DNA of 64,000 bases from positions 2,715,561 through 2,779,560 of the forward strand of contig MU006089.1 in NCBI GenBank assembly GCA_010093705.1, given 5' to 3'. Positions 1 through 64,000 of the stretch are shown here, piece by piece (position 1 is the stretch's first letter; the number at the start of each line of letters is the position of its first letter). This stretch comes from Patellaria atrata CBS 101060. Lineage: Eukaryota > Ascomycota > Dothideomycetes > Patellariales > Patellariaceae. The notes beneath the pieces are model-generated. The model did not search any database and was not told the DNA's origin. It saw nothing but the letters and a program-made list of their open reading frames with translations. Made by a program: the position numbers and the translations under genes.

Positions 1-90
1 GATGTCTACTACGCCAATTCCTCCAATCTCAGCATCCTCTTCCGTTCGTACTCTCCTTCTTATTTGTGCTTTGTCCTTCGTATCCGCCAT
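1..90 (-). CDS. 5' end of a gene running off the window (hypothetical)
   Basis: On the minus strand an ATG at 88-90 opens a frame that stays open for 30 codons to the window edge and reads MADTKDKAQIRRRVRTEEDA then EIGGIGVVDI. It is rich in charged residues, as expected for a real N-terminus. The overlapping longer minus frame that ends at 29 begins with no convincing start and has unlikely composition. I do not recognise the family. The call rests only on a clean start and composition, so it is tentative. Confidence 0.4.
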   Translation of the reverse strand, partial: MADTKDKAQIRRRVRTEEDAEIGGIGVVDI

Positions 91-1615
91 CTGGTGCAAC
101 GCTCCTGCTATATCTCCACCACCTTTCGCTTTCTTTTAATGACTCCAGTTGACTCTCAATGGTGTTCTTTTCGTGAATGCCCCAAAAGTAGAAGTTAAGA
201 AGTGGATAGTACGGGTTATGGGATGGGGGCGTAAACTCGAAAAAGCAGATTATAGCCGTACATTTGCTTTGCAACAACCCAAAGATGGACAAACACCGAG
301 ATTCCGCAAAGTCAATTCCTATCTCGCAGAGTGGGCGAAGAAGGTCAAAGAGCCACTGGCCTGGTGGTGGCTGGTTCATTATTTATGAGGTCAATTCTCG
401 GTTTGTTAATTTGAACCAGCCGAAAGCCAAGCAACAGCCTAGAGCTCTAGGCGGGGTGAGCCAGGGGTCTTTGGGCCTGATGAACAGAATTTCTAAGGCA
501 CGGGTTCAATTGATACCTTATTTACTAACGAGATATCTGTCTTCTCACTATCGAGGCGTCGTGGGCGTTTACGCGGTATAACCCTCAACCCCACTACCCT
601 CATCGACAAGAAAGGGAATTTCGATATCGTATGGTAGAAAGACGCTCAGGGATTTCGTTTCGTTGACGTCTAACATAAGGGATAAGGTTATCAATGTCCA
701 CCTAGAGAAAAATACCTTCCATAGAAGTTTCCTGTTGGCTTTTGTCTCGTTTCTTCCTCTTCTCTTCTCTCTGTGCATTCTTCTATCTCCTTTTGTCGTT
801 TTCTTGAAGAGTGGAAAGAGTTAGAAGAAACGATAAGAATTCTGTCAAGCGTTGGTGCAGATATTTGACTTCTGGGCGTCCGAATAGTGGTCAGTAGAGG
901 TGGTAAGGTGTCTAGGGGGGGATCGATGAAGGTGTTGGATCCTAACGAGGAGAGGAAGGAAAGCATCAACACTTGAGCGTCTAGAGTCAAAACGGAACTG
1001 CGTACGGTATGTTTTGTGCTGGATTATGCTCAGAGGGACTTCTTGAAGTAGTCACAAGAGTGGAAAAGAGCAGTAGGTCGACTGCGAGCAAAGTTATGCG
1101 AAGAACTGGGACTTTTGTATTTACGTAGCAAATGCAAGGGATACGATATAGATATTCGCCATAGAGTTATCATTATCGTTGCTTCAACCCTTTTCTTACA
1201 AATCAGATACATTAGGGAGCCAACAATGATTTGAATTCGAGATTACGCCCGTATGCGTACAGAAAGCGTAAAAATAGGCAACGGGCATTAAACATAGGTA
1301 AGCCTTTGTTGTTGGATATATTAATCAGCTGGCGAATTTGAGGCTTTCGCGTTTTCGTACGAGTGCAAGGGATTGGATAGTGTATTTGTGAAGTGCTTTG
1401 TAGGGCTTTTACGTTATTTTACATTTTGCACCGAATCTAATATTTAAACCCAGTAGGTTTACTGGCTGGGTCTTGAGCCTTAGGACGAATCAGTGCATAA
1501 ATATCACATGGACTCCTTCTATGCTATTCTACAATATGCACATCGCTTGTTGCGATCAGGGAGGATCAAAATTCCTTTCCCCAAAATCCCACCGTCCTGA
1601 GCGGACGATATCGAA
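91..1615. other. Intergenic, no supported gene
   Basis: Only short frames with unlikely composition are present on both strands. It should hold the promoter of the truncated minus-strand gene at 1-90 and the 3' end of the Gtr2 transcript. I see no RNA gene or repeat. Confidence 0.5.
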
Positions 1616-3004
1616 TCATGTAGTGGTAGCGTTAGTGCCATTCGAGAAGGGAAACACTTGCGACAATGCTTTCTGGAAGACACCAACATTGTAATCGATC
1701 AATGCCTTCTTTTCCGCTGGGCTGTCGTCACCCATTAGACAGACAAGCGCGAGATATCTGATGTTGATATTAGTTACAGATCAAATCTGTAAACAGTCAA
1801 ATGCATCCTGGTATCTTACTTGTTGATTTCCTTTAAGTAAAGGTAGTTATTTCCCTTCCTTTCCATTGTTATTAAACTTTCGCAGTCAGTACCACCTGTC
1901 TCCTCAATCTCGCTTTCACTTTCACCATTCTCATTCGGGCGTTCCCATCCGTAAATCTCGCCAATATCAACCACTACATCAATATAGTCAGAACATATTT
2001 CGTAACTGCCTATATCAGTGGGACTGGTATCCGTGGCAATGTAAATCTTGCTCAACACATCGAATAGGTAAGCCTTTTCAATGCGACAATTAGCACAAAG
2101 ACTGTTCAACAAGCTTTCAAGCGTTGGTAGCTGTGGTATCAACTTTTGGATGACTTTACTGAACGCCTCAAAAATTGAGTGGTCATATATGCTCGTTTGA
2201 TAGAAGCTGACGGGGGCATTTTCGTATCCCGCGTCTGAGAGCTCATCTTGCACGCGCTGTATGATGTCACGAAACGTGTCCATCTTGTAGTCCTCTGACA
2301 AGCCATCAACTTTATGAACGAAGACCTCAATGTTAATGTTGGGATACGAGTTCTGTAGGTTGAGTATAGTGGCGTTGAGGCGGTTGATCGCGTCAAGGTA
2401 TTCGTCTTGGGCGTCTATGACCCAAATCAATGCGCCAATTTCGTCGAAAATCTTGTCGACGTCGAAGGCAGGATCGAAGTAGTCAAGATGACCCGGGAAA
2501 TCCCAGATCTGGAAGTCCATGAAAGAACTGTACAGATTGTTGAGTTAGCATAGGGCACATGATGTAACCGAGTATTAGAAGCGGGAGGTCCCATGTAGTC
2601 GGCGGAGAGAAAAGTATGAACTTACTGCATGGATTCCTTTTTCACCCGTATCGTAGTTTCGATGTACAGCGTTTCAGCAGGTGGAAGCTTATGGAATACA
2701 ACGCCAGATATGGAGGACTTGCCACTCCTACATCTAATATCAGTACCCATTAAAGTCAGACGGAGCCACGTAAGACGCACCGACGCTGCCCCATGAGCAA
2801 CAAACGTGGTTTTCCATCTCCAGCCTTGCTGTTGGGAACTCTCCCAGTGTGATACTGTTGCTGGAGAGGGTTTGGTGGCCTCTCGGCATCCGGTAGTTCC
2901 TGGAGATACTTCATCAGAGTCAAATTCGTAGGTGTTCTGAATCCTTCTTGGGAATCATCATGAGAGTTAGATTGCGCAGAAGAAGACTCCACAGAGGACG
3001 TCAT
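1616..3004 (-). CDS. gtr2: Rag-type GTPase Gtr2 (RagC/D orthologue)
   Basis: Rag GTPase that pairs with Gtr1 on the vacuole and signals amino-acid status to TORC1. Four exons: 3004-2781, 2727-2626, 2527-1820 and 1757-1616. All introns are GT-AG and phases agree, giving 391 residues. The P-loop GQRRSGKSS (from residue 72) is split by intron 1. The G3 box reads [12 protein letters not shown], where the family normally has WDFPGQ, and HKVDGLS is the guanine-specificity segment typical of RagC/Gtr2. The C-terminal half is the roadblock-like dimerisation domain. An upstream in-frame ATG at 3052 would add 16 residues; I chose 3004 because MTSSVESSS resembles a normal fungal start. The second exon encodes [18 protein letters not shown], matching the family closely. 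The Gtr2 rather than Gtr1 assignment is strong. Confidence 0.93.
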
Positions 3005-5302
3005 CGCGAGAATTAATAATGGAGAAACGAGTAGGTGAACGCCGCAAAACACCGAGTACCGAAGAGTGTGAAGAGTAAGGAGTTAGGTTGTAGTTTGATC
3101 ACCGGGTTTCCGTTTGAATACAACGCGTGGTTAAGAGGGGAACAAGTTGTCAGGACAGGTCAGGGGCCACAATCCTCAGAATGATCTTCACACAAGACAT
3201 ATTGAAAAGATGACAAACGATGAATTATACACGTGAAAGGTAAATTTTGTCGAGCTGGAGGAAAGAACAGAACGGAAAAGTGCGGGAAAGTCACAATTAA
3301 GGGTTCGGTAAGGTACGCAACTTGAACATACAACAAATAGTAGTTACCAATTATAGAAGGAGATAACAACAATTCAAAAAAAAAAGTGATATACCAGCAA
3401 TCCGTTTTACAATGGTGATACAGAACCGTGTTTCTACAATTTTATAATGTGTGACTGGAAAATGATTGGACAGGATATAAGAGCTGGATTCTATACTGCC
3501 GTCTGATGGCGTACAAAGTAACAGAGAAATCTCCGGTCTAGAGACTGGATGGTAGACAGACAAGATATCACTACGTCGAGAAACGTTGCAAAACGTGAGG
3601 CGTCCGCCCACAGAACAGCATAGATCCCGGGAGGGGGTTCCAGCAACGCACGTTTTCCGAATACGTGGACGTGACGGTCCAGTTGAGGAGGGGTTATGAT
3701 CTTATTTGTGGGAATTGGGATGTGTATAGGGTTGGCTGGGTCTGGATGGTGGGACGTGGTGATGATGTTGCGAAAAGGAAAAAAGTTGGGCATATTTTCA
3801 CGCACCATTATTGTTGTTTCTTCTTATATGGATTGCTGCCCTACCAGTATGGGAACAGCGTCCCGACTGTGTCCGTTCTAATAAGTTGCTTTCGAGCAGG
3901 ACCAAGGACAGGTCGCTCTTCACCCCCTTCGCTGGGCCTCCCGGGCCCTTGATTGCTGCTTACTTCAGTCCGTTATGGAACGCTTTCGATGCATTCGGTC
4001 GATTTACAGCCTGGATATTAGTACTTGTCCTGAATCGTCTCACAAATGACGAGGATGAAAAATGCGACCAGAAGGCGGTGGACAGATGGTAATGTCAGGC
4101 AGGCAGAGGCAGCGCTGAGCAGCCGCTGACCAGGATGTTGATATGACGGGAGTGAGACTGCGAGAGCCTGCGAGAACCTGAGAGAGACGCTTTTGCAGCG
4201 GGCGGAATGGCGGGATCGAAAGCCAGGCGGATCTAGTGTTACGGTGTTTTCAAGCAGTCTAAGCAATCAAGAAGCTTTAAACCATCTCTCATACAGCCCG
4301 GACACGATGGGAGGAGCAGGCACTGACGGGAGCACCCAGTCAGGACGATAGGTACAGAAGCCGGAGGTTACAGAGGAAGAAGGATAAAAAGGAAGACGTT
4401 GAAAAGCGCAGGGATGAGGGATGATTGAATGATTCAAACTTGTCTCGTCTGATAACGTTGCTGATAGTGAAAGGCGACGGGCGATTGTTCTTTTCCTACT
4501 TTAGAGCTAGAACACCAAATATCATGTTTTTGGTTGTCAACATGTATCTTTCCTTTTGTCCTCCCTCTGTACCGGGAGTGGAGAAGATGCTCGCTTAGTT
4601 CTAATTTTCACACGACAACTTGGTACTGTACCTTAATCATATCAGGGGACTCTTAGGAGGAAAAGTAAGGCTTATATTCTACGAATATTATTATTATAAT
4701 ATGATGCACCACTCATGCTTTAGGCGGTCTATCCGATATCCCAGCGATCTGTGCTCTGCTTTAACGAAGGAATAGGCTGTTTGTATATCCATTACCTGTT
4801 CCTCGCTGCTGTCGTCGCGGGATATTTAGCCTTACCTTGTCGTAGGGATGGAGCATGAACTATACTACAACTACTATAGCCCTAGGCATCGTGACATCAA
4901 GTTAGCGATGTAGGGGAAAATCAAGAAGCGCGCGACGGCACTGTTGTTCTGCGGACAATTGACGGCAAAATACGTCAGGCATGGGCTTAATTGTACAGTG
5001 CGTACTGTACTTTAAGATGTCACAAGGTAAGTAAAGGTACATGTTACTGAAAATCCTGATACGTGTAAACGCCGCCAGCAACATAACCAAGGGTATCATG
5101 TCGTAACACGTTCCGCCCTGTATTGAAACGACGTCCCATTCGAAAACGCCAATATCCAACTCTCGCAACCATCGCGCAGTGACGATTTCCGTTCATAGAA
5201 AGAAAATTTCCGAGTGCCGTCAGACATGATCCGTGGCACCGCAGAGCACTAGAAAGGTTCCAGGATACCGGTTACACTAAGAGGACATCACAGACCATCA
5301 GG
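3005..5302. other. Intergenic, no supported gene
   Basis: About 2.3 kb with several 60-105-codon frames on both strands, none with recognisable motifs or believable splice partners. It includes a palindrome-rich stretch near 4984-5010 (GTACAGTGCGTACTGTAC). Confidence 0.45.
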
Positions 5303-7117
5303 TTATGCTAGAACTTCAGCGCCGAGCACACCAGCACTTGCCATACCTAATCCTCCAAGAACGAATAGTCCCCATGATAATGCAGCGCACTCTCCTGCGT
5401 CCGAGAACTGCTCGCTGTCATGCACTTCATCATGCTCTGTATACGCAGTCTCTTCCGCTATCGAGGGTGTGGGCTTGAAGCTGTCGTCGGAGTCCGAATC
5501 TAATTGAACAGATGGCTTGCGCCGGGTGCTTCTTCGTAATGATGACTTTGTCTTTCCTGGAGAAGACTCATCCTTCCTTGGTCGGCCTCGTCGAGTTCGC
5601 TTGGTAGTAGGACTTGATGGGGGCGGTGTCTTTCCGTTCGTACCATCACCATCAAAAGTAACATGCTTTTCTTTCTTTGACTCTAATTCTTCGTCGTCCG
5701 AGGTTCTCATCCAAGGAACCAGTGTCAATTTCAGAATTTTATTGATGTCACTGTGTCTCGCCACAGCCCACAACGCTAAACTGAGAGAGCAAAGGAGCAC
5801 ATCCCATCCAATCATACTAATGTACGGATCGGTTGAGAGTACCCCAAGTATCCTTTCAATGATGGTTATCGCAATTTCAAGATTGGAACGCTCCTTTTTG
5901 CGGTGCATATTCCACACGTATTCATGAATACGATACTCCTTGGGGGGTCTGGTATCAGCTGCTGCTGTATATGCTTGTAGCGCATGCAACAAGAATGATA
6001 ATCCCGAAATAGTGGAGAATACCGTAGTATACGAACGGTGCGCCTCATGAGTATCCTTGTGAGAACTACCCAAAGAGATGGGAACAATCTGAACAGGTAA
6101 GCAAGTGCCAATAAGTGGAAAAAGACTTACGTACCTGTGACACAAGCGTAAAGAACGCTGGGACTAGAAAGTGTGCAATTTTGAACAAACTCCCGTTGAT
6201 CAAGGCGTTATCGCCAAGTAAAGGGAGTCGATGTATCCCAATAAGGGAGAGCAGCGTGGGTATTATGTAAATTGCCGGATGAGGTGTCCACGTCGAGCTT
6301 TTCCTCGATCGAGATGATCCCAAGGGCAAAGGCGTAGAAAGAATTGCCACAAAAAAAAGGTTTTGGGCGAAACTTAGTCCCACAAGTTGAGCAAGGGCAA
6401 CGAAAGACAACAACTTCAGTTTCGGAAAATTACGTCGATGGCCTAGAGTCCAGTTAAGTCAGTATGAGGGACGCATTAAACACTGATTCCAGGACTATGT
6501 CGTACGCTCGACACAACAATGTCGACAGCAAGCGGTATACATACAGAGCGACACCAACTATAAGCTCAACTCGCTGATTAACCCAACTCTATACAGCGAT
6601 TGATACAATATATTATAGTGTTATACATACCTTCTATTCCTACAAATACACTCCATGCTATGATGGCAATATATTGTTGCTGTACCCACCAGAAACCTTT
6701 GCTCGATAGAACCCCTTCCTGATATGCGGTTGCGTCAAGTCCCGCGTCCTTCATCCAGTTCCCAAGCTGCCACCCAGTTGCGCCTTGCTCTTTAGCGTAC
6801 CAACCAGTCCACAGTGTGTTCGGCAACGTCTGATTCTTTTCATGTGACCAAGCAAGATACGAGAATACCCTTCTCACTATCGCATGGTATGAGACTGCGA
6901 CAAAGCTTCCCGTCGCTGCGGAGGCAAAAACCCAAGTCTGCTTCGTGCGTTGGGCTTTAGATAAACGGGTATCTTGCGCAGGAGGTAGTGTACGCCATGT
7001 ATTACGAAGTGTAGGAAGAATCTGGCCCAGTGAAAGGCCAATGAGAAGAATGCGACTGTAAAAATGCGCGAGAACGTAAAGGTTCGAGATTGTTGTATCT
7101 CCTTCTACGGGAGCCAT
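5303..7117 (-). CDS. Polytopic membrane protein with AT-hook in a C-terminal soluble loop
   Basis: I do not recognise a named family. Three exons: 7117-6631, 6442-6135 and 6088-5303, with introns of 188 and 46 bp and matching phases, giving 526 residues. Residues 1-370 carry about seven hydrophobic segments, for example near LYVLAHFYSRILLIGLSLG and LLSFVALAQLVGLSFAQNLF. From about 390 a soluble acidic/basic region follows with RTRRGRPRK, an AT-hook core GRP at about 433, and further basic runs SLRRSTRRKP, then a Ser/Asp-rich stretch. A last hydrophobic segment (SWGLFVLGGLGMASAGVLG) ends the protein. The AT-hook suggests DNA contact from a membrane, as in inner-nuclear-membrane proteins; that is inference. 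It is divergent from arl3 across a 406-bp gap. The start is the first ATG in the frame, with G at -3 and +4. Confidence 0.8.
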
Positions 7118-7523
7118 CTCTCTGTTTCTGAGGAGAGTGACGTCGATAAGCGTACTAGCACAGTAATGGTAGTTTAGCAAGCTAGGGTGCCGAGTAGCGA
7201 AAGGACATAGAAATCAGAATGATAAAATAGCCAGAGCTCTAGGAGAGCCTCAAGGCGTTCTTATGTTGACTTAGGACGATATGTTCTTGGGGGTAATGAA
7301 TCGCATTCTTGTCTCGAGTTTGTTATTATCGTCTATCCTAACTGAGTCTAGATGAGATGGATGGAGGGTAGTCAAGAAGCTCGGACCACTCATCGCAGAT
7401 CGGCAATCTCCATGACCTAGTTTAAGGTACGGATTGCTACCTTACCTACACATCCAGTAGAGCTCCCATTTCTTGTCAAGACCCACCTCCTGGACTCTTG
7501 CGCTCAAATAAAGTCCGATAAAT
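7118..7523. promoter_or_regulatory. Shared divergent promoter region (membrane protein / arl3)
   Basis: The 406 bp between two divergent start codons must hold both promoters. I see no clear TATA box or named operator. Confidence 0.4.
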
Positions 7524-8236
7524 ATGTACCATCTTATGAAGGGGATCTACTTGTATGCAACGAGTAAAGAAGGTCAGTTCTGGCGGTTCCTCCTTTTGAG
7601 CAAGATACTAAGGCAAGCTCAGAATTCTCTGTACTCCTATTAGGACTCGACAACGCAGGCAAGACTACTCTCTTAGAACAGATCAAAGCAGCTCACGCTA
7701 CCCATGGCCACCCAAATTTAAAGACTGTTCCTACGGTCGGTCAAAATGTATCCACTATCACTCGGCCAGATCTCTACCTAAAAATATGGGATGTGGGAGG
7801 CCAACACTCCTTACGGGGTCTATGGCAGAAATACTATGCCTCATGTCATGCTATAGTATTTGTGATTGATAGTACAGATATTGGTGACGGTGATATCATG
7901 AGACTGGCTTCTTCCGGTGCGGTTAGAGACGAGGAGTTTGGCCGGCTGAACGAGTGTCAGATGGTATTAGAAGATGTCTTACAACATGAAGATACAGAAG
8001 GAGTTCCATTGCTCGTACTGGCAAATAAACAAGATAGGGAAGATTGCGTTGAGGTCGTCAGGATCAAGGAAGGGTTCGTACGAAAGGTCTTCGAAGGAGA
8101 GAAGGGAGGGAGCGTAAGAGACAGTAGAGTATTACCCTGCAGTGCACTCACCGGGACTGGAGTGCAAGAAGCAGTTGAATGGTTGTGTAGCAGGGTGAAG
8201 TGGAACAAAGAGTCGAGGCCACCAGTCATGCGATGA
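7524..8236 (+). CDS. arl3: Arf-like GTPase Arl3 (ARFRP1 orthologue)
   Basis: Small GTPase of the trans-Golgi, acting upstream of Arl1 and golgins. Two exons (7524-7572 and 7623-8236) give 220 residues. The N-terminus MYHLMKGIYLYATSKE matches yeast Arl3 (MFHLVKGLY) and lacks the Gly2 used for myristoylation; the family is instead N-acetylated and recruited through Sys1. Visible motifs are the P-loop GLDNAGKT (24-31), switch I TVPTVGQNV, DVGGQ (73-77), NKQD (151-154) and CSAL (189-192). A stretch of about 20 residues at 102-122 (IGDGDIMRLASSGAVRDEE) follows VIDST and is longer than in most Arl proteins. A long insertion after residue 175 is also present. The first exon is short, 16 codons plus one base, with clean GT-AG joins. 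Confidence 0.93.
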
Positions 8237-8728
8237 AGATTATTACCTCTTCCGATACAGCAAACGGATTCCTTTGCCTACTCCTCCCGGTTGTTAGTAA
8301 ATATGCCACGACACGCGTGTGATTTTCTCGAAACATATGGGCTCAGTACGGTGCGCATTTGGGCTATGTACAATTTGAAAACACCATAGGATACGCCCAT
8401 ACCAAACTTCGGAATACATGATCAGGACAACCCCCGGAGACTACTCAAGCGGGAGAATATATCTATGAAGCGACCTTGAGACATATACCGGAAGAAAAGA
8501 TATTGCCTCAACACTCCCGAGTAAAGGATTATTACCACTCCTGCAAGGCCATAATATGGTACTCGGGCCTATCGTCAGAGACCAGCACCGTAGAGGAGAG
8601 ATGAATTTTGATACGTATTATTGGTGGAAAGGAAAGGTCTAAGAGATGGTACGAAGAATTTGACATGCAGGAAACGCTCGACCCTGTGGTGCTTTGATGA
8701 AAAAGTCTGTGCTGAAGATACCGGCTGG
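8237..8728. other. Intergenic between convergent genes
   Basis: The 3' flanks of arl3 and of the minus-strand small membrane protein meet here. No further gene is supported. Confidence 0.5.
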
Positions 8729-9076
8729 TCAAAAAGTGGAAGCTTGCTCACTCCGAACACCGCCATGGTCTGATAGTTCGGTTTGCGTTCCTTGCGACCC
8801 CGACGTAGCGGATCGATCGGATCGACGGGATCGAAGGGATTTCTTATCCTCTTGCAAAGCCGCTTCATAGGACGGTGGAGGTGAATCTTCTATGTGTGGA
8901 GTCTGCTGCCGGCCGACACTCTTTTTGGAACCCGATAATCGCTCTGATCTTCTCTTGTTTTCGACTTTTTGGTCTTCATAGAACTCATCATACGCCTGTT
9001 TGGCTCTCTTCTCCTTTCGCTTGGTGTTGATTTTGTCATATACGTAGGCGCCGCAGCCGATAACAAATGCCGCCAT
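8729..9076 (-). CDS. Small N-terminally anchored protein with PPxY motif
   Basis: Single-exon gene of 115 residues, family not recognised. The first 15 residues (MAAFVIGCGAYVYDK) are short and hydrophobic, enough for a marginal membrane anchor. A highly basic helix follows (KRKEKRAKQAYDEFY), then a low-complexity tail. The tail holds SPPPSYEAAL, with a PPSY motif at residues 67-70. PPxY is the ligand of WW domains such as those of the Rsp5/Nedd4 ubiquitin ligase and its arrestin-like adaptors. The remainder is Ser/Arg-rich. It is divergent from the RdRP gene across 780 bp. An adaptor role for Rsp5 at a membrane is inference from the motif alone. The start is a clear ATG. Confidence 0.72.
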   Translation of the reverse strand: MAAFVIGCGAYVYDKINTKRKEKRAKQAYDEFYEDQKVENKRRSERLSGSKKSVGRQQTPHIEDSPPPSYEAALQEDKKSLRSRRSDRSATSGSQGTQTELSDHGGVRSEQASTF

Positions 9077-9856
9077 AGTGAGTTAAAAGGTTTCAAGGGG
9101 CGAAATCTGGACTGAATGGTTTCCTGGGAAGACCTTGATGGATCTTTGGTCTCGTTATATATCTCATCTTTGGAGAGAATGCTTGCGCAATAGACCGGCT
9201 GTGAAGCTGTCACTATTTGTCAGGATGGGGCCAAGCAGTTCGTCCGATGCGTCATTCGCTCGACGACAACCACTGACAAGGCTAGGCAGTGCAGGTCTCA
9301 ACGTGCATTACTGCATCAGCCGACCATGCCGATTTCGCGTCTTCGAACTATATTTTGACTTCTCCGGATTGAGAACTTTTGATGTTCAGTTACTCAATCT
9401 TCCCGCTCCCATTACACCGTACGACTGTAAACGCTATCCGGGTCGGTGGGGATAAAAGCAATAAGGTAGCGCACGGATCACGAACCACACGTGACATCGT
9501 TACTGCTACTAACCGCCGACTTGCGGGATGACGCGACAATGCGCGCCAACCGGCCCCTGACGTAGCGGTAAGTCTGCAAGCCTTTCCATTTCGGGCCGTG
9601 GGGGTTATGTACCTGAGGCCGTGAGGCAGTCGACTGTAACTCATCACAGCCTTCTATAGTCTTTCAGAGCCTTTCACAGCCTTTTAGAATTTCAAATATA
9701 TTTATCTTCTCTTGCCCTTCAATTTCTGAATGAATGATTCTTTAAGAGAAAAAAACTGAGCATAGTTCTTGACTCTATATCATTAACAATCTCGAAGAAG
9801 CTCTAGTCTGCTAGCCCCAAGTTCGCAGTCTCGGACTGGTTGCATAGACGAACCTC
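9077..9856. promoter_or_regulatory. Shared divergent promoter region (PPxY protein / RdRP)
   Basis: Holds both 5' flanks. Near 9644-9690 short imperfect repeats of TTTCACAGCCTT / CATCACAGCCTT precede a pyrimidine-rich stretch ahead of the RdRP start. No named site is recognised. Confidence 0.4.
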
Positions 9857-12800
9857 ATGGCGCCCCCATCAACCCCATCTGGAAAGACTCATGAAGGTGT
9901 CAACGAATATATCACCGCGATTGAGAGACAATGGAACCTTGGCTTGACTATCCGGGGCGAGACATGGTCCCCATTGCAGGGAAAAGCCGACCACAATTGT
10001 CATATCTGCGTAGAAAGCATCAAATACCTATTTTGGATGGACAAACCTCAACTTGACAGCGTTTATGAAGCTTTCGAGAAGCGCGCTGCGCATATAAGGC
10101 AACGACAAAAAAAGTTAGAATTGTTGATCGATCTATTAAAGAAGAATTATCCAACACCAAAGAGCGGAAAGGGACTAGCCTCGCCGAAAGTGCTCCGCCC
10201 TCAAGGGAGGATACCACCACCAGATTTTACTGGAGAAGCTAGGGCTGGAGCAGTCAGAGACAGTGGAGAACATTTGAACAAACACCTAGAAGACATGTTT
10301 AATAGAGCTTCAACGATGTCGTCAAATCATATGACCGCATACGCCACGGCAGAAGATACTCCACCTTCCACTCCACGTTCTGCTGAATCATCAGATGAAG
10401 TCTATGGGACCCCGCCAGAGTCACCATCTTTGGACCGCTCCATTCGTCAACAAAGAAAACGAAAGTCATTTGATAGGACCGATGGGATGCACTCACCGAA
10501 GTTGTCGCGAACATCAGCAGGAAAACAGTGTATCGAGAGCATATCTCAGCGACCTCGCGTTGAGACTGAATTTCATGATTGCATCGAAGAGGGCTATACT
10601 TTGCCCAAGAGTCCAACACGTTCTCCTAGGTCCTCTATATCGACTCAGCCAGATGATTATGGCTTTAATTCTACTGCGCAAGCATCTTTTCAAAGTAATG
10701 TCCCAGTTGTTGATACGGCACAGACATCTTTTGCGAATAACGTACCAAATATAGAGCTTTCATCTGCGCTCGCTGAATCATTAGACGAGGAGATGGATGA
10801 TCTCTTACGGAAATACGAACGAGCCCAAGTGGTTTCACCCGGGACGCAAAGCATAGTACAATCCAGTACCCCTCCAGTTTCAACCAGACGTCAAGAGCCG
10901 GAACATTTCCAAGTTCGTGACCTTCCAAATCAAGGCCTTTTTGTGAGCTCACCTGGAGCATGGGTAAACAGCAGTTCTCCGTTCAGATTTCGATATGAGT
11001 GTCAACGTGTTGCGCTCGTTAACTCGTTACCGGTCGAAGAAGTAGCCCCAAGATATCATAGCCGGTTCGATGATATCGATACTCTCTGGGCCCATTTTAA
11101 AGAGGATAACCTCATTCTACCTAAACAACCCTCACAACAAGCTTGGGGCGCATCAGTCGGTGACTTTCGTGAAGTAACCTTGAAAGGAAGCTTATCTATC
11201 AATCCGAAGAATACCGGTTCGCTTTTCAAACTGTCTCTTGAACCCCTACATATCGACATCTCTTCTAGGTTTCAACGTGCATGGGGCGGAGATAGATTCT
11301 TATATCTTAACGTTCCTTCGTTCCAGGGTTTAAAAAACCATCTCTCTGGACCAAAACAACAACAACATCTCCATAATAGGTACCACGAATGGCTACTTAC
11401 AGAGAAACAGTTCCTCGGGAGAACTTGGAGAGTGCTCCTCTTGGAAACAAAGAAGCCCAAGAAGTGTGGGAAGCGTGATAAGGAAAGTGCTGCGCAGCGG
11501 CTAATTCTATTTGCAACTCATGGTTGCACTCTCTCACCGGCACCAACTGCAAAACGTAATGATGCAAGCATCCGAGATCTAATTCATTGGTTCATGCCAT
11601 TAGACAAGAACAGGGACCAACCGTACTGCAAAGCGTACGCTCGCCTCGAATTGGGATTCTCTCGAACTACTCCTGCCATTACTCTTAAACCAAGTCAAGT
11701 GCTGTATGTGCCAGACAAACTTCCAAGTCCCAAATTCGAAGAAGCGACAGAATTCGACGACCACACACTATGGAGGCCGTATAAGGTGGACCAGAAAAAT
11801 GTCATGAACGACGGATGCTCTATAATGTCTGTTGGAATGGCGATTTACATATGGAAAACAATGAATCTTCCAGGGCAAATCCCGAGCGCATTTCAAGGTA
11901 GGATAGGTGGTGCGAAAGGAGTGTGGATGCTTTCCGCTGCAGTAAATACAGCGGACGCACATCATCGGGATATATGGATCGAAATCACTGAAAGCCAGCG
12001 TAAATTTCAGCCTCACGATGAAGATCAAGACCGCTGTGATGCCACTTTCGAACCCCACAGATTGACCTTTGATGTGGTGGCATATACAAAGGCAACCCAA
12101 TCTAGTACCTTACATGTCGCTTTTCTGCCGATCTTACTAGATAGAGGTATCCCAGCAAAGGACCTCAAGAGTCTGATGGACCATTATTTGGAAGCGGAAA
12201 GGATTGATCTCCTCGAGAAAATGCGGAATCCCGTGCAGACACGTCAGTGGATCAGTTCAGAGTTCTCAGATATAACTGGTCAGCATGGCATCACCTGGCA
12301 AGCAGGATTACCTGAGGGAATATCGCAAAGAGCCAAATTTTTACTTGATTCGGGATTCGACCCGAAACAGCTAAAGACTTTAGCTGCTGACATGATTTCT
12401 TTGGTTGAGACGCACTTGACGAAACTCAAACAAAGCCTTAGCCTTCAGGTGAGTAGATCGACCTACACCATGGGCGTAGCCGATCCACTGGGTGTTCTAC
12501 AGCCGGGTGAAATCCATTTAGCCTTCTCTAAAACTTTCGTCGATGAAGTCAACCAGGAGAGCTACCAGTTCTTGAAAGATGTAGATGTACTCGTAGCCCG
12601 CCACCCGGCTCTTAGACGATCTGACATCCAAAGGGTCCAAGCGGTATACAAAATTGAGCTTGCCCATTTGGTGGACGTCGTTGTATTTCCATCGACCGGA
12701 AGCTTTCCCCTTGCGTCTAAACTACAGGGTGGCGATTATGATGGCGACACCTTCTGGCTCTGTTGGGAGCCTATTTTGACGAGGAACTTCAAGAACGCTC

Positions 12801-13846
12801 CTGCCCCATATACATCGCCCTCGCCCCATCAGTACGGAATCAGTGTGGACAAGCGTGAATTGAAATCTCTTCTTGGACCGCAGCACTCGGTCGATGGATT
12901 TCTCTCCAAAGTTTTCGAATTCAGGGCTCGTCGTGGCGTACTTGGAATCGCGACAAATTTCCACGAAAAGGTCTCTTATTGGGAAAACTCGATTGCATCT
13001 CCCGGAATAGAACGATTAGCCGATATTCACGATCTCCTTGTAGATTCCTCAAAGAACGGCTATACGTTCGAAGAATCAAAGTGGCGGGAATTTGTAAATA
13101 ATTGCGAGGATATAGTTATCAAAGCACCAAAGGAGCCAGCTTACAAATCGGCTGTGCAATGGAATGCACAACGACATAGTTCCGGTCCTGGAAGCATGAA
13201 CAACCAGTATAAAAAGGACCACATCATAGACCAGATCTACTTTGAACATGTGTTACCTAAATGCGACGAGATCCTCAAAGATATTGGGATTGTATTCGAG
13301 AACACCGTTGAGAGCGATGCTGATCTAGAAAGTCTGTACTTAGAGGAAAATCTGCATGCTGATCAAGCAATCAATGCAGAACTCGCAGAGCTTGTGAAAG
13401 CCTTGAAGGATCTTCACGCATTTTACGTGAATCTCGTCAGACCGCGTCACAACTTCAACGGATCAGAGGTGGAGCGGGATAGTTATGCTTCCAGCATACA
13501 AAAATGCTTCGAAAAGTACGAAAATATTTCTCCTAGTCGAACGGATGATCGGGTCATTAGGAGCTGGTTGAGAAAACGTTCCAAGGGAAGCTTTACCTAT
13601 TGGTCATTGTTGAAAGCTTCTGCGCTGTGGAGTAAACGGAAGGAGAATCAAAGATTTGTGCTCTCTATTGCCGGTAGAGAACTTGCGCAACTGAAAGCTG
13701 AGAGTGACGACAACTTCAGAACGGTTATTGGTGCCATGTATGCAAACATGAAACCAAGAAAATTCAAAGCTTCGCCACCAACTGAGGCTATTTCAAAAAA
13801 TGAGGACTCCGATTATGAAAGTGCCCTTGAGGATCAAGGGGTCTGA
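9857..13846 (+). CDS. Cellular RNA-dependent RNA polymerase, QDE-1-like
   Basis: Makes double-stranded RNA from single-stranded transcripts in quelling-type RNA silencing. It is a single uninterrupted frame of 1329 residues. The catalytic loop reads GGDYDGDTFWLCWEP, with metal-binding aspartates D960, D962 and D964, the DxDGD signature of eukaryotic cell-encoded RdRPs and unlike viral GDD enzymes. Upstream lies the other double-psi beta-barrel region (PLGVLQPGEIHLAF is the usual preceding motif). Residues 1-350 are a poorly conserved, Ser/Pro-rich N-terminal part. The GGDYDGD form and the overall length suggest the QDE-1 subclass rather than SAD-1, but that needs a tree. No breaks are seen, and the absence of introns over 4 kb is notable beside its multi-exon neighbours. 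Confidence 0.93.
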   Translation: MAPPSTPSGKTHEGVNEYITAIERQWNLGLTIRGETWSPLQGKADHNCHICVESIKYLFWMDKPQLDSVYEAFEKRAAHIRQRQKKLELLIDLLKKNYPTPKSGKGLASPKVLRPQGRIPPPDFTGEARAGAVRDSGEHLNKHLEDMFNRASTMSSNHMTAYATAEDTPPSTPRSAESSDEVYGTPPESPSLDRSIRQQRKRKSFDRTDGMHSPKLSRTSAGKQCIESISQRPRVETEFHDCIEEGYTLPKSPTRSPRSSISTQPDDYGFNSTAQASFQSNVPVVDTAQTSFANNVPNIELSSALAESLDEEMDDLLRKYERAQVVSPGTQSIVQSSTPPVSTRRQEPEHFQVRDLPNQGLFVSSPGAWVNSSSPFRFRYECQRVALVNSLPVEEVAPRYHSRFDDIDTLWAHFKEDNLILPKQPSQQAWGASVGDFREVTLKGSLSINPKNTGSLFKLSLEPLHIDISSRFQRAWGGDRFLYLNVPSFQGLKNHLSGPKQQQHLHNRYHEWLLTEKQFLGRTWRVLLLETKKPKKCGKRDKESAAQRLILFATHGCTLSPAPTAKRNDASIRDLIHWFMPLDKNRDQPYCKAYARLELGFSRTTPAITLKPSQVLYVPDKLPSPKFEEATEFDDHTLWRPYKVDQKNVMNDGCSIMSVGMAIYIWKTMNLPGQIPSAFQGRIGGAKGVWMLSAAVNTADAHHRDIWIEITESQRKFQPHDEDQDRCDATFEPHRLTFDVVAYTKATQSSTLHVAFLPILLDRGIPAKDLKSLMDHYLEAERIDLLEKMRNPVQTRQWISSEFSDITGQHGITWQAGLPEGISQRAKFLLDSGFDPKQLKTLAADMISLVETHLTKLKQSLSLQVSRSTYTMGVADPLGVLQPGEIHLAFSKTFVDEVNQESYQFLKDVDVLVARHPALRRSDIQRVQAVYKIELAHLVDVVVFPSTGSFPLASKLQGGDYDGDTFWLCWEPILTRNFKNAPAPYTSPSPHQYGISVDKRELKSLLGPQHSVDGFLSKVFEFRARRGVLGIATNFHEKVSYWENSIASPGIERLADIHDLLVDSSKNGYTFEESKWREFVNNCEDIVIKAPKEPAYKSAVQWNAQRHSSGPGSMNNQYKKDHIIDQIYFEHVLPKCDEILKDIGIVFENTVESDADLESLYLEENLHADQAINAELAELVKALKDLHAFYVNLVRPRHNFNGSEVERDSYASSIQKCFEKYENISPSRTDDRVIRSWLRKRSKGSFTYWSLLKASALWSKRKENQRFVLSIAGRELAQLKAESDDNFRTVIGAMYANMKPRKFKASPPTEAISKNEDSDYESALEDQGV

Positions 13847-14866
13847 CAGAGTTCTTCTTCGAGAGTAAGGCAGCATATAACATATCTAAAGTTTCTACGT
13901 TTCCTACATCCAGGACGTCGCGATTGCCAACTGCAAACAGGTTCTCCCCTTCTATTTAGTTGCTACCCGCTTTTTTGTTTTTTCCATGTTCGACACCCGT
14001 TCTGTTATGAGGTCTATCCCCTTGGCTCTGCGTACATCTCGGTTCGCTTGGAATTTTCGTTCCTGGTTTAACTTTAATAGAGATAGATCATTTTAGGCGG
14101 ATTGTTTTGGACTGATGGACCTGTAGCTCATGAAAATGAGCTTTCTCTTGTAACGTGAACAGTATCTCTTGAACGGGCATTTGCATTTAGTGTCTCAATC
14201 AAAACGTAGGGCTCTTGATTTCAACATTTGATCTTGACAGATCGTCGGGATACCTTAGAATTGATACAATTGCTTGATTGTTCTGCGTCTGGGGAGTAAC
14301 ACTCGTTATATACCAGAGCAAGTGGTAGTCTGTTGAGTCGTTGAGAGATATACCCTGTAGGTTCCGTGGTAATACCATACACTCCATCTTTCAACATCTC
14401 CACTCGATTTACATTCCCCTCTTACATGATCCTCGCAATGTTGCCTGACTTTGAACTACCCGACTTGCTGTTCTCTTTGAATTGATTATCTTCTTTGAAA
14501 AATCCTCGGTCCTATAGCGAAAAGGGATCTTTTAACGGATTAGTCGATTCTCTTGGATTCATTCTTTTCTCAGGGGCTAGGCAACAATACGGTCCGCCTT
14601 CGACAAATTATCCGTTCAAGGATTTCTATGTGATCAATCACGCTATTCCAACATAGGAAATAAAAAGGATCACATCTTGTGCGACCTAAGAAATACCTTG
14701 GATTATGCAATTTTTCTTATTTCCGTACCTTTGATTTTCAGCTAAGCGCGGTAGCCCCTTTTCAACAATTATTTAAACCCCGCAACTCCCGCCCCTCTTC
14801 CGATTCCTCTTGTCCTGATTTCCTCCTGTTAAGTACTTTCTTTTTGGGTCATCATTTGTAGTAAAC
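13847..14866. other. Intergenic between RdRP 3' end and reductase promoter
   Basis: About 1 kb, T-rich in its first part. Short frames only. Pyrimidine-rich tracts just before 14867 are typical of a fungal promoter and 5' UTR. Confidence 0.5.
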
Positions 14867-16165
14867 ATGCTTGACGATGTTGAGCTCGCGATTCCTAAAC
14901 AGGCGAGAATTCTTGTGACAGGCGCAAATGGGTTCGTTGCAAGCCACATTATTGACCAACTACTTTCGGCCGGATATAATGTTCGAGGTTCTGTAAGAGA
15001 TGTGAACAAGAACGCGTGGGTGGGGGCGCTCTTTGAAGAGAGATATGGTGCCAGAAATTTCGAACTTGTTAGCGTTCCTGACATGTCTAAGGATGGTTGC
15101 TTTGATGAAGCGGTCAAAGGTGAGAGTCAAGTTGTCCTCAAGGGCTCGCAGAAGCTGTGCTGATCAAGTGCTCGAAGGCTGTGCCGGCGTCGTCCACGTT
15201 GCGTCTATCATGTCCGGTAGAAGCCCTGAAGAAGTCATCCCGACCGTTGTTGCAGGAGGATTAAATGCCCTAAAATCTGCAGCAAAGGAACCAGCGGTCA
15301 AGAGGGTTGTTTATACATCCTCCTCGATCGCCGCAACATTTCCCAAACCAGATGAAAAGTTCGTAATTGATGAAAACTCGTGGAATGAGGAGTCCATCAA
15401 AACTGCATGGGCAGCTCCAGGAAAAGAACTTGGAATGTACAGAATGAATGTCTATGGTGCAAGTAAAGCTCAAACGGAGAAAGATTTGTGGAAATGGTAT
15501 GATGAGACTAAGCCGGCTTTTGAGTTCAGCACTGTGGTAAGATCAGCCTTAACTTCTTCATAAAAAGAGAAAAAAAATTCAACGCCTTGAGCACTCCAAT
15601 CCAAGTCAATGATCTGTACCTTTCATTTTACGAATGGAACCACAAATCTTAACATTCTCAGCTTCCTAACGTCAATTTCGGTCCCGTCCTTTCCCCGGAG
15701 CATCAAGGCTTCCCCTCCACCGTGGAATGGGCCCGCTACGTCTTCCTCGAGAAAGATATCTCCGGGCAAGCGAGCGCACTCCCTCGTAAGCCGCCCTTCT
15801 CACCCCGTTACTTTTGCCTGACCCCTTTTTCATGAACCCCCTATCTCTAACGAAAGCCCATAGAACATTTCATCTCAGTGCTAGACACCGCCAACCTACA
15901 CCTCGCCGCACTCCTGAACCCCTCCGTGCAGCACGAGCGCATCCTCGGCACCGCCGCACCGTATACCTGGGATGAGGTCATCGCTATCTTCCGCAAGCAT
16001 TTTCCGGAGAAGGAGTGGAAAAAGAGTTTTGCCCACCTGGGCCGGGATATCAGCGTAGTTAGGAACGAGAGAGCGAAGGAGCTGCTGGGCTGGATGGGAC
16101 GCAAGGAGGGGTTTAGGGGCTTGGAGGAGAGTGTGGATGAGATGGTGAAGGATTGGGTTGTTTGA
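14867..16165 (+). CDS. NAD(P)-dependent extended SDR reductase (Gre2 / dihydroflavonol-reductase type)
   Basis: Reduces carbonyls of aldehydes or ketones with NADPH; the substrate cannot be read from sequence. Four exons: 14867-15119, 15169-15536, 15662-15785 and 15864-16165. Introns are 49, 125 and 78 bp and the product is 348 residues. The Rossmann motif TGANGFVASH starts at residue 18 (TGxxGxxA), and the catalytic pair is Y180xxxK184 in YGASK, with TSSS upstream as the catalytic serine region. LPNVNFGPVL opens the third exon, the usual substrate-side segment of the family. The first intron uses TGCTGATC as a probable branch site. Fungal relatives include methylglyoxal reductase Gre2 and many cluster reductases, but no secondary-metabolism neighbours are seen. 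Confidence 0.9.
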
Positions 16166-17212
16166 AGGGGTTGGTGACTTTCTTTTGGTGGCTACTCCAT
16201 GGCTTTTGGTATCGGAGCGGTTCTGGTGCCAATCAACTAGAGGTTGAATGTTCTATTGGACGCATGCGATGGAAATGGGTTGGCGAACGCTCGGTAGACT
16301 GATAAGGCTGTGCATTCCTATGATTCGGACGGATCAACGAGGTTGAATCCAATATGTAAGCGCGGCTTAGCCAGTCAGGCTGTGCACAAGTTATACGTTT
16401 AAGGTAGTCGTATACAGAGTACTTGTATGACGGACGCTGGGCTGAATCTATTGGTTCTTAATCATATGTACGGTCAGTCTTGTGATATTACGTGAACCTG
16501 TGTGGTAGTACACGATTATGAGTTCCGCTCACTCATCAGGTAGACGTAAGGAGACCTTGGCGGGCGATTTGAAAGGAGGTAATATAGCTAACAATTCTTA
16601 TTACTGGATATATACTACTCATTCTTCAGACGAAATCCCACTGTGACCGAATATGCAAACTTCTAATTAATTGGAAAAGTCTTGGCGTAAATAGTATTGA
16701 CTCAACTCTGCCTCTATCTTCTTGCTTTTCTTCTCATGACCTCGGTAGCTTGGGCCTCCCACAACAAGCATGGGCGATAGGCCCTGTTACACGGGCAGAT
16801 CATGACTGAACAGTTAGTTAAGCTACAAGTTGGAAATCCCTTTTCGGATGGTGTGAAATATATTGAAGAATCTAAAAGATATAGCAATGACCAACTTACA
16901 TTTCATGGATCCGATATTTATAACTTAACCGTCTGCAATTCGTTAAAGATGATTGGTGCCTTCATCTGGAAACTTATATATTAATCCGAGTAACTGGAAT
17001 TTTAAAACCACGTTCCGGTAGTATGTTACCGTGCATCGCGAGATAGATAAAGTTCGGGTACTAGCCACTATAGCTACTTTTCAGACCTGGAGCAATGCTC
17101 GAAGGACTTTCGTTCCGACCTAGACGTATTACTGAAAGGTGCGTCGGGGACACGACACTTGAAGGCTGAAATTCGAAATTTAAAGACTTCAGCTAGAACT
17201 GAGGAAGAAATT
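16166..17212. other. Intergenic; possible lost 5' part of the next gene
   Basis: AT-rich and without a supported gene. The following membrane protein begins without an obvious signal peptide, so upstream exons may have decayed or be missed here, but I could not join any. Confidence 0.35.
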
Positions 17213-18201
17213 ATGACATCTGTGGTCCAGTCGCACCCAATTCAGATGGGCAAAAGAAACCCTTGGTCACCTTTGACGATTACTCGACCATCATTAAGGA
17301 CTGCGAAACCAGATGACCAAACCCATATTTTTCAACCGATTGATCCTGTCGGATCGTGGAAGTCGGAACGCGCTCGTATCGGCCCGGATAATCGCGTAGA
17401 ATCAATACTGTATACTGAAGTCCGGGGTACCGGTAATGACGAAACCGATATTCCAAGAGTACATTATGCGCTTCAGTATGAACCCGGAGCACAGTATAAT
17501 ATGACTCTGGTGACACCAGGATGTGAGGACATCGACAATGGTTTGAGTTGCGAGACAAGGGGTCAAATCAATGCTACCGTCTCTTCAAGAAGGATGGAAG
17601 GGGCGATAAGTTCTCTTGACTTTTCTGTCCGCATACTCAACCAGTCGAGTAAAATTAATAGATACGATGTTATATTCCAGGGCATCCTACCAGATGTCTC
17701 GAATCGTGGATCATTGAATGTGTCGGTAGCAGCACCCTTGAATATAGCAAAGTCATTTACAATGATAGCACCGCTGCTGCTGTTGAACCGAAGTCAATCT
17801 CTTACCGCTTCGTAAGTGTTCTAGTGAGGATTATCAGTGCATCCTGTTAACTGAGCTCGTACAGCGAAACTCTGTTATCGACTCCTGGATTGCAGATCAA
17901 CTTGCCTAAAACTCTTGCTACGGCTATTCTAAGCTCGACCGGGCTGCTCATCGTTCTCATTTCGTTGGGTCTTACTTATGAACGCTATGAACTCCGCCAG
18001 AGAAGGAGAGTAATGAAGTATGGAGATTCTGAGAAGCCAGAATTACATGGTAACTCGGCGGGGAGGATAGCGGGACGAAAGGAACTTGCTGAATCTGGGA
18101 TTCAGGAGATAGATTCGTTTACTCCGGTCTTCGTAGAAGCACCAGCGGAGGTTCCAATTAGTGAGATGCCGGCAACGAGAGATGCGGCAGAGTTAGCATG
18201 A
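17213..18201 (+). CDS. C-terminal part of a Rax2-like single-pass surface protein (possibly truncated)
   Basis: Two exons (17213-17811 and 17865-18201, 53-bp intron with a TTAACTGAG branch site) give 311 residues. The lumenal part includes VGSWKSERARIG, VHYALQYEPG, YNMTLVTPGCEDIDNGLSCE, a TRGQINATV segment and INRYDVIFQG. This order recalls the TPGC...C..RG..NVT...KYD..F.G module I know from fungal Rax2-type cell-pole proteins; that is from memory and not certain. A hydrophobic helix follows (LATAILSSTGLLIVLISLGL), then a basic and acidic cytoplasmic tail. Rax2 proteins are over 1000 residues, so this would be only the C-terminal quarter, and there is no signal peptide at the chosen ATG. It is either a truncated paralogue or has missed upstream exons. 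Confidence 0.5.
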
Positions 18202-18694
18202 AATGTGAGAATTAAAGAATCCGTTCAATGCTTTGAAGTATCAGATGAAGCTGATAGTCTCTTGAATTGATGAGAGAGGATGAATTTGAACAAACCTAAG
18301 GAACTAAAACTAGCTTAGTCAGGCAAAAGCCGAGCGGGCGAGACGGGAACCGAGATGGTTCAGCAGGAGCGAGGAGCAATTCCGCTTCTGACAAAGGACG
18401 AACATCTAACCATCAAATGCTCCATAAACCAGAGAGTGAGAAATACCTTTACGGCTTCTCAATATCCCAAAATGCTCGGTCAATACTGGTCTTTCTTGGA
18501 GATGCTTCCTTTCCTTACTTACTATGCGCCTTAAGTATCCTTCCCCCTCCTGGATCTACATTTCACAACTAGTCTTCTCTCCACGAACAGCTACAGCTTC
18601 TAAAGCCATCCTCAGTCAGACGTGTACACCGTATAGGTCTCCCTTCCAGGCAAATACCCAAACACAGTGTTTTGGCAATTGGACACGGTCCACA
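18202..18694. other. Intergenic and possible 5' extension of dioxygenase gene
   Basis: The frame of the next gene is open from an ATG at 18524, which would add 57 residues. Otherwise nothing is seen. Confidence 0.4.
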
Positions 18695-19579
18695 ATGCCA
18701 CGCGCTCCCGTTATCGCCCTCTCCCATGGTGGTGGCCCAATGCCTATCCTAGGCGGCTTCGGTCAAGAAGAGATCGTAAAGAGTCTAAAGACACGGGTGC
18801 CACAGGTCCTCAAGCTCGGAACTCCGGAAGAACCTCGTGCCATTATTTTGATTACAGCACACTGGTCTGAGAATCAGCCTACGATTTCGGGTGGGACCAA
18901 TCCTTCACTCTACTACGACTACTCCGGCTTCCCCCCTGAGGCATACCAATTCAAGTATCCTGCGCCCGGCTCACCGGAGATTGCTCAACAGATTGCCCAG
19001 GAACTTAAGGATGTAGGGTTCAAACCTGTTATGGATAAAGAGAGGGGATGGTAAGTGTAATGCTTAGAAGCCAGCAGAGACCATCTATACTAATGTTATC
19101 TCTGATACAGGGATCATGGCGTGTTCGTTCCAATTATGCTCATCAATCCCAGAGCGGACGTTCCCATCATTCAGATGTCTGTCCTCAAATCCGAATCTCC
19201 CACTGATCACTTCAAGATGGGACAAGCTCTCTCCCGTCTGCGTGATTCCAACATTGCCATCGTGGGCTCAGGTTTCGCATCCTTCCACAATGTACGCTTG
19301 TTATTTAGTGGCATTGCTGAGGAACCCTCGTTCCAACCGAAACATAGAGAATGGAATCGTGTTGTCACGGATGCCGTCGAGGCGACAGATCCTAAGCAAC
19401 GTTTAAGCAAATTTGATCAATGGCGAAATTGGCCAAGTAGCTACGATATGCATCCTAGGGGAGGTGCGGAGCATTTCTTACCGCTGGTTGTTTGTGCTGG
19501 AGCTGGGGGAGAAGGTAAAGCGAAGAGTTATACGGATGACTCGTGGGGATTGAAGATGTATTCTTATTACTGGGATTGA
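18695..19579 (+). CDS. Class III extradiol ring-cleavage dioxygenase (LigB / DODA type)
   Basis: Non-haem iron or zinc-dependent enzyme of the LigB superfamily, which opens catechol-type rings such as DOPA. Two exons (18695-19050 and 19111-19579, 60-bp intron) give 274 residues. Candidate metal ligands are H11 in ALSHGGGP, H56 in ITAHW and H121 in GWDHGVFVP, all at family positions, and AEHFLPLVV near the C-terminus is the usual last conserved segment. I chose the ATG at 18695 because MPRAPVIALSHGGGP fits family N-termini. The upstream ATG at 18524 would add a Ser/Thr/Arg-containing leader, possibly a mitochondrial signal. No catabolic partner genes are adjacent. Confidence 0.9.
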
Positions 19580-19928
19580 TATCGAAATCGGCCATCGATT
19601 TGACTTCCTTATTTGTTCTTAATGTAAATCGATTTTCTTAATCGTCTCTACTTACACAAGGTACTGGGGACCATAGCACGTATGACGATCATCATCACGT
19701 ATAGGTAATGTTGTGCATAAGAGGTAGTATGCAATTGATTTCAATTCAATTATTCGAGAAGTTCCTCAACCACTTTTCCTCCTTCGCTCTGCAGATCTTC
19801 GCAAGTCTCATTTCCTCATTCAACCATCAATCATAATTGTACATTCAGAGACCTCCGGCAGCTCAATTCAACTGATACCATATTAGCAGTTTTCGCAATA
19901 TAGGAATTTATCATCTTCAGCTTACCTC
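19580..19928. other. Intergenic between convergent genes
   Basis: AT-rich 3' flanks of the dioxygenase and the small nuclear-type protein; no gene seen. Confidence 0.5.
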
Positions 19929-20636
19929 TCAGATAGTCTTGTCTTCTTCACCGTCATTCTCAAAACCTGGAAATGCATCCTCCTCGTTACCGAGCGGATC
20001 TGTAGAGCGCACACGGGAGTCAGTCTTATGTCCTTTTAATGTAAGATCAAAGAACAAAGACACACCCTCATACTCCTCCATCTCGGGCTTTGCGGCCTTC
20101 TTCTTAGCTGGTGACTCCTTGACTTTATTTCCCTTAGCCTCTTCATCATCGTCATCATCTATGGCGTTAGCCTTACGCTTCTTGCCTCCCGCACCGCCGG
20201 CAGCGGCAGCACTCCTCTTCACGGGAGTCTTCCTTGGAGTGTTCGGACCGGGGGTGGTGGACTTCTTAGGGGTCGAAGGGGTGGAAGCGGAACCAGCGAC
20301 ACCGAGTCCAGCTCCAGCGTCAGCGACAGCGCACATCTTCTTACGAATGGCGGCCATGGCATTGCGGGCGGAGCCGACGTTGGTGAAACCAGCGAGGGGA
20401 GCCATCTTGGCCCAGTCGATCTACGAGAGAAAGGCATGTGAGTCATTGTTTTGATTGCATGAGAAGAGCAAGGAAATTTTGGGGGATCGAGTGTAAGACG
20501 CGTAAGGATCAATTGGACTGAAGAGAAGAATGAGATGGAGGGTTTGTTTTGGTACCTCTGGTGGAGTCTTCAGGCTTTGGAACGCGCACGCCATGATTTT
20601 GGACTCGCGCTCCGTGAAGGTGATGTTCTCAGCCAT
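19929..20636 (-). CDS. Small lysine-rich, probably nuclear protein
   Basis: Family known to me only as a conserved small fungal protein; function unknown. The first exon (20636 to about 20556) encodes MAENITFTERESKIMACAFQ, joined at a GAG|GTACC donor to TAG|ATCGACTGGGCC, giving IDWAKMAPLAGFTNVGSARN, a segment with conserved spacing. A Ala/Gly/Thr-rich linker follows with TPRKTPVKR, GGKKRKANAI and ESPAKKKAAKP, which are nuclear-localisation-like and reminiscent of histone H1 tails, then an acidic end. A second 66-bp GT-AG intron (20065-20000) with a CTGAC branch site is likely. It is exactly 22 codons without a stop, so retention would keep the frame: 168 residues when spliced, 190 when retained. 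Confidence 0.8.
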
Positions 20637-21529
20637 TGCGTTCTGTCAGGAGATGCAATTGGGGTTGTGCGGTGATGAAGATGCGTTATGCGATGATGTT
20701 GATCAGTGAATGCAGAAGATGGAAGATTTTGTGCGATTGACAGCGTTGCGTTGAGAAGTGTGTGTGCGTCCGAAAGAGTGAGTCAAGAAATAAGGAGCTG
20801 CATGCACGGCAGATGTTGTGTTGACATGCACATGATCATGTTGGATGCAAACAAAGCGGATGATTCACATGTGGAGCGGGCTCAGCATGTGTGGTGACTG
20901 TTCATGAATGTGATATATTTGATATTTTGTGAATATAAAGTTGAGTTTGATACGGCTTTTTTCAGACATAACATACATCTTATGCTACTTTCAAAGCGAA
21001 ATATACTCGTACACAGGTGAGCAGATACTGGGCATAAGCTGTATAAACCATTCTGAAGAAGAATTATATAAAGTCATATAGCGTAAAAGCTTCCTTCTAA
21101 GCTATGGGATCTATTTCAGACGACGCGCGTGAGTATACGACGTCGAGCTGCAACAGACAACGTGAAGCTCCCATCTGCCTACTACCTTACCAATTCGGGA
21201 TTCCGCCCACCAATCACCTCTCTCTATCCCAAACGGCACGCTCTACCTAGCGTTAAGGCAATCCTTTACTATACATATATAATGCGACACCTCACAACTA
21301 CCCCTCAATCTTCCAACCCACGTTCTATTCCTACTGAATTCCAAAAAAAATAAAATAAAATGTACAGTACTGTTTGATAGCAGACACCATACCTATTTCA
21401 TACACTCCCACTCCCTCATCGCCCAGTTGGCAAGGCAACCATTGTATCCTATCTCCATAAAAACCTCAAATCTCACAGTAATCGAAGACAGAAAGTAAAA
21501 CCAAATCCCCCCCAAAGAAAAAGATAAAC
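20637..21529. other. Intergenic, divergent promoter region
   Basis: Lies between two divergent genes. It contains a TGTACAGTACTG near-palindrome at 21361 and a CCCCCC/AAAGAAAAAG tract just before the next ATG. No gene supported. Confidence 0.45.
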
Positions 21530-22401
21530 ATGAAAATCCGTCCCCCCCGCCGCCCCGACATCCCCGCCGTCGCCGCCATCAGTACCGCCGCATTTGGCGA
21601 CGACGACCTCCACAGATGGTTATTCCCGAACCGGCACCTCTCGCCGAACGATCTGTACCGGCTGCAGCTGCTGAAGGCCCGGCGCCGCTTCGTGGAGCCC
21701 TCGCGCTTGTGCATCGTCGCGGAGACGGAACCGGGGGACGCTGGATGGAGAGGGAAGCCGGAGGTGGTGGGGAAGGCGGTGTTCGAGCTGCGAGGGGGCG
21801 CGGGGAAGGGGGAGGGAGGGTGTGGGAGGAGCGACACGCTTGGAATGAGTATGTGGTTTGTCCCCTACGTTTGCTATATAGGACGTGGTGAGGGTGGGTG
21901 GATGAGGGGTTCGTGTGAGCCATATAAGATATAAACTGATCCACCCCAGAATTTGAAAGAGCCCTGATCGACTTAGAGATGGAGTACGAGAAACGGGTCA
22001 ACGACCACACCTCCTCCCCCTCCCGTATTGCTGCCTTCTTCAACGCCATGAACTACAATCTCACCATCGACGGCGGGTACTGGTACCTTCGCTCGCTCTC
22101 CGTTTCTCCGCAAAGCCAACGTCAAGGCGTAGGTGCTGAGCTCTTGAAGTGGGGGCTCAGGCATGCTGATGCGGAAGGGGTGCCGATGGAACTGGAGGCC
22201 AGTCCGGCGGGGGAAGGGTTGTATCGGAAGTTAGGGTTCAAGCTGTTTTATGAGAAGCGGTTCGTAAAAGACGGGTTTGGTCATACGATTGTTGCAATGC
22301 TTTGGGAGCCGGAGAGATTGAGAGGTAGATGGATTAACGAGGATGACCAGGGCAGGTGGAAGTTGAATGAGAAGTACGGTAAATTCACTGTACCTCAATA
22401 G
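21530..22401 (+). CDS. GNAT-family N-acetyltransferase
   Basis: Transfers acetyl from acetyl-CoA to an amine; the substrate is not predictable. Two exons (21530-21848 and 21950-22401, 101-bp intron) give 256 residues. The N-terminus MKIRPPRRPDIPAVAAIS is the usual GNAT opening strand and helix. The acetyl-CoA loop reads SQRQGVGAELL (Q/RxxGxG/A), preceded by WYLRSLSVSP and followed by LEASPAGEGLYRKLGFKL, the late GNAT motif. Exon 1 is very GC-rich compared with its flanks. The N-terminal third resembles fungal GNAT proteins of about 230-260 residues. Confidence 0.88.
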
Positions 22402-22963
22402 GGATTTTTAGTAATTTTCTAAACGTTATACCCATATCTCTTGGTACTGCTCGGGCTGCTATATTCATCCCATAAGCTCCCCAGAGGAGACGTAAGGCTT
22501 CAGTAGATCCTCTGAGGCATATCCGTTGGACACTCGCACCTTTGTAGTTCCTTTGCGCACTCTGGCTCATTACGTACAGCTAAGCTAGGGATATATTTGG
22601 GAACAACAGTATAGAAACTGTAATAATGCCATAGCAAGGAAAAGATACCATAAAATGATTCTGAATCATGCGAAGAAAGGAAGAGAAGCTTGTATGGTGA
22701 CGTATTTTACGAAAGACAAGTTCTTGTTAACCTACGAAGTAACTTTCTGCATTGCATAATAATGTTTGTCTCGCGCATACATACACGGTAGACCATTTCA
22801 TACAAATCGGTCTTAGAGGGCATCGAAATTAGGTTAAAATGAGGGTATCGATATGGATTTGCATTTCTTCGTTCCAAAACATAAACCTATCCACATCATC
22901 AAAAGGGTAACTAACGTAGAATGTCCGCTCGCGGACGTATCTCCAACTCTTTAGACTTGATAT
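22402..22963. other. Intergenic between convergent genes
   Basis: AT-rich 3' flanks; no gene seen. Confidence 0.5.
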
Positions 22964-25853
22964 TTACACCGTGCTGTACACCGGCGCTTTGACAAGTACA
23001 CTCTTCCCTCGGATCTGTATCGCGAGACCCGCCGCCATGCGAACACGTGGAGGTTGTTGGTCCTCCTTAGGTCCGTTAGAGCTTCCTGGGGGTTGCTGAC
23101 CCTGCGTGAGTGAGACTTGCGATCCTCCAGCACCAGCAGCTTGTTTCTGTTGCGTAGACGGAGGCCCAGTTTTCTTACTACCCATAAAGTTCCCAAACAT
23201 GCCACGACGACTTTTATCTTGGTCCTTTGAATTCGCAACATTTCCACCTGCGCTCACAGGAGTCTCACCACCTTCACGTTCCGAAGGCGATTCTTTTAGA
23301 TCGCTAGCAGTACTGACTAGGGAAGCTCTATCCGCATCGTCATGAGGGTTGGTTAATGGAGGAACCCCTGATTCTATGCTCATGACGTCCGGTAAAATAG
23401 GATGCCCTGGGGGAAAATACTCTATCAGCACATCTCTGCTTTCAAGAGGAAGGTTCACAGCAAGTTTGACCGCCAGCTCCACGATCATGGGTACTCCGGC
23501 ATCCAATTCGCGTGGCGGTGGTACTTGCAAATGCATCTGGAGAGAAGCCGTTAATTTCTCAATTAGAATTTCCACGAGTCGTTCACGATTAGCTGCAGCC
23601 TGTGGCGATCTTAGGCTTTCTTGCAAGCCTTCCAAGGTTGAAAGACGCCAACTGATAATCTTCGATGCAAGCGATTCCTCCTCTTCGCCAGATTGAAAAG
23701 GTGGCGCAAATTTTCGGATGTTTTGCTGGATTAACTTCAACTGCGTAGAAAGACCAACTTCAAGATCGGGATGGAAGTATTTGTCGAAAAGTTCGTCCAC
23801 AAGCCAAGAAGCGATATAAGAGCGACCAACGCAGGTCATTTCCTGTTTACCAACAGTAGTGGCATCTTTATTGACAGCTGGTTGAAGTAAAATTGGAATC
23901 GTTTTCCAATCCTTCCGGATCCCGAATGACAGATTTTGAATTAATCCATGCAGACGTAAAAATCTTTGAGCATATTCACTATCATCGAGTGAAGTACGCG
24001 ATGCCGCCAGACGAGAGTGAGCTATCGTGTTTTGCAAAGCATGTACTTGGCTCTCTTTTTCAAAGTAGTACTTCTTTACCTTTTGGTATTTCTCACCTAA
24101 GGTGCACGAATCAATAAATGAAATGGTTTCGAAATCCCAAGAAAAGAAATAAAAAAAAAATTACTTACGAAGTTCCTTGTAATCTTTTTGCATCTGCGTA
24201 TAAGCATTAGCATCTTCTTCAGTCATATCGCTAATGGAACGTGCGGGTGGAGGTGTCGCACGACCGGTATCCCCTTCCTGTTGGATTGATTGCTGATCCT
24301 GTCCTTGTTGACCCCGGTAAGGCTGACCTTGAGCTCCAGGAGGGACAACATTGGAATTGAATGTGGTTAATCCTGGAGTCTGCGATCCTTGGCCTTGCTG
24401 CATACCGGGAGGCACCTGCTGTTGACTTTGCCGCTGCTGCTGGCTTGGGGGCATGCTGGCCGTTTTGCCGTCGCCAAGTCTGCGTTGCGCTGCGGGCATA
24501 GAATTTCCCAATTGCTGTTGCGCACCTTGATTCGGATCGTTGTGTGGTTGAGATTGTCCTTGGGGATCGTACGCTTGGTAGCTCTCGGTCTGTGGTGAGG
24601 GAGGCACGAATTGCTGCTGCGAGGGAGGTCGGTTAATCTGCAAGTGTTGTTGATCCTGCAGGATCTGTTGTTGAACTGGTAGTCGGGTAGCTTGAGGATG
24701 TTGAAGCTCCGGATATTGCTGCTGAGCAGAAGGTGGCCGCGCTGACTGCGGGTGTTGAGAGTCCTTTTGCTGCTGGGACGGAGGACGGCCCTGCTGGATA
24801 TATTGATTCAGATCTTGCTGCTGTTGGTGCTGTTGTTGATAGGAATAATCAGTACGGTTATTAGCGTCACCCGGGTGTTGTGACTGTGGAAGGGTGGCAG
24901 TATTTGGGCTGACAGGTTGACCTTGAGGGATAAAAGCTTGGTAGTTGGCGTTTGATGGTGTCTGCAGCTGCTGTTGATGATATGCTATGTATTGGGGTGG
25001 TTGCTGGCCAATATGCTCTGGACTGTAATGGTCTGTAGTTGTTTGAGTATGGTGACTATGGTCTGTGTCCACCCTTGCTATAGTCGGTCGTTGGAATTGA
25101 CTTGGATGCGACTCTTGCTGGTAAGCTTGATGAGGAAAGTCCTTAGCAGGAACCACTGGGGGTTGTTGAGAGTTAGGGGAGTGGTCCTCTGGCCGTTGTA
25201 GGAACGGATCGACGTCTTCGTCCGCTTCGTTAGATGTTGTTAATGGCTGGGCAGAGCTTCGTCTTGCAGGCCACTGCTGTTGAGATTGCGGCTGATCCTG
25301 GTTGGGATATCTAGCGCCGTCTGTGACTTTCTTTCGTAGGGATACCGTACGTGCCAGTCCACTTGCGTTTGCGCTGCCTGTTCCCAGATTGCTAGAGCTC
25401 TCACGAGTCGAATGTGAATGGTGTCCTAGACCCAATCGACTTCTTATAGACCTCTTCTCATGTGTATGTTCCTGACCCTGCGGATTATAGGAGTATCGTT
25501 GGTCTGGAGGTCTTTCACTTGAGGGTGAGGTGATTTCAGCCGCGTTTACAGACGCTGCAACATTGATTGGGGGCCGGTCTAACGAAAGGTTCGTAGAATG
25601 TCTATGGCTTGTGGAACGTCCTATGGGACCTTGTGATTGATTCGAATACCTCTGCTGTTGTTCTTCAGCTTGTCTGTAACGCTGCTGTTGAAGTGCAGCC
25701 TCATGAGCTAAGTGGGTGTCAGCGAGGGGGTGGGACCGAGACGAAGGAGCTTCTTTCTATAACACAAGACGTACCCAACGCAGCGTTCTGATCAGTAGAA
25801 CTTCCCAATGAAGCCTGCGACCTATTGGACTTGGACCAGGGCAAAGATGGCAT
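22964..25853 (-). CDS. Large glutamine-rich protein with conserved C-terminal helical domain
   Basis: A conserved filamentous-fungal protein I cannot name. Three exons (25853-25775, 25707-24169 and 24096-22964) give 916 residues; the first intron shows CGCTGACACC before CACTTAG. The N-terminus MPSLPWSKSNRSQASLGSS is Ser-rich. Residues from about 60 to 520 are low-complexity Gln/Pro/Ser with many QQQ runs and a repeating RPPSQQQ pattern. A coiled coil (DANAYTQMQKDYKELREKYQ) leads into a C-terminal domain with SRTSLDDSEYAQRFLRL, IRKDWKTIPILLQPAVNKDA, VGKQEMTCVGRSYIASWLVD and ELFDKYFHPDLEVGLS, which looks well folded and conserved. The last 150 residues are disordered with basic GMFGNFMGSKK. A scaffold role, for example in signalling or phase separation, is inference. 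Confidence 0.85.
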
Positions 25854-28608
25854 CTCAGAGCAACAGGAAAGCCAGCAAAGGCTTCTTGAACTAGAGGAGA
25901 GGTTTCTGGTCTTGGTGGGGCTGAGAAACGATAAGTTCTAGGTATGGCGATCAAGCGGTCAATCAGGATTCTTGATTCTTTTCGGAACTGATGGTGCTCC
26001 TGGTTCTAGTTCTAAAAACAATTTCTAAATGAGATGGGCGCGTACATACGAACGAGGATATCAGAGATTGAAGCACAAAAATAATGCACGAAGGATGGGT
26101 TGAGGTTCAGTCAAGGAGGCGTAGGTAGAGCCCTACTTTGCAGTTTGCACTGCTTCTCCCCCAGGTTGCCGGCTCACGCTGATCTAGTTTTCAAAAGCTT
26201 CGATAATAATTTGCTCCTAACGCAGCCGCACGCATGTCAGCGGAGGTTCTCTTCCTAGTAGACGTCCGTCTACAGTACTACCTTACTAGCAAGCAGAATG
26301 GGGTGCAATAATGGGTGCAATGGGGGAGGGGAAGCTATAGGCGTGAAACCCCAGCAGGCCGTAACGAATTTCATGGTTGGTTAACAACGTGCTAATCTTT
26401 TTGCTGCAGGTAACTGTATGTACATTACAGCCGATGGTATATTAATAGGCGTGGCAGTGCTCTTAAAAGGCGACAGTAAAACCCACACACTTTCTACCAA
26501 AGTAGATAGGCTTCCACCGCTTCTCATCAGTTCTTTAACCCAGCCCTGTCGCAATGAGCCATTTCGGCTACTCGCGTCGCATCCTACATGGATAGAGACA
26601 AACCATCATATCTCAAACGGCAGAGAGTCGGGAGGTTGAAGAGATCTTCCCCTGACCGGGTATTACAGTACACCCTGAGGGATGGGATGAATACTGTACT
26701 GTACCATGTCGGCGTACCGACCTCCGATGATGCCCATGGTCTTGTAACAAGCAAAGTTTACAATAAAAATCTGGGGTTCATTTTATGAAATTTGAAGTTT
26801 ACAAGCCTGAGTTATACTATTTTTGGTCAAGTATCAGGCCCGTACTGTACCAAGCACGGTGGCACTAGCTTCCGCAGCTTCACAGTCTGAAATTCTACCT
26901 TACTGCTTCATGTTTCTGATCTCAAGCAAATGTGTTCAAGTTGATAGTCTAACACATGGCAAGTGGCATTTTGCAATCTTAACGCATGCAGATGGGTTGT
27001 ACTGTATGTACCGTACAATACAGTACGTTTGTACCTACCTATGCTCAATGCTCGGCTATAAGTCCACATTCAGCTCGCCGTGGAATTTCCTTTGAGCAGC
27101 TTGACATCAGTTACGCAACTCCATTACGGACCATATCAGACGAGGTAGAAAATGAGAGATCTTTCAGAGCATTCTAGTATGCTGCATACACAACACTTTG
27201 CCACCACATTCTTAAAACATCCCCTGGCCCAGTAGAACGAGGAATATACTACCGAATCAAGTGCGATGCGGGAGATGATATCTCAAACACTCATCCCACA
27301 TGTATAGGCCTTAGAAGTCATGCATATAGCTCTAAGAATTTAATCAATGATTGTAATTTTTCTTATCATAGGTTGCTGAGATATTTGCTAAGCAGGTATT
27401 CAGAGCTCTTACGGAAGTAGTCCACCGCGAACGCCACCGATCTCCCTCAGCTTTTCCGAAAGTCCTTTGTCTAGATATCGCGGCTCAAACCTCGTATGAT
27501 ATCTTCTCTCGAGGAAGCCTTGTCAAAAGTTTGGACGTTAACGAATTCTTCATCATGTCCTAATCACTGTATTGCAGTGATATGAGTCTTTCCCTCGTTG
27601 GATCAATTGAGTTTCCGTACTACGCAGTCGTACATAAACGGTAGACCTAGCCAATATATCAATCAATATTGGCCCAGGCTATGAGATTGCTGATACATCG
27701 GCGCGTATTGACACGTCATCAGGTGACAGCCAAAAAGGTAACGACAAGACGGAAATGGCTCTTGGCCGCTAACGATATTGATAGTGTGACACATCGTGTG
27801 TTGTCTTTACTGAAATGCAGATGGTTGCCTCTGTGAATGTGGTATATGTCTAGTCAACCACAAGGCGGCTATCTAGCATTTGATTCAAGTGGCAGGGTTT
27901 AAACACCTCTTTTTACAAGTCCTTATTGTTATCACCTACGAAAGACGCATGGGAACTAGCTTTCACACTGCTAAATTCGTGCTATGCGTACCATCCGGGT
28001 GTTATTGGGAGTTTGGCTGCATTTCTTCAGTCAACCGAACACCTGTTCTACCTTAGATATGAGACCTTGGCGAGGTACATTCACATGTCACTCATGGAGG
28101 TAGTGAGAAGGCTATGTCTCTTGTTCCGGAACGAATCCGCATTGCTCTCGTGCAGAGTATGATGGGTTTAATGGCAGATGCATTCTGGATACGGTATGTA
28201 AATGGTATATGCATAGCCCGTTTCGGACGAAATTCCTTGAACAATTCAACATACAGCAGATTCATGCGTCATCTGCTTTGAATTGCCGTTGTGCTATTCC
28301 TCTGAAGGTGTGTCGGGTGGTGAGTATTGAGGCTTCGACGTTCAAGGTGGCTATGCGTTACAAACTCCAAAGTACTAGAACCATCTTATGATGGTCCGTG
28401 CAGACATGACTCCTACCCAGCTTCGGTTACGATTTCGCATCTGTGACTCAAATGGATCATATGACTGATATCTGGCGTAGAATTTCTCACAACGGTTGCA
28501 CATATAAGTACTCTTCTCTTCAACCATAATGTAGGTCTCTTTTTCACTCCAAGCCTCGCAGACCTTCTGCGTTGGGCGTTATCTCACACCCTCAGCATCC
28601 CCTGAGCA
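25854..28608. other. Large intergenic region, no supported gene
   Basis: About 2.75 kb with only short frames of unlikely composition. Several TACAGTAC / GTACTGTAC palindromes occur near 26270, 26690, 26844 and 27000-27035. It may be promoter territory for both flanking genes or decayed repeat DNA. Confidence 0.4.
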
Positions 28609-28992
28609 ATGGGACAGCGCCATAACCGAAAACGAACCAGAAGTCGTCCTAGAAATCGCAATACTCGTTCTCGTACAGTCATCCACCCGTACGATTCTTA
28701 TTCTATACCAATTTCCCAAAAATCTCCTATATTTCCTTCGCATTTTTCACTCTACTCTTCGAACCGCCCAGTCAATCTCGGTTACGTGCAGCCCTCACCA
28801 TGGCAGGGAAACGGATTTTACCATCAGCACAATTCCCAGACAAAGGCTCGGGTTCGTCAAGGTGAAGAGGATGAAGAACAAACTCGCCTTCGGATCTTTG
28901 GGGGCGAAGCCGGCGATGAAGTAAGCCTCTGCGCACCGATGCTCCGCGTCGTGCTGTCTCTCTTTAACGACATCGACTACATTGACCCCTGA
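28609..28992 (+). CDS. Short Arg-rich protein of the MGQRHNRKRTRSR type
   Basis: Single exon, 127 residues. The N-terminus MGQRHNRKRTRSRPRNRNTR is strongly basic and resembles a nuclear-localisation or RNA-binding segment. The middle is Ser/Pro/Tyr-rich. The end is acidic and hydrophobic: RLRIFGGEAGDEVSLCAPML then LSLFNDIDYIDP. I recall multi-copy short proteins in Helotiales with the same MGQRHNRRRTRPRSR start and a FGGE.GD..SLC..ML...G.DY end. If that recollection is right, this is a lineage-specific family member. Function is unknown. Confidence 0.58.
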   Translation: MGQRHNRKRTRSRPRNRNTRSRTVIHPYDSYSIPISQKSPIFPSHFSLYSSNRPVNLGYVQPSPWQGNGFYHQHNSQTKARVRQGEEDEEQTRLRIFGGEAGDEVSLCAPMLRVVLSLFNDIDYIDP

Positions 28993-29915
28993 CCGTTCCC
29001 GCAATCTGTCTACTCCACATTAAGAACCATTTGGTTAGATGGATCAAGGCTTGTTTTTTAACACTCTCCCCTCCAAATGAAGAGATGAGCACAAATTTGT
29101 ACAAGTAGCAAGTAATCGAAGCCATGCTCATGATTACCTTGCTCTACAGACTCACTCAATTTCTTCGACAATGAGAAGACGATCCCGAATTAGACCTTCG
29201 CGATATGGCGTTTAGAGTGACGCGTTCACATTTCATACCGATGTGTCCTTCCGCTTTACGCAATCGATCCAATCTTCAAAATTTCGATTGCGTATGCCTT
29301 ATCAGTCAATTCGATCAACTATCTTTCTACATTCTATCTATTCCACACGGCATTCTCTCGAGCCTTACCCAACCAGAGGCATGGATACCACCAACTTGGG
29401 CTCGTAACAGATCGTTTTGTCAACCCAGTCATCGGCCGGTGGCTGCAGTCGGGGAAACGATTGGTCCTCAACAGTTGGCCATAGGACTCTGGGCTCTGCA
29501 TGGCGGAGGAACCAAAAGGGTAAAATTCGGTGCAGTTTCGAACGGCTTGATGCACACGACTTTCCCGAGGGTCGTTTGAGCGTCGCCGTTTGATTGATGA
29601 AGGAAGGAAAAGTCGTGGGAGATGGATGAAGCTCGGGAGATGTTAGGATCATTTTGTTTTTTTATTATCTGTTTTGCTTTGATATGCATTGATATGCGTC
29701 GAGCCTCGCTCCGCCTTAGCTTTAGTTGTTAGCGTTATAATGAATCTCTATTTCAGCTGAATAACAGGCTCATCTACCTTTGTGCATGCGACTACGTGAT
29801 GTTGAGAATGTGCAATTGCCTCCGACTCAAGTGAGTCTGTGGCACTGTATTAGAAAAGCGGGAGTTGAGGCGTATTTACAACAGTAGAACAAAGTGTATG
29901 AGCTTCATTGCATCA
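28993..29915. other. Intergenic, no supported gene
   Basis: A 124-codon plus frame at 29205-29579 overlaps minus frames of similar length and has no motif, so I left it out. Nothing else is seen. Confidence 0.4.
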
Positions 29916-30234
29916 TTATGCTTCCCCTCTAACCAAACTCCTTGCCATATCATCAACATATACCCCTTTCCACCAACGGTTTGCTTCGCAGATTATATCC
30001 CAAAAGGGCCTCTTCGGATACTGTAAACCGTCAGTCGAGGGTAAGTTACACGTAGGCCAGTAGAACTTGACATACACTAAATGTGACTGAAAGAAATCAC
30101 TCAACACCCCTTCTTTTCCCAGACGTGAAATTGTAATCATCGTCCAAATCCCGACGGGACTCCATGACCCAACCTGTGCAGAGATTGTGACGGATTGAGT
30201 GAAGCATGTTACGAATTTTGCTTGAGAAAGACAT
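29916..30234 (-). CDS. Possible small spliced gene (hypothetical)
   Basis: An ATG at 30232-30234 opens MSFSSKIRNMLHSIRHNLCT, continuing to GWVMESRRDLDDDYNFTSG. Downstream a strong acceptor (CGACTGACGGTTTACAG, with a CTGAC branch site) precedes a frame reading YPKRPFWDIICEANRWW then KGVYVDDMARSLVRGEA. A plausible donor lies near GGG|GTGTTGAG, but joining it gives a different downstream frame (SEEALLGYNLRSKPLVERGI). The exact splice is therefore undecided. The amino-acid composition of both parts looks coding. No family is recognised. Confidence 0.28.
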
Positions 30235-31018
30235 GATGTCGAATTGATACTGAGCTCTGATTGGTTGTAATAGTGCTGAGGAGGAGATCCTTTTGACTGA
30301 GAGTTGGGGCCTTCGAATAGGGATGCTGAGGAGTTGTGTTTGGATATCTATAGGAACTGAGACGTTCGTATCTTATATTCTGTAATGTCAGTATTGCAGA
30401 GGAATAAATTCCACGTTTATATCGAGAATTCTTTCATTCTGGTTGAATGCTTCGGTGAGGACTCGGACGTAATGTTGACTTGCAACTCTTCAAGCGTAGC
30501 GTCAGGGGTTAGACTGAGGAGTCCTACCTTACCTTACTGTGTACGGTAATTCTACTGGAACGTTCATCTGAGTCTGGTACGCTGCTCATATGCCATCATT
30601 GCAATACCGCTTTTCTGTTATGTATAGTGTTTGAGCTCTTTCCATCCAATATCATTCCTCCCGAAATGGTCATGAGGGTGATGTTCCTAAACAACCTAGG
30701 CGCCCAGGCAAGCTCTCCTGTGACAGGAAGTTCCCACTTCCCATCTGGTCATCTGCATACGTGATTGCTTGGAGACGTCCTGGGCTTCTATCGCAATATC
30801 CGTACCTCTCAGTACCGATAAAGTATGAAATCCATCTTTCTCCAACACTTCACTGTGAAGAAAAAATGATGTGACGGAACAATCTCCAGTTCACGTCATC
30901 TCAACCCCACCGCTGCCACCTGTACCCGACGCCAGCACGGATATCCCGCAGCGGAACAATCCCGCACATCTAACAACCATCCATCTCCACCAGTAGTCTT
31001 ACCTGTGGAACCCGAATC
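30235..31018. other. Intergenic, promoter region of ALO1
   Basis: No gene supported. Pyrimidine-rich sequence directly precedes the ALO1 start. Confidence 0.45.
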
Positions 31019-32734
31019 ATGGCCTCTCGACTTGAAGCAGAGCTCCATCTTGTTTCCCCAGAGATCCCATTCCGCGCATCGTCGAACTATGCTCATCACA
31101 CATGGGCGCGCACCTTCCACTCCTACCCTGAGCTCTACCTCCGTCCGCAGACCCTACTCGAGATTCAGAAGATAGTGACCCTAGCCAAACGATGTAGACG
31201 TCGCATCGTAGTCGTTGGATCCGGGCATTCACCGAGTGACCTGACCTGTACCTCATCATGGCTGGTAAACCTGGACGATTTCGCCGAAGTACTCGGCGCG
31301 GAGCCGGAGAAGAAGAGGATTACGGTTCAAGGCGGGATCAGACTCCGTGATCTGAACCTCGCGGCCAAAGAGTATGGGCTTACAATGAGAAATTTGGGCA
31401 GTATTGATGAGCAGAGCATTGTTGGAGCGATATCTACGGCTACGCATGGAAGTTCGTTAGAGCACGGATTGATGTCCCAGTCGGTTAAGAGCTTGCGGAT
31501 TGTACTCGCGAATGGTCAGGTCGTGTCCTGTTCGGAGTCGCAGAATACAGATCTATTCCGCGCGGCGCTGGTGAGTCTTGGTGCCTTGGGCATTATCGTC
31601 GAGGTCGAGTTTGAGTTGATTACACACACGAACATCGAATGGACACAGACACTATTCCCTCTGGATGATGTTTTGACAGACTGGGAAAGTACTCTTTGGA
31701 GATCTGCTGAATTTACTCGTGTTTGGTGGCTTCCATACATGAAGCGTGCGATTGTTTGGCGAGCAGTCAGGACTGACAAGCCACCACGTCCACCAATGTC
31801 CAACTGGTACGGTGGAAGCATCGGCTATCATACGTATCACATTCTCCTTTGGATGTCAAATTATGTACCTCGCATCCTTCCAGCCATTGAGTGGTTTGTG
31901 TTCGGAATGCAATATGGTTTCAAAGATTATACTTCCACAACTGGAGTTGAAGAAATGAGGACGGGACTACTCATGAATTGTCTCTACTCGCAATTCGTGA
32001 ATGAATGGGCTCTCCCACTCCACAAAGGACCAGAAACCATCACCCGATTATCCGCATGGCTAAACGGCGAGCCCGAGTCCAAACATCGAATTCCCTTTAG
32101 CGCCCGTGGACTATACGTCCATTGTCCCGTCGAAGTCCGCGTCTCCGACACCACCACAGCCCCCACCCGAGCATTCCTCGACAACACAGTAGAAGATGGA
32201 CCAACCCTGTATCTCAACGCGACTTTATACCGTCCCTACCTTCAAGACCCCCCCTGCAGAGAGCGCTACTACGAAGCATTCGAATGGCTCATGAAAGAGA
32301 TGGGTGCAAAACCCCATTGGGCCAAGAACTTCTCAACCGTGACGCAACCCGAGATCCACGCCATGTTCGGCACCAATCTGACCTCCTACCTTCGAGTCCG
32401 CAACGAAGTCGATCCCGACGGCCAGTTCGTCGGTCCTTGGCATCGGCGGTACATACTGCCCGCGGATTCGCTCGGTGGCCTTCCTATAGAGGAGAGGGAG
32501 GTCAATAGACGGCCGGCCAAGTCTGGCGGTGTGGTGTGGTATGGTGAACAGGCACCGAGGAAGCTGTCTCCCACCTCCAGCGGGAGCGAATTGAGCTTCG
32601 ATCTCATGGCTGGCGCGGAGGCTGAGAGTACGCTGCTGAATGAGAGCGATTATGAGTACTCACATGTCGAGCACTTGACTCATGGGAGTCATAATCTCAC
32701 TTACACCGGAACGGAGGTTTTCAATAAGATGTAG
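31019..32734 (+). CDS. ALO1: D-arabinono-1,4-lactone oxidase
   Basis: FAD enzyme of the mitochondrial outer membrane that oxidises D-arabinono-1,4-lactone in the last step of erythroascorbate synthesis. It is a single exon of 571 residues. The FAD-binding PCMH domain occupies about 30-210: VVVGSGHSPSDLT (His at about 70 is the expected covalent FAD attachment), SIVGAISTATHGSSLEHG and LGALGIIVEVEFEL. The C-terminal ALO domain includes HWAKNF and DPDGQFVGPWHRRYIL, the family's closing motif. About 60 further residues, Ser/Glu-rich, extend beyond that motif and are not typical of the core. The start MASRLEAELHLVS is normal. Confidence 0.94.
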   Translation: MASRLEAELHLVSPEIPFRASSNYAHHTWARTFHSYPELYLRPQTLLEIQKIVTLAKRCRRRIVVVGSGHSPSDLTCTSSWLVNLDDFAEVLGAEPEKKRITVQGGIRLRDLNLAAKEYGLTMRNLGSIDEQSIVGAISTATHGSSLEHGLMSQSVKSLRIVLANGQVVSCSESQNTDLFRAALVSLGALGIIVEVEFELITHTNIEWTQTLFPLDDVLTDWESTLWRSAEFTRVWWLPYMKRAIVWRAVRTDKPPRPPMSNWYGGSIGYHTYHILLWMSNYVPRILPAIEWFVFGMQYGFKDYTSTTGVEEMRTGLLMNCLYSQFVNEWALPLHKGPETITRLSAWLNGEPESKHRIPFSARGLYVHCPVEVRVSDTTTAPTRAFLDNTVEDGPTLYLNATLYRPYLQDPPCRERYYEAFEWLMKEMGAKPHWAKNFSTVTQPEIHAMFGTNLTSYLRVRNEVDPDGQFVGPWHRRYILPADSLGGLPIEEREVNRRPAKSGGVVWYGEQAPRKLSPTSSGSELSFDLMAGAEAESTLLNESDYEYSHVEHLTHGSHNLTYTGTEVFNKM

Positions 32735-33438
32735 AGAGGTATGTGAGCCTGAGCAGTCAAACTTTCAGACGCTTTTGGGTTACTATCTCGAAGAAGGACG
32801 GTAAGGGTTCGTCTGGATGGTAGATAGAAACCAATATGAAATGTTTTTCAGACGCTGCTCCCTCAACTGTTGAGTTCTAAACGCCTTTCTTGAGATTTCG
32901 TCCGTTCAGTAGTATTTTCCATGACAACTGTACAACTTGTTCGAAACTTGATTTCAACCATACGAGAGCTATCTATATCAATCCATTTCATGTAAGGGAA
33001 CGTATTCGTAGAGTATACGCGTCTACGCAATCTACGTTCTTCGTACTGACGTCTTACCTTATGGGGTACAGACCGGGGTCATTCTATCTACCCATCTCTC
33101 GAGTCTCGTAGGTCTCATTTATTCCTTCCGTACACAACACTCTCTAGGCGCATTCTGCTCCTTCAGTAAGGTACAGGTGCTGCCTGAGCGAGCACTCGTC
33201 TCCATTGGTCTGAATACCGCGGTAGCTGCTCCCCACCTTCCCTTGTTCTGGGATCGTTAATCATCAATCCATCGAGGGGGCTCGCATTTGCGCGGTTAGG
33301 ACGACTCTCATCGGATGTCTAGACGTTCGAAGTGTATGTTTTCCCCATGCTCCGGAGCGCTCCTGCGGCTACAGTCATCTCGTACCGTATAGTATTAGTT
33401 ATTTAGCCTTACTCTACCGTAGACGATGCGCTCAAGCC
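32735..33438. other. Intergenic between convergent genes
   Basis: 3' flanks of ALO1 and dus1; no gene supported. Confidence 0.5.
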
Positions 33439-35324
33439 TCATCCACAAACCACACCCTCTCTCGGGATTTCAACCGCGTCCTCTCCAGGATCCTTCTCCC
33501 TGTTGATCTTTTCCTCCATTATCTTCCCTCCCGGTTCCAGCCCCGCATCCCTCGTCTCTGCATCCGCTTTCTCCAACTTCGCCTTTTCCTTCCTACTCAA
33601 AGTTAGGCTCCCCTTCTCCAGCGCCTCTTTCGGCAGAGGACGGATGTACGGCTGACAGATGAAGTACGGTCTCTTACACCGCTCCACCGCTGCAGCGGAA
33701 GACTCTGAAGCATCATCGATCTCAGTCGAGGTTGAAGTTACAAGCTCGGTAGACCCATGACTCTTAACGTCGGTTTCAGCTTTTGCGGTCCCGTCTGCGT
33801 GCTCGCGCTCATATTCCAGAAGCCCCACTTTCACAGCTTCCTCGACCATACTTAACACGTTCTCGAATGCTTCGATATCGCCGCCTTTAGAGCGGGCTAG
33901 TGCATCACGGACGTCTGTGTGTTTGGACACGAGCGAGCGCAGGAGGTGGAAGAGGTGACCTTGCATTGCAGCGAGGTTGGGAGATGTGGTTTTCTGCTGT
34001 TGCTTTTGGCCTTTGCCAGTCTTCTTGTCTTTTGGATTTTGTATGTTTTGTTCGTGGCGCTCTTTGCGCTTTTTGCGGGGTGGGCCTTCTTCCTTAGGTG
34101 TGGGGCCTCCCTGATAGGATTCTGGTATCGATGCGCTTCCATTTACGTGATTCTCGATGATTTCTTCGAGGATTTGGGGTGATTGGGCCTGCAGTTGCTC
34201 TCTTACAAGGTCCGATGGGAGAAACAAGGGCTTTCGCTGCGGAGGGTCCTTATCTAGAACATATTTATATATTATGTCCATATATCTCCTCATAACGGCG
34301 TCCATCCTGTATCCACCTTTACCATCTCTTCCACGCCAGTACTCTCGGCCACATTGCTCTGGCAAAGGTGGAGCTGCGAAAATAGAAGGATCGTAGAGGT
34401 TCCCTTCCGCACTCATGACCCCATCCGCACCTGTCTCTTCCAAGCATCGACCAATGTCTTCGTGCTGGAGTATGTTTCCATTTGCGAATATTACTGTTTC
34501 AGGAGGTAGGTTCTCGCGTAAATATCTTATCACGCTCCAATCCGCCAAACCGGTCGCATGGCCTTTCTGTTCCCGCTGCCGTCCATGCACTGTAAGAATA
34601 CTTGCTCCCGCCGATAATATCTTTTGCGCGTATTCTAATGTCTTTTCCTTTGTCTCTAATATGCGCATTTTTGCGGTAACAGGAATAGTAAGTTCGGTAT
34701 GTAACCGGTTGATTAATCGGTAAATGAGATCCTGATCTTCTTGGAGGAACGCGCCATAATGTCCTCGTTTCGCTATTCCCTGGGGACAACCTAGATTCAA
34801 ATCTACAGCATCACAATATGGCTCAACACGTCGCGCAGCGTTTAGGAGATCATCCGGGTTATTTGAACAGAACTGTACGAACAAGGGCCGGTCAAACGCA
34901 GGATTCCCATCCAGATATCTTTCCACGGTTTCACTCTTTAATTGTTCATTTGTATCTGAACCTGTTGGGGGAGGGTTCCGGTTTGCCTGGAAGTGTGATT
35001 CTCGATACTTGGTGACATCCGCAAAGAGTTTGGAGTGGAACATCGGTGTATATGCTAAAAAATTCTTGCCCTGCTCAGGGCTCATGAAGGAGCGCGTTAG
35101 TATACGCCATGCCTACGTAGAGAGTTAGTGAGAAACCAGATTGCGCTGGGAAGACCACATACGAACTCAGACTGGTCTACCATTGGCGCAAGCACAAGCT
35201 TTGGACTTCCCAAGCTCTCGTAGAAGGCACGGCCATGGAGTTTGGACGGGCGCTTCATCTGAGGGTCTGGTAAAGAAGTATGGCCATTTTGCAAGTGATC
35301 TGTAATGACAGCTTCTGAGTTCAT
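33439..35324 (-). CDS. dus1: tRNA-dihydrouridine(16/17) synthase Dus1
   Basis: Flavoenzyme reducing uridines 16/17 in the tRNA D-loop. Two exons (35324-35163 and 35112-33439, 50-bp intron) give 611 residues. The TIM barrel starts at LVLAPMVDQSEFAWRILTRS, an FMN-binding segment interrupted by the intron. VDLNLGCPQGIAKRGHYGAF carries the catalytic cysteine at about 163, and ASILTVHGRQREQKGHATG is the phosphate and tRNA-binding region. After about residue 330 a lysine-rich low-complexity stretch (GPPRKKRKERHEQN) precedes a second helical segment and a charged tail ending about residue 611. The core is as in yeast Dus1, and the long C-terminal extension is common in filamentous fungi. The ATG at 35324 is the first ATG in the frame. 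Confidence 0.93.
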
Positions 35325-36573
35325 GGTTCCTCTTGAAAATGCTCGGAATATTTGGCGAGTTGACGAAGGCCTAGGCAAGAAGCCCGCCCGTAATGTTGAA
35401 GTGAGTTTAAGAATGATGAAGGAGAAATGGAGTTAAGTTCATAAAAGTGTCAGCACAACATTGAATAAGATAAGGTAGAGTTATGGAGCGAATTGTAGCA
35501 AGTGAAGATTCGGGATTCTGAAAATTATAATTTGACTGACTCGTGTTGAGATGACTACATTAAGGTGCTCCTAATCCCTCCCTTAAAACGGCTCTGGAAC
35601 CCTGATACCCCTTAAACGTTCAACTTCGACTTCCCCAGAATCCAAATATGGTAGACCTGGGCCAAAAAACATAGGGAGCCGGCGTCCCCTAACTTTCAAT
35701 ATTTATTGATAGCACTGCTCTCAAGAGTACCACTTAATGGTTTTTCAAGAAAGTCGCCGAATCAACCCTATATCAGCCCCCTTTCACGCTCGCGCCTTAA
35801 TAATGAATGTTAAACACCAATAGGTTCAACGGTAATTGCTGTTTATTCCCGAACTGATTTACTTATATCGAACTTTACTCTTGGTCGACTGATCTCGTGA
35901 GGATGTATTAAGGGTCCCTAGGGGCTAATGGGGAAACAGGCAAATTCGAGACAGATGGTCCGAAGGAAATGATGATGACGAGTAGTTATCCATTTCAATA
36001 AATATCCATTCCTTATCCCAGGCACTTTTGATGATGTCGTAATGCTGCTCTATTTCACCTAGCTCTACTATGGGTGTACCTATTGCTCTGCTGCGGGCTA
36101 TATTTACGGTCAGCGTCGAAGAAAACTAGTATGTTTCCTTTTCAGTCCGTAGTTGCTATACTCGTGATCCAACGGACTTACATTTCTGCTTTCGGTCAAC
36201 CTTACGGAAGGGGTGATAGATTGATAATTAGTTTTGCGTAGATCTTAGTATCGAGACTGACGCGGAGATTGGAAGCACGCTCAGCTCGGTCTATACTTTT
36301 AGAGACTACAGTAATAGTTGAGCAAGCTGTGCGCCGTGCAGAGTAAAGGCAAAACGGTGAGAGTGACGAAGGTAGAGATTTGTAGGGTCGATGCTCACGG
36401 TATCATAGTGAGTTAGAGGAAAAGGAAATTGTTCTGTGGGTTTTACTTTGGGTGCAACTTAAGAGCGCTGGGAGGACATTGACCACTAATCAGCGCCATA
36501 GATCCTAAGATAGTCAACTCTAATAGAAAGTGAAAGGGAGGTATGGAGGGGAGCATAGTCTTAATAGCAGTGC
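35325..36573. other. Intergenic, no supported gene
   Basis: Promoter side of dus1 plus AT-rich sequence; no gene seen. Confidence 0.4.
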
Positions 36574-36752
36574 AAAAAAAAAAACTGAAAAAAAAAACTG
36601 CAAAACAGTTCCCACCCCTCCGGGGAGGGCATGGTACATCTGCTGCCCTCAACTTAGGGCCCGAGATATGGGGGCTTTTTGCCCCCTCGGGGAATCGACC
36701 CCGGGGTTGTCGAGATATGCCCAGTGGTAACGACCACTGGGCTACCCCGGGA
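36574..36752 (-). mobile_element. tRNA-derived SINE-like Pol III unit
   Basis: On the minus strand a perfect box A, TAGCCCAGTGG (36744-36734), is followed about 33 bp on by a near-perfect box B, GGGTCGATTCC (one mismatch). They lie in a tRNA-like head, but the acceptor ends do not pair and GCCCAGTGGT / ACCACTGGGC forms an unusual 10-bp hairpin. A non-tRNA body of about 110 bp with GGGGGC / GCCCCC and CCCTCCCCGGAGGGG hairpins follows. The unit ends in two T runs (A runs of 11 and 10 at 36574-36584 and 36588-36597 on the plus strand), which are Pol III terminators. TGCAAAA occurs on both sides (36571 and 36766), possibly a target duplication. Confidence 0.5.
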
Positions 36753-36772
36753 GATGGTAACTGATTGCAAAA

Positions 36773-38034
36773 CTATTGCTTATAACTCATTTGCGGAAGG
36801 AGCCATCGGGAGAGTGTTTGAGCTGTTTGTATCCATTAGGAGGTATTCACTTGGCTCTCATTATATAACTTATTCACTGACTCTTTCTTGAGATAGATGG
36901 AACATATTTCTTCGAAATGATACTTTCATATTCTCTAACCAACATTGTCAAAAATAACTCAAGAGCATACTCCGATATCTGGGTATTACAGTAATAGAAC
37001 CGATGGAACGAACAAAAAAAATAGCAGGAGTTGCGGCAATCAGTACGGTACCGCGAAACAGTTACCTTGACTCCAACTTTACAAAACGGGACCTGGTTGC
37101 TCGGCTCTCTGGATTTGAAGTCACCCTACAAAGGTATGTTCAAGCGAACAGGTTATACATCTGAACATCTCCTTTGACTGTATCAGCAAGGTCAAAGACA
37201 AAAATTTATGTTTTGGTATAGAGCCTTATACTCACATGACAATAATCTAGTACAAGAGATTCTTCTGATGGTGAACACAGTACGGTATAGTCAAGTAATT
37301 CTGTGTTAGCTGACAACTGTTCCCGCTACTGTGACTAGCGAGTAGTGGAGAAAATTTGAAGAAGGCGAGAGCGAAAAGGAGGGCCGAACGGTAGAGGAAG
37401 AGGAGCATTTATCACATGAGAGGACTGATGATAATCGCAAGCTTATTAATTACATATTCATCAGCATATTCATCTGCACGTACTTGATCCCCAACAACAC
37501 TCCGAATGACGAAGCCTGGTAGTAAATGCAATCTCATCACCCACATCATTACACCCACCGCCACCTTCAACCTATCCAAACACCTTTACCAGACAGTGAA
37601 CAGCCAAACGCGTAAATATCCGCAAAATTACCATCCAACGCCACTGCCAAACACGAAAGACCTAACACCAAATTTTCAATCCCTCACACGGGATGAACGC
37701 AGAACGAATGAGGATCTAAACGGAATCTTGAAAAAAAATAAATGCCGTCCCGACACAATATGATTAAACACCGATTAATGCTGCTGATGAAGGAGGCCGT
37801 GACAAGTCTAAGGTATCAAGTTGGCCGTAACATCTAGAAATCTAAAGAAAGATAATGAGAAACGATAACGATAGATAACGGGACGCCAAATATGGTATGT
37901 TTAATGACGCAAATGATGGATGATGATGGAGGAGATCGAATATTCATCTAATCGATGGAACCCCACCCGATAGTTAAGGTACTACAAGCCCAGTGTGTTC
38001 TTGGGATGGAAAAGGTTAGAATTTTTGAAGGGGA
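36773..38034. other. Intergenic, no supported gene
   Basis: AT-rich. An 85-codon frame at 37506 has no motif. Nothing supported. Confidence 0.4.
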
Positions 38035-39368
38035 CTAAAATGTGCTCCACAACCAGTCTCTTGGTAAGCTCCCGACAAAGCTTCCAACTTTCTGATTCTC
38101 CGGTTGCACACTGCCCGGATTGGGATTTAGAAGAGGGGGTCTGACAAGCATGGTCGGCGTGGAGCTATCAGCACTACAAGCGGAGCTTTCACTGTTGCTT
38201 CGGCTGATACTTCTTTCCTGTTGCCATTTTTTATAGTCAGACCAACAATAATCGCAAGCTCTCTGTAACGTCCCTTGGGGATGGAAGGCGGCAGATTGAT
38301 TGAGTTTGACGGTATGCGAACTGTGTTGACTGCAGAAAATATGACCACATCGTCGACAATGATGACGGCGTTCCCAGAAGGAGAAAAACTTGGTGCAGGT
38401 CGCCAGGTCACAAACAGGAGTTGCCGAATCGAGCTGGTAAAAATGTTAGTGGTATTTCCTAAAAATCTTTCTTTATTCTCTTAGATATCAACGACGACTG
38501 AGATTAAATTATTGGGAAAATGATCGACAAAGGTATTTTCGCTTGGCTAGTACGGAACGCACTGAAACTAGCGGGAAAAGAGGTAAATGGAGAATGAGCC
38601 GAGAAAACATTCGTACGTGACACCCTGATGGGATGGCGCCATCTGTACCATGAACTTGAAACGCGACTCCGATTGTACAAAAACTCCATGATGCCTCGAA
38701 GAGGTTGATGCATAGAGTCAATATGCATTTCACTTCAGAGATGGAAAATCAAACAGCGCGATGAGCTCTATGCAGAAATTGAAGAAAAGTCGATTCGCCA
38801 AGACGGGAATATGAAAACAGAAGTAGAGAGAGACTGCTCTTTTCGTAATGAATTCAATTGGTACACTATACCTGAAATGCAATACACTTCAAGGGAAAGC
38901 TGACAAAGAAAGAATGAGGTCTTAACGTACCTTCCAATGTTCTCTCGTTGGTGGTCCTGTCACCGGTCCTACGACATCTGGGTTCCACTCATCGATTATA
39001 ACCCGATTTATTCCAGATATATATCCAGAGTCAGTACTAGTTCGAGATACATGTCCTCCCACGAAACCTGAACTACTCTCTCCACCGTCTATACCGTCCT
39101 GCTTGTCCTTTGGTGGCGAATTTCTAATAGGCTTCTCTGTTGGCCTTAAGACTGCCGGAACGTATAGAGGGGCCTTTGGGGGACGAATCTGTCGAGAAGG
39201 ATAGGGTAAGATGTTTGAACTACGAGGTGATGTAGGGGAGAGTCTCGTTGGTGTAGAATCCCCAGAGTGTTGAGTGGGCGCATACTGGTTGCCAGGACCA
39301 AAATATTGCTGTGGGAAAGTTGGAGGAGGAGTAATGACCCCAGGAGGATTTGCATACTCAGCTGTCAT
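38035..39368 (-). CDS. FYVE zinc-finger protein
   Basis: FYVE fingers bind phosphatidylinositol 3-phosphate on endosomes and vacuoles. Two exons (39368-38931 and 38433-38035) give 278 residues. The join EHWK|LDSATPVC uses GTACGT and CACTAAC...ACCAG. The N-terminal 146 residues are Pro/Ser/Gln-rich starting MTAEYANPPGVITPPP. The finger includes CDLATC (first pair spaced C-x4-C, where x2 is usual), RRHHCRRCG at 168-176 (the lipid-binding basic motif), FCSQH and ACDYC. The tail is Ser-rich. The intron is 497 bp, long for this window, so an extra exon could be hidden in it. The WKPDS-type lead-in before the first cysteine (here WKLDS) is usual for fungal members. The start is the first ATG of the frame. 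Confidence 0.88.
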
Positions 39369-41471
39369 TGTGGGAAGATGTTGCTGAACTCGTCGAGTAC
39401 CAACTCTATCCTCAGACGACAATGAGGGTGTGGTAGAGGAGGTTGAGAGGTGACAGTGGTGTGGATATATCGACCAGATATCTTTTGGATCGTCCCCCAG
39501 AAAATTATATTGGGAACAGGGAGGTCTGATAACTTCGGGGAGACAAGGTTTGGGTGATCTTGACGCGGAGGGAGGGATTGGATCAGAGATGCACGATTTC
39601 TGGGGACAAGCAAACAGCGGCGGTCTTTTAGGAGTAATGATGAGAGGCTCTTAAGGAATCCAAGCGGTCTGTAATTAACACCCTTGAGCTGGTCTATACA
39701 GCTACCTCTCGCCGTCCTCCCCCGGTGCGCTCTCAAAGATATGGAATGGTCCTATGGAAATACGGCGATTGGCGCAATGTTTGGGCGCTGGGAGCAGACG
39801 CGGTGGGAGGCGATAAGGGAGGGACCAAAGACCCTTGAGTGGGTACACAAACGTCACCGTGAGAAGCACAGGAAGGCTTAAGGACAGTCCACACAACGCT
39901 CTCTCTGTGCCTTCACCGTCGCACAGGAAGTTGTATAAATAAATAATGAAAGCATGTTGAGGAGAAGACAAAAAAGAATTGAAGGTGTACGAAAAGTTCT
40001 TGGGACTTGGGTGGTGGTGGTGTCCGTTGAGGCGGCTCTACCGCTTCTGGCTTCATGGCCACCGGCCGAATCATCAATCGTCAAGGGAATTTGGCGCTAT
40101 CGGAACGGTGATCCTTGGCACTTTAGAACTAATATTCTTTTGGGGAACTGGTCTTGCTTTCCGTAGGAAAAGTAGGTGTACTCATGAAATCACCTAGTAT
40201 CTTGTTTCTACCTATACATGAAACGCGGAAGATGGTATGAGAATAATAGAAAGGATTGATCGGATACTCTGAATATTCCTAGATAAAGATCGCCAAATAC
40301 AAGTAACACAAGAGGTCAGTGTAAGGTGTTGAGAACTTGAGATCAAGGATGATGCACTCTCCCTGCTTCCTTCCCGAGTTTTGGGCATGCGACTTTGGCG
40401 TTGGACAGCGTTCATGGATATCCCAGAATATGTTCGTCGCAAAAGTGGTCTAGCGTGAACGTCTTATCTACACCCAATAAGAAATCTCAGAATTACTCAA
40501 AAGGGCCCATCCAATACGGGCCGCTTTTCCACGTGACCGTCTCATCACGTGGAAGAGAGCCGAAAATCCTTCCCGAAGTCAAGATTAACCCGCACCAACC
40601 CGCACCAACCCGCACCAGTCCATTTCTTAAACGTAACATGTCCCTTTATGTTGAAGTTAAAAATGTAAAAGCGTGAAACCTACACGTTCAGACAAGCCAT
40701 CAAGGATAATTCCCCTAACTTCTTTTTGCCAGAGTAAGCCACACTGCGGGAGCCAAGATATCAGCACTTTCAAATCTCCGTAAAGGGACTTTCGGCACGA
40801 ACTGGCGAGATCTTGACAAGCCATAACATGCAGGTGGCAGCAACAACAGCAGCAGACATGGATGAGATGTTCACAACTGTCAACTGCAAAGCCTTGCCCC
40901 TCATCCCCAGATTCTGCCCCTCTCTCTACGGTACGCGTACAGTACCAATGCTATTTACCAGTTCTACAATACTTTAGCGAACTGCAGAAAAGCAAGCTGC
41001 GCATCCTCCATCATTTGTATGGTCAATTGTCTGTCTCAGATTCCATAATCTCCGCGTCTCAAACACCCTTGGGGATTACGTCGGACGGGGGGCCTTTGTT
41101 CCTTTCAGACGCTTGAGTGAAGCTTGCGTAGCCCAAAATGGCAGATCTTCGAGAACATCATGTTCAGCCGTGATAGCTAACATGCTCTGTAAAGGGGGTT
41201 TGCGTGCAGAGGAGCTTAATAAAAAGCAAACTTCGAATCTCTATGCTTATTGAGTATTTCTATTTTGTTTCTATATGGTAATAACCATATCCCATTTCTC
41301 TTCTTACAAACATCACATTGCTCTCATCTGAATTGCAAAAATACTCGTACTGTACCATTGCCTGTCCAGGCCTCGGCTCATTCATGTGCTCCCTGGCACT
41401 TCAATCTCTATAACAGTCCGCTTATACCTCCTCTAGACCATCAATCAATTCAGCCGCCATAGTCATCAACC
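39369..41471. other. Intergenic, no supported gene
   Basis: About 2.1 kb with small overlapping frames on both strands, none convincing. A short minisatellite lies inside (listed separately). Confidence 0.4.
40588..40617. repeat. Tandem 10-bp repeat, three copies
   Basis: The unit ACCCGCACCA occurs three times head to tail without change. No gene overlaps it convincingly. Confidence 0.85.
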
Positions 41472-43823
41472 ATGTCTTCCATATCAGGAACCGCTATGGT
41501 TCCTCCTACAGCAATTCCCCGTCCTCCACTACCGGACGTGGATCCTTTAACACCAGAACAGTGGCGGACGATTTTGGCCATCGCAGACTCCGTCATCCCG
41601 TCGATTAAACCGGCGGCAAGTTCGCACGAAGCCTCGACGAATCTTCCTGTTCCGGATAGCGAGTATTCAACCGCATTATCGACAATCCAAGGGAGCTCTA
41701 GTGCGCGAGAAGAACTAGCAAGGCACTATCTAGAGGAATGCCCGTCGACCAGTCAAGACTTTAAGAATGCTCTTACTGTCCTCTTTAGCAGAACTCTTCC
41801 GGAACAGGGCAGAAAGACATTACTTGTAATCTTGGATCTGTTAAAGTATGCGCTCGTAACTTGTGATGCAATAAAGTCACCGCTAACAGCTCTCGAGCAA
41901 TCGTGTATCATCTCTGTTACTTACAGGATATGCTACTCCAATTGCTGAACAGCCGGTGAATGTGCGTCACGAGATTATCAAAGCATGGGGCATTGGAAGA
42001 CTGGGGCCCTTACGGCTAATCCAGCGGTCCCTAACTATGCTTTTCAGAAATCTTTGGCTCAAGAACAGCCCCACGGTAGATCGTGTTCTATCTTATCCCA
42101 GGACTCCTGAAAATGGGAAGAGAAACGATAGTTTTCCGTATGAATTCCTCCAATTCAGCGCCGGCGATTCTCCAGTAACACTCGATACCGATGTTGTTAT
42201 CGTCGGAAGTGGGTGTGGAGGTGCTGTTGCAGCAAAGAACTTGGCGGAAGCAGGTCACCGAGTGGTTCTTGTAGAAAAGGCATATCACTGGACCTCTGCT
42301 CATTTTCCCATGAATCCTGACGATGCTGCACAGCACTTGTATATGAACAACCAGTTAATGGCTTGTGAGTCATCACCATGCATGAGTTCAAGATCTGCAA
42401 CTTACATCTAGTAGCGGATGACCAAAGCATCAGTGTATTTGCAGGTCAAACCTGGGGAGGCGGGGGGACAATTAATTGGTCTGCGTCACTGCAAACTCAA
42501 GGGTTTGTGCGTAAGGAGTGGGCTGATGAAGGTCTCACATTCTTCACATCTGCTGAGTTCCAGAATTCACTCGACCGTGTCTGTGACCGTATGGGAGTCT
42601 CCACTGATAATATCCAGCACAACCCAGCAAATAGAGTACTTCTAGAAGGTGGTAGGAAACTAGGTTACGCCGTCAAGCCTGTTCCTCTTAACACTGGGGG
42701 TAAGCAACATTCTTGCGGGTACTGCTCTACTGGGTGTCCCTCTTGCGAGAAGCAAGGTCCTGTAGTCTCTTGGCTTCCGGATGCAGCGCGTGCTGGAGCA
42801 GAGTTCATTGAAGGGTTTGATGCTCAGAATGTCGTCTTTGATACTATCGGGGGTAAGAAGATGGCAACAGGAGTAAGAGGTGTATGGCGCTCCCGGGATA
42901 AAGGCAAAGGTGTCAATGGTAGCGGCGTAATCTCCAGGGAGGTTTTTATCAACGCCAAGAGGGTTATAGTCTCTGCAGGGACACTTCAGAGTCCTTTACT
43001 TCTTCTCCGCTCTGGTCTTACCAATCCCCAAATTGGACGAAATCTCAAACTACATCCGGTTTCCTTGATGGGTGGTATTCATAAGGAAGAGACGAAACCA
43101 TGGGAGGGATCCATTATCACTGCGGTTGTTCATGAATTTGATAACTTGGACGGCGCAGGACACGGAGTCAAAATTGAGACATCGGTCGGACAGCCAGCTT
43201 CGTTTCTTGTATTCTTCCCTTGGAAAGGGGGCTTGGACTTCAAAGTTTTCGCGTCCAGACTCAAACATATGACGAGCATTTTCTCGATGGCTCGTGATAT
43301 AGGATCTGGTTACGTGTATCCGGAACCTTCAACGGGCCAAGTGAAAATAAGTTATACAGTATCGCCACAGGATAAAAAGCATATATTAGAAGGTCTTATT
43401 GCATGTGCAAAAATTCAGTATGTAGCAGGGGCTCAGGAAATCTTTACAGCAATACCCGGAGTGTCAAGATTTATCCGAGAGAAATCAAATACTAATGATG
43501 ACCACGAAGGTATCAATAACCCTAAGTTTCAAGAATGGCTCGCAGAGATAAGGAGGGCCGGGTTCCCAGCGCCTGAAACTCCGTTCACATCCGCACATCA
43601 GATGGGTACGTGCCGCATGGGCGTCAGTCCTCGCAATAGTGTTGTGGATCCGAAAGGACAGGTTTGGGGCACAGAGAGTTTGTTTGTAGCTGATGCCAGT
43701 GTCTTCCCAAGCGCGAGTGGTGTCAACCCTATGATCACTAATATGGCGATATCAGATTGGATCTCCAAAGGAATTGCAAAAGGGTTGAAGAAAGAGGAGG
43801 GATTTGAAAGTGCTCGATTGTAA
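41472..43823 (+). CDS. Long-chain fatty alcohol oxidase (GMC oxidoreductase)
   Basis: Oxidises long-chain alcohols to aldehydes with release of peroxide, in omega-oxidation or hydrocarbon use, typically at ER or peroxisome membranes. Three exons (41472-41845, 41898-42364 and 42415-43823) give 749 residues, the family's usual size. The first intron (52 bp, CGCTAACAG branch, acceptor CTCGAG) gives ILDLLNNRVSSLLLTGYATP, which aligns well with relatives. The second acceptor CTAGTAG gives LMASDDQSISVF. The FAD fold VVIVGSGCGGAVAAKNL lies at about 223-240. GGGTINWSAS, KQHSCGYCSTGCPSCEKQG and the C-terminal HQMGTCRMG with ASGVNPMITNM are family motifs, the last two carrying the active-site His and Asn region. 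Confidence 0.93.
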
Positions 43824-46650
43824 ACGAAGGGGATACAGCCGTAATGGCTGTATAAATTGACAGGTTTCTATCAAACATCTCCTTTTGTGTGTTTTGAATA
43901 AGGTAACTGTTAGTTCAGGGGACGTCGCCCATGTTACATATCGATGTATATTCTAGCTCATTGTCACGTTGTATAGTACATCCATGGACTTCGTCTACAC
44001 TTGATTCGGTCTTTCGGTCTACACGTCAAATTCTCCGTTTTGGTCACTTCTACTATTGCTTTCCCTCTTTTTCGCATAATTAGGCATATGGCTGGATTAT
44101 GTTGAACATACAAAAGTCATTCATCTCAAACGTGGTTCATTTGACATGAAGGGTTCGAAATCTATTAAATGTGGACCCCGACCGTTTGATTCGTGTGAGA
44201 TACGTCGTTCTTCTTTATTCAGTTATATTATCTTCTCCTCTTACTCTTGAAACTTTCACATAAGTCTCCCATTCTTTGATTACGCATGACTTCTGTCTTC
44301 AATACTTGTGTGTCTTGAGTAATCATAAAATCATTGTCATCAAAGGAGAGCGGGAAGTCTCTCTCGGTGAGGATGCGCGTCAATATTCATCACTTCACAA
44401 TCCACTTGGGGTCGGTTTCTTTAACTATTCACTTTACAGATGTTTTCTGCTTCTTTAACCATCATTACCGTTCAGAACAGAACCACACGAGAATAAATAT
44501 TTCTAACTACTGACTGTGGTCGAGGATCAAGAGTGACAAGAGATCAACTCCAAGAAATGGGCTGTTGCTTATTTCGCCATCCATTCCCGTGCAGAAACGC
44601 AAGGCGGGCGTTGCTACCCGGTTCTCGTAAATGACCATTCCCGCAGAACAGTCCCATATTGTCCACAGAACTATATGTCCGAATGCTTCTGATTGGAGCG
44701 ACTGTTCAAGAGTTCCCCAGTTTTTAAAAATGCGGGGTGCGTCTTTTTAAGTTGTACCGCCTTGGCGCTCATATGAGTGGACGTAATATATCAAGGACTA
44801 CGCTATAAAAGATCTTGAAATAAGTGCGAATAGTAGGAAAAGCTAATGGAAATAGGATATAACTGTCAAAAGACGTAGAATTGTGGAAGAACTATCAAGA
44901 TTTATCGATGAAGCCAATACGGAAGCCTTGTTCATGTCAGTAGCCAGTCATCCGATTTCCACTCCAATAGGGTGATGTACGAGGTTTATTTCATTCTTCT
45001 CGGTACAGAATAAATTGCTATCAGCACACTTCGTTATACCAGTTTTTCAGCTTTAAACCATACGGGATCAATACTAAAGTGATCATGACGGCAGTTACAC
45101 TGTATCAGCAGCTCTTTTATCAACCATCGCGTCAGCACGTGTGTCATATAGTTACCATATCCTTTAGTGAATATATGCTAACAGTAGCATAGTTGCTTAT
45201 GAACTGGCCCCACGACATGTGTCTCTGGTACGTGTTGCACAGTCTCTAATAAGTGATAGTCAGTGTCTTCCATGCGCAAATGGGGGGCATGTCGTCACCC
45301 ACGAAGAAGTCAACAGCCATGGGAACCTCAACTGTGAAGCCCACAGCTACGGAACCGGTTGGCAACATTCCCACTGGTATTACCACCGTCTTTTCCCCAG
45401 GCCGAGGGTGAAAGTAGGCTGCCAGCTCCTTGGCTAGTCACTGGTGCATTTGACGGATGAAGAAATTGGGCGAATGTCTACGATCGTAGAGTCGATTTAA
45501 AAGACGTGCTGCAACGTGATAATTTACGACCCCAACCATATTGACTTGGCTCACTCTAATGTTAATGAGCTTGGATGAACACCTTGATTTTGAAACTTCG
45601 TGTTCTTGCTGACACAAGCCATATCATATCGTCATACGACATCTGGTATTCGAGGATTGTTAATGTCTCATATGTTTCTACCTTCAAGGTGCTGGATTTG
45701 TATGGATGCGTGTGTATCTATCTCTTTCTCATCCATGCACTTTAGTCTTGGCTAATTATATACTTACACCCACAAGATAGCTATAGTGAGTGAAAGGCTA
45801 ACCTTGTGCAAGCATCCTGTAGTTCTAATCTAAGGAAAGCCTGACCTACCTGTGCGCATCAGCGAGATCTGGCTAAGACCTAAAACTGACAGTACTCCAT
45901 GATGTGTACAGCAAGCGGACAAGGACCAAGAACAACCCTTTCTGATAGAGGGGGAATAAATTCGAGGTGGAGACTTCCGCAGACGTAGGACGAGCTCACA
46001 ATACTCCTCTGCAATGCCACAATCTGTACAGTGCGTGGGTGACTTTAGTAGATGCATATAGAGTTATGCTCCAAATGTATGAAAATAAAGATACTCTGTT
46101 ACTTAAATTATAAACGTACAGAAAGGTTTACGGGATGTTGAAAATTTTCCTTCAGCCCTGCCAGGCTGTTGCGGGAGACCCCGTGCAACATGCGTCATAC
46201 CGCCGATCAGTTATTCGTTTGCGGCCTTATGGGCCTGAATCGCCAACGGCTGGATCACACCTGGGAGCCTTCCGATTCGCCCTCTTCCGGAATCCAGATT
46301 CATCACTGTGATGCCTTGTTGCCACCAACGCTGCGATCAGGGTCCTTACTGAGCGCGTCTGACGGGTTTGACCAAAAATACCATACCGTGCATGACTGCC
46401 CTGAATTTTCAGGCTGTTGTCGAACCTTTGGTTGCAAGAGTCATTATTAGAATTAGCTTTCGCAATTGCTACGTCTTAAAAGCTTATTTATGACTCCTAC
46501 ACCCATCACGGCTTCCTTCCGGGCAATTGTCATACTCAAGCACCACGAAGCACCGTCGCCTTGTTCATACCACTCAATTCCGACATCCACGAGAAAGAAA
46601 CAAACCGCTTCCTGACCTTCACGGACATCGAGAAACATCACATCAACACC
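43824..46650. other. Large intergenic region with a GC-rich patch
   Basis: About 2.8 kb without a supported gene. It is AT-rich except for about 46145-46440, which is markedly GC-richer, holds a 93-codon plus frame, and starts with a hairpin TGTTGCGGG...GTGCAACA near 46166-46191. I could not identify this patch. Confidence 0.4.
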
Positions 46651-47490
46651 ATGTCCACCGAATTCATCTCCTTCCAGCCTCCCCCGGGCGACGTCTTCAC
46701 CCACTACGACCGCACCGCTCCCTTCTCCTCCCAACCGTCCAACATCCCCCAAATCTTCAAAGACGCTATGAAAGTGCGCGAAGAAGTCTTCGTCAAGGAA
46801 CAACACTGCACTCTCGAGAACGAGCTAGACGAAGACGACCCACGTTCCTTCCACTGGGTCGTCTACGCGTCCGTCGGACAGAAGAGCGATTCCCCACAAA
46901 ACACTCACCGCGACCCCATCGCTACGGACGGAAATGGCAATAACGGAAACGGTAACGGTGCGGGAACACAGGAGGAAGAACGCCGCAAGAGCGAGACGAC
47001 GGCTACACGCATGCCCGTGGGCGTGGTCAGGTTGGTTCCGCCACCTCACCCTCCCCACCCCACGCCGGGTAGCTCGCACGCGATGGACAACTCCGAGGGC
47101 GCTCCTCCGGTCGCGGATCCGTCGAACCGTACCTCCATGCACGACGGTGTGGAACCGTATATCAAGCTCGGCCGTCTAGCTACGGTGCCCGTGTTCCGTG
47201 GAATGGGACTGTCGAAGCTGCTGGTGAACAGCGCTTTGGATTGGGCGCGGGACAATCCTGAAGCGGTACTTCCACCACCGAGCCCAGCCGTCAAAGAAGC
47301 GGCAAGGCTCGATGGGAAGGGCGAAGAAGAGGAGAGGTGGATGGGCCTTGTACTCGTGCATGCGCAGAAAGCTGTCGAGAAGGTTTGGAAGAGGTTTGGA
47401 TTCGAGACGGATGAAGGAATGGGGATCTGGTATGAAGAAGGTATCGAGCATATTGGTATGTGGAGGAGGTTGAAGGTTAAGGAGATTTGA
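46651..47490 (+). CDS. GNAT-family N-acetyltransferase with low-complexity insert
   Basis: Single exon, 279 residues, starting at the first in-frame ATG (MSTEFISFQPPPGDVF). The N-terminal motif FKDAMKVREEVFVKEQ is the GNAT helix 1-2 region, followed by ELDEDDPRSFHWVVYA. An insert of about 35 residues with Asn/Gly repeats (DGNGNNGNGNGAG) interrupts the fold before MPVGVVRLVPPPHP. The acetyl-CoA loop reads VFRGMGLSKLLVNS (RGxGxS) and is followed by VLVHAQKAVEKVWKRFGF and the C-terminal strand. Substrate unknown; the architecture resembles the yeast YJL218/YKL-type small GNAT proteins only loosely. Confidence 0.85.
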   Translation: MSTEFISFQPPPGDVFTHYDRTAPFSSQPSNIPQIFKDAMKVREEVFVKEQHCTLENELDEDDPRSFHWVVYASVGQKSDSPQNTHRDPIATDGNGNNGNGNGAGTQEEERRKSETTATRMPVGVVRLVPPPHPPHPTPGSSHAMDNSEGAPPVADPSNRTSMHDGVEPYIKLGRLATVPVFRGMGLSKLLVNSALDWARDNPEAVLPPPSPAVKEAARLDGKGEEEERWMGLVLVHAQKAVEKVWKRFGFETDEGMGIWYEEGIEHIGMWRRLKVKEI

Positions 47491-47883
47491 GTATGTTATG
47501 ACCGAACGATGGCAATGAAAATTGAGGGTAGAGGGTCATGTTAGTATAGGGCTGGAATTGCATGGTTTGGCGTCAGGTATACCCCATTCGTTACACTGAT
47601 GAGAGGATATGGCACGGATTTCTGTATAAAGGCTTATGACTTACGATCAACACCGTTATGATAGCGGTAGAAGTATGGTTTCTTCGAGATCCTAAAGTCC
47701 GAAATATTCAAAACGCATATAACAAATAAAATTGCGTTTCTTCTACCAACTCCGCCTTTAGCAAGATGTCAGAAGTAGATCTTTCAATATGTAAAATATC
47801 ACCACCACACAACCCTCCCATTCTCTCACCCGGCTCCCTTTCCTCAAGGGCCGAAATCCCCACCCTTACCAAATAAGAATCCC

Positions 47884-47891
47884 AAAAAAAA
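47884..47891 (-). terminator. Pol III terminator of tRNA-Thr
   Basis: A run of eight A on the plus strand (T8 in the sense of transcription) lies about 21 bp after the tRNA 3' end. No earlier T run of four occurs. Confidence 0.7.
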
Positions 47892-47912
47892 TGTAACCCG
47901 ATAGTGGGATTT

Positions 47913-47998
47913 TGCCGAAACCCAGAATTGAACTAGGGATCTTCGCATTGACTCGAATGAAGTACAAGTGCGACGCGTTACCACTGCGCCATTCCGGC
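47913..47998 (-). tRNA. tRNA-Thr(UGU) with a 14-nt intron
   Basis: The minus strand folds as a complete cloverleaf: acceptor GCCGGAA / TTTCGGC (one G-U pair), D-arm GCGC...ACGC with AGTGGTAA, anticodon stem TCGCA / TGCGA, variable AGATC, T-arm CCTAG-TTCAATT-CTGGG and discriminator A. The anticodon loop is 21 nt. With the intron placed after position 37, the loop is CT-TGT-A...A, so the anticodon is UGU, reading ACA (threonine). The intron is CTTCATTCGAGTCA. Box A (TGGCGCAGTGG) and box B are near-canonical. Confidence 0.9.
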
Positions 47999-48478
47999 TG
48001 GAATATATGGTATTGGGTTAAGTAGTGGGTGAACAGGGATCAAATATATTGATAATATATTCAGGACAGGTTGGGAATATAGGTGGGGTTAAGTTTTCAA
48101 CGAATTAGGCCGAGGGGTTGAGAGGGCGGTGAAGCAGGGTGAGCGAGTACGGAGAAGTTACATATACTCACTACGGTATATATTACTCACATATCTCTCG
48201 AATATATATAATTACCTTGAGCGTATTAGTTGCTATGGAATTCGCATTGCTTTGTGCTCGTACTGATGTTGCATGTAGTCCCTACTATATGTCTATAGGG
48301 ATTGGGAGTAGATATAATTTAACAGGATAGTTATTTAACTTCTAAAATAGATAAAAGGTTAATAGCTAACAGTATAGAGATTTAAAAGTATAATCGTCCG
48401 CAGGGGTATCTTCCATCCAGCTTTCCATCTCCCAAACGCCCCATGATCCAATTGAAATGCTAGCGATTCCCACTCCTA
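47999..48478. other. Intergenic, AT-rich
   Basis: tRNA 5' flank with TATATA-rich sequence at 48160-48210, then the 3' flank of the WD40 gene. No gene seen. Confidence 0.5.
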
Positions 48479-50155
48479 CTAAAAGCATTCGTCCAAACTA
48501 TCCACAAATGTTTTTCCCTTACCCCTAAATGTATCCTCAAGTCCCTGTTCATCTTCGTCTTCGTCCTCGTATTTTCTCAGAGCAGTTTCTTCCACCAGCA
48601 CTGGCAACGGAGTTCGACCTGTTAAGATGTCATACAACGAGTCCTCGCTCTCGTCTTCTTTATCAGGAGTCTTTAGACTCTTGGGCACTTGCATAACCTC
48701 TCGACCCTCCGGCCAAACGAGCATATAACTGCGAGTGTCGCTGAACATAATCCCAGGCCGCTGCGAAGACGACCTATGGAGCCAACGAGCATCCTGACGG
48801 GGTCCAGGTTTGGTGAAATGTGATGCAAGAGATAACAATTGCGGTACGGTTTTCATGGAGTCATACAGGTAGATGATGGGTTCGTCTTGCGTGCAATGAG
48901 TCAGAAGCAACTCAGAACGCGATGGGTGCCAAAGTAGCTGTCGGACTGCGGAGTGTTGAACTAGCACAGTGAGAGGTGTCAGTCTAGTGAGATCCCATAT
49001 CCATACTGTGGTTGGGAAGGAGTCCGAGCGGGTGGCGACGAGAGTCCCGTCGCTGTTGAAGGAAATGAGGGAGACTCCCTGTTTAAGGGAGGAGTCGGAA
49101 GGCGTGGTGGGGGCGATGGGAGGAGTAAATGGTTGTGGAGCCATGGTAAGGCGACGTGGTGAGGAAGTAGAGACGGTTTCCTGCCATACTTCACCGGTAG
49201 GAAGATGGATTGTAGGGGCGTGGTCGAGAAAGACGTTGGGTGAGAACTGGATGAGACTTAGTATTAATCATAGGTTTGGGAAAGTGTACATACTGTTCGC
49301 GTACTGAGAAGCGTGAGTTTTCTATCATAGCTCCCTACTGCGAGATAGTCTCCTCTCGGGCTCCATTTGATATTCTTGACTCCAGGACCTTGTATCTCCC
49401 CATCCTGCTCTCCGCAATATGTACGATATAGGTGTCCATCAGCTGTATAGATCATTACTCTGTACCCACTACTCGATGCATCCCAAACCGCCAACCATCT
49501 CCCATCCGGACTCCAACTCAACCCCTGCACATCCACCGTTGGTAAAGTTACCGTCCTGAGCACAAAATATGTGTCTGGTGCATGCAGAGTTAAGATATCC
49601 TGGGCTGCTGGTCGCGATAGTAATGCAAAGACTCCTGAAACCCCATATCCAAACCCTTTAGTTGAAAACTTCGGGTCTCTGATCTCCACGCTCCTTCCAC
49701 TTATGAGTGACCACACAACGACCTTAGCACCGAAGTCGGAAAATACCAGAGCTTCATTCTCGTTTCTCCCAAACTCAACATTGGCTATTTTTCCCATACC
49801 CCCACTTCCATTATTGATCGTAGCGGACCATCTCTCATCGCGGAGATCGTATATGCGCGCGTTGTCTTCGTTGGAGAGGAGGATGCGGCGCGATTCTCCT
49901 CCTGTACGGGGGCATGCAGACCAACGAATGAGAGACACTTTAGAGAAACTCTCGCCGGGTATTGGTATGCTTCTTGTTATCTCCAGGGAGCTGGTCTCTC
50001 GAATTTGAAGGCGGTTATTGATAATGCTTGCGATATGCGCATTGTCTGGGGATAGGATAGACAATTGCGAGCCTATAGATTTATTAGTACCAGTATATCA
50101 GATAGTTTGCGTCGAAATTACATTTGTACATCTGAGAAACTTCTAAACCATCCAT
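48479..50155 (-). CDS. WD40 protein of the WRAP73 (Wdr8) family
   Basis: WRAP73 orthologues act at spindle pole bodies or centrosomes and help anchor minus ends of microtubules. Three exons (50155-50122, 50072-49294 and 49246-48479; introns 49 and 47 bp) give 526 residues. The first exon encodes only MDGLEVSQMYK. WD-type blades are visible as SILSPDNAHIASIINNRLQI, ANVEFGRNENEALVFSDFGA, VQGLSWSPDGRWLAVWDASS, VKNIKWSPRGDYLAVGSYD and RKLTLLSTRT, and then SLISFNSDGTLVATRSDSFP and VRQLLWHPSRSELLLTHC. The join STRT|FSPNVFLDHAPTIHLP is typical of the family. The C-terminal 60 residues are Asp/Glu-rich. The two-part propeller layout and the length fit. Its 5' flank is only about 300 bp from a transposon end. 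Confidence 0.92.
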
Positions 50156-50209
50156 AGCGCGCAAAAGTTCTTCATTATGTGACTTCGAGAGTCCGTAAAC
50201 AAACCTCTA

Positions 50210-50463
50210 CTAAGCCGGCAAAAGTTCGGCTGTTTCGCGGAAGATCTTTCTGGTCTCATCGGTGTATTTGCACGCATCCTGGAAGTACTCTTTGGAGTCA
50301 TATCCTATCACATCATAACCATGGGCCATCTTTATAGTAATTTGACCTCTTGATACTTCGTTGTACCTCGAGCCAAACTGGTCCAATTTGGTCAGCGACC
50401 AGACATACGACTCGGGAGAGTATACGGAAACTTCAAAACGTACTTTTAGACCCAAACGAACTG
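50210..50463 (-). pseudogene. Open frame cut by the transposon (possible host-gene fragment)
   Basis: A minus frame reads out of the transposon end into host sequence: LGLKVRFEVSVYSPESYVWS, later ITIKMAHGYDVIGYDSKEYF and ETRKIFRETAELLPA, then stops at 50210. Composition is coding-like and it sits only 55 bp before the WD40 gene start. If it is a gene, its 5' part is separated by the insertion or lost. No family recognised. Confidence 0.25.
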
Positions 50464-50465
50464 TA

Positions 50466-50500
50466 ACGTGGTCTACAAGCGAGCGGCGCACTTTTCCACT
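50466..50500 (+). repeat. Left terminal inverted repeat of the pogo element
   Basis: ACGTGGTCTACAAGCGAGCG then GCGCACTTTTCCAC. It matches the right end apart from a few transitions and one missing 17-bp unit. Confidence 0.8.
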
Positions 50501-50546
50501 CCACCATAACCTTCAAACTTAATTACATAGCTACAACCCGAGAAGA

Positions 50547-52198
50547 TTAACTGCACTCAATTGAACTCTTTTCTTCAGACATTTCTTCGTCCTCTTAACA
50601 AGTTCGTATATTATGTCCAATCTTTCCGCACCTCCTACAACGCCGTGAATGCGACAATCCTTCCTCCAACTTCCTACCCGATTGTTGTCTAACAACCTCT
50701 TTCTAGGCAATCAATTCTTGTGCATCTTATACACTAAGTGCTCCTCCTGCTCGCACACGTGTTTTTTTTGGCCCGTCGTCGCTTCGCAAGTGCCTTATTA
50801 GCCTGTCGAAGCGTTCGGACCTCGTCGCGTAGAAGTGTCATTTCATGAGCAATAAGCTCCGTACCTTTTGCTAACTACTTAACAGCAGAGAAAATAGTAC
50901 TTGGAGAACTTCCTTGGTATCGGGCTATCCGATCCTTGACATGCTCAGACTGCGAAACAGCTTCTTTGGGGTTGTTTGGTGTCTGAGAGACCTATGGGTC
51001 GGCAGCGGGGGGAAGGGGTCCGGCCGGTGTTGGCGTCCGTAACTTCATATCAAGCTCTGAAATGACAGCTTAAGGGTCGTGAGGGACTAGGCCAGCGCCG
51101 AAGAAGCCCGCTTGGATATTTCCAATCGTCATAGTGTTGACGTGGGCGTCTTTTAACCCGGTGAAGAACTCGGTTTTGGTGATATGGATAATATGGGCTT
51201 TGATGAAGGCTTCGAGTTCCCGGCCGTACATCCGCTTCAGCACGCTGAAACATCCAACATCTAAAGGTTGGGTGAGGTGCGAAGAATGTGCAGGCAGGCA
51301 GGCAAACGGTGATAATGTTCTTTTCTTTGCAGAATTCCTCGAACTGAGCCGACAGATGGCTTGCATGACCGTCAAGAACAATCATCCGATAGACACCTTT
51401 CCGCCGGGCATCTATATGCTGGTGGAAATGCTGAATCCAGTCCATAACCGTCTCTTTATCCGTCCAGCCGTTTGGCGAGGTCTTGATGACCCAGGAAGGC
51501 GGGAGACTGCATTCGGTGTACCAGGATGCGAGGTGGTTGACGCCTTGCACAACCAAGAAAGGAAGCAGCACAAAACCGTCGCTGCTCACACACTCGATTG
51601 CCGTGGCCCATTCGCGATTGCCAGGTTGAAGTTGTTTGCCTCTACCACGCCTGTCGGCACGCGTGACAACCATGCCGCCGCAGATAACGCCCATCATGAA
51701 GCCTGTTTCGTCGAAGTTGTAAATATCGGCATCTTGGATCGCGTATTTCGCGCGCATGTTAGCTACCAGACGGAACCACGCGTTTATCGCGTCCGGATCT
51801 TCGCAGAGAGCTCTCTAGAAGTTGTAGGCACGAGAAAAACGCGTTTTCAGCTCTGGTCGTCGCTTGACGAAGTTCTCCGCCCAATGCTTCCTGACGCGTC
51901 CCGCGACGCGCTCCGCGAGGAGCAGATTGGCCATCTCTTCCACATTAGCCAGCCGGGACGGAAACCCTCGCGCATCTAGGTCCAGAATATATTGGACGAC
52001 CACCTCTTCTTCGGTTTCTGTCAGCTTTTGAGCATTAGGGCGATAGTCGCGCTTGGGAGTTCGGCCGTTTATTCTCGCGCGGAGGGTAGTTTCGGAGACG
52101 TTGTAGATCGCTGCGGCTTTCCGACGGCTGAGTTTTTTGTTGCGTTCGAGAGCTTGGATGGCAAGGACAATTTGACTTTCGTTTGATTGCGTAGGCAT
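50547..52198 (-). pseudogene. Fot1/pogo transposase, broken
   Basis: DDE transposase of about 550 residues with a CENP-B-like N-terminal helix-turn-helix region (KKLSRRKAAAIYNVSETTLR), then the catalytic triad: D in NFDETGF, D in VLDGHASH and D in TQPLDVGCF. A coiled coil (LLRDEVRTLRQANKALAKRR) and a C-terminal knuckle CRRCGKIGHNIRTC follow. Breaks seen: a TAG after SRAYNF, in place of the expected CAG; a 4-bp tandem expansion (GCAGGCAGGCAGG, about 51293-51305) that shifts frame inside CLPAHSSHLTQPLD; and a TAA after NIRTC where CAA is expected. The two stops fit CpA to TpA change. Confidence 0.82.
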
Positions 52199-52246
52199 TG
52201 TTGGTTGTGGAGAAATGCGTTATTATAGAAGAAAAAGTTATGATGC

Positions 52247-52297
52247 GTGGAAAAGTGCGCCGCTCGCTTGTGTGCGCCACTCGCTTATGGACCACGT
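52247..52297 (-). repeat. Right terminal inverted repeat of the pogo element, with internal duplication
   Basis: Read inward from 52297: ACGTGGTCCATAAGCGAGTG GCGCAC, then a second unit ACAAGCGAGCGGCGCAC, then TTTTCCAC. The two units differ at two sites. Confidence 0.8.
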
Positions 52298-55200
52298 TAG
52301 AGGACTTTTAAACTGGACACCAACCCTACCAATTCTACTCTGTGGAGATTTTAATCTACACTATAGCTGGTGGAACCAACAAGCCACTACCTCTAAGATA
52401 GCCAAGTCAAGAACCATGGTCAAATGGCTAAGGGACCATAACTGTCAGCTCCTTAATCTATACAATACTGGCACATTCTTTAGATCTAACCTAACAAGAC
52501 AATCAATTATCGATCTAGCATTTGTCTCATCTAACTTTCAGCACGCCACCTGGGATAACTGGGCCATCACTGAAGAGACAGGGAGTGACCATAAGACAAT
52601 TGCATTCTCTATGTTTACTAGGAAGATAGAAAGGTTCCAGAACCCTCTACAAAGCCCACCATATGCTTTAAAGAAGGCAGACTGGGAGGAGTTTATAAAC
52701 ACACTTAAAGTAAGATCGCAAGATCTCAGGGTAGATCAAAGGATAAAGCAAGTAGAGGACTACACCCTAACCCATTCAATCAACTTACTGGCGTAAAACA
52801 GTCAAGAACAGCAAGGCTGGATAGACAAGATGGAAGAACTAGTAGTGGACCTTACGTATTGCCTCACAACTGCAGCAGACAAAGCCATCCCAAAAGCCAG
52901 AATCTGCGAATACTCTAAAACATGGTGGAACAAAGACATATTTAATAAGAGGAAGAAGATGACCCAACTTAGGAGAAGGCTTAAGATCTATTATCCAAGA
53001 AACCAGGAATAGCTGAACTATGCATTTAAAGCTGCACGGAATGACTACTTTCACACCATTAGAAAGGCAAAGTCTGATTACTGGAATAGCTTTCTTGAGA
53101 ATGCTAGAGGGAAGGAAGTCTTCACTGCACTAAAGTACACTAAAGATAAAACACTACGCAACATTCCCACACTGCAGTACTCTAGTAATGGTATACTAAC
53201 ACAAGCGGAAAGCTTTAAAGACAAATGCACAGCTCTCATTACCACCTTATTCCCTACACCACCAAGCACAACAGCCTGCCAATGGGAAACCTACTCACAG
53301 GATCCAAGCTGGGAATGGCCACGACTGGATAGTGTAGAAGTGGAGGCAGCAATTAATTCTAGCTCACATAGGAAAGCCCCAGGAGGAGATAAACTTTCGT
53401 TTACCATTATCTAGAAAGCGTACCCAGCAATCTCGGACATTTTCTCGGACATTTTCAATAGGCTGTATAAGCTCCTATTTCAAGTTGGCTATCATCCTAG
53501 GATATGGAGGGAGGCAGTAGGAGTTATGCTGCCAAAGCCTAATAAAGACGACTACTCTATACCAAAGTTATATAGGATCATCTCCTTACTTAACTGCCTA
53601 GGCAAGACTTTAGAAAAGATCATGGCAACAAGACTAGGCTACCTAGCAAACACCACACACCTACTTCAGCACTCACAGATGGGAGGGAGGCAACAGCGCT
53701 CTGCTATTGATGCAACACTCTTACTGCTGGAGTATATCCAGAGCCAAAAGGCTGGCAAGTCAGGGAGTAGGAAAGTTGCTACAACATTACTGTTTGATGT
53801 GAAAGGAGCGTTTGACCATGTATCAAAGAACCAACTACTATCTACCTGCAAACAACTAGGACTCCCATATAGCCTCTACCAATGGATCTCATGCTTCTTA
53901 ACTCACAGAAAGATGCAACTGATATTTAATGGGGAAAGGCAAGAAATGCATAGTATAATTTTGGCATACCTCAAGGCTCACCAATCTCGCCGATTCTCTT
54001 CTTAATCTACATTAGGAAGATATGTAAAGATAGGGAGTGGATTAACTTACTAACTTATATTGATGACTTTTCACTGACAACAGTCTCCACGTCTGTAAAG
54101 AAAAACTGCAAGCTGCTAGAACAGGCTGCCCAAGACCTGATCTTAACAGCTAAAGAGCATGGCATTGAATTTGATATTGCAAAAACGGAACTCATCCACT
54201 TTCATAATAAGAGAACACCAATCCAGGACTCAATCTGCCTCTTCAACCAAGTGGTCCAGCCAGAGCTAATGGTTAGATGGCTTGGGATGTTCCTAGACTC
54301 AAAACTCACCTTCAAACAGCATGTAGAAAGAAAGATTAAGAGTGCAGAAAATGCAATATACATGATTCAAAGGCTAGGAAACACACAGAAAGGTCTATCA
54401 ATGCAAGCGGTGCGTAAGCTGTATATTGCATGCGTCAACTCAATAGCAGACTATGGAGTACCAGTATGGTGGAACCCAAATCACAGGAACAGCCAGCAAG
54501 TTGGAAGGTATCAAACATTGCAGAATAAAGCATTAAGGATGATCTTAGGTGCCTTTAAGACTTCCCCAAGCATGGCCATGGAAATTGAAGCAGATCTACC
54601 TCCCCCAGCTGTTAGATTTGAAAAGCTATGCAATTCTTATGCCCTCAGAACTCTAAAGTTCCATAAAAACCATCTAGTTAAGAGAGTTCTCTGGGAAGAG
54701 CTTGAAAGAGATGACTTAGAAGCAACCTTAGACTCTAACTCAGAAGCAGGCAATACTCCTATCAAGTATATCACAAGACCAAACACTCAACTCCTGTCCT
54801 TATTGAAGAGAACTCAGGAGTTTATCACCAACTGGAAGATGGAAAAGATTTCCATACATAATGCCCAACCTTGGAGACCAAAGTTAAAGGCGTTATTTAT
54901 CATCTCCAGCAAGGATAAGGAAAAAGCATCAAAGCAACATGACAAAATAATTAGAGACCTAGAATCAAGCATAAAAGATGGGCTAGTCAGTGTTTACTAC
55001 ACTGATGGGTCTAAAGATGGCAACAGAAATGCTGCAGGAGCATGTCAGATAGGAAATAATCGGCGTATTTTGTTTGCCAGTAACTGGAACTTAGGGGATA
55101 GCGTTGAGATTATGGATGCAGAGCTATTTGCCATTCTCAAAGCACTTGAAAGAGAAAAGGCCCAACGTGAGAAAGGACAATCCATTGCCAAAAACCTATG

Positions 55201-55990
55201 CGTTTTTGTGGACAGCCAGGCAGCACTTAAGAGACTACAAAAGAATGCCCTCGATGGAGGACAAGAATTAAGTATAAAGATAACAGACCTATGTAATACC
55301 CTTACTAATGAATGGGAAATGAGAATTACCTTCAGCTGGGTTCCCGGTCATAAAAACATCTTTGGGAATGACATAGCAGACAAGCTGGCTAAAAAGGGAC
55401 TGGGCAGCAAGCCTATAGGCACTTCATTCACATCACTCAGTTATATTAAACGGAAAGCCAAAGAAAAGATCTTATCTGATTGGAAACAAAGCTGGGAAGC
55501 CAATAGCAAGAAACAAGGCAAACATTATACACGCATTTGCAGAGATCTTGTGCGTTTCTCACTCGGTATACCCAAATCCAATGTCCAGAAGAAGATCCAA
55601 GCAGCATACTTTCAACTTAAGACTGGTATTGGATTTTTCAAATCTTACTCTAAGGTGATTGGGAAAGATGAAGAAGGGAAGTGCTTCAGAGACTGTCAAT
55701 CACTCCAAACACCAACACACCTAATTTTACATTGTGCACACTACTCTAAGGAACGCAAGGAAATGAGGAAGGAACTAAGATCAAAGCTAACAATGGAAAA
55801 GCTTTTTTGCACAAAGTTAGGCAAACAGGTGTTATTCAAGTTTTTAGCAAAAACTCAAATCTCTACCGCCAGATGGTTAATACACGCAGGAGATATAGAT
55901 AGAGTAGAAGCATAGAGTCTACAGAAGATAACAAGATGTATGGCATAAAAATGGAAATTAGAAAAGAGATGGTGAAGAGGAAGAAAGACG
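52298..55990 (+). mobile_element. Tad-type LINE, 5'-truncated, degenerate
   Basis: Non-LTR retrotransposon. From the left: the end of an apurinic-type endonuclease (ILLCGDFNLHYSWWNQQ, SIIDLAFVSSN, GSDHKTIAF), reverse transcriptase (KAPGGDKLSF, PKPNKDDYSIPKLYRIISLL, TLLFDVKGAFDHV, YIDDFSL catalytic motif), then RNase H and a C-terminal Cys/His region. In-frame stops lie at 52794 (TAA for CAA), 53010 (TAG for CAG) and 53412 (TAG for TGG or CAG), and one frameshift falls near 53963 before FGIPQGSPISPILF. The coding match starts at the TA beside the pogo element, so the 5' end including ORF1 is absent. The 3' limit is approximate. Confidence 0.87.
54251..55915 (+). CDS. LINE 3' frame: reverse transcriptase thumb, RNase H and Zn region
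   Basis: Longest open part of the LINE, 554 codons. WLGMFLDSKLTFKQHVERKI follows the reverse transcriptase core. The RNase H domain has YYTDGSKDGN, ELFAILKALE, VFVDSQAALKRL and HKNIFGNDIADKLAK, supplying the D-E-D-D acidic residues. SLQTPTHLILHCAHYSKERK is the C-terminal Cys/His segment of Tad/I-type elements. No stop interrupts this part. It is not an independent gene. Confidence 0.8.
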   Translation: MVQPELMVRWLGMFLDSKLTFKQHVERKIKSAENAIYMIQRLGNTQKGLSMQAVRKLYIACVNSIADYGVPVWWNPNHRNSQQVGRYQTLQNKALRMILGAFKTSPSMAMEIEADLPPPAVRFEKLCNSYALRTLKFHKNHLVKRVLWEELERDDLEATLDSNSEAGNTPIKYITRPNTQLLSLLKRTQEFITNWKMEKISIHNAQPWRPKLKALFIISSKDKEKASKQHDKIIRDLESSIKDGLVSVYYTDGSKDGNRNAAGACQIGNNRRILFASNWNLGDSVEIMDAELFAILKALEREKAQREKGQSIAKNLCVFVDSQAALKRLQKNALDGGQELSIKITDLCNTLTNEWEMRITFSWVPGHKNIFGNDIADKLAKKGLGSKPIGTSFTSLSYIKRKAKEKILSDWKQSWEANSKKQGKHYTRICRDLVRFSLGIPKSNVQKKIQAAYFQLKTGIGFFKSYSKVIGKDEEGKCFRDCQSLQTPTHLILHCAHYSKERKEMRKELRSKLTMEKLFCTKLGKQVLFKFLAKTQISTARWLIHAGDIDRVEA

Positions 55991-56065
55991 GTTTTCCAAC
56001 AATTTCCTTTATATGGAGATTAAACGTAATAGCTTTCCTTTACATATAAATTACCAGTAGGTTTT

Positions 56066-56186
56066 CTTCCCTCTAGCATTCTCAAGAAAGCTATTCCAAT
56101 GGTCAGAATTTGCCTTTCTGATGGTGTGAAAGTATTCATTCCTGTCAGCTTTAAATGCGCAGTTCTGTTGTTCCTGGTTCCTTGGG
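56066..56186 (-). mobile_element. Inverted fragment of a second LINE copy
   Basis: The reverse complement of this stretch matches 53000-53115 of the LINE closely: both hold CATTTAAAGCTG, TTTCACACCAT, AGAAAGGCAAA and TGGAATAGCTTTCTTGAGAA then TGCTAGAGGGAAG. By eye roughly nine bases in ten agree. It lies in opposite orientation just beyond the 3' end of the main copy. Confidence 0.85.
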
Positions 56187-57276
56187 TGATGTGAGCGGTC
56201 CCTAGTAATTGTATTCCAACTATCTAGTCCAGATGCTATCTACAATCAAGATAAAGAAGAAGAGAAGAGGCCGAGGGCAGGTTCAAGGAGAATCTTACTG
56301 GCTGATCTTCGGGTTCAGGGCACGCCCATACCATTAGGCTCTAGCCAGTTACATCGACGTGTACTGTGTCCGCAAGAGTGACGCAACGTTGATATCTTCT
56401 AGGGAATCTTCGTCTTCCGTTCCAAAAGCGATTGTTTAATACAATATCGGGGTGATAATGTCGGAAAGATGAGTTGAAACTTCGCATAGATGCTTTAAGT
56501 CCTTAAGTTCCCATGGCTGTTTAAGTTCGCCGGTCTAGCTTTACTGACTTTGGAACAAAACTACCCACTTGAAAATCGTCACAGGAATTTCCACCAGCAG
56601 ATCTAATAACATTGTCTATTATTGTAAGTCTGATCTTTTGTTTTATGGTATAGGATGTGCTTAGACGATAAATACTGGGTTGCGGTGTGATTGTAGCGTC
56701 CAAATGGAGACCGTGAGCTGACGAGGTGAACAATAAATCTTACCACCATTAACGACAGCTGGTCAACGGGCCATAGGAAGGATCGGGATCGATTACCTTA
56801 AGGGATCGCTATTAGAATGCAGTTGCCAGAAGATCGTTGTGAAATTGTAGAAGCGGGTGACATAGCAAAGACTTGACAAATCCTAAAGGTACGGGCAATA
56901 TCCCTAAGGTGCTTGCGTACCAAAGTAAAGATTTCCTCCCATCTCAAAGCGAAATGTGTCTAAAGCCACGAACCAAAAGACTATTTGTAGCTGTAAGTAA
57001 AATATATAATTATAGCACTAACAAGGCGCTTACGCGAGTGTTTATCACTTTCGTAATCCGATTGCCCCTAATAAGCGGGTTTTCGAAAATAGACTTAGCG
57101 GAAGCATTTTCGAGAACACTAACTGATTGTGTGAATTACCTCCCTTTCGCCAGGTGTTCCATGCAATAGGAATTTTGAATTGTAGTCCCAAAACTCGGTT
57201 CTTCCTGTCCTCGATTGGGGAATCTTAGATCTCACTTCCTGAATTTGCCCTGGGTGCTCTAGTTTTCGAGGAACCG
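56187..57276. other. Intergenic, no supported gene
   Basis: Short frames only (for example 56873-57169, +) with no motif. Some may be decayed transposon sequence. Confidence 0.4.
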
Positions 57277-59586
57277 CTATTCGAACACCTTTAAGCTGTG
57301 TAATTCAATAGCCGCTCGTCGTATCTCCCGCGTAAATACAGAACACCTGTCTCCTATCTGCTTCGTTAGACTTCTCTCCGAGTCCAATCCTCGCTTCCTC
57401 TTCCAATTTGATGAGATGATACCCAGGGCAGGCCGTGGTTCGCAAACCTGTGCCCGCTCAAAATCGATCACCATGACCTGGCTAGTCTCCTCATCCCACA
57501 GCATGTTACGAGGCATAAGGTCCTTATGTAAAACCCGCAGCTCATGGATTGCTCGGACTGCGCAGTCAACCTGTTGAGTGATGTATTGCCTGTTCTTGGT
57601 GGTGAGGTGTTGATAGATAGGTTTTCCTCCGAAACTAAGAAACATCATGTGAACAAGCTCTGTAATGCCTTCATAGAAATAGGGAGTGTCCAGATCTATG
57701 TTACCTAAATGGACCGGCACATGGATACCCTGGATTGGACGGAGGTGCTCGTAGATGGTAGCCTCCCGTTTGAGGCGATGAACGAAGTCGATAGGGGTGC
57801 ATTTAGCGGCTACGGTGTATCCGTGCGATCTCAGTCTGACACGGAATAGGACGCCGCATGCTCCAGGAACACCTACAGGATTGCAGTCGATATCTAGAGT
57901 TTTTGAGAGTTGTTGGCGAATGAGATCAAGGAAGGTAGGCGTATCAATCTGATGATAGCTCTCCCCGTGATCGCGTACGTTTGGACACAACATATCGAGC
58001 GGACCACCCTCAACTAAACCGCGCAAACAATTTTGCGTACAGTATTGTCCACTTTGTGCTCCTCGGCGGGAATTGCGACTAGGCGACGAGCTGCCGGCAG
58101 TGGCTTGGGTGCCAGACGGGCATTGGGGTGAGGATATTTGTCGACTTGGAGTGTCCGGATCAGGCTCGTCATCACTAGCTTCATGCTGATCCTGGGGTCG
58201 CGAGCAGTTAGGAGAGCCAGTTAGAGCTGGTCTTCCCCTGAGCTGGATGGGCGACGTACGAAGGAATACATCGTGCCGAGGTGGTCGGTACTCCGATGAT
58301 GGCGCGTCTTGTAGAGGAATGACATCCAGCATGTCATCGTACACAACCTCCCAGCTATTCAGTTGAGCGGCGGCCTCGGCCCGCCACTTCTGACCCCGAG
58401 GCGGTGTCTTCAGCGCCTGAAGGGTAAAAGCCAGCATCTGCCCAACGGCTGTTAGGTGCAGGCGATTCGCTCCGCCCGAATTTGGTACCCATCCTGTGGA
58501 TTCCCCGACGTCACCCTTGGGGACGGATAGGAAGTAGTGCACCGTCCTAGGATCATCGGGCACCCGTAGGAAGATGAATGCTTCGCCAGTGCACACGCAA
58601 CCATACTTTAACCCAACCTTCACTATATAAGAAAATGCTTGTGTGATGACTGCAGCCATTAGTCGACGAAAGTGGTCTCGCGGAGTATCAGTTTCGCGAC
58701 ACTGGATCACGTCCTCGAGTTCCATATCATCTAGACCCTCGTAGATATAACTGAGCGGGAGCTTGTGTGGCGCCTTATATTCAACAATGAAGGCGGCAAT
58801 GCGATTCTCTATGTTCTGAGTGCTTATGTTATAGACGCAAAATTGATCTGCACGAGGACGGGACGGTCGTGCTGCTACGCGAATTGCGGTCGATTCTATT
58901 GGGTCTGTCGAGCTTAATGGCCTTGCATCTTTGGACTGAGCCTGTAAGCGTGGTGACCGTCGTGGCTGAGTTCCCGATAGCGTCGTTTGCTCCATGCCCT
59001 CTTCGAGTAGTTCCGTGCTGAGGGTGTTGGCGTGATTCTCGAAGCTTATAGAACCTTGTAGACAAAACTTCCGTCGAAGCGATCGGTCGTTGTACATTTG
59101 TTTGATAATCAGTGATACCGGGTCCTCGACAGTGGAGCGCTGAAAGACGTTTAGGTCTAGCTCAGAACTCAACATCCTCCGTCGGACAGCCTCCCCAGAC
59201 TCTGTCAGGGTATGCACTGAGGTGAAGTGCCGCTCCGAGACAAAATCCAAACTCATAAGGTCGTCCCAGATCGCTTCCTGATGCGCCGCGAAATCGTCCC
59301 ATATAAGGACCCTTTCGGGTCGAAGCTTGTTATTCGCATTCGCAGGGCCGCCTCGCGTCGACAACGACACATTGGTCTGAACGGCGAGATTTGAGTGAAG
59401 ATGATTGTGACAGGCATCGAGGAACTCGGGAAGAGTCGTCTTGCGGGTTTTCTCTTCAGCTTTTTCCTGTGCCAGCTCTGCTTCTTCGCGTCTGCGCTGC
59501 TCTTCTTCGCGGGCTTGTTCCGCTTCTTGCCGCCTGCATTGCTCTTCAAGCCAGAGTCGTTTGTAATCGGGCGATTGTTGGGACAT
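57277..59586 (-). CDS. Coiled-coil, PD-(D/E)XK-like nuclease and protein kinase-like protein
   Basis: Single open frame of 769 residues. Residues 8-50 form a charged coiled coil (EEEQRRREEAELAQEKAEEK). The central region at about 245-400 has FCVYN..., IAAFIVEYKAPHKLPLSYI with E269-Y270-K271 (an ExK as in PD-(D/E)XK nuclease folds) and FIFLRVPDDPRTVHYFLSV. A Ser/Pro/Asp-rich linker (430-510) leads to YCTQNCLRGLVEGGPLDMLC, a Cys-containing lead-in I recall from fungal kinase-nuclease families. The kinase domain holds VAAK595, HKDLMPRN (H687, D689, N694) and VIDFE (D708, DFE for DFG), so its catalytic residues appear complete. The domains are inferred from motifs. It is intact amid decayed sequence, and function is unknown. 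Relatives are known as repeated, variable families, some near Crinkler-type effectors. Confidence 0.8.
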   Translation of the reverse strand: MSQQSPDYKRLWLEEQCRRQEAEQAREEEQRRREEAELAQEKAEEKTRKTTLPEFLDACHNHLHSNLAVQTNVSLSTRGGPANANNKLRPERVLIWDDFAAHQEAIWDDLMSLDFVSERHFTSVHTLTESGEAVRRRMLSSELDLNVFQRSTVEDPVSLIIKQMYNDRSLRRKFCLQGSISFENHANTLSTELLEEGMEQTTLSGTQPRRSPRLQAQSKDARPLSSTDPIESTAIRVAARPSRPRADQFCVYNISTQNIENRIAAFIVEYKAPHKLPLSYIYEGLDDMELEDVIQCRETDTPRDHFRRLMAAVITQAFSYIVKVGLKYGCVCTGEAFIFLRVPDDPRTVHYFLSVPKGDVGESTGWVPNSGGANRLHLTAVGQMLAFTLQALKTPPRGQKWRAEAAAQLNSWEVVYDDMLDVIPLQDAPSSEYRPPRHDVFLRTSPIQLRGRPALTGSPNCSRPQDQHEASDDEPDPDTPSRQISSPQCPSGTQATAGSSSPSRNSRRGAQSGQYCTQNCLRGLVEGGPLDMLCPNVRDHGESYHQIDTPTFLDLIRQQLSKTLDIDCNPVGVPGACGVLFRVRLRSHGYTVAAKCTPIDFVHRLKREATIYEHLRPIQGIHVPVHLGNIDLDTPYFYEGITELVHMMFLSFGGKPIYQHLTTKNRQYITQQVDCAVRAIHELRVLHKDLMPRNMLWDEETSQVMVIDFERAQVCEPRPALGIISSNWKRKRGLDSERSLTKQIGDRCSVFTREIRRAAIELHSLKVFE

Positions 59587-60161
59587 GGTGGTGCGATGAT
59601 AATAATGGGACGAGATTTGTTAGGTAAGGTTTGTTTATAGTGGTTGTGGTTTAGGGGAAAACACCGGCGGGATAATCCGAACCAATCGGTTGCAAGACGA
59701 ACAGTATGCATTTAATGTCCTGGACGAGAATGCTGACTAGAGGCAACCAAAACAAACTCTAAGGCGCCGCGGATTGCTTAGACAGCTTCGGCTGTAAAGT
59801 TCAATAAAAAAAAAAAGTGCAATGTCCTATTGTGGAGAGCCATCACATAAAAGTTCTTTAACACAATCTACTACTAGGAAACCGCTCCACGGCTCAATCT
59901 ACACTAGCTGGTTTGCCCTTATGTCTTGTCCAGAATGAACGAGTCTGGTTTCCACAAAATGTTTTACTATGGCCCCTAAAAGAAAACCCTACTAACATGC
60001 TCTACCCCATTGAACTCACGCATAAACCTCTCGCGCAGTCACAGCTTTGGAAAGGTGCGTGAACTTTACATTTCTCCTTTGTGACTAGTGCGTGGGCTGT
60101 GGGAAAAACGTCCTTAATCCAAAGGTTTTGTGGTCAGTAAATTGATACTCCGGACACGCAA
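59587..60161. other. Intergenic
   Basis: Promoter side of the nuclease-kinase gene and 3' flank of the AAA pseudogene; no gene seen. Confidence 0.45.
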
Positions 60162-61350
60162 TTAAGATGCTCTACCTGCCCGCCCGTTGAGCCTACTACT
60201 AACCAACCGTTCCAATTCCTCATCATGGACATCCGGAGCTGCGCAGAAGGTGCGCGATCGAGAAATGAAATGGCCCTGAATCCGCTTCCTTGCGTCGCTT
60301 CCTAACTCGTCATATCCCAACATGAGATGGATTCGGCTAAGAATTCCATCGTCAAACTCGGACACTCTGTTTGTCACCAAGAACATGATTCCGTCTAGAT
60401 ATTTCAGTTTGTAGAGAAACATAGTGACGAGGCTGTTGCGACGTAGGTCTCGAGATGGACGCCGCTCGGGATAGACGTCAGCTTCATCTAGAAGAAGAAC
60501 CGCATCCCGGTGGGTGGCAATTTGAAAGATATCTGAGAGCTGACCTTCCACTACCCTTGCTTTGGTACTTGATTCGCCAGCGGAGATCTTGAGAGTTAGA
60601 AAGGAAGGTTTCATTGAAGAGGAGAACAGGTTACATACTGAATAAAGAGGTCTTCTAAAGATGTTCAGCAACAGCCTTAGCTGTGAGCGTCTTTCCTAAT
60701 CCCAGGCTGGTAATTGTAAGAGAGCGCAGACAAGAGGGTACGGGGTACCATATTAAAATAGCACAATAAAGCTGCAACCTTTCCCAGCAACAAAATCGTC
60801 CAATTTAACCCATGCGCTCGATTCGTACGGGCCTCTGCAAGAGCCATGATAGTCTCTTCATGTTCCTTGGGAATCGTTAAGCAATCCAAAGGTACAGTGA
60901 ACCACTGGATCTCCTCGATACCGGCGACGAGGTTTTCCGGTATGTATCCATAGATTAGCTTGATGGGCAGCTAGTAGGGTGATGTATTTCACCCCACAAC
61001 TTTTCGTTAAGGCTGAAACCAGCTACTGTAGGACAGCAGATAAGCAAACATTCCTCCGTTACGTCAGCGGGATCTAAGCCTGTGCTCCTGACCTGTTCGG
61101 GCAGCGACTGAGAAGGGCGTAAGAGGTCAAAAGGGAGGTTTGAACTTGCGTCGTCTTCCTCATTAATCTTTGGTCTGGAATAATTTGGACCCATTCTCCG
61201 AGAAAAAGATGAATCGACCATAATCCGGCTGTCGACAAGTGGGACGGAGAAAGGCCACACGGTACAACTGCGGGGGAAAGTCAATGACACGAAGATCACG
61301 TGACTTAGACGCAATGGACGCAGAAGGAGTTCTACATCCAACACGTCCAA
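60162..61350 (-). pseudogene. AAA-family ATPase, decayed C-terminal part
   Basis: Matches in order the large fungal AAA proteins with an upstream accessory domain. Upstream pieces: SRIMVDSSFSRRM and CLLICCPTVAGFSLNEKLWG. Then, in another frame, LVAGIEEIQWFTVPLDCLT and PKEHEETIMALAEARTN. Next come LDDFVAGKGCSFIV, a remnant of the P-loop (LGLGKTLTAKAVAEHL, then a stop), RRPLYS, and the Walker B region AVLLLDEADVYPERRPSRDL with MFLVTNRVSEFDDGILSRIH. At least two frame changes and one stop are visible, besides possible introns. The N-terminus (usually 300 or more residues) is missing. It reads as a dead copy of a multigene family. Confidence 0.75.
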
Positions 61351-62180
61351 ACACTCGGAATAGGACTCGGAGGAGAAATGCTTAAGGACGCTCCTTTACG
61401 CTTATATTTAGATTCTTCGTAGTTCTTCTTACCAACATATCTTACTATAAGATTGGATGTTACGATCTTTGACTTAACTCACCTTTATCATACTATTTCG
61501 TACAGTATCACTTATCTCTACTGTGAAGCGTTGAGAGAGTTAAGGGGAAGCAAGTTGTATTGTCAACTTGAAGTGCAAACCTTTACACGTTCTATCACGA
61601 AGCGGAAACCTAACCCTTCTAGGAAGGAGGTCTCTCATCAGTGAGAAACCTTGCGCGTGTTTATACCTATCTGGTTCCGGCTTAGAGAAGTATAAACTCC
61701 CGTCGTTAACAAAAAACTTAAAAAAAACCATTCGAGAAATATGTGTGATGGAAGCAATAGCGTGCTGATAGTGATTCTCTCTTTTATGTTAATATGCACT
61801 CTCGACTTTCTTCTGAATAGTAAGCCGTCCCCTGTAATCCTGAATTGCTTCCGTTGTTCTATACTGAGGTGTTTCCTGTGTTATTGGTCTCTTTTGATGC
61901 AATGGTGCACCTGGGCGCCTCGATCGGCTGTCTATGCCGGCCGAGATCCTTCTTATTCAAGCACGATTGTTTTGTTGGCAATGCTCTCTTGTCAGGTTTC
62001 ACCCAAGGCTTTGAAAGAGCCATAGGGAAGTAAGTCAACACGTAGGCATAGACTTGAAAGGTACAAATATCTGAAATATCCAGCTTTCCTTTCAATCTTG
62101 AAGTTGAGCAGAACTATCTAAGCTAAACAGTGATCTATGTGCTGATCTTCAATATATTGTGCGAGCATCCATCAAGAAGA
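61351..62180. other. Intergenic, no supported gene
   Basis: Short frames without motifs. It may hold unrecognised remnants of the neighbouring pseudogenes. Confidence 0.4.
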
Positions 62181-63489
62181 ATGATCTCAGGCGCAAAAAT
62201 GATTGTCAATGAATTCTTCAATAACAATATCGAGGTCAAATTCGTCCGCCTCACCTGGGTTGACTTCTTAGGGGCCCTACGTACTCGGATTATTACGAAG
62301 AAGCGATGGTTGGATTTAGCAAATGGCTCAAACCATTACTCACTAGCTCTGAACTGCTTGATTATTCCTATTTCTACAGCGCCATGTGTTTCTCCGAAGG
62401 CCCTAAAGCTTAGGAATTGCGACCAGATTGGCAAAGTCTACGACTGTGCGGCTTCTCGCCGGTACACTCATCAGTCATGTGTTTTACATGCCACTTGAGA
62501 TTCTCAAACATCTTTACAAGGTGTCCAAGAAGCTTTTTAAAGAGCCGACATGCCGAATTTCAAGCAGCTACCGCGTCTCAAAGTCTTGATGGGCTTCGAG
62601 ATTGAATTTGTCCTTCTCGATGATGTATTTAACCTCGCAACATCCATAGACCGTATAGCCGGCTATTCCATGGAATTCGAGGACAGAACTTGATAATTTT
62701 TGAGGAGATCATAGCCGCGCTGGAAATATCTCGGATCGATGTGTACTACTTCCACACAGAAATTGCGGTCCAACTCGAAATAGCGCTTTCTCCGCTCCTG
62801 CCCTTGGATGCTATTGATTGCCTCATGATGGCCTAGGAGACGATTCGTACTATTTCTATCCGCCATGGAATAAGAGTTAGCATGACACCAAACCTATATT
62901 TGACGGTCTGCAAAATGGGTGCCACGAGCATCTATCCTTGACTTCTGCTAAAACATTAGAAACCGACTCGTTTTTAGCTGGCATCTTGCAAAAGGTGGGA
63001 TCTCTGTGCGCTTTTGATATGCCGAATTTGGATAGTTACTATCGGGTTATATACGATGGGTCAGGCATGTGGATAGGCTAGGGAACGGAGAACAGAGACT
63101 TACCCATCCGTCAAATCACCCCATCCCGCTGGGAAATTTGATTTTTGGATGCTACGACCAACGTGTATCTCTTCATTGGGGCCCTGCTTTCTGCTGGAAT
63201 GGCCGGAATAAAGCGTAAAGAGCCGTTAAATATTCGCGATTGTCCCATTTTGGCCGGGAAGCTCGGTGTCGGGGAAGCTAGACGGCAGCTTGGGAAATAT
63301 GGTATCACAGAACCTATGCGTCCAAAATTGGAGGTCTCGTTAGACTCCTTGAAAGAAGACAAAGAATGTGAGACCTGGTTTGGATCTGAACTATTCGCCG
63401 AGTATGTCAAAGTAAAGGATAAGGAAGTTGAACATTTCTCGGGAATGACAGAAGAGCAGCGGAGACAGAAGTTCCTAGTCTATTTCTGA
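62181..63489 (+). pseudogene. Glutamine-synthetase / FluG-like enzyme, decayed
   Basis: Pieces follow the order of a glutamine-synthetase-type catalytic domain over about 1.3 kb. They are KFVRLTWVDFLGALRTRII (N-terminal beta-grasp), RPDWQSLRLCGFSP, VLMGFEIEFVLLD (the E-x-E metal motif), GYSMEFEDRT, LEISRIDVYYFHTEI, FDGLQNGCHEHLSLTS (the catalytic region), FLAGILQKVG, GTENRDLPIRQITPSRWEI and a C-terminal run from DATTNVYLFIGALLSAGM to QKFLVYF. At least three frame changes and several stops occur, for example WIG-stop-GTENRD, where TGG became TAG. The gene is clearly dead; the last 114 codons are still open. Type I-like/FluG enzymes rather than the normal fungal gln-1 are the closer match. Confidence 0.8.
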
Positions 63490-64000
63490 ACCTCGGCGGA
63501 TTTATCATACCAACGCATTATCGCTTTGTTGTTTCGCTTATTCTGTAACTTTCATGTGCTAGTATGCTCTTGGGGCGGTGGAGAGGTGAGCAAAGAGCAG
63601 GTTGTATCCGGTGGAAGATGGAGTTCTCATTCGAACTTGTACTGAATTACACCGAGCATCGGTGAATAAGGAAGAAATTAGAATGTATGAGGTTAATATT
63701 CCAGTATAATTTATAAGATAAGGAAAATGTGGATAGTTTTACACATTGAACTACTATCGTAACCTGACCTGCTACCTGATGCGTTCTAACCGAAGAAGTC
63801 CAATCCAAGAAATAACCATTGGGGGTAACACCGTGAAGCTGTATAGATGTACATACCATACCCGGAATCCATTCATGAAATAGTGATCGTAATGCCGCGA
63901 AAATGCTTAAGCCAACCCGACTATCCATCGTACTGTACAATATCCAAATGCTGCTGTTTTCCCTGCGACCTACTTAGGCGACGTGGGGAGGATCAACAGG
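63490..64000. other. Intergenic to window end
   Basis: AT-rich; a 97-codon minus frame has no motif. Nothing supported. Confidence 0.45.

What the first reader, a model, noticed from the sequence alone, without database searches (positions are those of the whole stretch)
57277..59586. Intact coiled-coil / nuclease-like / kinase protein inside a decayed block
A 769-codon uninterrupted frame carries an ExK nuclease-like motif (E269, K271) and complete kinase residues (K595, H687-D689, N694, D708) behind a charged coiled coil. Every other gene-like sequence from 50.2 to 63.5 kb is broken, so survival suggests either recent arrival or selection. Nuclease plus kinase in one chain hints at a conflict, defence or self-recognition role; that is inference. 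The first kinase glycine-rich loop is atypical and the DFG is DFE.
Basis: partly seen in the sequence, partly recalled or inferred. Interest (0 to 1): 0.75.

Follow-up and report, generated by a model that had tools for sequence, protein, structure and literature searches.

The report
Spore-killer (SPOK) family gene homolog
This fungal gene has the same build as the SPOK spore-killer genes, single genes that make a poison and its antidote in one protein so that spores lacking the gene die; it is one more, apparently unbroken, member of a known family, sitting among broken genes and jumping elements.

Summary
By published anatomy it is a homolog of the SPOK spore-killer proteins of filamentous ascomycetes. 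In order it has a charged N-terminal helix, an unassigned domain, a disordered linker, a nuclease-like domain (D247, E269-x-K271, QxxxY), a second linker, the SPOK cysteine cluster (C-x3-C-x13-C-x5-H exact) and a Kdo/APH-like kinase. From QxxxY to the kinase base, spacing equals SPOK3's to within one residue. In SPOKs the nuclease kills, by DNA damage, and the kinase region protects (PMC6660238, PMC9972908). Not shown here: a nuclease fold (models failed), alignment to any SPOK sequence (no fungal sequence held), expression, selection or drive. The four Pfam-recognisable neighbours between 50.5 and 63.5 kb are broken, without strong RIP.

The parts
57277..59586 (-). SPOK-family homolog, 769 aa, single uninterrupted ORF
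   Evidence: anatomy compared with PMC6660238 passages
59431..59586 (-). residues 1-52: charged N-terminal helix (coiled-coil-like; 26 of 52 residues charged)
   Evidence: (helix 6-70, pLDDT 83-86 over 11-40)
58987..59430 (-). residues 53-200: domain 1, no family match (SPOK domain 1 likewise unassigned)
   Evidence: PMC6660238
58852..58986 (-). residues 201-245: first disordered linker
58312..58851 (-). residues 246-425: PD-(D/E)XK-like nuclease domain (fold inferred, not shown)
   Evidence: motif order and spacing; weak secondary-structure model
58774..58782 (-). E269-Y270-K271, ExK core; K271 corresponds by position to SPOK3 K240
58627..58641 (-). Q316-AFS-Y320, QxxxY motif (SPOK3 294-298)
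58051..58311 (-). residues 426-512: second disordered linker (strongest at 441-500)
57952..58041 (-). C516-x3-C520-x13-C534-x5-H540-x4-H545 cysteine cluster
57412..57909 (-). residues 560-725: small kinase domain (Kdo/APH/Pkinase-like)
57505..57528 (-). H687-K-D689-LMPR-N694 catalytic loop; D689 corresponds by position to SPOK3 D667

Best explanation
The gene encodes a member of the SPOK family, a one-protein toxin/antidote. By analogy with Podospora SPOKs, the nuclease-like centre (D247, E269, K271, QxxxY) damages chromosomal DNA in nuclei that lack the gene. The C-terminal cysteine cluster and kinase (D689) neutralise that toxicity wherever the gene is present. The N-terminal helix probably dimerises and, with domain 1, may set specificity. 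The gene would therefore favour its own transmission at meiosis or the vegetative retention of the DNA carrying it. Shown here: intact frame, domain order, motifs and spacings. Inferred: nuclease fold, homology to SPOK by direct alignment, catalytic activity, killing, resistance, present-day drive.
For: Published SPOK3 anatomy (PMC6660238, passages): coiled coil in the first 40 aa; domain 1; disordered 170-210; nuclease 210-400 with K240 and QxxxY 294-298; disordered 400-490; C493-x3-C497-x13-C511-x5-H; ELK-like kinase with base D667. The window protein has the same order. Its offsets to SPOK3 are +31 at the core lysine, +22 at QxxxY, +23 at all three cysteines and +22 at the kinase base; 369 residues separate Y of QxxxY from the kinase base in both. 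In 300,000 shuffles of residues 272-688 the cysteine pattern occurred 95 times anywhere and 0 times at SPOK3 spacing +-3; QxxxY, a much weaker sign, met its spacing in 4,271. Disorder peaks between the domains fall at 201-240 and 441-500. Kinase matches on residues 546-769, all above Pfam's cut-offs: Pkinase 1.1e-8, Kdo 1e-7, APH 1.5e-6; PMC6660238 also compares the SPOK kinase with Kdo/ELKs. SPOK-like genes are patchy across Pezizomycotina and often pseudogenes; three in P. anserina have transposons nearby (PMC4022471).
Against: No SPOK sequence could be aligned; membership rests on motifs and distances printed in papers. The last histidine is at x4, not the printed x7. The core lysine lies 9 residues nearer to QxxxY than in SPOK3, and D247 lies 24 residues before the lysine, where the SPOK3 motif spans 21. 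Podospora Spok2 is reported with Asp-Glu at its kinase residue (PMC4022471); if that is the same position, here it is Asp-Leu. No nuclease family or fold match was found. No tandem repeat was detected in the coiled-coil DNA, where Podospora Spoks have a variable one. The codon-preference score gives no support for coding. In a published yeast assay four of six Fusarium homologs showed no effect despite conserved catalytic residues, so an intact frame does not prove function.
Confidence: 0.88

Rival explanations
1. A Crinkler-type (CRN) REase-kinase protein: same toxin logic (nuclease with regulatory kinase) but an effector delivered into other organisms, not a transmission driver.
For: PMC5289972 passages: REase coupled to a protein kinase makes up about one-sixth of CR C-termini; PMC12693581 passages say that the nuclease-kinase architecture is widespread, citing Zhang 2016 (not held).
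Against: No Crinkler domain among Pfam matches at E up to 10; the N-terminus is a charged helix; the cysteine cluster sits at the spacing described for SPOK. Whether CRN fusions carry such a cluster was not tested. The two kinds may be distant cousins.
Confidence: 0.05
2. A FunK1 or Ffk filamentous-fungal kinase with a non-nuclease N-terminal half, working as a signalling kinase.
For: Fungal-specific, expanded, poorly understood kinases exist (PMC3203195 and PMC3591445, passages and one section).
Against: No FunK1 family among Pfam matches at E up to 10; matches are to Pkinase, Kdo, APH and Bud32-type kinases; ExK, QxxxY and the cysteine cluster at SPOK positions would be unexplained. Ffk sequences were not compared.
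Confidence: 0.03
3. A SPOK homolog that is already dead or fixed: the frame is open by recent arrival only, with no expression, killing or resistance.
For: Spok-like genes are often pseudogenes; four of six Fusarium homologs had no effect in yeast; the recognisable neighbours are decayed.
Against: The SPOK3 positions tested by mutation (K240, C493, C497, C511, D667) all have counterparts here, in a 2.3-kb frame without a lesion, while the nearby GS-like gene carries at least three in-frame stops in stretches recognised by eye.
Confidence: 0.4

Closest known systems
SPOK1-4 of Podospora (Spok meiotic drivers)
   Same: Order of parts, ExK and QxxxY nuclease motifs, first four ligands of the cysteine cluster with exact spacing, kinase base, distances from QxxxY on
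   Different: 9 fewer residues between core lysine and QxxxY; second histidine at x4, not x7; Asp-Leu where Spok2 is reported with Asp-Glu (if the same position); no detectable DNA repeat in the coiled coil; function untested
FuSpok1/FuSpok2 and other Fusarium Spok homologs (IPR052396, meiotic drive suppressor kinase family)
   Same: Reported with conserved catalytic residues; often in accessory regions, 33 of 408 in known Starships (PMC12693581 passages and section 17)
   Different: No sequence held, so no alignment; no DUF3435 captain among 31 ORFs scanned here; the other genes of the window look like core genes
Crinkler REase-kinase effectors (such as CRN8)
   Same: Nuclease and kinase in one chain, nuclease toxic, kinase thought regulatory
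   Different: No CRN domain matched
FunK1 kinases
   Same: Fungal-specific kinases with lineage-specific expansions in non-syntenic regions
   Different: No FunK1 family matched

Membership tests
SPOK family | N-terminal coiled-coil/charged helix, about 40 aa | tested here: met
   Helix 6-70, pLDDT 83-86 over 11-40; 26 of residues 1-52 charged. Dimerisation not tested
SPOK family | PD-(D/E)XK catalytic motif with core lysine (K240 in SPOK3) | tested here: met
   D247...E269-x-K271; motif only; D-to-K span 24 against 21 in SPOK3
SPOK family | PD-(D/E)XK fold | tested here: inconclusive
   No nuclease match; models pLDDT 36.8 and 42.1; 486 fold matches with E up to 10, none at or below 0.001. 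Predicted order strand-strand(with ExK)-helix(with QxxxY)-strand is compatible
SPOK family | QxxxY motif downstream of core lysine | tested here: met
   Q316-Y320; 369 residues from Y to kinase base in both; distance to lysine 9 shorter; weak alone (4,271 of 300,000 shuffles)
SPOK family | Cysteine cluster C-x3-C-x13-C-x5-H | tested here: met
   C516, C520, C534, H540 exact; 0 of 300,000 shuffles at this place
SPOK family | Final histidine of the cluster at x7 | tested here: not met
   Next histidine is at x4 (H545). The published mutants that I read concern the cysteines, not this histidine
SPOK family | Kinase domain resembling ELKs, base D667 | tested here: met
   Pkinase, Kdo, APH matches above their cut-offs; D689 at offset +22
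SPOK family | Full-length sequence similarity to SPOKs | not testable with these tools
   No fungal collection; scans by six short peptides each in viral and prokaryote contigs found no relative
SPOK family | Spore killing and resistance by one gene | not testable with these tools
   Needs crosses or a yeast assay
Crinkler (CRN) | CRN N-terminal domain (ubiquitin-like, LxLFLAK) | tested here: not met
   No such family among Pfam matches at E up to 10; that Pfam holds a Crinkler model is recalled, and HMMER's filters drop most matches above about 0.1
FunK1 kinases | FunK1 kinase domain | tested here: not met
   No such family among Pfam matches at E up to 10; that Pfam holds a FunK1 model is recalled, same filter caveat
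Starship cargo | DUF3435 captain recombinase nearby | tested here: inconclusive
   None in 31 ORFs scanned across the window; not all ORFs scanned, and an element may extend beyond the window

The most novel reading that the evidence does not exclude
An active, single-gene poison-antidote driver is segregating in this fungus and is the only functional gene left in an otherwise decayed insertion block, kept open by its own drive and not by any benefit to the host; the block would be the carcass of the element that brought it in.
Probability: 0.2. Interest if true: 0.6.

Novelty: new member of a known kind. Interest (0 to 1): 0.42.

Why it matters
In SPOK genes one protein both kills and protects, which PMC6660238 calls unique among meiotic drive systems, and how the kinase protects is reported as still undiscovered (PMC9972908, PMC12693581; passages). 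A homolog that keeps the five SPOK3 positions tested by mutation (K240, C493, C497, C511, D667), but has a shorter nuclease segment, a shifted last histidine and Leu after the kinase base, is a natural variant for testing which features matter. A lone intact driver in a decayed block would also test whether drive keeps such genes open.

Tried and rejected
Searched for relatives with the whole protein in viral contigs and genome contigs, and with the nuclease and kinase segments in viral contigs: none confirmed (in one search eleven and two stretches matched a peptide pattern but encode no relative), as expected for a fungal gene. No whole genome is held for the window. Structure prediction without an alignment gave pLDDT 36.8 (whole) and 42.1 (residues 236-420); the fold search returned no match at or below E 0.001 (best 0.033), and I draw nothing from its list. 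PDB sequence search of the centre gave only BAX chains at E 0.53 and above, taken as chance. One weak Pfam hit of the centre (Phage_holin_9, E 0.0065, below its cut-off) is taken as chance. NCBIfam's best kinase matches (lanthionine synthetase LanKC, KDO kinase, Bud32) are all far below their curated cut-offs. Codon preference could not tell coding from non-coding in this genome. RIP as the main cause of decay: not supported; the composite index is negative in 12 of the 14 1-kb windows from 50 to 64 kb, and 0.06 and 0.07 in the other two (50-51 and 61-62 kb), so a slight old RIP there is not excluded. Terminal repeats around the gene: only short, imperfect pairs that look like chance. CRN and FunK1 were considered first and set aside (see membership rows). 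Before recognising SPOK I believed from memory that similar proteins are common in Aspergillus and Penicillium; this is recall and no call tests it.

Full report
What is there. The window holds genes with Pfam matches to RNA-dependent RNA polymerase, D-arabinono-lactone oxidase, dihydrouridine synthase, GMC oxidoreductase, Gtr1/RagA, Rax2 and WD40 repeats. Together with a Fot1/pogo-like DDE_1 element and a LINE with endonuclease, reverse transcriptase and RNase H, this fits a filamentous ascomycete (inference; the species was not identified). No whole genome is held. On the minus strand, 59586-57277 is a single ATG-started frame of 769 codons. The other five frames carry 32-37 stops each, and the chance of such a frame is about 1e-15 from its own composition. 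Codon preference gives no support either way.

The anatomy. Residues 6-70 are modelled as a helix, with pLDDT 83-86 over 11-40, the only well-modelled part. Residues 53-200 match no family. A disorder scale is high at 201-240 and 441-500; it is also high over residues 1-60, which I read as the charged helix and not as disorder. Between the two linkers are D247, E269-x-K271 and Q316-AFS-Y320. Then follow C516-x3-C520-x13-C534-x5-H540 and a small kinase with K595, H687-x-D689, N694 and D708-F-E. Pfam places residues 546-769 with Pkinase, Kdo and APH (1.1e-8, 1e-7 and 1.5e-6, all above the curated cut-offs). NCBIfam's best matches are LanKC, KDO kinase and Bud32, all below their cut-offs. The protein ends about 60 residues after the DFE.

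What it matches. The SPOK3 anatomy in PMC6660238 (passages; methods section 41) gives: coiled coil in the first 40 aa, a domain of unknown function, disorder at 170-210, a PD-(D/E)XK nuclease with K240 and QxxxY at 294-298, disorder at 400-490, cysteines 493, 497 and 511 in C-x3-C-x13-C-x5-H-x7-H, and an ELK-like kinase with base D667. The window protein has each in the same order. Offsets to SPOK3 are +31 at the lysine, +22 at QxxxY, +23 at each cysteine and +22 at the kinase base: in net terms one 9-residue length difference, between the lysine and QxxxY. Podospora SPOKs themselves differ in lysine-to-base distance (427 in SPOK3, 433 in SPOK1; positions, computed). In 300,000 shuffles of residues 272-688 the cysteine pattern occurred 95 times anywhere and never at the SPOK3 distance +-3 from the base. 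Not matching: the last histidine is at x4, not x7; D247 to K271 is 24 residues where the SPOK3 motif spans 21; the residue after the base is Leu, where Spok2 is reported with Asp-Glu (PMC4022471 section 12), if that is the same position; the coiled-coil DNA shows no tandem repeat.

How it most likely works. In SPOK3 the K240A change abolishes killing but not resistance, and changes in the kinase base or the cysteines give toxic alleles that wild-type Spok3 suppresses (PMC6660238). SPOK1 toxicity in E. coli and yeast goes with DNA damage and needs the nuclease (PMC9972908, passages). Of six Fusarium homologs tested in yeast with the kinase base changed, two, from F. poae, were toxic and four had no effect (PMC12693581, section 17). 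By analogy this protein would damage DNA through its centre and protect through its C-terminal part. That it does so is inference.

Surroundings. The neighbours are a Fot1-like element (50475-52271, 25-bp perfect terminal repeats, transposase with at least one in-frame stop and one frameshift), a LINE that appears cut at its 5' end and has stops and a frame change (52272 to about 56 kb), an AAA ATPase gene with an apparent frameshift just after Walker A (about 60.16-60.9 kb), and a glutamine-synthetase-like gene with at least three in-frame stops and frame changes (about 62.1-63.5 kb; Pfam matches its last part, 63145-63489, the rest was recognised by eye). RIP is not strong: the composite index is negative in 12 of 14 1-kb windows from 50 to 64 kb and at most 0.07 in the other two. 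No DUF3435 captain was seen among 31 ORFs scanned, so a Starship is neither shown nor excluded. SPOK-like genes are reported as patchy across Pezizomycotina and often pseudogenes, with transposons near three of them in P. anserina (PMC4022471, section 14). An open frame in such company suggests later arrival than its neighbours or upkeep; the two cannot be told apart here.

Limits. No fungal sequences are held, so there is no direct alignment, tree or dN/dS. The nuclease fold is not shown: no nuclease match in Pfam, NCBIfam, PADLOC or PDB sequences and models too poor to use. The 185-residue model does place ExK on a strand and QxxxY on a following helix, as the fold requires (recalled), at block pLDDT under 60.

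Verdict. A SPOK-family homolog with counterparts of the SPOK3 positions tested by mutation intact: a new member of a known kind.

Noticed in passing
50475-52271: Fot1/pogo-like element with 25-bp perfect terminal inverted repeats; transposase frame has at least one in-frame stop and one frameshift. A second, imperfect copy of the repeat end follows at about 52272-52290.
   Followed up: partly
52990-53117 and 56063-56190: 128-nt inverted repeat, 86% complementary: probably a second LINE fragment in opposite orientation at the 3' end of the main LINE copy.
   Followed up: partly
60162-61350: AAA-ATPase gene remnant on the minus strand, just upstream of the SPOK homolog, with an apparent frameshift right after Walker A.
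   Followed up: partly
62130-63489: Glutamine-synthetase-like pseudogene (PF00120 match at its C-terminal end) with several stops and frame changes.
   Followed up: partly
50001-64000: Transposon-bearing decayed block without a strong RIP signature (two of 14 1-kb windows marginally positive), so its decay looks mostly like plain drift of stops and indels.
   Followed up: partly
57280-57951: Kinase segment also matches the bacterial defence kinase models MAD6 (E 1.9e-9) and PD-T4-6 (best 2.8e-7) in PADLOC, probably only as a shared kinase core.
   Followed up: no
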